This document shows positions 1-26,395 of a stretch of 26,395 nucleotides of DNA, piece after piece. How positions within the stretch are numbered: position 1 is the first letter of the stretch; each line of letters opens with the position of its first letter. The stretch is taken from IMG/VR virus record IMGVR_UViG_3300022198_004413, positions 1 to 26,395 of that record. The stretch is one strand, 5' to 3'. Made by a program: the position numbers and the translations under genes. The notes below the pieces were generated by a model that saw only the letters and a program-made list of their open reading frames with translations, did not search any database and had not been told where the DNA came from. This DNA is from a virus.

Positions 1-11
1 ATGAAGGATTA

Positions 12-233
12 ATGGATGCTTCTCCTAAATTTAACCATGTAAAAAGTTATAAGCCCAACGATATGTTGGGCGTTTACTATAAAAATCTAGAAGACCTTGG
101 CATGATGACCAAGAAGTTGGAACAGCAAGCTGCTAAAGCTAAAGCTATTGATGTTCAAAACTACATGGCTGAGCTTTGTGGTGAAGCATTTAAAGCTGCT
201 TGGTTTATTAAAGCTACGCTTCGTAGTGAATAA
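12..233 (+). CDS. Small hypothetical protein, 73 aa
   Basis: I do not recognise this gene. The ATG follows an AAGGA-like ribosome binding site at 4-8. A short upstream frame ending in TAA at 10-12 overlaps the start codon (TAATG), so the gene probably follows an upstream gene by translational coupling. The protein is Lys/Ala-rich and largely helical by eye, with a heptad-like stretch at about residues 25-50 containing repeated A-K-A motifs. It has no signal peptide or membrane segment. Its 3' end overlaps the 3' end of the minus-strand HNH gene by 20 bases, so the two transcription units converge here without a terminator. Confidence 0.7.
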   Translation: MDASPKFNHVKSYKPNDMLGVYYKNLEDLGMMTKKLEQQAAKAKAIDVQNYMAELCGEAFKAAWFIKATLRSE

Positions 234-462
234 TTCTATGACAGTTGCAACATAAAGGAATACATTTATCTATTTCTTTTTTAATTGTTTCCCAACAATA
301 GCCTTGGTTAGGCATTAAACCTATTGTATATTTTTTATTTTCAATGTGGTGAAACTCCATGACTCTATAGTCTTGGAGTCCACATTCTTGACACTTTAAA
401 GTTTTTTTATATTCAAGTAATTTCTTCCTCACTTTGATCACATTGTTTTTTCGACAATACAT
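214..462 (-). CDS. Small HNH endonuclease
   Basis: An 82-aa protein of the HNH nuclease superfamily. Visible motifs are a first CxxC (KCQECG, residues 24-27), an FHHIENKK core about a dozen residues later carrying the catalytic-type His pair, and a closing CCNCHRIIH with a second CxxCH. This is the zinc-ribbon HNH layout of free-standing phage homing endonucleases. It lacks a DNA-binding domain beyond a basic N-terminal helix, common for short phage HNH genes. The proposed ATG lies inside the preceding small gene and I see no clear Shine-Dalgarno sequence. The family call is firm from the motifs; nuclease activity and mobility are inferred. Confidence 0.8.
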   Translation of the reverse strand: MYCRKNNVIKVRKKLLEYKKTLKCQECGLQDYRVMEFHHIENKKYTIGLMPNQGYCWETIKKEIDKCIPLCCNCHRIIHYEA

Positions 463-589
463 TATCTAAAGGATCTACTTTGTGTTTAAGGATTGAACAA
501 GCTCTTAGATAAAACATGCAATCTGTTTTATTAGCTTTCTCCAGGGCTGTCTTGATCTTTTTCCAATTGTCGAATGTGTGTTGATCCAT
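413..589 (-). CDS. Small conserved-looking hypothetical, 58 aa
   Basis: Unrecognised small soluble protein. I start it at the ATG giving MDQHTFDNWKK; an upstream in-frame GTG at 628 would add 13 residues, and a GGAGG lies 13 bases before the ATG, longer than ideal spacing. Residues 1-38 (a WKKIKTALEKANKTD helix and a short FYLRACSILK helix) look like a folded protein, while the tail after VDPL is Ser/Gln/Glu-rich and overlaps the HNH gene by 50 bases. That suggests the ancestral gene ended near VDPL and was extended when the HNH gene arrived. Its own 5' end overlaps the 3' end of the 278-aa gene upstream. Confidence 0.55.
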   Translation of the reverse strand: MDQHTFDNWKKIKTALEKANKTDCMFYLRACSILKHKVDPLDNVLSKKQCDQSEEEIT

Positions 590-1367
590 TTTCTTGTGGG
601 GTCCTCCAAAAATAATCGTCTGTTTCACCGAGCCGACCCCATTTAGGAGCGTGCTCTACATTAAAATAGCGTGTTGAAACTTTGAAATCAGGGTTCTTTA
701 ATTCATTATGAGTAAGAGAAGGATCCAACATACGACAACGATTGTTGGGATAAGCTCCGATTTGTCCGTTTTCTAATTCAATAATGTTGTGAGATTTATG
801 TTCGTCTGGTACTTCTGAAAAATAAAAATCAGCTTCGTTTCTATGAGGGTGATAGTTATCTATTGTAAATAAATAAGTACCTTTAAGTGTGCCAGATGAT
901 CTGGTCATCACTTCAAATTCCATATTATAAATTAAATTCTTTTCTACAACAGTAATTCCAGTATCGAATCCATTCCAAAACTGTAGATCCGTTAACGGGA
1001 GATCAGGAGTAGGATCCACGGGGCAGTCGGGATGGTCACTATCCCAAGCAAGAAAAGCACTAATAGGAAGTTTGTCATAAAGCGCACCATACTCAGTTAA
1101 ATATGTTTCAAAATAAAGAGCACGTCCCGTCAAAGACTTACAAGTAACCCAGTATCCCGGTGTATAATCACCATGGCCATCACGAAAATCTCTTAAGTAT
1201 TCTCGTCTGACCCACACTTTAATTGGCGGGATGTTTGCAACTAAGGTACTCATGTCTTCTACAAGATAATGATCAGGTTCAGGAATTAATTTTTCTAAAT
1301 CTTTAAAAAATTTATCAAACCTTTTTTGTTCATTCGACTTCTCTGCATTCTCCTCTTCGCATTCCAT
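531..1367 (-). CDS. Hypothetical phage protein, 278 aa
   Basis: I cannot assign a function. The protein is soluble, acidic at the N terminus (about 35 residues rich in Glu/Lys, probably a helix), then rich in aromatic residues, Asp and Pro, with many short beta-strand-like segments (for example IKVWVRREYL, YLFTIDNY). It has no recognisable catalytic signature, signal peptide or membrane segment. The ATG at 1367 lies inside the end of the preceding 69-aa gene (38-base overlap), with no strong ribosome binding site; a later ATG at residue 39 (MSTLVANIPP) is possible but would discard a well-formed helix. The 3' end overlaps the next small gene. A virion or host-takeover role is equally open. 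Confidence 0.75.
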   Translation of the reverse strand: MECEEENAEKSNEQKRFDKFFKDLEKLIPEPDHYLVEDMSTLVANIPPIKVWVRREYLRDFRDGHGDYTPGYWVTCKSLTGRALYFETYLTEYGALYDKLPISAFLAWDSDHPDCPVDPTPDLPLTDLQFWNGFDTGITVVEKNLIYNMEFEVMTRSSGTLKGTYLFTIDNYHPHRNEADFYFSEVPDEHKSHNIIELENGQIGAYPNNRCRMLDPSLTHNELKNPDFKVSTRYFNVEHAPKWGRLGETDDYFWRTPQENGSTHIRQLEKDQDSPGES

Positions 1368-1539
1368 CTAAATGACTCATGAATTCATCCATAGAATCTA
1401 ACTGATCTAACTTATGAACAATGTCTGAAAGAGAAACTAAAACAATCGGATGTTCTGAACGAGCCGCAAAAGCAATTGCTTCGCGCAATAGCTTAGAAGC
1501 TTCGGTAACAGAATCTTTTACTTGTGTAGATAAACTCAT
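1330..1539 (-). CDS. Small hypothetical protein, 69 aa
   Basis: Unrecognised helical protein. I chose the ATG at 1539 (MSLSTQVKD) over an in-frame ATG at 1563, because the latter would run into the end of the aminotransferase gene while 1539 leaves a 10-base gap and has a weak GAAG five bases upstream. Residues 5-30 form an amphipathic helix (VTEASKLLREAIAFAARSE) and 35-55 a second Leu/Asp-rich helix. From memory, short proteins of this pattern recur in cyanophages, but I cannot name a function. The C terminus overlaps the start of the 278-aa gene, suggesting coupled translation. Confidence 0.7.
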   Translation of the reverse strand: MSLSTQVKDSVTEASKLLREAIAFAARSEHPIVLVSLSDIVHKLDQLDSMDEFMSHLDGMRRGECREVE

Positions 1540-1549
1540 CTGTGCTTCT

Positions 1550-2872
1550 TTAATTAAAAACATGAGTACATGTTAAACAATTTTTTTTATCCTCGCATAA
1601 ATTTAATTTTTTATAGCATACGGAATACCCATCAGCTGATTCCACTAAACCTGCAAAAAACTTATATGTTTTTTCTTTTATGTATTCAAGATCTTGTTCT
1701 GTCAATGTAGGAGAAGTGCCTAAAAAGAAAACATGTTTTAATACTTCATATCCATTTGGATAATCTTTAGGATCACCGAGGTGTTTGTAAGCAGGGTGCA
1801 AAAGTAAATTACCTGCAAAATAATTTCTAGTTTGGATTCCATTTGTTTCGTACCATTGTTGTAAGCTTTGTTTTAAATTTGGATTTTCAAATACAAGAGG
1901 AACACCAAACCAAGACGTTTCTGCATTTTCTTTTTCAGTTACAACACGAACTGGAGGTGCTGTAAGCATTTCCCATTTGTTAAAAATATCATAAATTGTT
2001 TTATAATTGTTTCTTCTTTTTTCATGAATCTCATTAAACTTTTCTAATTGAACTAAACCTACTGCTCCTTGAAGATCTAAAGGTTTCAGATTATAACCAA
2101 TCTGGCTGAATACATATTTATGATCAACAACTACATCATAATTTTCTAACCACTTATCAAATCGTTTACCGCAACTACCATTTGCTAACATGTTGCATTC
2201 TCCTACGCAATAACAATCTCTTCCCCACCAAGCAAACTGTCTGGCGAGTTTAATAATTTCAGGATTATTAGAAGAAACCATACCCCCTTCAAGAGTAGTA
2301 ATGTGATGCGCAGGATAAAAAGAACAAGATGCTGCAACAGCATGTTCAGTTAAATAGTCGCCTTTCCATTTTGATCCCAAAGAATCACAGTTGTCTGCAA
2401 TGTAATGAATGTTATGTTCATTGCAAATGCTAAGCAGCTTGTCCATATCGTATACGTTTCCAAGAACCGGACTGCTGAATACAGCTCTTGTTTTATTTGT
2501 AATAACTTTATTAATTTGATCTAAATCCCAATTAAGATCAACCTTATTAATGTCTACAAAAACAGGAACCAAATTATTTTGAATGATTGGATTAATTGTT
2601 GTTGGGAATCCAACAACACTAACAATAATTTCATCTCCATCTTTCCAATCGTAATACGCTTTTAACGCTGCAATCATTACAAGATTTGCAGAGCTTCCAC
2701 TATTAACCATCAAAGAATCTTTGAATCCAAATTTTTTAGAAAATTCTTTTTCAAATTTTGCAACCTTTGTCCCGGCAGGATACCAACGACCTTCTCTTAA
2801 TGTTTCAACCGCTGCTTCTATTTCATCTCCAGAAAAGTAGGGTCCGGCATACATAATTTTCGACTTAGACAT
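1550..2872 (-). CDS. rfbH-like: RfbH/E1-type CDP-4-keto-6-deoxyglucose 3-dehydrase-like enzyme
   Basis: A DegT/DnrJ/EryC1-fold enzyme whose details match the E1 (RfbH, AscC) subfamily that removes the C3 hydroxyl of CDP-4-keto-6-deoxyglucose on the way to 3,6-dideoxysugars. The PLP-binding region reads SFYPAHHIT, with His189 where transaminases have the Schiff-base Lys. That is the E1 hallmark for PMP-dependent dehydration. Cys162, Cys220, Cys222 and Cys234 reproduce the C-x57-C-x1-C spacing of the E1 [2Fe-2S] ligands, with the last gap widened to 11 residues by a short insert. GKRF, YDHKY-like and GYNLK segments also fit. Unusually, about 35 extra C-terminal residues carry four more cysteines (419, 426, 432, 435). 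The ATG has GAGG six bases upstream. No E3 reductase partner lies in the window. The subfamily is firm; the exact sugar is unknown. Confidence 0.88.
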   Translation of the reverse strand: MSKSKIMYAGPYFSGDEIEAAVETLREGRWYPAGTKVAKFEKEFSKKFGFKDSLMVNSGSSANLVMIAALKAYYDWKDGDEIIVSVVGFPTTINPIIQNNLVPVFVDINKVDLNWDLDQINKVITNKTRAVFSSPVLGNVYDMDKLLSICNEHNIHYIADNCDSLGSKWKGDYLTEHAVAASCSFYPAHHITTLEGGMVSSNNPEIIKLARQFAWWGRDCYCVGECNMLANGSCGKRFDKWLENYDVVVDHKYVFSQIGYNLKPLDLQGAVGLVQLEKFNEIHEKRRNNYKTIYDIFNKWEMLTAPPVRVVTEKENAETSWFGVPLVFENPNLKQSLQQWYETNGIQTRNYFAGNLLLHPAYKHLGDPKDYPNGYEVLKHVFFLGTSPTLTEQDLEYIKEKTYKFFAGLVESADGYSVCYKKLNLCEDKKNCLTCTHVFN

Positions 2873-3663
2873 AAATCCTCAATACCTTCTGTTATTTGAA
2901 TTAAAGGTTTGAAACCCAATGATTCAATTTTTTTGCAGTCTAAACGAAATTTAATAGCTTGTGAGTAATTAAAAGGAGGTTTTGTTGGAAATATATCACT
3001 ATCACTTTGCAAAAAATACTTAGCTTTTTCTAAACATTTTTGTAGTTGTGTAGCAATTCCTGTGCCGATATTGTAAATCTGATTATATTCTCCTTGTTTA
3101 GTTACTAAATCAATAGCCCTGCATGTGTCTAAGATATGAATAAAATCTCTTGATAAATTATGGTATACAATAATTCCTTCGTCTTTTTTAAGTCTTTCTA
3201 TAAGAAAATGTAATGAGTTGCGTTTAGACGATCCTTTATCTGGACCACCATAAACATTGCCAAGTCTTAAAATTCTCCAATTGATTCCGAATTCTTCGCA
3301 ATATTCTTTAACTAATTTTTCAGCACAATGTTTAGTGGCTGAATAAAAACCATTGGGATCACAGAGAGTATCTTCATTCGGATGCTCGGTGTGTGGGCCA
3401 TACACAAACCAGCTACTAACAAAATTAAAAACGTTGATACCGGCTTCTTTACAAGCATTGAGTCTTTGAGCTAAGACAATTAGATTAGTCTCTATATCTA
3501 AAAAAGTATCAGTCTTTAGATTTTGATTACTTGTTGTACTAATTAAATATAGAATCTCATTGGACTCAGGGTCTAGTTGGTTTTTTTCTATCGGTAGACA
3601 AGGAAACAAACCCTGATAGTAGGTGCCAATAATTCCACTGGCACCATAAACACTTAGATCCAT
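2818..3663 (-). CDS. NAD-dependent sugar epimerase/dehydratase (extended SDR)
   Basis: A 281-aa extended short-chain dehydrogenase/reductase. Starting at the ATG giving MDLSVYGASG, the Rossmann loop G-A-S-G-I-I-G is at residues 7-13, the catalytic Ser in the VSSWFVYG strand is at 83-84, and the YxxxK pair is Tyr107/Lys111 (YSATK). The LRLGNVYGG segment and the SRDFIHILD motif are typical of nucleotide-sugar epimerases and dehydratases. It overlaps the upstream glycosyltransferase by 10 bases and the dehydrase downstream by 55, so the three are co-translated. With the E1-type dehydrase next door, a 4-ketoreductase or 2-epimerase finishing a 3,6-dideoxyhexose is a reasonable inference; GDP- or UDP-sugar epimerases are alternatives. 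An in-frame start 12 codons earlier would add a poorly folding Arg/Pro tail, so I reject it. Confidence 0.87.
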   Translation of the reverse strand: MDLSVYGASGIIGTYYQGLFPCLPIEKNQLDPESNEILYLISTTSNQNLKTDTFLDIETNLIVLAQRLNACKEAGINVFNFVSSWFVYGPHTEHPNEDTLCDPNGFYSATKHCAEKLVKEYCEEFGINWRILRLGNVYGGPDKGSSKRNSLHFLIERLKKDEGIIVYHNLSRDFIHILDTCRAIDLVTKQGEYNQIYNIGTGIATQLQKCLEKAKYFLQSDSDIFPTKPPFNYSQAIKFRLDCKKIESLGFKPLIQITEGIEDLCLSRKLCMPDPTFLEMK

Positions 3664-4415
3664 CGGTGACGTTCGCTGCGAGTAGGGTCGTACAACCAAT
3701 AGTCACAAGTTAAATCCAAATTAAATGGCGTTTCAAATTGCTCGTGACCAGGAAGACCTCCCCATTTCTCTAGATAATACTTTCTATTCTGTTCAAATGT
3801 GTATTGGTTTTTAATTTTAAATTTTTCATCTCTTTTTAACGTGCTGCTAACTGCGTGTGTATATTCAAGTGGAAAATATTCCCATTCCATATTTGCTAAT
3901 TGCATTCGATAACGGTGATCATTGTCTTCGTAGTAAGCAGGAAAAAAATTTTCATCCATTAAACCTACGTTTTGGACTAAGCCAGGGCCAAAAACCATAG
4001 CTGAATAACCATTTTGAGTTTCATCACACAAAATTCCAGTGAATGGTTTTTCTAAACGTTTTGCTAACTTTTTTAACTCTCCTTTTTTTAAATGCCAATC
4101 AACCGAAAAGATACACCAGTAAGGACAATCTGTATTCTGTTTAATGATTTGATTAACACTTCCTGAAAATCCTTGATTCAATCTGTTCTTAATCACGCAA
4201 ACTTCTTTAATGTTTGTGTTTCTTGCAACAGGCAAGTTTGTAGAAAAAAGTTCCTGTAGTTCTTTTAAAACATTGGTAACACTAGGATCTTTTCCCATTG
4301 AGTTATCAATAATAAAATAACGATTAACTGGATAGTCAATTGAATGATAATGATTTAACAAATCTGTTCCACCATTAACAATCATTGTTCCAATAATTTC
4401 AATGGGTTTTGTCAT
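3654..4415 (-). CDS. GT-A family glycosyltransferase (GT2-like)
   Basis: A 253-aa protein with GT2 landmarks: a beta-strand N terminus (IEIIGTMIVNGG), an FIIDNS strand, NQGFSGSVNQ (the N-x-GF-a-x-x-N motif after the nucleotide-binding strand), FSVDWHL where the metal-binding acidic motif usually lies, a central GPGLVQNVGLMDENFF acceptor-loop pattern and YYEDNDHRYRM, the ED-x-D catalytic-base motif. It has no membrane anchor, so it probably acts in the host cytoplasm on a nucleotide sugar, plausibly the product of the neighbouring dehydrase and epimerase. The DXD is reduced to one Asp (V-D-W), which some active GT2 enzymes tolerate. The start overlaps the end of the 32-aa gene by 17 bases. Confidence 0.85.
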   Translation of the reverse strand: MTKPIEIIGTMIVNGGTDLLNHYHSIDYPVNRYFIIDNSMGKDPSVTNVLKELQELFSTNLPVARNTNIKEVCVIKNRLNQGFSGSVNQIIKQNTDCPYWCIFSVDWHLKKGELKKLAKRLEKPFTGILCDETQNGYSAMVFGPGLVQNVGLMDENFFPAYYEDNDHRYRMQLANMEWEYFPLEYTHAVSSTLKRDEKFKIKNQYTFEQNRKYYLEKWGGLPGHEQFETPFNLDLTCDYWLYDPTRSERHRWI

Positions 4416-4497
4416 TGCGTTTTAAAAAAGATAAAAGAAAACTACTAATACAATACCAAGTTGCTTGAACTTTGTTTTGAAATTCCTTGAAAGTCAT
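4399..4497 (-). CDS. Tiny membrane-associated peptide, 32 aa
   Basis: The ATG at 4497 overlaps the TGA of the 31-aa gene just upstream (ATGA junction), and the stop at 4399 lies 17 bases inside the glycosyltransferase gene. The peptide begins with a polar helix (MTFKEFQNKVQATWYC) followed by a hydrophobic stretch ISSFLLSFL and a basic end KRND. It looks like an amphipathic or single-span membrane peptide. I cannot name a family. Two coupled overlaps in a row make it unlikely to be chance, although peptides this short are hard to prove from sequence alone. A lysis, membrane-protein or host-takeover role is possible. Confidence 0.55.
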   Translation of the reverse strand: MTFKEFQNKVQATWYCISSFLLSFLKRNDKTH

Positions 4498-4589
4498 TGC
4501 TTTAAAAAATGTAAAGATAAATCAATTGTAACGATTAGTAAAATTGATCCCAAAATGGCAGCAATCGTGTTGACAAAACCTGTCATCAT
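4494..4589 (-). CDS. Tiny transmembrane peptide, 31 aa
   Basis: This is the first gene behind the late-type promoter at 4608-4615, with an AGGA about nine bases upstream of tandem ATG codons (4589 and 4586). The product is nearly all one membrane span: after MMTGF come about 20 hydrophobic residues (VNTIAAILGSILLIVTIDL), then a short SLHFLKQ end. Its TGA overlaps the ATG of the next 32-aa gene. Function unknown. The single span and small size fit a phage membrane peptide such as an antiholin, pinholin or inner-membrane modulator, but no family signature is visible. Confidence 0.6.
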   Translation of the reverse strand: MMTGFVNTIAAILGSILLIVTIDLSLHFLKQ

Positions 4590-4607
4590 TTTAAAAATCC
4601 TGTAACA

Positions 4608-4615
4608 TATTTATA
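4608..4615 (-). promoter_or_regulatory. T4-late-type promoter box (TATAAATA)
   Basis: Read on the minus strand this is an exact TATAAATA, the -10-only box used by T4-type late sigma (gp55-like) systems. It lies about 19 bases before the first ATG of the minus-strand cassette and in the short gap between two divergent transcription units, the expected place for a promoter. No -35 element is needed for this class. The match is exact; use by a gp55-like factor is inferred, since no sigma gene lies in the window. Confidence 0.6.
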
Positions 4616-4617
4616 AT
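4612..4617 (+). promoter_or_regulatory. Possible -10 box for the plus-strand unit
   Basis: TATAAT on the plus strand, overlapping the minus-strand late box. It lies 12 bases before the nuclease start codon, so a transcript would begin almost at the ATG with a very short or absent leader. That would explain why no ribosome binding site is seen there. I see no convincing -35 hexamer at 16-18 bases. Chance occurrence in AT-rich DNA is a real alternative. Confidence 0.3.
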
Positions 4618-4629
4618 ATACAAACAGTG

Positions 4630-5430
4630 ATGCGTAAAATTCAAGAATTAAATAGATCTGCTGCTCGCATTACATTAAATGGTAAGCGTCACTACACCAC
4701 TCCGCTTCCAACAGGGCCTGCTCCATCAGTCACTACAATTATTTCTGAAACGGCTTCAGAAGCAAACAAAAGAAAATTAGAAATGTGGTCTAAGGCCAAC
4801 CCTGGCCAAAAAGAATTAGCTGCTCACAGAGGCACTTGTATTCACTATGGAATGGAACAATATCTTAAAGGTAATAAGAATCCAGAAATTGAAACGGAGT
4901 ACCAGGAATTTTGGCAGGGTATGCCGGCTGTACTTGACCAGTTTCAAGAAGTCTTGTGGGCTGAAACCCCAGTTCTGGAAAAGTTCAATTTCACTATCGG
5001 TGGTGATGACGTTGCTCGTGTATGGGGCAGTGATGACGAGGGACGTTCGTGGGCTGGCGCTCCTGATATTATTGCAGTTGCTAACAATAAACTTACTCTT
5101 GCTGACCTCAAAACATCAGTAAAACCTTACTCAAGACGTTGGCCAAAAGATGTAGAAAAAGGTTCACAAGAATGGCGTGACTTATTGGGTGGTCACATGA
5201 AGTTTAAAAAAACATGTAAACAATTGGCAGCATACGATATCGCCATCCAACAAACGCTAGGGATCACAGTAGATCAGGCTGCAATTCTTGTTTCAACTCC
5301 ACTAAGAACACAAATATTTAAAATCTCAAGACGATTCTTAGATATCTTGCACAAAGATTGGCTCAAGATTGTTGAAGAATATTACAAACAAATTGAAAAC
5401 TGTAATGTTTACGACGCGGATCTAATTTAA
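4630..5430 (+). CDS. PD-(D/E)XK nuclease, RecB/Cas4-like exonuclease
   Basis: A 266-aa nuclease of the PD-(D/E)XK superfamily. In order: HRGTCIH at residues 66-72 (the conserved His of the RecB-like group), an upstream acidic residue near WAETPVL (about 112), GAPDII with Asp146, LTLADLKTS giving Asp159 and Lys161, and CKQLAAYDIAI with Gln198 (the Q-x-x-x-Y motif). These are the metal-binding and catalytic positions of RecB-family single-strand exonucleases. No iron-sulfur Cys cluster is present, so it is not a true Cas4. I start at the ATG at 4630 rather than the GTG at 4627; neither has a clear ribosome binding site. Being upstream of the primase-helicase suggests work in replication or recombination. 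Confidence 0.85.
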   Translation: MRKIQELNRSAARITLNGKRHYTTPLPTGPAPSVTTIISETASEANKRKLEMWSKANPGQKELAAHRGTCIHYGMEQYLKGNKNPEIETEYQEFWQGMPAVLDQFQEVLWAETPVLEKFNFTIGGDDVARVWGSDDEGRSWAGAPDIIAVANNKLTLADLKTSVKPYSRRWPKDVEKGSQEWRDLLGGHMKFKKTCKQLAAYDIAIQQTLGITVDQAAILVSTPLRTQIFKISRRFLDILHKDWLKIVEEYYKQIENCNVYDADLI

Positions 5431-5592
5431 GAATGCCAAGAATAAATGCCAAATTTATATTTTCACCTATTAACTGGGTCTAGATTGGTATTGCCCCAAA
5501 TTCCAAACCAATGTTTATCAACTTGCGTAAAATACTTAGTTATTTTTTAAGCAGGCAGACTTAGGATATACAGATATTGATGGTCATTCCCC
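5431..5592 (+). other. Non-coding gap between nuclease and small gene
   Basis: A stretch of 162 bases without a supportable gene; the only frame present is a 16-codon one from 5433. It is very AT-rich and ends in the inverted repeat at the next start codon. A promoter for the small gene and primase-helicase probably lies here, but I cannot pick a convincing -35/-10 pair. Confidence 0.4.
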
Positions 5593-5621
5593 ATGGAAGT
5601 TCATGTGCGTACTGGGGAATG
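5585..5621 (+). promoter_or_regulatory. Hairpin enclosing a start codon
   Basis: CATTCCCCA at 5585-5593 is a perfect 9-base inverse complement of TGGGGAATG at 5613-5621, with a 19-base loop. The left arm ends on the A of the ATG at 5593, and no Shine-Dalgarno sequence is present. In the mRNA this stem would bury the initiation site of the 70-aa gene and could control it and the overlapping primase gene. The pairing is directly visible; a regulatory role is inferred. Confidence 0.4.
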
Positions 5622-5805
5622 GATTTATTCCATTTTAAAAAAAGTTGATGAGGCAGTCGATGGATCTGATTTCTTTTTGCCTTCTGACATGCATTTACAC
5701 GCTTTTTACCTTGCATTAGAATCACTAGCAACAAATAAAAAAATAAACGTTTACATCAAAACACCTTCTGAATTTCATGACCAACCAACAGCCTCGCAGT
5801 CTTAA
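5593..5805 (+). CDS. Small hypothetical protein, 70 aa
   Basis: An unrecognised small protein with a mixed alpha/beta pattern: a beta strand (MEVHVRTGEW), an amphipathic helix (IYSILKKVDEAVDG), a DFFLPSDMHLHAFYLALES segment and a closing strand (KINVYIKTP). It has no membrane segment or known motif. Its last 29 bases overlap the primase-helicase start in another frame, so the two are probably translated together. The start codon lies inside a hairpin stem. The well-balanced composition supports a real gene; I recall similar short proteins in cyanophages but cannot name one. Confidence 0.65.
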   Translation: MEVHVRTGEWIYSILKKVDEAVDGSDFFLPSDMHLHAFYLALESLATNKKINVYIKTPSEFHDQPTASQS

Positions 5806-8407
5806 CCCTGGTGAAATTTGCGTTGATTATATTCCTCTTGATTGGCCTTTAACTCCATTAGGCGCTAGAAAAGATCCTTATGTAACTGGCTGGCAAAACA
5901 AACCTTTTACAAAAGATGAAATTGAAGCCGAGCTTTTAACCGGTCGTTGCAAAGCAATCGGACTTATCTCTGGTCCTGTTTATAACAAACCTTATGGTTT
6001 AATTTGGGTAGACATTGATGGTCCTAGTGTTTATCAGTTAGTTAAAGAGTTGTCAAAAGAAGATGATTTTGATAAAGCATTACCAGAGACTTTAACTATT
6101 TGCAGCGGAAAATTAGGTCGTGAACGTAAGCTTTATAGGATTTCAAAAAAATTACAAGAACATTTAATCAGAAACAAATATAACTGGCATGGCGCTGAAA
6201 ACAAAGAAAAACTAGAAGTTCTCTGGGCAAGACATCAAGGTGTTTTAATGGGTCTTCATCCAGAAACTGAAGGTTATTTTACAGCTGAAAACATGGGGTT
6301 TGAGCTAGTTGATTCTTTGCCAGAATTTCCTCAATGGTTATTAAATTTAATTATCGAAAAAAATAAAAAACAAGGTATTCCTCCAAAGGTAACAACAAGA
6401 ATTGTTGGCCCTGGCTTTGCAATAAATAGTGTTACAACTCCTGAAAAAGATATTTCAGATGCTTTAAATGCAATGTGGGCAACTGATTCTGCAGCTGCTG
6501 ACGATTATGATTCTTGGATTTTATTTGGACAAGTTCTTCATAGTTTAGACGATTCATTACTAGAGGCTTGGGATGAATGGTCTAAGCAATCGTCTAAATA
6601 TAAAGAAGGCGAGTGCCATAAGCGTTGGCTTAGTTTTTGCAAAGATGGTGGACGAACAATAGGTTCATTGATTCATACGGCAAAGGAATATGGCTATAAT
6701 CCTTCTGGTCCAGGTAGTCAAAATTACAAAGCAATGAATGTTGATGACGAAACTTTATCGGCAATTGCTTTGGATCCAGTAACAAATCTATTAACTGAAC
6801 TAGAAAAAGATATTCAAAAACAAACCAATAATCCATACAAATCTAATTTAGTTCAAAAAAACAAGAAAAATTTTAAAGAACAAAAGCCAAGAAATTCTTC
6901 TTCTGATGTCGTAACAGATGTCATGATTCAAATGTATAAAGGAAATCTTTTGTTTAGTCAACAAGAGAATTCTTTTTATCTTTATGAGTATCGCAGCAAA
7001 GGTTTATGGTCACGTTTATTTGAATCAGAAATTAAAGGAGATATTAAAAATAAATTTGAATTAATTAAACAGGATGTTTTACCTAATGGGTACAGCATGA
7101 ACATGATTAACGATGTCTTAGAACAATTAAAAATTAGTTTGATATTCGATGATTGGTATGATCAGAAAGATCTTTTGCTTTTTACCAATGGCATTTTAAA
7201 TGTCGAAACAAGAGAGCTAATTGAATTTAAAAAAGATTTATACATGACTCAACAGCTTCCTTATGATTATGATCCTTATATAAATTGTGAACCTATTATC
7301 CAATGGTTAAAAGATACACAAGACAATAGTTGGGAACGCACTCAGGTTTTGCGTGCTTGGTTGCGTGCTGTTCTTTTAAGTCATTCTGAAATTCAAAAAT
7401 TTGTTGAAATTGTTGGCCCAGGTAAATCTGGTAAATCAACCTATGCAAATTTAGCTCATGCTTTGGTTGGAGACGAAAACGCCATGATCTCTAGCCTTGA
7501 GCACTTAGAAAAAAATCGTTTTGAAACAGCTAATCTTTACAAAAAGAAATTGCTTTTGTTTAATGATGTTGAAAGATATGGCGGCTCAGTTTCTATCTTA
7601 AAAGCTATTACTGGTCGTGATTTAATTCGCAATGAAAGAAAATTTCAAAGCAACTCACAAAAGCCTTTTAAATTTAATGGCCTTGTAATTATTACGGCTA
7701 ATGAACCTATTCAAACAACTGATCCCACTTCAGGTCTTGCACGTCGAAGACTAACTATTCCTTTTGATAAACCCTTTAAAGGTGTTTCATCAGAACAAAA
7801 AACTCTTATTGACATGGATGATAAAGGTCGTCCATTTGGTGAATTTGCTCCTTTGTTGCCTGGTTTAGTTAATTGGTTGCTTGATATGAGCGCAGATGAA
7901 ATGCGCGAATATCTTATGGAAACAAACAAAAAAGTTTCTTTCTTTGCTAAGCATCATCGTGAACAAATCCTTAAGTCGAATCAAATTATGGATTGGATGA
8001 GCCATTGTTTAGTTTTTGATACCAGTGTTTCTACTGTTGTTGGTTTAGCTAAGTTTGCACCTGGTGGTACTGATACTCTTTACAAGAATTCTGATAAATG
8101 GTTATATGCTAGTTATTGCGAATTTTCTCGCGGTAGTAATACAAACATACTTGGCCGCAGCAGATTTGAATCTTTAGTTTTAGATATCTGTGCTCATCAA
8201 TTAGATTTAAATGTTTATAAAATATCAACATCTCGTGGAATGAGAATTGCTAATATTGCTACCAGGAAATCCGATCTTCCTAAATATAAAAACTATCCTT
8301 CTGTTGTTGAACTTGGTTTAAATAAAGACAAATGGACTAATATATATGGAGAATCTCTTTTAAATAAAAGCGATCAAAATATAGAAGTACCCGAGGAAGA
8401 ATTTTGA
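5777..8407 (+). CDS. P4-type primase-polymerase / SF3 helicase
   Basis: An 876-aa replication protein. Residues 18-190 look like a primase-polymerase (AEP) domain: WPLTPLGARKDPY near the N terminus and GLIWVDIDG with the metal-binding Asp79/Asp81. Residues 225-305 carry a PriCT-2-like helical domain (repeated Trp, KYKEGECHKRW, TIGSLIHTA). After a low-complexity linker (about 340-375) comes a D5-type segment and the SF3 helicase core: Walker A GPGKSGKS at 547-554, Walker B LLLFNDVE at 592-598 and sensor LVIITANE at 636-643. Such proteins both prime and unwind at phage and plasmid origins. The stop overlaps the speD start (TTGA). This architecture replaces the separate gp41/gp61 pair of T4-like cyanophages. 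No ribosome binding site is evident. Confidence 0.93.
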   Translation: MTNQQPRSLNPGEICVDYIPLDWPLTPLGARKDPYVTGWQNKPFTKDEIEAELLTGRCKAIGLISGPVYNKPYGLIWVDIDGPSVYQLVKELSKEDDFDKALPETLTICSGKLGRERKLYRISKKLQEHLIRNKYNWHGAENKEKLEVLWARHQGVLMGLHPETEGYFTAENMGFELVDSLPEFPQWLLNLIIEKNKKQGIPPKVTTRIVGPGFAINSVTTPEKDISDALNAMWATDSAAADDYDSWILFGQVLHSLDDSLLEAWDEWSKQSSKYKEGECHKRWLSFCKDGGRTIGSLIHTAKEYGYNPSGPGSQNYKAMNVDDETLSAIALDPVTNLLTELEKDIQKQTNNPYKSNLVQKNKKNFKEQKPRNSSSDVVTDVMIQMYKGNLLFSQQENSFYLYEYRSKGLWSRLFESEIKGDIKNKFELIKQDVLPNGYSMNMINDVLEQLKISLIFDDWYDQKDLLLFTNGILNVETRELIEFKKDLYMTQQLPYDYDPYINCEPIIQWLKDTQDNSWERTQVLRAWLRAVLLSHSEIQKFVEIVGPGKSGKSTYANLAHALVGDENAMISSLEHLEKNRFETANLYKKKLLLFNDVERYGGSVSILKAITGRDLIRNERKFQSNSQKPFKFNGLVIITANEPIQTTDPTSGLARRRLTIPFDKPFKGVSSEQKTLIDMDDKGRPFGEFAPLLPGLVNWLLDMSADEMREYLMETNKKVSFFAKHHREQILKSNQIMDWMSHCLVFDTSVSTVVGLAKFAPGGTDTLYKNSDKWLYASYCEFSRGSNTNILGRSRFESLVLDICAHQLDLNVYKISTSRGMRIANIATRKSDLPKYKNYPSVVELGLNKDKWTNIYGESLLNKSDQNIEVPEEEF

Positions 8408-8775
8408 ACAACGGCAAGCATCTTATTTTAGACATTCATGGCTGTGACCCTGAAATTTTAAATGACTATGATCGTCTTGAGTGCATTATGTACGAAGCAT
8501 TGCATTTAATAGGCGCAAAACTTTTAAGGTTGATTGGGGAAAAATTTGATCCTCAAGGTGTAACCTTATTAGCTTTGCTTGCTGAGTCTCATTGCTCTAT
8601 TCATACTTGGCCTGAACACAATTTTGCAGCTATTGATTTGTATACTTGTGGTAAAGATTTTGATCCAGTTGCTATCAAAGATATGTTTAAACAAAAATTA
8701 AATTCAACCACAGATGAAGAAAAAGATATGGGTTTATTTATTGAACGTCCTTTTGAAATTTCAGGGCTTCTTTAA
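8404..8775 (+). CDS. speD: S-adenosylmethionine decarboxylase proenzyme
   Basis: A 123-aa prokaryotic small-class AdoMet decarboxylase, making decarboxylated AdoMet for spermidine and related polyamines. The self-cleavage site is LAESHCSIHTWPE: Glu61-Ser62 is the serinolysis bond, with Ser62 becoming the pyruvoyl cofactor. His67 and Cys82 (LYTCG) match the processing His and the proton-donor Cys at the spacing seen in bacterial enzymes. Length is normal and complete. The start is TTG, overlapping the TGA of the primase gene, so translation is probably coupled; no ATG would keep the conserved N terminus (HLILDIHGC). speD is a known cyanophage auxiliary metabolic gene, thought to adjust host polyamines during infection. 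Confidence 0.95.
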   Translation: MNNGKHLILDIHGCDPEILNDYDRLECIMYEALHLIGAKLLRLIGEKFDPQGVTLLALLAESHCSIHTWPEHNFAAIDLYTCGKDFDPVAIKDMFKQKLNSTTDEEKDMGLFIERPFEISGLL

Positions 8776-8785
8776 TAGTCATTTC

Positions 8786-8827
8786 ATCGGAATAGTTGAT
8801 ATATGGTTTTTATCGGAATAGTTGATA
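8786..8827. repeat. Tandem 16-bp direct repeat in speD-GT4 gap
   Basis: The 16-mer ATCGGAATAGTTGATA occurs exactly twice, at 8786-8801 and 8812-8827, 26 bases apart start to start. Each copy ends in TTGATA, close to a -35 hexamer. The spacing of about two and a half helical turns and the non-coding location suggest a protein-binding site or duplicated promoter part. Two copies only, so not a CRISPR. Confidence 0.6.
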
Positions 8828-8860
8828 GCGCATTGTGGCACATTTTTTTAAAAAAATGAG

Positions 8861-8866
8861 TATAGT
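8861..8866 (+). promoter_or_regulatory. Possible -10 box upstream of the GT4 gene
   Basis: TATAGT, followed by ATG-like sequence and 21 bases before the GT4 start codon. No -35 hexamer lies at ideal spacing (GGCACA at 8837-8842 is 18 bases away and poor), so recognition may depend on the 16-bp repeats upstream. A weak candidate. Confidence 0.25.
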
Positions 8867-8887
8867 ATGTGAAGTTAATTAAAACAA

Positions 8888-10147
8888 ATGGTTGATACCA
8901 AAGCTAAGCTTCTTTGGATTGGTGATGTAGTAGCAACTACGGGTTTTGCTAGAGTTTCTGAAAATGTTCTTAAACGATTAAAAGCAACTGAGCACTATGA
9001 GATTCATGTACTTGGTTGTAATTGGCATGGTGATGCAACACCTCTTCAGCAAGAATATTATTTGTACCCTGCTTCCAATAGATTTCAACAAGCTCCTTTT
9101 GGTGAAGATCGAATTCGAGAAATTGTTGAACGTATTAAACCAGATGTTATTTGCACCATTAATGACAGTTGGATTATCAATGAACAATGGAATCGAATTA
9201 AAGATTTAAGAGAAAGTCTTGGCTTTAAATTTGTAGGTTATTACCCCATGGATTCATACGAATGGTATGGGGGTTTAATGGACACACTTAATGATTGGGA
9301 TGCAGCTATCTGTTATACAGAATTTGGTGCTCAAGAAACTATTAATGCAGGATCTCAAAAGCCAATTCATGTTATTCCTCATGGATTAACACAAAAACAA
9401 TTTTATCCGATTGATAAACTTGAAGCACGTAAACAACTTGGTTTGCAGCCCAATGATTTTATTGTGTTTAATGGTAATAGAAATCAATTTAGAAAACGTA
9501 TTGATATTACAGTAAGTGCTTTTGCTAAATTTGCTGTTGATCGCCCAGATACAAAACTATATCTGCACATGGGTTTGAAAGACATGGGCTGGGATATCAT
9601 GCCTCTCTTTGCTCGTGAAATGAAACGTCAAGGTTTAGATCCGAATAATCGAATCATCATGACGAGTCCATCTGGTCACCCTCCTTCTGTTCCTTTTGAA
9701 CTGCTAAACGTCATCTACAACGCTTGTGACGTAGGCGTTAACACCTGTAAAGGCGAAGGATGGGGCCTAGTTAATTTTGAGCATGCAGCTTGCAAGGTCG
9801 CCCAGGTGGTGCCGAACCATACCTCTTGTAAAGAAATTTTTGAAGGAACGGGTGAAATGATTCGTTCTCTTCACAATGATGTAGACCATAATCTTGGTCG
9901 CATCATGCCTTGTCCAGACGACAACCATCTTGCTGAAATTTTGGGCAAATATTACGAAGATAGGGAGTTGTTGGATCAAGTGGCCCAGGCTTGTTATGAC
10001 CGCGTAACCGATTCACAGTTTGATTGGGAGACTATTGCATCTCAATTTGATGGTGTATTCCGGGAAGTTCTTGAAGTCGCAGACAAACCTGTGGCTGAAA
10101 TTATTAAACCTAAAAAAAGAAGAAAAAAAGCAGCGATAACCGCATAA
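8888..10147 (+). CDS. GT4-family glycosyltransferase (GT-B fold)
   Basis: A 419-aa retaining-type glycosyltransferase. The N-terminal Rossmann half has WIGDVVATTGFARVSENVL, the glycine-containing acceptor loop of GT4 enzymes; the linker region has IHVIPHGLTQKQFYP (the PHG motif that opens the donor half). The C-terminal half has FNGNRNQFRKR, with the basic pair that contacts the donor phosphate, and GEGWGLVNFEHAAC, the E-x7-E motif. A final 15-residue stretch is very basic (KPKKRRKKAA), perhaps for membrane or nucleic-acid contact. No Shine-Dalgarno sequence is clear. It is followed by a strong terminator, so it ends its transcription unit. Substrate unknown: phage virion protein, modified DNA base and host envelope are all possible. 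Confidence 0.9.
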   Translation: MVDTKAKLLWIGDVVATTGFARVSENVLKRLKATEHYEIHVLGCNWHGDATPLQQEYYLYPASNRFQQAPFGEDRIREIVERIKPDVICTINDSWIINEQWNRIKDLRESLGFKFVGYYPMDSYEWYGGLMDTLNDWDAAICYTEFGAQETINAGSQKPIHVIPHGLTQKQFYPIDKLEARKQLGLQPNDFIVFNGNRNQFRKRIDITVSAFAKFAVDRPDTKLYLHMGLKDMGWDIMPLFAREMKRQGLDPNNRIIMTSPSGHPPSVPFELLNVIYNACDVGVNTCKGEGWGLVNFEHAACKVAQVVPNHTSCKEIFEGTGEMIRSLHNDVDHNLGRIMPCPDDNHLAEILGKYYEDRELLDQVAQACYDRVTDSQFDWETIASQFDGVFREVLEVADKPVAEIIKPKKRRKKAAITA

Positions 10148-10187
10148 GATCTGTATAATTCACCTGGTACTGGGGCATAGTACTAAA

Positions 10188-10215
10188 GGCCGGTGGCGTT
10201 CCACCGGTCTTTTTT
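10188..10215 (+). terminator. Rho-independent terminator
   Basis: A GC-rich stem with CCGGTGG at 10190-10196 pairing to CCACCGG at 10201-10207 around a CGTT loop, extended by GG/TC pairs, and followed by six T residues. It lies 41 bases after the GT4 stop codon and is the clearest intrinsic terminator in the window. Confidence 0.92.
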
Positions 10216-10276
10216 ATTGGCTGTTTCCAGGGCTGCAGACCTTCAGACTTTCGGACCCTTTATACTTTACCGTCAC

Positions 10277-10346
10277 GTACAGTACTAAAACAAAATACTG
10301 TACTGATGTAAAGTTTTAACCAGTACAATACTCGGATAATGTACTG
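10277..10346. repeat. GTAC-rich inverted repeats in leader
   Basis: Two nested palindromic elements share the core CAGTAC/GTACTG. GTACAGTA at 10277-10284 pairs with TACTGTAC at 10296-10303 (11-base loop), and CAGTAC at 10321-10326 pairs with GTACTG at 10341-10346. Related AGTACTAAA strings also occur at 10179 and 10281. This 244-base gap (10148-10391) holds no gene besides the terminator. The repeats read as operator sites or small RNA hairpins upstream of the zinc-protein gene. Confidence 0.5.
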
Positions 10347-10351
10347 TAGGT

Positions 10352-10357
10352 TATACT
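10352..10357 (+). promoter_or_regulatory. Possible -10 box before the zinc-protein gene
   Basis: TATACT just downstream of the second GTAC inverted repeat and 34 bases before the start codon. Another TATACT lies at 10261-10266. Neither has a good -35 element, so any activity may need an activator bound at the palindromes. Tentative. Confidence 0.3.
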
Positions 10358-10391
10358 AAAGAAAAATTAGTACCAAAGTCTGAAACTCTGC

Positions 10392-11054
10392 ATGGCCAAC
10401 CTCAACCGACTGTACGGAGAAGTGTCTCATGCGACTCAATTTGTTTATGATCCAGAAATTGGTGTACGTTCTGACAAAGAACTAGATGAACTTGGTTTTT
10501 ATCGTGGTTTCTTTTGTCCCCATGGTCACACCATTCGGCATAAAGAAAAACATTGGTGTTATTTTTGCGTTCAAAAAATATTTTCTAATTCATGCGGATT
10601 TGATTTAAATTACTTACATCCTTCTTATAAAATCAAATACCATAAACTTTGGAAACGTATTGACATTAAAGAACCACAAGAATGCTGGGAAGTAAAAAGT
10701 AAAAGTATTTATACTCCTGAAAGAATTAAAATGCCTTCTTATCGAAGCAACTACAGTGAAAATCTTTCTGAAAATGTTTCTATTCATAAAGCAATTTATC
10801 AATGTACCTGGGGGGACATTGGTAAATTTAGAGTTACTAAAATTTGTCAAAACCCTAGGTGTGTTAATCCTTTGCATTTAGTTTCTTCTTGGAATCGTGC
10901 TTTACCGCCTAAATCAATTAATCAATTAATTTTAAATTTTGATGCTGAAAAAATTATGTTGTATAACAATTGTAAAGATACTTTTGATTTGCAAAATAAA
11001 GGCATGAAAGTAAATATTGCTAACCCTTTAGAACATAAAAACATTAAAGAGTAA
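10392..11054 (+). CDS. HNH-fold zinc protein, probably nuclease-inactive
   Basis: A 220-aa protein with a Cys-rich front (FFCPHGHT, then HWCYFC: Cys42, 56, 59) and a C-terminal half resembling the zinc-binding His-Me finger of phage homing endonucleases: VSIHKAIYQ (His131) and ICQNPRCVNPLHL (Cys152, Cys157, His162), the C-x4-C-x4-H loop that normally follows a catalytic His. Here the position two before Cys152 is Lys150 rather than His, which would remove the catalytic His. I infer a structural or DNA-binding role, perhaps regulatory, rather than cutting. It follows a palindrome-rich leader. The family relationship is from motif only; I recall similar proteins in cyanophages without a known function. 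Confidence 0.7.
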   Translation: MANLNRLYGEVSHATQFVYDPEIGVRSDKELDELGFYRGFFCPHGHTIRHKEKHWCYFCVQKIFSNSCGFDLNYLHPSYKIKYHKLWKRIDIKEPQECWEVKSKSIYTPERIKMPSYRSNYSENLSENVSIHKAIYQCTWGDIGKFRVTKICQNPRCVNPLHLVSSWNRALPPKSINQLILNFDAEKIMLYNNCKDTFDLQNKGMKVNIANPLEHKNIKE

Positions 11055-11082
11055 AATAGAAATAACGATATAAACTAAATAC

Positions 11083-11799
11083 ATGCCTCGCGTTTCTTCT
11101 ACTCAAAGACAAAGAACTCAAAATAATCCGTTACTACTGGGACCTTTTAGTGAATTATCAATTAGAAATTTAACTGGTTCATTGGGTCCTGAAAATAAAG
11201 TAATTCCTGGTGGTTATGGTGGAGGAACATATAATCATTGGTTTCAAATAGAAATTTCTTCTCCGGCTTGGATTATTTTGGCCAAAGGAGGCCCAAGAAA
11301 AAAATATATTAATTTATCTGTTTATGATTTAAATCTTCAACCTATTCTTAGTAGAGGAATTTTTGATCGCGATAGCATTAAAGAAATTGACAATGGCGAT
11401 GTTTATTATCCATATCAAGGGCATGTTATGGCTGCTGGTTCTGATTTATATAATAATTTTAATCCTAATAGATTTGATAAAGGAGATGATCGTTATTTTC
11501 CTTTAGAAACAGGAAGTTATTTGTTATGTATTTCTTCTACTCGTAATGAAAAAATTGATTATGAAGTAGCAATAGTCATAGAGTTTCCAAGTTCAGCAGA
11601 CAATGATTTACTAGCTGAAAACTTTGAATATATTTTATGGGAAAATGATGATTTAATTAGTTTAGAAATTGATTCTACTTTTGTCGAAGACGTACAACAT
11701 TCTCATTCACTTGTTGAATGGAAAACAGCTTGGGAACGAGAACAACAACTAACAAAACCTTTTCCTGCTATCTTGATACCATATGCGACTAGACCGTGA
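11083..11799 (+). CDS. Hypothetical, likely virion-associated protein
   Basis: Function unknown. This 238-aa protein is Gly/Tyr/Asn-rich with many predicted beta strands: a basic Gln/Arg-rich N terminus (SSTQRQRTQ), a glycine-rich loop (GGYGGGTYN), repeated aromatic strands (YLLCISSTRNE, YEVAIVIEF) and a Trp-rich helix near the end (LVEWKTAWEREQQL). No signal peptide or membrane span. The composition resembles a beta-rich phage structural or decoration protein, and I recall similar sequences in cyanophages. It starts 28 bases after the zinc-protein gene, preceded by an AT-rich TATAAACTAAATAC stretch partly like the late promoter box. Its TGA overlaps the GTG of the next gene. Confidence 0.7.
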   Translation: MPRVSSTQRQRTQNNPLLLGPFSELSIRNLTGSLGPENKVIPGGYGGGTYNHWFQIEISSPAWIILAKGGPRKKYINLSVYDLNLQPILSRGIFDRDSIKEIDNGDVYYPYQGHVMAAGSDLYNNFNPNRFDKGDDRYFPLETGSYLLCISSTRNEKIDYEVAIVIEFPSSADNDLLAENFEYILWENDDLISLEIDSTFVEDVQHSHSLVEWKTAWEREQQLTKPFPAILIPYATRP

Positions 11800-12020
11800 A
11801 AGATGACGTATCGAAAAAAAAGAAAACTAATAACTCAAAAAATAAAACTAAACAAGAAACAATTTATCAAGCTATGGTTAAAACCATGGATAATGACACC
11901 GAGTGGTTGTGTGTGGTCAGCGAGCATGGTCGTATGCCAGTCAAACCGCCAGGCAAACGATTGGATGGAGGAAAGAAAAAACAAAAGAAAACTAAAATTG
12001 ACTATGAATTTGACAGGTAA
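11796..12020 (+). CDS. Lys-rich small hypothetical, 74 aa
   Basis: Starts at a GTG overlapping the previous stop (GTGA). The ends are extremely basic (SKKKKTNNSKNKTK and GGKKKQKKTK) around a folded-looking middle, MVKTMDNDTEWLCVVSEHGRMP. Nucleic-acid or membrane binding is plausible from charge alone; no family is recognised. A different frame is also open across this stretch, but its product there has poor composition, so I accept this frame and start the second gene at 12004. Poly-A runs in the DNA make length polymorphism likely. Confidence 0.55.
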   Translation: MKDDVSKKKKTNNSKNKTKQETIYQAMVKTMDNDTEWLCVVSEHGRMPVKPPGKRLDGGKKKQKKTKIDYEFDR

Positions 12021-12240
12021 ATCTGCTAACAAAGCACAAGCCATAGCCATGCGTACATTACGTGGATGGACTTCTGTTATTCCTTTAGGGGATTCTATAT
12101 CGTTTACTTGTGAGTGCGTAGCAAATGAAAAACAATTTCGTGTATGGAAAAAATGGTTTGAAAAACATGAAAATAATCAATGGATTATAGATGAAAAATT
12201 AAAACTTTTTTTCTTTTATAGATCTTTGTCAGTAGAATAA
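12004..12240 (+). CDS. Small hypothetical protein, 78 aa
   Basis: I start this gene at the ATG giving MNLTGKSANKAQA, 17 bases inside the preceding gene; the frame is open further upstream (to 11803) but the extra residues look like an accidental translation of Lys-rich DNA. The product has a helix (KAQAIAMRTLRGW), a beta strand rich in Ser/Cys (SISFTCECV) and a basic aromatic end (FRVWKKWFEKHE, LKLFFFYRSL). No motif is recognised. It belongs to a run of short overlapping genes ahead of the holin candidate. Confidence 0.55.
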   Translation: MNLTGKSANKAQAIAMRTLRGWTSVIPLGDSISFTCECVANEKQFRVWKKWFEKHENNQWIIDEKLKLFFFYRSLSVE

Positions 12241-12258
12241 AAGAGTGTAGTGTTTATT

Positions 12259-12423
12259 ATGGAACATTTAAATGGGTATCTAGAAGCATTATTAGCAGTG
12301 CATGCAGCTGCTAGTGTCATTACCGCTTTAACACCTACCCCTAAAGACGATGCGCTGGTTTCAAAATTTTATAAAATTTTAGAAGCTATTGCACTTGTTG
12401 TTGGTAAAGCCAAACAACGTTAA
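12259..12423 (+). CDS. 54-aa helical hydrophobic protein, holin candidate
   Basis: A short gene with two hydrophobic helices, LEALLAVHAAASVITAL (about residues 8-24) and YKILEAIALVVG (about 37-48), joined by a TPTPKDD turn and ending in a basic KAKQR tail. Small size, two helices and a positive C terminus resemble class II-type phage holins, and a wall-lytic gene begins just downstream on the other strand, but the helices are short and no known holin family is recognised. It could equally be a small virion protein. Its stop overlaps, tail to tail, the stop of the 53-aa gene by four bases. Confidence 0.6.
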   Translation: MEHLNGYLEALLAVHAAASVITALTPTPKDDALVSKFYKILEAIALVVGKAKQR

Positions 12424-12581
12424 TTTTCAACAGGTTGAAACCAAAAAACAACACCTCCTTGTTCATCAACCCATTGTTTTGTAGCGTAAGCCTTCTCTTT
12501 ATCAAGGGTTACGCATTTTTTTTCTTTTCCTACTTCCCAACAAATATTTACTTTGATTGGTTTATCTTTTTTAGGTTTCAT
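12420..12581 (-). CDS. 53-aa Lys-rich hypothetical
   Basis: A short protein in the lysin transcription unit: the ATG overlaps the end of the glucosaminidase/C39 gene by 11 bases. A Lys-rich start (MKPKKDKPIKVN) leads into a strand-turn-strand pattern with Trp, a CVTLDKEKAYATKQWVDEQGG helix region and a hydrophobic aromatic end (VVFWFQP). No motif is recognised. It could be a lysis accessory or a small regulatory protein. Its overlap with the lysin gene and balanced composition favour a real gene. Confidence 0.5.
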   Translation of the reverse strand: MKPKKDKPIKVNICWEVGKEKKCVTLDKEKAYATKQWVDEQGGVVFWFQPVEN

Positions 12582-13716
12582 TTTTTTTAACAATTAATGC
12601 CCAACCAGTGCCATTGCCATCGCATTCCCATCTTTTTAACCAATTTTTTCGACTGTAGTAGATGGCTCTTCCAGCAGCGTAGTCAGTGTTGATATATCCT
12701 CCATTAATCATATCAGCATCACCATAGGGATCATGATGAATAAAATTATCTTTGTCAAAACCAATAACACAAGTCCAATGCCCACCTCCTTGAGGTTTAG
12801 AAACAGGGCCTTTATGCAACCAACCAACTGCTACTGGTCGTTTATTTCTGATTTCATTTTCAAGTACCGCAGGATTTCCATTAGTAATAAATTTTGCGTT
12901 TAATCCTAATTGTTGTAATGTTTTTACTTGTGCAACATATTCAGTTGAATCTCCATACTTGCTTCTAAGATGGTTGTACTCATCATCAGTATCAATAACG
13001 CCATAATAACGTGCAATCATGGCACAAGTAGAAGAAAAACATTCTCTAAAGCCAGTGCCTGATTTATTGTCTAATTGATACTCATAAGGAATGTCTAAAA
13101 CTAATTCATCTATAACATTTTCTAAGTTGCAGCCAGGTACCTGCAACTGTCTGTCCATTATCTGGATTAATTTTTTTGAATATTCTGGATCTGTTGCGTA
13201 GCCTTCTTGTACTAATAATTCAGCGCATTCATTTCTATTTTTTGCTCTGTTAACTCCTTTATAGCCTTTGTAATCTTTATACCATCTATTTACCAAGTAG
13301 TTTACGCATTCGTCTAATGAATCAAAGTTTAAAAACCCATCGGTGATAGTGATCCATTTATTATCAATAAATTCATTAGTTATACAGTCTGATCCACCAG
13401 GTCCTTTTAATCCAAAGTAGTTGTGTTGACCTGAAACATGTTGACCCCAACCAGACTCTAAAGCCCATTGAGCAGCCACACATTCTGGATAAATAGCGCC
13501 AGCTTGATTTGCTGATTCAAATACTGCATCCCAGCTATTATCAACTTGTTCAATTCCTCTTATATTTTTAACAGTTTCTTTTTTTTCTTCTCTATATTTA
13601 GATCCAAAAATATTTAAAATTTCTGGACTTACTTTTGTTTGTAACCAATTCCAGGCTTCGTCTTGATGTGGTAAACCATTGTAATATTTTGCTGCATCTG
13701 TAAATTTAATTGTCAT
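12571..13716 (-). CDS. Glucosaminidase plus C39-like peptidase lysin
   Basis: A 381-aa two-domain wall hydrolase. Residues 1-42 form a short module (AAKYYNGLPHQDEAWNWLQ) also seen in diverged form at the C terminus of the GH24 lysozyme in this window. Residues 60-195 are an FlgJ-like endo-N-acetylglucosaminidase: AAQWALESGWGQH with catalytic-type Glu87, HNYFGLKG, and the RWYKDYKGYKG segment. Residues 200-381 resemble the C39-like peptidase fold: Cys226 (ECFSSTCAM), His313 (GGGHWTCVIGFD) and Asp329 (HHDPYG). It may cut both glycan and peptide bonds, as an endolysin or a virion-tail enzyme. No signal peptide. The ATG at 13716 overlaps the end of the glycosyltransferase gene; an earlier in-frame start at 13746 is not needed. 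Confidence 0.88.
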   Translation of the reverse strand: MTIKFTDAAKYYNGLPHQDEAWNWLQTKVSPEILNIFGSKYREEKKETVKNIRGIEQVDNSWDAVFESANQAGAIYPECVAAQWALESGWGQHVSGQHNYFGLKGPGGSDCITNEFIDNKWITITDGFLNFDSLDECVNYLVNRWYKDYKGYKGVNRAKNRNECAELLVQEGYATDPEYSKKLIQIMDRQLQVPGCNLENVIDELVLDIPYEYQLDNKSGTGFRECFSSTCAMIARYYGVIDTDDEYNHLRSKYGDSTEYVAQVKTLQQLGLNAKFITNGNPAVLENEIRNKRPVAVGWLHKGPVSKPQGGGHWTCVIGFDKDNFIHHDPYGDADMINGGYINTDYAAGRAIYYSRKNWLKRWECDGNGTGWALIVKKNET

Positions 13717-14419
13717 CTTGTTTAAGAATTGTTTTTTTGTAATCACCTTTATATACTTTACTTCCTACATGCATACAAGTGCTTGAAAAATCAATCCAAA
13801 TTTTAAATCCTAGTTTGTTTATTTTGTTGCATAAATAAACATCTTCTCCAATAAATTGTTCGCCTTCAAAGTCATATTGGCATATATTTTTTAATTTTTT
13901 CCCCCTGAAGTTCAAACTAACACTGTTTTCAGCTAATTTTTCTAAAACTTTTTTGCTTAATTTAAGACAGCTTGTACTAACAGTTTTAACTAATTGTAAA
14001 TTGTTTTTAACTGTTTCAAATTGTTTTTCATCTTCAAACCAAAAATCGTATTGTTCTTCTTGGTCATTTTTTTTAACTGTAGGTACCGCAATAACATCTT
14101 CTGGGTTTTTAATAATATTAATTAATGTTTTAGGATCACAAGAAACATCTGCATCAATAAAAACTAAACAATCTACTTTTAAGTCAAACGCTATTGTTAA
14201 TAATTGATTTCTTGCCATAGGCAAAATACTTTCATTGCTAACTGAGCCAAAAATAATATCAATATCATTTTTAATTCCTAATTTACAAGCTTCAGTTATT
14301 GATGCTACATAATGAGCTTCTACATTTCCATGTAGTGCTGGTGTAGCAATAAATGCAGTAATTATTTTTTTCTTATTTGGTTCAAAAATTTTTGCCACTG
14401 AAGAATTCTTTTTTGCCAT
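13706..14419 (-). CDS. GT-A glycosyltransferase next to tail fibres
   Basis: A 237-aa enzyme with GT2-type features: an IITAFIATPAL strand, LPMARNQLLTIAF, then CLVFIDADVSCDP with a D-x-D metal site, and GEDVYLCNKINKLG (an E-D acceptor motif). I start at the ATG at 14419 (MAKKNSS), which has GGA six bases upstream; a TTG at 14425 would add two residues. It overlaps the end of the GT4-like gene upstream by 58 bases and the lysin start by 11, so it is tightly coupled to both. Lying behind two giant fibre genes, it probably sugars virion or host structures. Confidence 0.85.
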   Translation of the reverse strand: MAKKNSSVAKIFEPNKKKIITAFIATPALHGNVEAHYVASITEACKLGIKNDIDIIFGSVSNESILPMARNQLLTIAFDLKVDCLVFIDADVSCDPKTLINIIKNPEDVIAVPTVKKNDQEEQYDFWFEDEKQFETVKNNLQLVKTVSTSCLKLSKKVLEKLAENSVSLNFRGKKLKNICQYDFEGEQFIGEDVYLCNKINKLGFKIWIDFSSTCMHVGSKVYKGDYKKTILKQDDN

Positions 14420-15276
14420 GTCCAATTTTCGTTATAAAACTCAGTTTGTTTTTTTAATTTTAATTGATTTGCTGGGGTCCAGTAATGGTCAATTGCTTCA
14501 TTCAGTACGTTAGCATAATTTTTAGCTAAACGAGAATAATCAGAATCATAACAAACAAAATCAGCATATTCTCCACATGTTTCATATAATGCTCCGTAGT
14601 TTGTAACTACGGCTTGACACCCAGCACACATTGCCTCTATTGCTGCAATGCAAGATGTTTCTTCAAAAACACTTGGATACGCAAAAATATGTGCTTCTTG
14701 CAAAGCTTCTCTTATTTTTTGATTTGTTGCATATCCTTTGTAGTTAATACCAGGGGTATTTTTTAATTCTTCAAACAAAGGTTCAAAGCTATTTCCTAAA
14801 CCTTTTTCAAATACAGAACCATAAATTTTAGTAGAAGAATATACATCTAATTCAATATCATTTCGATTTAAAATTTGAAAAGCTTTTAACAATACTGTTA
14901 ACCCCCGCCAGGGAGTTGAAGTATATATTAATTTTAATTTTTTCCCTTTAGGTTTTGGTTTGGGTAAAAATTCTGTTGTTGCATTTTTTATAACAATTGA
15001 TTTCCAAGGGGGGCTATTAAATTTTTCTCTAAATTTTTCATAGCACCAGTGAGAATTATAAATAAAATAATCAATTTCATTTACAAAACTACCACTTTTC
15101 ATTCCTTTTACATTAGGTTGATCATAGCTTAATTGTTGCAAAAGAATATTTTTTTGCCCTGGTACTATTAAATTTTTATCGCATGTACAAACAATTAAAT
15201 TAATCCCTTCAAAGTCAAGATGACTACGAAGGGATTCAACTAAAATTTCAGTTCCACCTTTGGGTGTACTTGGCAT
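14362..15276 (-). CDS. GT4-like glycosyltransferase next to tail fibres
   Basis: A 304-aa GT-B enzyme. The N terminus has the GGTEI acceptor loop (PKGGTEILVESLRSHL), the centre has KLIYTSTPWRGL, where the donor half opens, and SVFEETSCIAAIEAMCAG carries the E-x7-E catalytic pattern followed by the GC-Q-x-V strand. Length is slightly short for the family because the N-terminal half is compact. The start is 35 bases after the S74 fibre gene with no clear ribosome binding site. Adjacency of two glycosyltransferases to Ser/Thr-rich fibres points to self-glycosylation or receptor modification; this is inferred. Confidence 0.87.
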   Translation of the reverse strand: MPSTPKGGTEILVESLRSHLDFEGINLIVCTCDKNLIVPGQKNILLQQLSYDQPNVKGMKSGSFVNEIDYFIYNSHWCYEKFREKFNSPPWKSIVIKNATTEFLPKPKPKGKKLKLIYTSTPWRGLTVLLKAFQILNRNDIELDVYSSTKIYGSVFEKGLGNSFEPLFEELKNTPGINYKGYATNQKIREALQEAHIFAYPSVFEETSCIAAIEAMCAGCQAVVTNYGALYETCGEYADFVCYDSDYSRLAKNYANVLNEAIDHYWTPANQLKLKKQTEFYNENWTWQKRILQWQKFLNQIRKK

Positions 15277-15310
15277 TCAAAAAATTAATCTATGGTAATT
15301 ATAGATAATT

Positions 15311-18300
15311 TTAAGTGCCTTGCAACTGAACAATTGCTTGTTCAGCTATTTCTAAACGATTAATCAATTCTTTAACAGCTTGTACAAGAATCGGATACGT
15401 TTTAAAAGGAGCTGCTTCTAGTTTTTCAGGATTTGAATCATCAACTAAATTTGTATATTCAATAGTATTTAATTCAGTTTCTATTGTTTGTAACTCTTGA
15501 GCAATAAAACCATAATCTTTTTTGCCTTCAAAGCTACCATCTCTACGCGCCCAGTCAAACTTAACAGGTCTTAATCGTTTAATAAAATTAACACCATGCT
15601 CAAGATCTGTAATGTTTGTTTTATCTCTTTCATCAGAAAGACTACTAATACTTGTTACATTACATCTTAATGATGTAATAGATGAATTACCTAATGTAAT
15701 TTGATTACTAACAATAAGTGCCGATGCCGCTGCTTGGTATCCTATTACTGTATTATTAGAACCAGTTCCTATTCCATCCGCTTCTGTTCCAATAAGTGTA
15801 TTATATGCTCCATAATCTAAATCATTACCTGCTAGGTTGCCTACTACAGTATTACCAGTTCCAGAGAAGGAAAAAGCAACACAGTTAGCACCAATATATG
15901 TGCAACCACTAGCATAACGAGTAGATACTGCTGCTTGATGACCAAGAATTACATTGCCTGATGCCTCATATAAAAATGGAACAGCTCCATAACCCATTAC
16001 AGAATTCTTCTGGTTAAAAGAAGCAAATGCACCTGATGCAATACCATGTCCAACATAAGTATTGTATTGACCAGTTTGATGACCTGAAGCTGTTTGATTT
16101 CCTATAAATACATTTAGCCTGCCGACATTGTTAGGTTTTCCGCCAGCTTTATAGCCAATAGCAATTATACCAGAAACACTATTTGCAAAGCCAATAGCAT
16201 CTTTACCTATAATGACAGAATCTTTAACATCAAATCCAGTAGTAGCTGCTTTCTCACCAATAACAACACTATTATAAGTTTCGCCCTGTAAATACTTACC
16301 ACATTGATAACCTATCCAAACATTACCAGAATTTTTGGTTTGACTATATGCATTATATGCAGCAGCTTGATAACCTATAGCAACAGTATTTGTATAGTAT
16401 TCACCAGATTCAGCAACATTGCTACCAATGAAAACATTATAATCAGCAGTTCCTGCTTTGCGTAAACCTCTGTGTCCTATAACTGTATTGTTAGTATGAC
16501 TTGTTATAAATCCAGAACATGCCTCTGATCCTATATAAATACCATTTGCAATACCTGCATTTAAGTTACAAGCTTTAGATCCAATAACAATAGCTTTGTT
16601 AGTGGTTGAGGAATAACCAAATAAGTTTGCATCTTTACCTGCTTGATAACCAATAAGAACGCAATCATCTGATGTTCTATAAGTATTATTACCGCCTTTG
16701 CCACCTTCAAAACCAATAATAACAGCACGCTGTGGTTCATATAATTCTGTTGCTGCTTCGCAACCTATAATGACATTTTTTCCTTCATTGCTGGCAAATC
16801 CAGTTGTGCCTGAACATACATTTTGGCCGATTAATACACCAGACAAAATTGTATTTCGGCCAAAAGCATTAGCTATTTTACCAGCTGCTGTGCCAATAAC
16901 AACAGCACCACTTTGAGTAAGAGTGTCTTGATTTGCACCATATTGTGTTATACCTGTTTCAGTAATACCACTTAAAGTAGAGCCTGCAGAAATAGTAGTA
17001 AAACTTAATTTACCTGCACCGTCAGTCATTAACACATCACCAGATGTGCTATCACCACTAGGTAATCTAAATGTAGTATTACTACCATTTAATGTTGTTG
17101 GTGCTCTAAATGCAACATAGTTTGCACTGTTCCCTTGGTAAAATCTAACTTCAGTACTATCACCATCTGCATTATCTTTAAATTGTAATAAACTAGACAA
17201 TCCTGTAATAGTCGTAGTTTTTTTAAGGGTGCTGCCTCCATTTGAAGTTAAATTAGTTCCAATAGTTGCAATATTAAAATTACCAGTCTGACCTGTAATA
17301 GTAGTACCTGAAATAGTAGTGCCTTTAGCTAAAACAAAATTACCTGTTCCAATGTTGCCTGTATCGCCAGTAATAGTTGTTCCACTTAAACCAACTGCAT
17401 TTAAGTAATTTGTCGCATTACTGTAATATAAATTACTAGTTGAATAAGCAAGTCCACTTCCTGTTGCATTTGCTTTTAAAACAACATAATTAGTTCCTTC
17501 TTCTAAATTAAGTGTTGAATTAATACCTGTTGAATAAACCTGTTCATCACCAGCAGATGCCCAACTTAAAGTTCCAGCTGCATCACTAACTAATGCATAA
17601 CCAGAAACAGTTGCATCTGCATCAGGCAACGTCCAAGTTACATTGCTAGTGATACCACTTGCAGCTTTAAGTGCAACATAATTTGTATTATTTGCTTCAT
17701 AAAAACGAAGCGCTCTAGTGCCACTACCTTCCTCTAATGGATAACCTTTTAAATCAGTTGTTGCATTACCTGTATGTGTAACATTACCAGTAACTAATAA
17801 TGAACCACCAGTTACAGAAGTTGCAACTAAACTATTGCCAGAGATAGCACCACCAGAAATACTAGTAACGCCGATAATATCTGCACCTGTAATGCTTGTA
17901 AATCTACCAGTATCGCCAGTAATAACGCTACCGCTAATTGTACCTGTAACGGTTAAACTACCACCCGTAATTAAATTACCAGAAATACTGGTTGTACCTC
18001 TAATGTCAACACCAGAAATGGTTTGACCAGAAATTAAAGTTGTTCCATAAATATTTGCACCAGTAATGTTTGTAAAGTCTCCGGTACCTCCTTGGACAGT
18101 AATACCAGAAATGACACCGCCTGTAGAATAAACACCTGAACCAAAAACACCTGAACCAGTTACAAAAATATCTTCAACAAAATATGCATCACCAGTAACA
18201 GTTAAACGTTCTTTTGTAATGCCAGTTACAAAAGTAGCTGTATTGGCATTTAATACATCAAAATTACCAGTCTGACCTGTAATAGTAGTACCAGAAATAG

Positions 18301-18619
18301 TACCAGTAGACGTATGACCACCAACGTTTAATACATCAAAATTACCAGTCTGACCAGTAATTGTTGTTCCTGATAATAAAGTTAAAACATTAACTTCAAC
18401 ACCCGTAATATAGGTAAAATCACCAGTAGAAACCGCTAACCCACTAAAATTACCTGAAGGAGCAACAACAGTTTGAAACTCTCCAGTTACACCTGAAATA
18501 GTTCCTGAAATAGTAAGATTGCTTGCGCTTGCATCAAGCAAACCAGAAACATTTAAAGTAACTTCACTGGCGCCACTAGAATAAATAATTTGATCAACTT
18601 TTACTTTACCGAATGCCAT
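15311..18619 (-). CDS. Giant repeat tail fibre with S74 self-cleaving chaperone
   Basis: A 1102-aa virion fibre. The first part (about residues 20-600) is made of Thr/Gly-rich repeats such as SGTTITGQTGNF, a beta-solenoid pattern. The middle to about residue 980 has trimeric-adhesin-like units (NTVIGYQAA, NVFIGSNVA). Residues 995-1102 are an intramolecular chaperone autoprotease (Peptidase_S74), which folds the trimer and cuts itself off: SDERDK gives the Ser995/Lys1000 dyad, followed by LRPVKFDW and DYGFIAQE. Expected role: host receptor binding. Repeats of 29 and 33 bp inside the gene allow in-frame length change. A TATAAATA late box lies 38 bases upstream. The start codon has only a weak CAGAG ribosome binding site. 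Confidence 0.93.
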   Translation of the reverse strand: MAFGKVKVDQIIYSSGASEVTLNVSGLLDASASNLTISGTISGVTGEFQTVVAPSGNFSGLAVSTGDFTYITGVEVNVLTLLSGTTITGQTGNFDVLNVGGHTSTGTISGTTITGQTGNFDVLNANTATFVTGITKERLTVTGDAYFVEDIFVTGSGVFGSGVYSTGGVISGITVQGGTGDFTNITGANIYGTTLISGQTISGVDIRGTTSISGNLITGGSLTVTGTISGSVITGDTGRFTSITGADIIGVTSISGGAISGNSLVATSVTGGSLLVTGNVTHTGNATTDLKGYPLEEGSGTRALRFYEANNTNYVALKAASGITSNVTWTLPDADATVSGYALVSDAAGTLSWASAGDEQVYSTGINSTLNLEEGTNYVVLKANATGSGLAYSTSNLYYSNATNYLNAVGLSGTTITGDTGNIGTGNFVLAKGTTISGTTITGQTGNFNIATIGTNLTSNGGSTLKKTTTITGLSSLLQFKDNADGDSTEVRFYQGNSANYVAFRAPTTLNGSNTTFRLPSGDSTSGDVLMTDGAGKLSFTTISAGSTLSGITETGITQYGANQDTLTQSGAVVIGTAAGKIANAFGRNTILSGVLIGQNVCSGTTGFASNEGKNVIIGCEAATELYEPQRAVIIGFEGGKGGNNTYRTSDDCVLIGYQAGKDANLFGYSSTTNKAIVIGSKACNLNAGIANGIYIGSEACSGFITSHTNNTVIGHRGLRKAGTADYNVFIGSNVAESGEYYTNTVAIGYQAAAYNAYSQTKNSGNVWIGYQCGKYLQGETYNSVVIGEKAATTGFDVKDSVIIGKDAIGFANSVSGIIAIGYKAGGKPNNVGRLNVFIGNQTASGHQTGQYNTYVGHGIASGAFASFNQKNSVMGYGAVPFLYEASGNVILGHQAAVSTRYASGCTYIGANCVAFSFSGTGNTVVGNLAGNDLDYGAYNTLIGTEADGIGTGSNNTVIGYQAAASALIVSNQITLGNSSITSLRCNVTSISSLSDERDKTNITDLEHGVNFIKRLRPVKFDWARRDGSFEGKKDYGFIAQELQTIETELNTIEYTNLVDDSNPEKLEAAPFKTYPILVQAVKELINRLEIAEQAIVQLQGT
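17276..17308. repeat. 33-bp exact repeat, copy 1 (inside fibre gene)
   Basis: Identical to 18260-18292, about 984 bases away in the same coding gene and the same reading frame; it encodes the TTITGQTGNF repeat. A candidate site for homologous recombination that would delete or duplicate fibre repeats. Confidence 0.75.
18249..18355. repeat. 29-bp tandem repeat and 33-bp copy 2 (inside fibre gene)
   Basis: A 29-bp string is exactly repeated at 18249-18277 and 18327-18355, 78 bases (26 codons, in frame) apart. The first copy overlaps 18260-18292, the partner of the 33-bp repeat at 17276-17308. Recombination here would change fibre length by whole repeat units without breaking the frame. Confidence 0.75.
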
Positions 18620-18656
18620 GTCTCTGTTTTATTTTCAATTATAATCGCCTTAAATC

Positions 18657-18664
18657 TATTTATA
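18657..18664 (-). promoter_or_regulatory. T4-late-type promoter box for the S74 fibre gene
   Basis: A second exact minus-strand TATAAATA. It straddles the stop codon of the upstream fibre gene and lies 38 bases before the S74 fibre start. Two exact boxes both ahead of minus-strand genes fit a late, structural programme. Confidence 0.6.
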
Positions 18665-20948
18665 ATGTCAACCAAGTTGAACCGGTAGGTACTGTAACAG
18701 TAACTCCGGTTGCTATTTCTAAAGGTGTAATAGATAAAGCGTTGTAACCACTTTCAACAGTTTGGTCAATATCATACACAGCTTTTGTTTCAAGCATTGC
18801 ACCTCTAACATTCCTATCTGTTCTTAATCCAGAGGCGCCTGAAATATAACCACTGGAAAGAATATTACCTGTTGATGTGGTGACAAAGTTAGCAACAGTA
18901 AAGTTACCCGTTATAGCGGTAACTGTTACTGATTCAATTAAAGTGCCACCAGTAATATAATCTCCAGAAATTCGATCTGTAAAAATGCCAGTAGAGCCTG
19001 AAATAAAATGAATGCTGCCTGTGCTACCAGTAATAGTGGTGCCGCTTAATAAATCAGTAACAACCCTAGTAGTACCTGTAATTCTGCTTACCGTTAAATC
19101 TTGACCAACAATATTTTCGCCAGATAGGGTATCTGTAAAAGTACCCGATGTACCACTTACAGTTGTAAAATTACCTGTTTCAACATTAAGAGTTGAAAAG
19201 CCAATCGTGTTACCAGTTAAATTATCAAATAAACCTGTTGTACCTGTAATAGTGGTACCTTTTACAGTTGTTCCAGTAATTGTGGTGCCTGTAATTGAAC
19301 CTGCTGTAATAAATGCAAAGTTACCAGTAGTACCAGTAATTGTGGTCCCTGTAATAGAAGTAGCTGTAAAACTACTAATAGTTGCTACTGTAAACTGTCC
19401 AGTTTGACCTGTAATAGTGACGCCAGAAATTTTTGTTGTGGCGTTTAATCCTGAAACAGTAACAATTTGAAAGTTACCAGTTGTTCCAGTAATTGTGGTT
19501 CCGGTTATATTTGTACTTGTAAGGTTTGAAAATTTACCTGTTTCACCTGTAATAGTTACACCAGTAATACTTGTTCCTGTTAATGATGTAAATTTACCTG
19601 TAACTCCGGTAATTGTGGTGCCAGTAATATTATTTGCATTAATATTTTCACCTGTTATTAAAGTCGAACCAGTAATAGTATTTGCAGTGATATCACCGAA
19701 AGTACCTGTAATACCTGAAATGGTAACACCACTTACGCGACCTGAAACGTTTATATTTTGTTGGAAAAATCCCGTGCCTGTAAGCGTTAAATTCCCACCA
19801 ATTTCAACATTACCAGTTGTTGAAATACTAGGAATATTTACTTGATCTGTAAAAGTACCTGTTAAAGCTGTTAAAGAAGTAAATTGTCCAGTAATACCAG
19901 TAATTGTTTGACCACTTACTCTAGTGGTAAAAACTCCTGAAACTGCTTGCTGTGTAGAAAATAAACCTGTATTGCCAGTAATTGTTTTTCCACTTAATTT
20001 TGTGGTAAATATTCCTGTTTCACCTGTAATTTCATTAAAATTTCCTGTTGAACCTTTAATTGTTAATCCAGATATTTGCGTAGAACCTGTAATAAATTGA
20101 CTTGTTAAAGAAACAAAATTACCAGTTGTTCCACTAAAATTAATAAATTTACCTGTCTGCCCAGTAATACTGGTGCCAGTTAAAGAAATAAACGTTCCAG
20201 TAGTTCCTGTAATTGTTGCACCTTTTATTGTTATTCCTGTAATTGTGTTACCTGTAATATTGGTTCCACTAATATTTGAAAACTTACCTGTTGTTCCAGT
20301 AATTGTTGTTCCAGTAATATTTGTTGCTGTAAAGTTTGTAAACTTACCGGTTTCACCTGTAATAGTTGTACCAGATAACGTACCAGTTGTGTTAATTTGT
20401 GCGCCAGTAATGATGGCGCCGCTAACAGTATTGAATAAACCACTTGAACCAATGAATTTTTGACCTGTAATTTCTGTGAATTTACCTGTAGATCCTGTTA
20501 CGGTACCACCTGTAACAACATTAAAACCTGCAGATGTTCCAGTAATTGTGGTACAGATAATTTGTGTGATATTTCCAGTTGTAATATTAGCGTTGGTACC
20601 TCTTAAATCAGAACCAGTAATTGTATTGCCACTCAGTAAATTTCTAAACTCTCCAGTGCCGGTGCAAATTAATTGGTTAAATGTTCCAGTGCCTGATATA
20701 TTAACGTTTAACGGCGCAAAAGTTCCACCAATAGAAAGATCATTATCTACAGTTAAACTACCAGCAATCGTGCCGCCTGTTAACTGTAGATAATAAACAT
20801 TATAATATTCCCGAGAAGATAGAAAAGTAAATTTTCTATTTTTTAACCCAGGATCTACTTCGGAAACATCAACAACAGTATATAAATCGCCATCTGCAAT
20901 ATCTGCACCGGCAATTGCTGATAATTCCGAAATCTTTCTATCTGCCAC
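18660..20948 (-). CDS. T/G-rich repeat fibre protein, 762 aa
   Basis: A structural fibre. The N terminus (MADRKISELSAIAGADIADG) resembles virion-attachment segments of phage fibres, and the C terminus (about residues 710-762: GYNALSITPLEIATGVTVTVPTGSTW) is a terminal strand-turn pattern common in phage fibre tips. In between, some 550 residues repeat a 5-residue-based unit, T-I-T-G-T/x-T-G-x-F, predicted to be a beta-solenoid. It carries no S74 domain, so it may depend on the neighbour for maturation or be a separate fibre part. Many Ser/Thr residues make it a plausible target of the adjacent glycosyltransferases. A TACAAATA near-late box lies about 30 bases upstream of the start. Confidence 0.9.
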   Translation of the reverse strand: MADRKISELSAIAGADIADGDLYTVVDVSEVDPGLKNRKFTFLSSREYYNVYYLQLTGGTIAGSLTVDNDLSIGGTFAPLNVNISGTGTFNQLICTGTGEFRNLLSGNTITGSDLRGTNANITTGNITQIICTTITGTSAGFNVVTGGTVTGSTGKFTEITGQKFIGSSGLFNTVSGAIITGAQINTTGTLSGTTITGETGKFTNFTATNITGTTITGTTGKFSNISGTNITGNTITGITIKGATITGTTGTFISLTGTSITGQTGKFINFSGTTGNFVSLTSQFITGSTQISGLTIKGSTGNFNEITGETGIFTTKLSGKTITGNTGLFSTQQAVSGVFTTRVSGQTITGITGQFTSLTALTGTFTDQVNIPSISTTGNVEIGGNLTLTGTGFFQQNINVSGRVSGVTISGITGTFGDITANTITGSTLITGENINANNITGTTITGVTGKFTSLTGTSITGVTITGETGKFSNLTSTNITGTTITGTTGNFQIVTVSGLNATTKISGVTITGQTGQFTVATISSFTATSITGTTITGTTGNFAFITAGSITGTTITGTTVKGTTITGTTGLFDNLTGNTIGFSTLNVETGNFTTVSGTSGTFTDTLSGENIVGQDLTVSRITGTTRVVTDLLSGTTITGSTGSIHFISGSTGIFTDRISGDYITGGTLIESVTVTAITGNFTVANFVTTSTGNILSSGYISGASGLRTDRNVRGAMLETKAVYDIDQTVESGYNALSITPLEIATGVTVTVPTGSTWLTL
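19200..20720. repeat. Degenerate DNA repeats encoding fibre solenoid
   Basis: The stretch is dominated by short imperfect repeats (plus-strand CCAGTAATTGTGGT-type strings and close variants) that encode T-I-T-G-T units on the minus strand. The open plus-strand frames here are Pro/Val-rich artefacts. Such DNA tends to recombine. Confidence 0.7.
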
Positions 20949-20996
20949 TTAACATATTTAATACCTATTTGTAATTATAATTCCACTGTATCTGAG

Positions 20997-21323
20997 TTAT
21001 TTTTTCATTTTTATTTCAATACTAGGTAAAATATTAGATACTGCATGCCATCCAGCTTGCAGCCCTGAAACCAAAAGACAAGAAAGAACAAACATCAAAA
21101 GAATTTCTGCAACTGTAAGACTTCTTTTTTGATTGCCTTGTAAATTTGGCATTAAATTTCTTTGCTGTGGCACTACAGGAGTCATTTGTTGTTGCTGTTG
21201 AATTTCAGTTCTTCTTTGCAAAACCTGTTGAATGGCTAGTTCTCTAGCTTGTTTTTTCATTTCTTCCAGATCTTCTGGATTAAATTGAGGAATTTGAACA
21301 GAGGGCTCAACTTGATTTTCCAT
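20997..21323 (-). CDS. Small single-span membrane or virion protein
   Basis: A 108-aa protein, first gene of the fibre unit. Residues 18-50 form a charged helix with a Gln run (IQQQQQM), then a Pro/Asn/Gln-rich linker, then a hydrophobic segment VAEILLMFVLSCLLVSGL (about residues 70-88) and a basic end (IEIKMKK). I recall similar short proteins in cyanophages but cannot name one. It could be a membrane-anchored structural or lysis accessory protein. The start is a plain ATG without a clear ribosome binding site. Confidence 0.7.
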   Translation of the reverse strand: MENQVEPSVQIPQFNPEDLEEMKKQARELAIQQVLQRRTEIQQQQQMTPVVPQQRNLMPNLQGNQKRSLTVAEILLMFVLSCLLVSGLQAGWHAVSNILPSIEIKMKK

Positions 21324-21373
21324 TTTTAGCTAGAATTTTTTATAGACTAGCAATAAATAACTGCTATTGCATT

Positions 21374-21781
21374 ATGAATGGATTTTATAAAGTCATGAAA
21401 GATGTCGTACACGAATTAAGAGGAATAAAAAACGTCCTTAATTCTATGTGGTATGACAAGCATCCTGATAAAAATTCATCTTCTTTGTGTCCAGACGCTT
21501 ATGCTGATGAATATATTTCAACAGAAGAATGTGGTCGTAGGTTAAATGTATCTGATCAAACAATTAGAAATTGGATAGCAATAGGGAAAAACAAACCAGA
21601 CAATGGTTGGAAAGAAGGTATTCATTATATCAATATTGTTCCCGACAGTGGGCGTAAAGCAATTATTAGAATCCCCTGGAACCAGTTAATTCAATCTTTT
21701 ATAAAAAATAAAAAAATTGAACCTGAAGATTTTTATAAACAAAAACCTTTATATAAAACTTCTCATCCAACTGAAATTTAA
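21374..21781 (+). CDS. Helix-turn-helix DNA-binding protein
   Basis: A 135-aa protein with a classic helix-turn-helix at residues 53-72: ISTEECGRRLNVSDQTIRNW, followed by a wing-like GWKEGIHYINI strand pair. The layout resembles excisionase/MerR-type (HTH_17) DNA-binding domains. The N terminus is a charged helix and the C terminus (IKNKKIEPEDF) is basic. No catalytic motif. A transcriptional regulator or recombination directionality factor are both possible. It opens the plus-strand cluster with an AATAAATA near-late box about 20 bases before the start. The next gene begins two bases after its stop. Confidence 0.8.
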   Translation: MNGFYKVMKDVVHELRGIKNVLNSMWYDKHPDKNSSSLCPDAYADEYISTEECGRRLNVSDQTIRNWIAIGKNKPDNGWKEGIHYINIVPDSGRKAIIRIPWNQLIQSFIKNKKIEPEDFYKQKPLYKTSHPTEI

Positions 21782-21782
21782 A

Positions 21783-22241
21783 ATGTCAAATCGTTTTGAT
21801 GATATAGATTTAAAATCTATTTCACTTGAAAATTTTAATTTGCTTTTACCTCCTTCTTTAGTTAAGCAAGTATCTTTTTTTCTTCCTCCAAATGGTTCTT
21901 TTGATTCTGATTGTTTAAAACGATATTTACAAAATATTAAAGAATATGAACAAGAAGAAGAAGGCTTTCAAATGACATTAGCAAATAGACTGCGCACCGC
22001 ATTTAAAGATATGAAACCAGATACAATTTGTGGTAAATTTCCGTCCGCAGAATTACCTCTAAAGCGAAGGTTAAGATGTGTTGCTGAATATTTAATACGG
22101 TCTGGTGAATTTGATAAACTTAAAGATGAAGATGGAAAATTAATTAAAAAACGAGGCAACCTTGGCAAATTAGTTGTAATCTACAAACCACTTCCAAAAC
22201 TATTAGAATCTTTATCAAAACAGGGTCTAATAAAAAAATGA
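21783..22241 (+). CDS. Hypothetical protein, 152 aa
   Basis: Function unknown. I start at the ATG giving MSNRFDDIDL, directly after the HTH gene; an earlier start would overlap it. The sequence has a Leu/Pro-rich N-terminal segment (LLLPPSLVKQVSFFLPP), an acidic helix (YEQEEEGFQMTL), and a basic C-terminal part (PLKRRLRCVAEYLIRSG, KKRGNLGKLV). The C-terminal half has the character of a small winged-helix or nucleic-acid-binding domain, but I see no diagnostic motif. It is coupled to the next gene by an ATGA-type overlap. Confidence 0.7.
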   Translation: MSNRFDDIDLKSISLENFNLLLPPSLVKQVSFFLPPNGSFDSDCLKRYLQNIKEYEQEEEGFQMTLANRLRTAFKDMKPDTICGKFPSAELPLKRRLRCVAEYLIRSGEFDKLKDEDGKLIKKRGNLGKLVVIYKPLPKLLESLSKQGLIKK

Positions 22242-22618
22242 ACAGAAGAGAAAAATTAATTCGTAGTGTTCTTGGAAAAAACATTGATCAAGAAAAAGTA
22301 AAAATGTTAGATACAACCGTAAGGTTTATCTTGGGTGACATGGGTAAAGAATACTTTAAATTTTGGCAAGTTGAAGGCCCTGGTGTCATGTGCTTTCAAC
22401 CTGACTCAGATAGAGTTATGTTTTATTTAACTCTTGAAGAAATTCATTCAGCTCAAGAAAAATCTGAGAATAACAATGATGGTGATCTGGCAGAAACTTT
22501 TAGAAGAATTCTAGAAGCTGCTCAAAAAATTAATCCAGAAGAAAAAGCTGGTTATATTATTAATGACAGTGAAGGCATTCGTTATTTTGAAGTAGATTAC
22601 GAAAAAGAGAAAAAGTAA
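22238..22618 (+). CDS. Hypothetical protein, 126 aa
   Basis: Unrecognised. Basic helix (MNRREKLIRSVLG), a central aromatic beta region (YFKFWQ, GVMCFQP, MFYLTLEEIH), an acidic linker (KSENNNDGDLAET), then a helix and a closing strand (GYIINDSEGIRYFEVDY). It looks like a compact soluble domain; I recall similar proteins in cyanophages but no function. The overlapping start and stop codons with both neighbours show it is part of one translated chain ending at the Dam-like gene. Confidence 0.7.
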   Translation: MNRREKLIRSVLGKNIDQEKVKMLDTTVRFILGDMGKEYFKFWQVEGPGVMCFQPDSDRVMFYLTLEEIHSAQEKSENNNDGDLAETFRRILEAAQKINPEEKAGYIINDSEGIRYFEVDYEKEKK

Positions 22619-23208
22619 TGTCAATTCCAAATATTAAAAAGGGTTTGAATGAAGACCGAGAATATATTACAAATTATGATTTAACTGCAGCTGCACATGA
22701 ATTACTAGGAGGTATTGAGCTAGATGTTGCTAGCTCTAAAGTAGCCAATGAGTATGTTCAAGCAGAAAATTATTTTACCCCTTCAGAAGATGGTTTAAAT
22801 ATAAAAGATTGGTATGGGCGTGTTTATTTATTTCCCCCTTCCGGTGCTTATTTTTGGAATAAAAAAGAAGAACGTTGGAAGATGACTAGAGCATCTTCTC
22901 CTTCTTTGACTTCTTCTCATGCTGTATGGTTTCGTAAATTGTATAAATCTTGGTGGAATAACGACATTGAACAAGGTTTATATTTTACAAACTGTCCTGA
23001 CATGATTAGATATGAACAAAAAATTTTTGATTTTCCAGTTTGTATTTTAAGAACAGCTCCTACTTTAATTAAAAATACCAGTCAAGGAATTACCACGCAA
23101 CGTACATGCACTTCTCTTTTGGTTTATTTGCAACCAAAGGGGGATCCTACTTTTTTTACAGAAAGATTTATTGAAATTTATTCGCCAAAGGGGCGAATAA
23201 TTGTTTAA
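22618..23208 (+). CDS. Dam-like phage N6-adenine methyltransferase relative
   Basis: A 196-aa protein related to the phage Dam family. IELDVASSKVANEYVQAENYFTPSEDGLN fits the motif-I region (acidic residue contacting AdoMet), and GRVYLFPPSGAYFW sits where the D/N-P-P-Y/F catalytic motif should be. Here that reads F-P-P-S, so the residue that normally polarises the adenine amino group is missing. AVWFRKLYKSWWN and later FPVCILRTAP match the helix and strand after motif IV. From memory cyanophage homologues share this changed motif, so it looks like a subfamily trait, not damage. Possible activities are a non-adenine target, base binding, or none. A hairpin overlaps its stop. Confidence 0.72.
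   Translation: MSIPNIKKGLNEDREYITNYDLTAAAHELLGGIELDVASSKVANEYVQAENYFTPSEDGLNIKDWYGRVYLFPPSGAYFWNKKEERWKMTRASSPSLTSSHAVWFRKLYKSWWNNDIEQGLYFTNCPDMIRYEQKIFDFPVCILRTAPTLIKNTSQGITTQRTCTSLLVYLQPKGDPTFFTERFIEIYSPKGRIIV
23178..23200 (+). terminator. Weak terminator or attenuator hairpin
   Basis: A perfect 9-bp stem (TTATTCGCC at 23178-23186 with GGCGAATAA at 23192-23200) with an AAAGG loop, followed by TTGTTT. It lies in the last codons of the Dam-like gene, 34 bases before the dCTP deaminase start. The T tract is short, so it probably attenuates or processes RNA and is not a strong stop. Confidence 0.4.
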
Positions 23209-23233
23209 TCTGGTTATATCAAAATTCAAATTT

Positions 23234-23824
23234 ATGTCTGTATTGTCAGATTGGGAAATCAAAGAACTCGCTCAACAGCAAAATATGATTTCTCCTTTTA
23301 TTGATTATTCATGTAAGGAAAAAAATGGCAAACGTATTCTTAGCTATGGTCTTGGTTCTTATGGCTATGATATCCGTCTATCTCCTAGCCAATGTTTAAT
23401 TTTTGGTGGCACCCAAAGGGGGGATTGTGATCCAAAAAACTTTGATTCGGAAGATATTTTAAAGCCAGCCGAATTACTGGAAGATGAAAATGGTCAATAT
23501 TTTATTTTGCCTCCGTATGGTTATTGTCTTGGTGTTGCTCAAGAACATTTAAAACTTCCAAGAAATGTGACTGTAGTTGCGGTTGGCAAATCAACTTATG
23601 CTCGTTCTGGTATTCTTGTTAATATCACACCGGCAGAAGCTGGTTGGGAAGGTTATCTTACTTTAGAAATTAGCAATTGCACTGGCCTTTTTAATCGCAT
23701 TTATGCAGATGAAGGTATTACTCAATTAATATTTCACCGGGGCAAACCTTGCGCTACTAGCTATCAAGATCGAAAGGGCAAGTATCAAAGCCAAAAAAAG
23801 GAAGTAGTTTTTTCCAAAGTTTAA
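23234..23824 (+). CDS. dcd: dCTP deaminase
   Basis: A 196-aa deaminase of the dUTPase-fold family, converting dCTP to dUTP as the first step towards dTMP. The start is the ATG giving MSVLSDWEIKEL. Visible motifs: SYGYDIRLSP, the central VGKSTYARSGILVNITPAEAGWEGYLTLEISN, which carries the catalytic Glu and the trimer-interface strands, and GITQLIFHRG. Length is typical. It would feed thymidylate and protect the phage dNTP balance. Its stop overlaps by four bases the stop of the opposite-strand 112-aa gene, marking a tail-to-tail junction without a terminator. Confidence 0.93.
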   Translation: MSVLSDWEIKELAQQQNMISPFIDYSCKEKNGKRILSYGLGSYGYDIRLSPSQCLIFGGTQRGDCDPKNFDSEDILKPAELLEDENGQYFILPPYGYCLGVAQEHLKLPRNVTVVAVGKSTYARSGILVNITPAEAGWEGYLTLEISNCTGLFNRIYADEGITQLIFHRGKPCATSYQDRKGKYQSQKKEVVFSKV

Positions 23825-24159
23825 CCAAACGGTTTACCAGAGAATCGTTTTGGTTTTTCTGCGTAATTAGTTCCGCCTCCACGACCAAAACGATCTCCCT
23901 CAAAGTAACCTGGCACATCTCCACCAGGTCCTAACGGGTAATCTATTTCTGCTTTCTGTCTATATTTATTTGCTGATTTAACAGCTTTCATAAATTTAGA
24001 AACTTGTTCTTGTTTTGAATTAATTGGACTAACAATACTTGCATCTTTTTGATCCAAACGTCTTAAGTCTGTATCGTAAATACGTTCTGGATTTAAATCT
24101 GTTACTTCGCTGCCTGAGCTAGCAGAATCTTTTAGTGGATCGTAATTTAAATTAAACAA
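23821..24159 (-). CDS. Hypothetical protein, 112 aa, TTG start
   Basis: Unrecognised. No ATG opens this frame near the N terminus, so a TTG at 24159 with an upstream AAGAA is the best start; an internal ATG near residue 57 is the alternative. The first half is polar and acidic (DPLKDSASSGSEV, LRRLDQKDAS), followed by a basic helix (MKAVKSANKYRQKAE) and a glycine-rich tail (GPGGDVPGYFEGDRFGRGGG). The Gly-rich C terminus suggests a disordered or virion-packing role. It stands alone between plus-strand genes, with its stop overlapping the dCTP deaminase stop. Confidence 0.55.
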   Translation of the reverse strand: MFNLNYDPLKDSASSGSEVTDLNPERIYDTDLRRLDQKDASIVSPINSKQEQVSKFMKAVKSANKYRQKAEIDYPLGPGGDVPGYFEGDRFGRGGGTNYAEKPKRFSGKPFG

Positions 24160-24215
24160 GGTTCTTATCTGATTTTGCCATAGTATTATTGTAAGAGGAA
24201 TAAATCAAACTAAAA

Positions 24216-24572
24216 ATGTTAATGAACGCTGCAGGTTTTTTAGATAGTTTTGTACAAGATGAAATTGCTTGTCGTTGTTTGACTGAAGAAGATTTTGGTC
24301 AACCTCTTGAAAATGCAGATAACGATGTACCTTTGTATGATATGTACAATCGTGGTCTTTCAGCATGCGAAACAGGGATGGAGAGAAAAAACTTGGCTTT
24401 GGAGGGAATGAAGAGACCGGGGAAAACTGGTTACATTCCGTCAGTAGAGGAAGCTCACCTGTATCCAGGGACATTGCCGATGGCGAGCGAGAGGATCGGC
24501 ATGGACTTACCACCTGCGGAGCTGACGCTAGAGGGCCTGAGATCCCTTCAGCGCCGTGGTTTAGCGAATTAA
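24216..24572 (+). CDS. Hypothetical protein, 118 aa, possible frameshift donor
   Basis: The first 54 residues (MLMNAAGFLDSFVQDEIA through LYDMYNRGLS) use AT-rich codons and look like an ordinary helical acidic protein. From about residue 55 base use changes sharply: 100 of 180 bases at 24381-24560 are G or C by my count against about 35% before. The zero-frame product there (YIPSVEEAHLYPG, AELTLEGLRSLQRR) is still protein-like. At 24386-24392 this frame contains A AAA AAC, so some ribosomes may shift to the -1 frame and continue into the DUF3310 gene. No known family. GAGGAA lies about 15 bases before the first ATG; the second ATG at 24222 is an alternative start. Confidence 0.65.
   Translation: MLMNAAGFLDSFVQDEIACRCLTEEDFGQPLENADNDVPLYDMYNRGLSACETGMERKNLALEGMKRPGKTGYIPSVEEAHLYPGTLPMASERIGMDLPPAELTLEGLRSLQRRGLAN
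24374..24439 (+). promoter_or_regulatory. Predicted -1 ribosomal frameshift site
   Basis: Three parts line up. An AGGGA Shine-Dalgarno-like element at 24374-24378 lies seven bases before the slippery heptamer A AAA AAC at 24386-24392, which is exactly in the zero frame (codons AGA-AAA-AAC). Twelve bases further on is a hairpin: GGAATG (24405-24410) with CATTCC (24434-24439), enclosing ACCGG (24416-24420) with CTGGT (24427-24431). Shifting gives 59 residues from the 118-aa gene joined to 143 residues ending in DUF3310, 202 aa in all. The layout resembles bacterial dnaX-type sites. The motif is seen directly; use is inferred, and the 12-base spacer is somewhat long. Confidence 0.5.
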
Positions 24573-24583
24573 ACGAGCCTCCA

Positions 24584-24823
24584 ATGGTTGTAACTCTTTC
24601 TGGCGTTATGCCAGAACTTGTTGATATGGTTAATCATCCCCCACATTATTTGGGAGATGGTGTTGAATGCATCCAAGCAATCGAAGCACAGTTAACCAAA
24701 GAAGAATATAGAGGATACCTAAAAGGTAACGTCGCAAAATATTTGTGGAGAGAAAAACAAAAAGGGGGTACTGAGTCTTTGAAGAAAGCACAATGGTACT
24801 TGTCGCGACTTCTTAATTTTTAA
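24584..24823 (+). CDS. DUF3310 protein (phage nucleotide-kinase-like family)
   Basis: A 79-aa DUF3310 protein. The signature is VNHPPHY near residue 16, VECIQAIEAQLTKEEYRGYLKGN, and the closing VAKYLWREKQKGGTESLKKAQWYLSRLL helix. These small phage proteins are often labelled nucleotide kinase-like, but the biochemical activity is poorly established. I list the ATG at 24584 as the independent start; it has no clear Shine-Dalgarno sequence, and the frame stays open 73 codons upstream into the preceding gene, which fits a fusion made by frameshifting. A convergent terminator follows ten bases after the stop. Confidence 0.85.
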   Translation: MVVTLSGVMPELVDMVNHPPHYLGDGVECIQAIEAQLTKEEYRGYLKGNVAKYLWREKQKGGTESLKKAQWYLSRLLNF

Positions 24824-24833
24824 TCAATTTTTT

Positions 24834-24854
24834 AAAACCTTTTAAAAAGGTTTT
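24834..24854. terminator. Bidirectional terminator between convergent genes
   Basis: AAAACCTTTT at 24834-24843 is inverse-complementary to AAAAGGTTTT at 24845-24854, with flanking T and A runs on both sides. It sits between the DUF3310 gene (plus) and the 105-aa gene (minus), so it can stop transcripts from both directions. The stem is AT-rich, hence moderate strength. Confidence 0.65.
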
Positions 24855-24855
24855 A

Positions 24856-25173
24856 TTAATCTCTTTGTCTCCAATCATCTGTTTTTTCTTGGCTAAACCA
24901 ATCGACAATATCATCTGCGCTCTTAAAACCTGTTCTGTGATTACTTGGGTCAGGATCACCCAGGTCTAAATCGTTGAGCAAACTATCTAAACTGTTTGTT
25001 TCAATTTCTGGATTACAAGCAACTCTTCTAGCTTTTCTTAAAAGCTCTGCAGCAGATCGATTTGCTTTTGCTAATTTTTCAGCCCAAATAACATCGGTTA
25101 ATTGAACTTCTTGTTGTTTTGCAATACGGTTGCAAATAAATTGCAACCGTAAACGATATTCTGTTGAAAGCAT
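24856..25173 (-). CDS. Hypothetical protein, 105 aa
   Basis: No known function. The protein begins with a basic helix (YRLRLQFICNRIAKQ), continues with two further helices (VIWAEKLAKANRSAAELLRKARRVA), and ends in an acidic, Asp/Pro-rich stretch (LNDLDLGDPDPSNHRTGF) and WRQRD. I recall closely similar proteins in many cyanophages, always unassigned. AGAG lies about eight bases before the ATG. A 10-bp hairpin at 25126-25150 lies in its first 16 codons. Charge pattern suggests a protein or nucleic-acid binding role, unproved. Confidence 0.75.
   Translation of the reverse strand: MLSTEYRLRLQFICNRIAKQQEVQLTDVIWAEKLAKANRSAAELLRKARRVACNPEIETNSLDSLLNDLDLGDPDPSNHRTGFKSADDIVDWFSQEKTDDWRQRD
25126..25150 (-). 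promoter_or_regulatory. Hairpin in the start region of the 105-aa gene
   Basis: ACGGTTGCAA at 25126-25135 pairs perfectly with TTGCAACCGT at 25141-25150 across a five-base loop. In the minus-strand mRNA it spans codons 8-16, downstream of the start, where a stable stem can slow initiation or mark an RNA-processing site. It may simply reflect conserved codons. Confidence 0.35.
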
Positions 25174-25199
25174 TTTGTTTCTCTAGTTAAATAATTTTA

Positions 25200-25484
25200 T
25201 TAAACAGATTCAAAAGGATCTTCTTCGTCGTCTTCAGGCATTGCACAAGCAGCTAGCTCGGCTAATTCAAGATCAGTTGGAACATCAAAATCAATTTCAA
25301 TGTTTTCACTATCCATAATTTCTTTAATTGCTTGCCATTCTAACAATCTTTGATAATAAAGATTTAAAAGAGCGCTATGCAATTCTTCCCAAGTCATATC
25401 TTGAGCTTGGATTTCTGCTTTACGCATAGAAAATTGAAGCTCTAATGGAATCGTAAATTCCTGGGGCTCTGGGATGCTATCCAT
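25200..25484 (-). CDS. Possible NblA-like phycobilisome-degradation protein
   Basis: A 94-aa protein. The start at 25484 (MDSIPEPQEF) has AGGAA six bases upstream; a longer frame from 25523 is rejected. Residues 9-50 (IPLELQFSMRKAEIQAQDMTWEELHSALLNLYYQ) align by eye with cyanobacterial NblA: an L-E-x-Q-F-S-x-R opening helix, a Q-x-Q-x-M turn, and an L-Y-x-Q second helix. NblA is a short helical adaptor that feeds phycobilisomes to the Clp protease, and some cyanophages carry it. The acidic tail (residues 55-94) is not typical. The resemblance is moderate; it could be an unrelated helical-hairpin protein. Confidence 0.5.
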   Translation of the reverse strand: MDSIPEPQEFTIPLELQFSMRKAEIQAQDMTWEELHSALLNLYYQRLLEWQAIKEIMDSENIEIDFDVPTDLELAELAACAMPEDDEEDPFESV

Positions 25485-25510
25485 TAGATTCCTTTTTTTC
25501 TTTTCGTATT

Positions 25511-26131
25511 CTAATCTAACCAAAAGCCTTTGTTTACATCAAATTCATTTCCAAAATCTGCGAGGATCTGAGGATTAATATGTTCTTCTAGCGTTCTGAT
25601 CGCACGTATCTGATTTGGTGTAGCTGCATAATTCCGAAAAGCATGCAAAAGAATTTCAGTTGAACCCCAGGGGGATTCATTAATTTCTTGAAAAAACAAA
25701 TGAATTTCTTCTCTTCTTCTATCTACTAAATTTCCAATAACATTATGTTCACAGTCAAAAATCCAACGAGAAAATTGATCAGCGACTTCTGACCAGTTCT
25801 CATTTTCAATGTATTCAGGAAGATTCGTAAAAATAAAAGCGGACCAACCAATTGAATGAATGAAAGAAATTAAAGCTTCTTTCATTGAATTATCTAAATG
25901 TAAGTTTAATTTATTTAAATCATCTTCTATTAAATTAATTTCATCTTTGACATACTCTAATGCCTTTTTTTTAGTGCAACAGTGTTCTTTACATACAGGT
26001 TGTCCATCTGGATAGTACTGAGTTCCATAGCCAATAGTAAAAGGCGCATCCCCAGTGCATACATCGGGATACGCCTTTTCGTTGAACCCTTCATATTTAC
26101 AGATTAACTGTATTGCTTTTGAAAAGTTCAA
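25511..26131 (-). CDS. GH24 (T4-type) lysozyme endolysin
   Basis: A 206-aa muramidase. The catalytic triad positions are Glu14 (KYEGF), Asp23 (AYPDV) and Thr32 (TIGYGT), with spacings matching T4 lysozyme except a slightly longer middle loop. MKEALISFIHSIG and LVDRRREEIHLF are the later family helices. The C terminus (LLHAFRNYAATPNQIRAIRTL, then INPQILADFGNEF) is a diverged copy of the short module at the N terminus of the glucosaminidase lysin. The start is TTG (no in-frame ATG before the catalytic Glu). It has several Cys residues and no signal peptide, so release would need a holin. Confidence 0.9.
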   Translation of the reverse strand: MNFSKAIQLICKYEGFNEKAYPDVCTGDAPFTIGYGTQYYPDGQPVCKEHCCTKKKALEYVKDEINLIEDDLNKLNLHLDNSMKEALISFIHSIGWSAFIFTNLPEYIENENWSEVADQFSRWIFDCEHNVIGNLVDRRREEIHLFFQEINESPWGSTEILLHAFRNYAATPNQIRAIRTLEEHINPQILADFGNEFDVNKGFWLD

Positions 26132-26168
26132 AGTACTACTGGTAAATCATTACCAATAATATAACAAT

Positions 26169-26282
26169 TTATTTGCCTTGGCCACGTAATTTCTTTCTTC
26201 CGTGGTTGGATTTTGAATGTTTGCCTTGTCCTTGTTTAGTTTTTTTAGGAGATCCTTGTATGTAATTGCCGCCTTTTCTCAT
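26169..26282 (-). CDS. Very basic 37-aa protein
   Basis: A short, almost wholly polar protein rich in Lys, Arg, Gly and Gln (MRKGGNYIQGSPKKTKQGQG, then HSKSNHGRKKLRGQGK). A strong GAGGG lies five bases before the ATG, and the start overlaps the stop of the upstream partial gene (ATGA). I recall similar tiny basic proteins in cyanophages. Nucleic-acid or ribosome binding is the obvious guess from charge. No family name can be given. Confidence 0.65.
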   Translation of the reverse strand: MRKGGNYIQGSPKKTKQGQGKHSKSNHGRKKLRGQGK

Positions 26283-26395
26283 TGGTCCCTCAAGATCATT
26301 TCACATAACATACTAAATAAAAACGTTTTTAACCGCAAGTAGTCTTCCTGTTGTTGAACTGGTCTTCCCGGATAGCCAGGCCAATTTTCAATTGC
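26279..26395 (-). CDS. Partial gene, C-terminal 38 residues
   Basis: The window edge cuts this gene. Visible residues begin AIENWPGYPGRPVQQQEDYL and end in a hydrophobic helix (RLKTFLFSMLCEMILRDQ). The stop (TGA) overlaps the ATG of the basic 37-aa gene. Not enough sequence is present to assign a family. Confidence 0.6.
   Translation of the reverse strand, partial: AIENWPGYPGRPVQQQEDYLRLKTFLFSMLCEMILRDQ

Follow-up and report, generated by a model that had tools for sequence, protein, structure and literature searches.

A predicted phage-encoded E1-like nucleotide-sugar 3-dehydratase in an exchangeable glyco-cassette of S-EIV1-like cyanophages

Described relatives of the phage enzyme

The closest characterized counterpart of the phage enzyme analysed here is E1 of Yersinia pseudotuberculosis (CDP-6-deoxy-L-threo-D-glycero-4-hexulose 3-dehydrase; AscC/DdhC/RfbH; structures 3BCX/3BB8). 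Two further 3-dehydratases bear on the comparison. SpnQ (dTDP-4-keto-2,6-dideoxyglucose 3-dehydratase) is also an Fe-S/PMP enzyme, and it runs on ferredoxin/ferredoxin reductase or flavodoxin/flavodoxin reductase pairs in place of the E3 reductase (PMC8987622); we liken it to the phage enzyme by description rather than by sequence, and its substrate and pathway are its own. ColD (GDP-4-keto-6-deoxymannose 3-dehydratase; 2GMS/3B8X) has the same fold and a His in place of the Lys, but it lacks the cluster Cys residues, follows a hydrolytic, glutamate-recycled mechanism and is not the enzyme considered here. The E1 and ColD mechanisms as applied in this work are described in PMC8987622.

Viral rfbH/ascC/ddhC genes are already present, under their KEGG names, on lists of auxiliary metabolic genes from viromes (PMC10653327; PMC11295528), and the portions of those reports available to us contain no clade, Cys-spacing or cassette analysis. 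Our literature search found no papers on phage E1 enzymology. Among named phages, the T4-like cyanophages S-B05, S-B43, S-H68, RB11-B and RN05-S resemble the present case in having an E1 that is 62% identical and lies within a large sugar cluster. However, that cluster comprises about 19 genes including RmlB/RmlC, whereas the lineage studied here has a glycosyltransferase (GT2), an SDR and E1 only. In one T4-like cyanophage (L002, 3495-6240), the E1 gene was found in a run of sugar genes together with a small cytidylyltransferase-like gene, RmlB, RmlC and an SDR.

The DNA that we analysed (the window) is the 26,395-nucleotide viral record IMGVR_UViG_3300022198_004413. Because its primase is 59% identical to that of Synechococcus phage S-EIV1, a virus of freshwater cyanobacteria, over 98% of the length, the window is, by this match, an S-EIV1-like cyanophage fragment. 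The GenBank record of S-EIV1 lists no cassette of the kind described below next to the matching genes. Between the primase and a group 1 glycosyltransferase the window contains SpeD (S-adenosylmethionine decarboxylase; 8404-8775; 112.6 bits, above cut-off), which is retained by nearly all relatives. Two long, highly repetitive tail-fibre-like proteins with TITG-type repeats are encoded at 15311-18619 and 18660-20948, and the C-terminus of the former is a Peptidase_S74 intramolecular chaperone.

Family placement of the E1-like gene

The E1-like gene (P0001) occupies positions 1550-2872 on the minus strand. These are the coordinates given in the initial annotation. They hold a single open reading frame of 440 amino acids with an ATG start; the plus-strand frame across the same interval is riddled with stops. 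The annotation had named the product an E1/RfbH-type iron-sulfur sugar dehydrase, and profile searches, alignment to solved structures, a phylogenetic tree and structural comparison were concordant with this placement. The protein matched Pfam PF01041 (DegT/DnrJ/EryC1/StrS) with 241 bits. Its top NCBIfam model was RfbH at 365.8 bits, while any aminotransferase model scored at most 145 bits. The closest solved structures were the E1 dehydrases 3bcx/3bb8 (E=3e-73), and the score against E1 was 250 bits versus 144-149 bits against ColD. An AlphaFold2 model was obtained with a mean pLDDT of 87.8 and a pTM of 0.87, and a Foldseek search with this model ranked E1 first (E=3e-38, TM 0.80), which answers the structural comparison that the annotation had proposed. 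Residues 221-240 of the model are moderately confident (pLDDT 73-76).

The residues expected of an E1 were also found. The protein carries both H189 and H190 in the motif PAHHIT, which is identical in Yersinia E1 (3bcx); in the H220K mutant (3bb8) the motif reads PAKHIT, with the K in the H189 column. The proposal that His189 replaces the PLP lysine thus holds, as this residue aligns with E1 His220 and is invariant among the 67 viral E1 sequences that we aligned. Cys residues are located at positions 150, 162, 183, 220, 222, 226, 234, 419, 426, 432 and 435. In a full-length alignment to 3bcx, C162, C220, C222 and C234 correspond to the four Cys of Yersinia E1 in the same C-x57-C-x1-C order, but a 4-residue insertion precedes the last one (x11 versus x7), and the two proteins are only about one-third identical. 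C226, which the annotation did not mention, pairs with another Cys of Yersinia E1. As this position is occupied by Q, A, S, D or E among viral E1s, C226 is not likely to be a cluster ligand.

Comparison with neighbouring families sharpened the assignment. The cluster Cys residues set the protein apart from the ColD type, and His189, with no Schiff-base lysine, sets it apart from Lys-dependent aminotransferases. RfbH proper did not fit either. The score of 365.8 bits is below the 423-bit cut-off of the RfbH equivalog NF011936 (three cellular E1s scored 655-731 bits), the spacing is not x7, and linked RfbF or RfbG above cut-off, or an E3-type reductase, was not found in the virus records searched, the window record being a fragment. 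On these grounds the product is a predicted phage-encoded E1-like [2Fe-2S]/PMP nucleotide-sugar 3-dehydratase, which we do not file as RfbH proper.

The pattern C-x57-C-x1-C-x11-C was invariant together with H189 in 67/67 viral E1s in one alignment, a degree of conservation far above chance. The His and the four Cys were also invariant in the 3 cellular E1s of that alignment, whereas ColD-like and Lys-type homologues lacked C220, C222 and C234. The last gap was x7 in 26/26 cellular E1s checked (from Desulfobacterota-type genomes, one archaeon, one other bacterium and three plasmids). Thus the annotation was correct that the Cys residues follow the E1 spacing with a last gap of 11, but this gap is not a peculiarity of one protein; in the aligned sequences it is a fixed mark of the whole viral clade. 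In a tree built with the insertion removed, viral E1s (29 rows, 100/100, stem 1.54), bacterial E1s (26 rows, 100/99) and all other homologues were separate, and the viral clade was the sister of the cellular E1s, apart from all else. The viral loci of this comparison were gathered by similarity to P0001 itself, and the cellular sampling was limited to one genome-contig scan, 297 and 398 genomes from two phyla, and plasmids. No cellular member of the viral clade was found in the genome-contig scan or in the 398 Pseudomonadota genomes (identity at most 40%). The x11 clade appears undescribed in the papers that we searched.

Selection on the gene was assessed against its homologue in L006 (81% identical). 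We obtained a dN/dS of 0.117/1.117 (about 0.1), and differences in the E1 body fell at codon positions 1, 2 and 3 in a ratio of 61:36:159, a third-position excess. The gene is therefore under strong purifying selection, which shows that the E1-like enzyme is, as judged from codon substitutions, in use by the phage.

The cassette slot and the C-terminal tail

The E1-like gene is the last of three minus-strand genes that overlap head to tail. The first, at 3654-4415, encodes a GT-A/GT2-type glycosyltransferase-like protein of 253 amino acids (below cut-off in Pfam, with E=0.0004 to Glycos_transf_2; E=7e-30 to the PHROG 'galactosyl transferase'), for which no match to solved structures was found. 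It overlaps by 10 nt the start of the second gene (2818-3663), which encodes an SDR-superfamily NAD-dependent epimerase/dehydratase-like protein with the motifs GASGIIG and YSATK and in turn overlaps the start of the E1-like gene by 55 nt. The SDR is 43% identical to an SDR of a T4-like cyanophage sugar cluster. It is a probable 4-ketoreductase/epimerase working after E1; all of its profile matches were weak and mixed, and no exact sugar product can be assigned from them. Overlap and gene order were kept in 14 other contigs. GT2, SDR and E1 form an overlapping operon that acts like one allele at a slot for exchangeable glyco-cassettes. The slot is flanked by g77, a small conserved gene at 1330-1563 on the minus strand (probable start MSLSTQ near 1539), and by a conserved gene labelled EXK (putative nuclease) at 4627-5430 on the plus strand.

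The slot itself (1563-4627 in the window) was hypervariable; no fewer than four different gene sets occupied it among the loci compared (L106, L108, L082, L090, L127 and others). E1, SDR and GT2 were present at 17 loci, corresponding to 14 distinct contigs besides the window. The commonest alternative, found in 18 contigs, consisted of a ColD-like dehydratase, a GDP-mannose 4,6-dehydratase (448.9 bits against a cut-off of 415) and another glycosyltransferase. A lone methyltransferase-like gene occupied the slot in 8 cases, and in 3 it contained HAD, nucleotidyltransferase and glycosyltransferase-like genes, which were named by sequence motifs and not by family search. Mapped onto the backbone phylogeny, built from three flanking proteins, cassette state required at least 8 changes, versus a minimum of 3. 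For example, the cassettes of L095 (E1) and L090 (methyltransferase-like) differ although the two backbones are almost the same. From these data we conclude that cassettes are swapped as units between related phages.

The ColD-like proteins of the slot have His for Lys and no cluster Cys except C162, so that two chemically different routes of 3-deoxygenation, E1 and ColD-like, would alternate at one locus. Such a slot for E1 and ColD cassettes appears undescribed in the papers searched. In L108 (1289-3530) and 17 sister contigs, the ColD-like 3-dehydratase has as its neighbour, encoded on the other strand, a GDP-mannose 4,6-dehydratase of full length; together these make up most of a colitose-type pathway, with ColC not identified in the slot. 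A small CxxCxxCC YkgJ-like protein, putatively metal-chelating, is encoded at the cassette edge in L086 (4552-4914), L074 (9332-9745) and L115 (3983-4363). We considered it as an Fe-S partner of E1 and rejected it, as its neighbour is an E1 cassette in two of these phages (L086, L074) and a ColD cassette in the third (L115).

The slot boundary also bears on the C-terminus of the window enzyme. The initial annotation had described an extra set of four Cys, C-x6-C-x5-C-x2-C at residues 419-435, and suggested that it may bind a second metal or dock a redox partner. The pattern is present as described. However, only C419, which sits immediately before it, lies outside a read-through tail made up of residues 420-440 and the stop (1550-1615, minus strand), which is spacer/leader DNA preceding the next gene. 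Twelve other aligned E1s of the same lineage end before position 422 or no more than about 5 residues from it, and the tail is likewise missing from every other sequence in the 67-member viral set. The four extra Cys occur in no other viral E1, save for one Cys of L074 that aligns with C419. In L006 a stop follows residue 422 and is succeeded by spacer. A shifted frame there matches three of the tail Cys and the His behind them, the one observation that speaks for a metal site, but this frame is interrupted. Differences between the window and L006 within the tail fell at codon positions 1, 2 and 3 in a ratio of 7:6:3, opposite to coding constraint. L082 has a methyltransferase-like gene instead of E1, and its homology to the window resumes at residue 420 of the E1 frame, within the untranslated leader of g77, which contains stops. 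The model is at its least confident over residues 421-440 (pLDDT 53 and 42). The broken frame in L006, the leader match in L082, the codon-position pattern and the low pLDDT led us to reject a second metal site or docking tail, which we regard as hardly credible. Because the homology to the E1-less L082 begins inside the g77 leader, the tail is, on these comparisons, cassette-boundary spacer captured through loss of the E1 stop and not a conserved metal site. The Cys-rich C-terminus would thus be neutral read-through, and recognizing it as such keeps later work from being misled into a search for another metal site.

Proposed chemistry, electron supply and alternative readings

The best explanation of these observations, to which we assign a probability of roughly 0.85, is a viral E1-type 3-dehydratase that belongs to an exchangeable GT2-SDR-E1 glyco-cassette and is fed by host substrates, with a neutral tail. 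By homology to E1, PMP would form a Schiff base with a host-derived NDP-4-keto-6-deoxyhexose, His189 would take the proton and the C3-OH would leave. A [2Fe-2S] cluster on C162, C220, C222 and C234 would then deliver two electrons, in two one-electron transfers, to give NDP-4-keto-3,6-dideoxyhexose. Reduction or epimerisation of this product at C4 is the probable task of the SDR, whose gene lies immediately upstream, and GT2 probably moves the finished deoxysugar onto a glycan of the virion or infected-cell surface.

As the annotation had noted, no E3 reductase is present in the window, and the search that it proposed was extended to 51 virus records, nearly all of them E1-carrying. No PF00175-type (E3-like) reductase was found in any of the 51, while controls in cellular genomes were positive; the records, like the window, include fragments, which makes this absence weak evidence, though one record of the same lineage, at 84.6 kb, exceeds the 79 kb of the S-EIV1 genome. 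Fer2 ferredoxins were found in 5/51 records, all as frames of 100-117 amino acids. The frame in PV261925 lies about 12 kb from E1 and is not a gene of the E1 operon. Because no E3 accompanies E1, electrons probably come from ferredoxin of the host, or in some T4-like cyanophages possibly of the phage. The related SpnQ provides a published precedent for ferredoxin as a substitute for E3.

The choice of nucleotide is the point on which a variant of the best explanation deserves most weight. Neither RfbG (51 records) nor RfbF (33 viral records) was found above cut-off, so that the phage would depend for its substrates on the host or on dTDP-type enzymes like those of the T4-like cyanophage clusters. 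E1-like chemistry on a dTDP- or other NDP-sugar, SpnQ-like and with ferredoxin, would accommodate these absences, the occurrence of RmlB and RmlC above cut-off in a T4-like cyanophage E1 cluster, and a Streptomyces RfbH homologue that adjoins RfbA/B/C. Conversely, CDP-4-keto-6-deoxyglucose could be supplied by the host, since Synechococcus elongatus and Bacillus subtilis match CDP-glucose 4,6-dehydratase (E at most 1e-60; one over cut-off), and alphaproteobacterial relatives are located in rfbFGH clusters. We consider the dTDP variant quite possible, at somewhat less than even odds.

The other readings fare much worse. Labels in PHROG 3139 ('aminotransferase') and several GenBank records ('DegT/DnrJ/EryC1/StrS aminotransferase') would make the protein a 4-aminotransferase whose lysine was lost or has shifted. 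It does have the DegT fold, E1 H220K transaminates non-catalytically, and SpnQ transaminates without its reductase (PMC8987622). Nevertheless, H189 and the four cluster Cys do not vary across the viral set, and the viral clade groups with E1 and not with the Lys enzymes, a grouping that the annotation had said would refute its reading; we consider an aminotransferase very improbable. It is unlikely, to a lesser degree, that the target of the cassette is phage DNA, with base glycosylation as a defence against restriction, and not a surface glycan. Cassette exchange would suit anti-restriction diversification too, but none of the window genes examined was identified as encoding an enzyme that hydroxylates or hydroxymethylates bases, and the further glycosyltransferases and large tail-fibre-like genes favour surface glycans.

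For the E1-type reading that we prefer, annotation is a first consequence. Viral E1-like dehydratases in PHROG 3139 and in GenBank PV261925, MK799832 and MN018232 are labelled 'aminotransferase' or 'hypothetical protein'. As the lysine is replaced and the cluster Cys are present, these labels are probably wrong; they are usual for phage E1-like genes and mask an iron-sulfur redox enzyme of sugar metabolism. The viral clade, with its 67 sequences, long stem and x11 gap, points to an enzyme variant that may function without a dedicated reductase. More tentatively still than the dTDP variant, and with doubt prevailing, the clade might be a distinct E3-free E1 subfamily that draws on host photosynthetic or phage ferredoxin to make light-coupled 3,6-dideoxysugars, its glycan function being switched with the Fe-S-free ColD/GDP-mannose route by cassette exchange. 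For the question of how widespread cyanophages diversify their glycans, the slot with its interchangeable E1, ColD/GDP-mannose 4,6-dehydratase, methyltransferase-like and nucleotidyltransferase sets amounts to a natural experiment.
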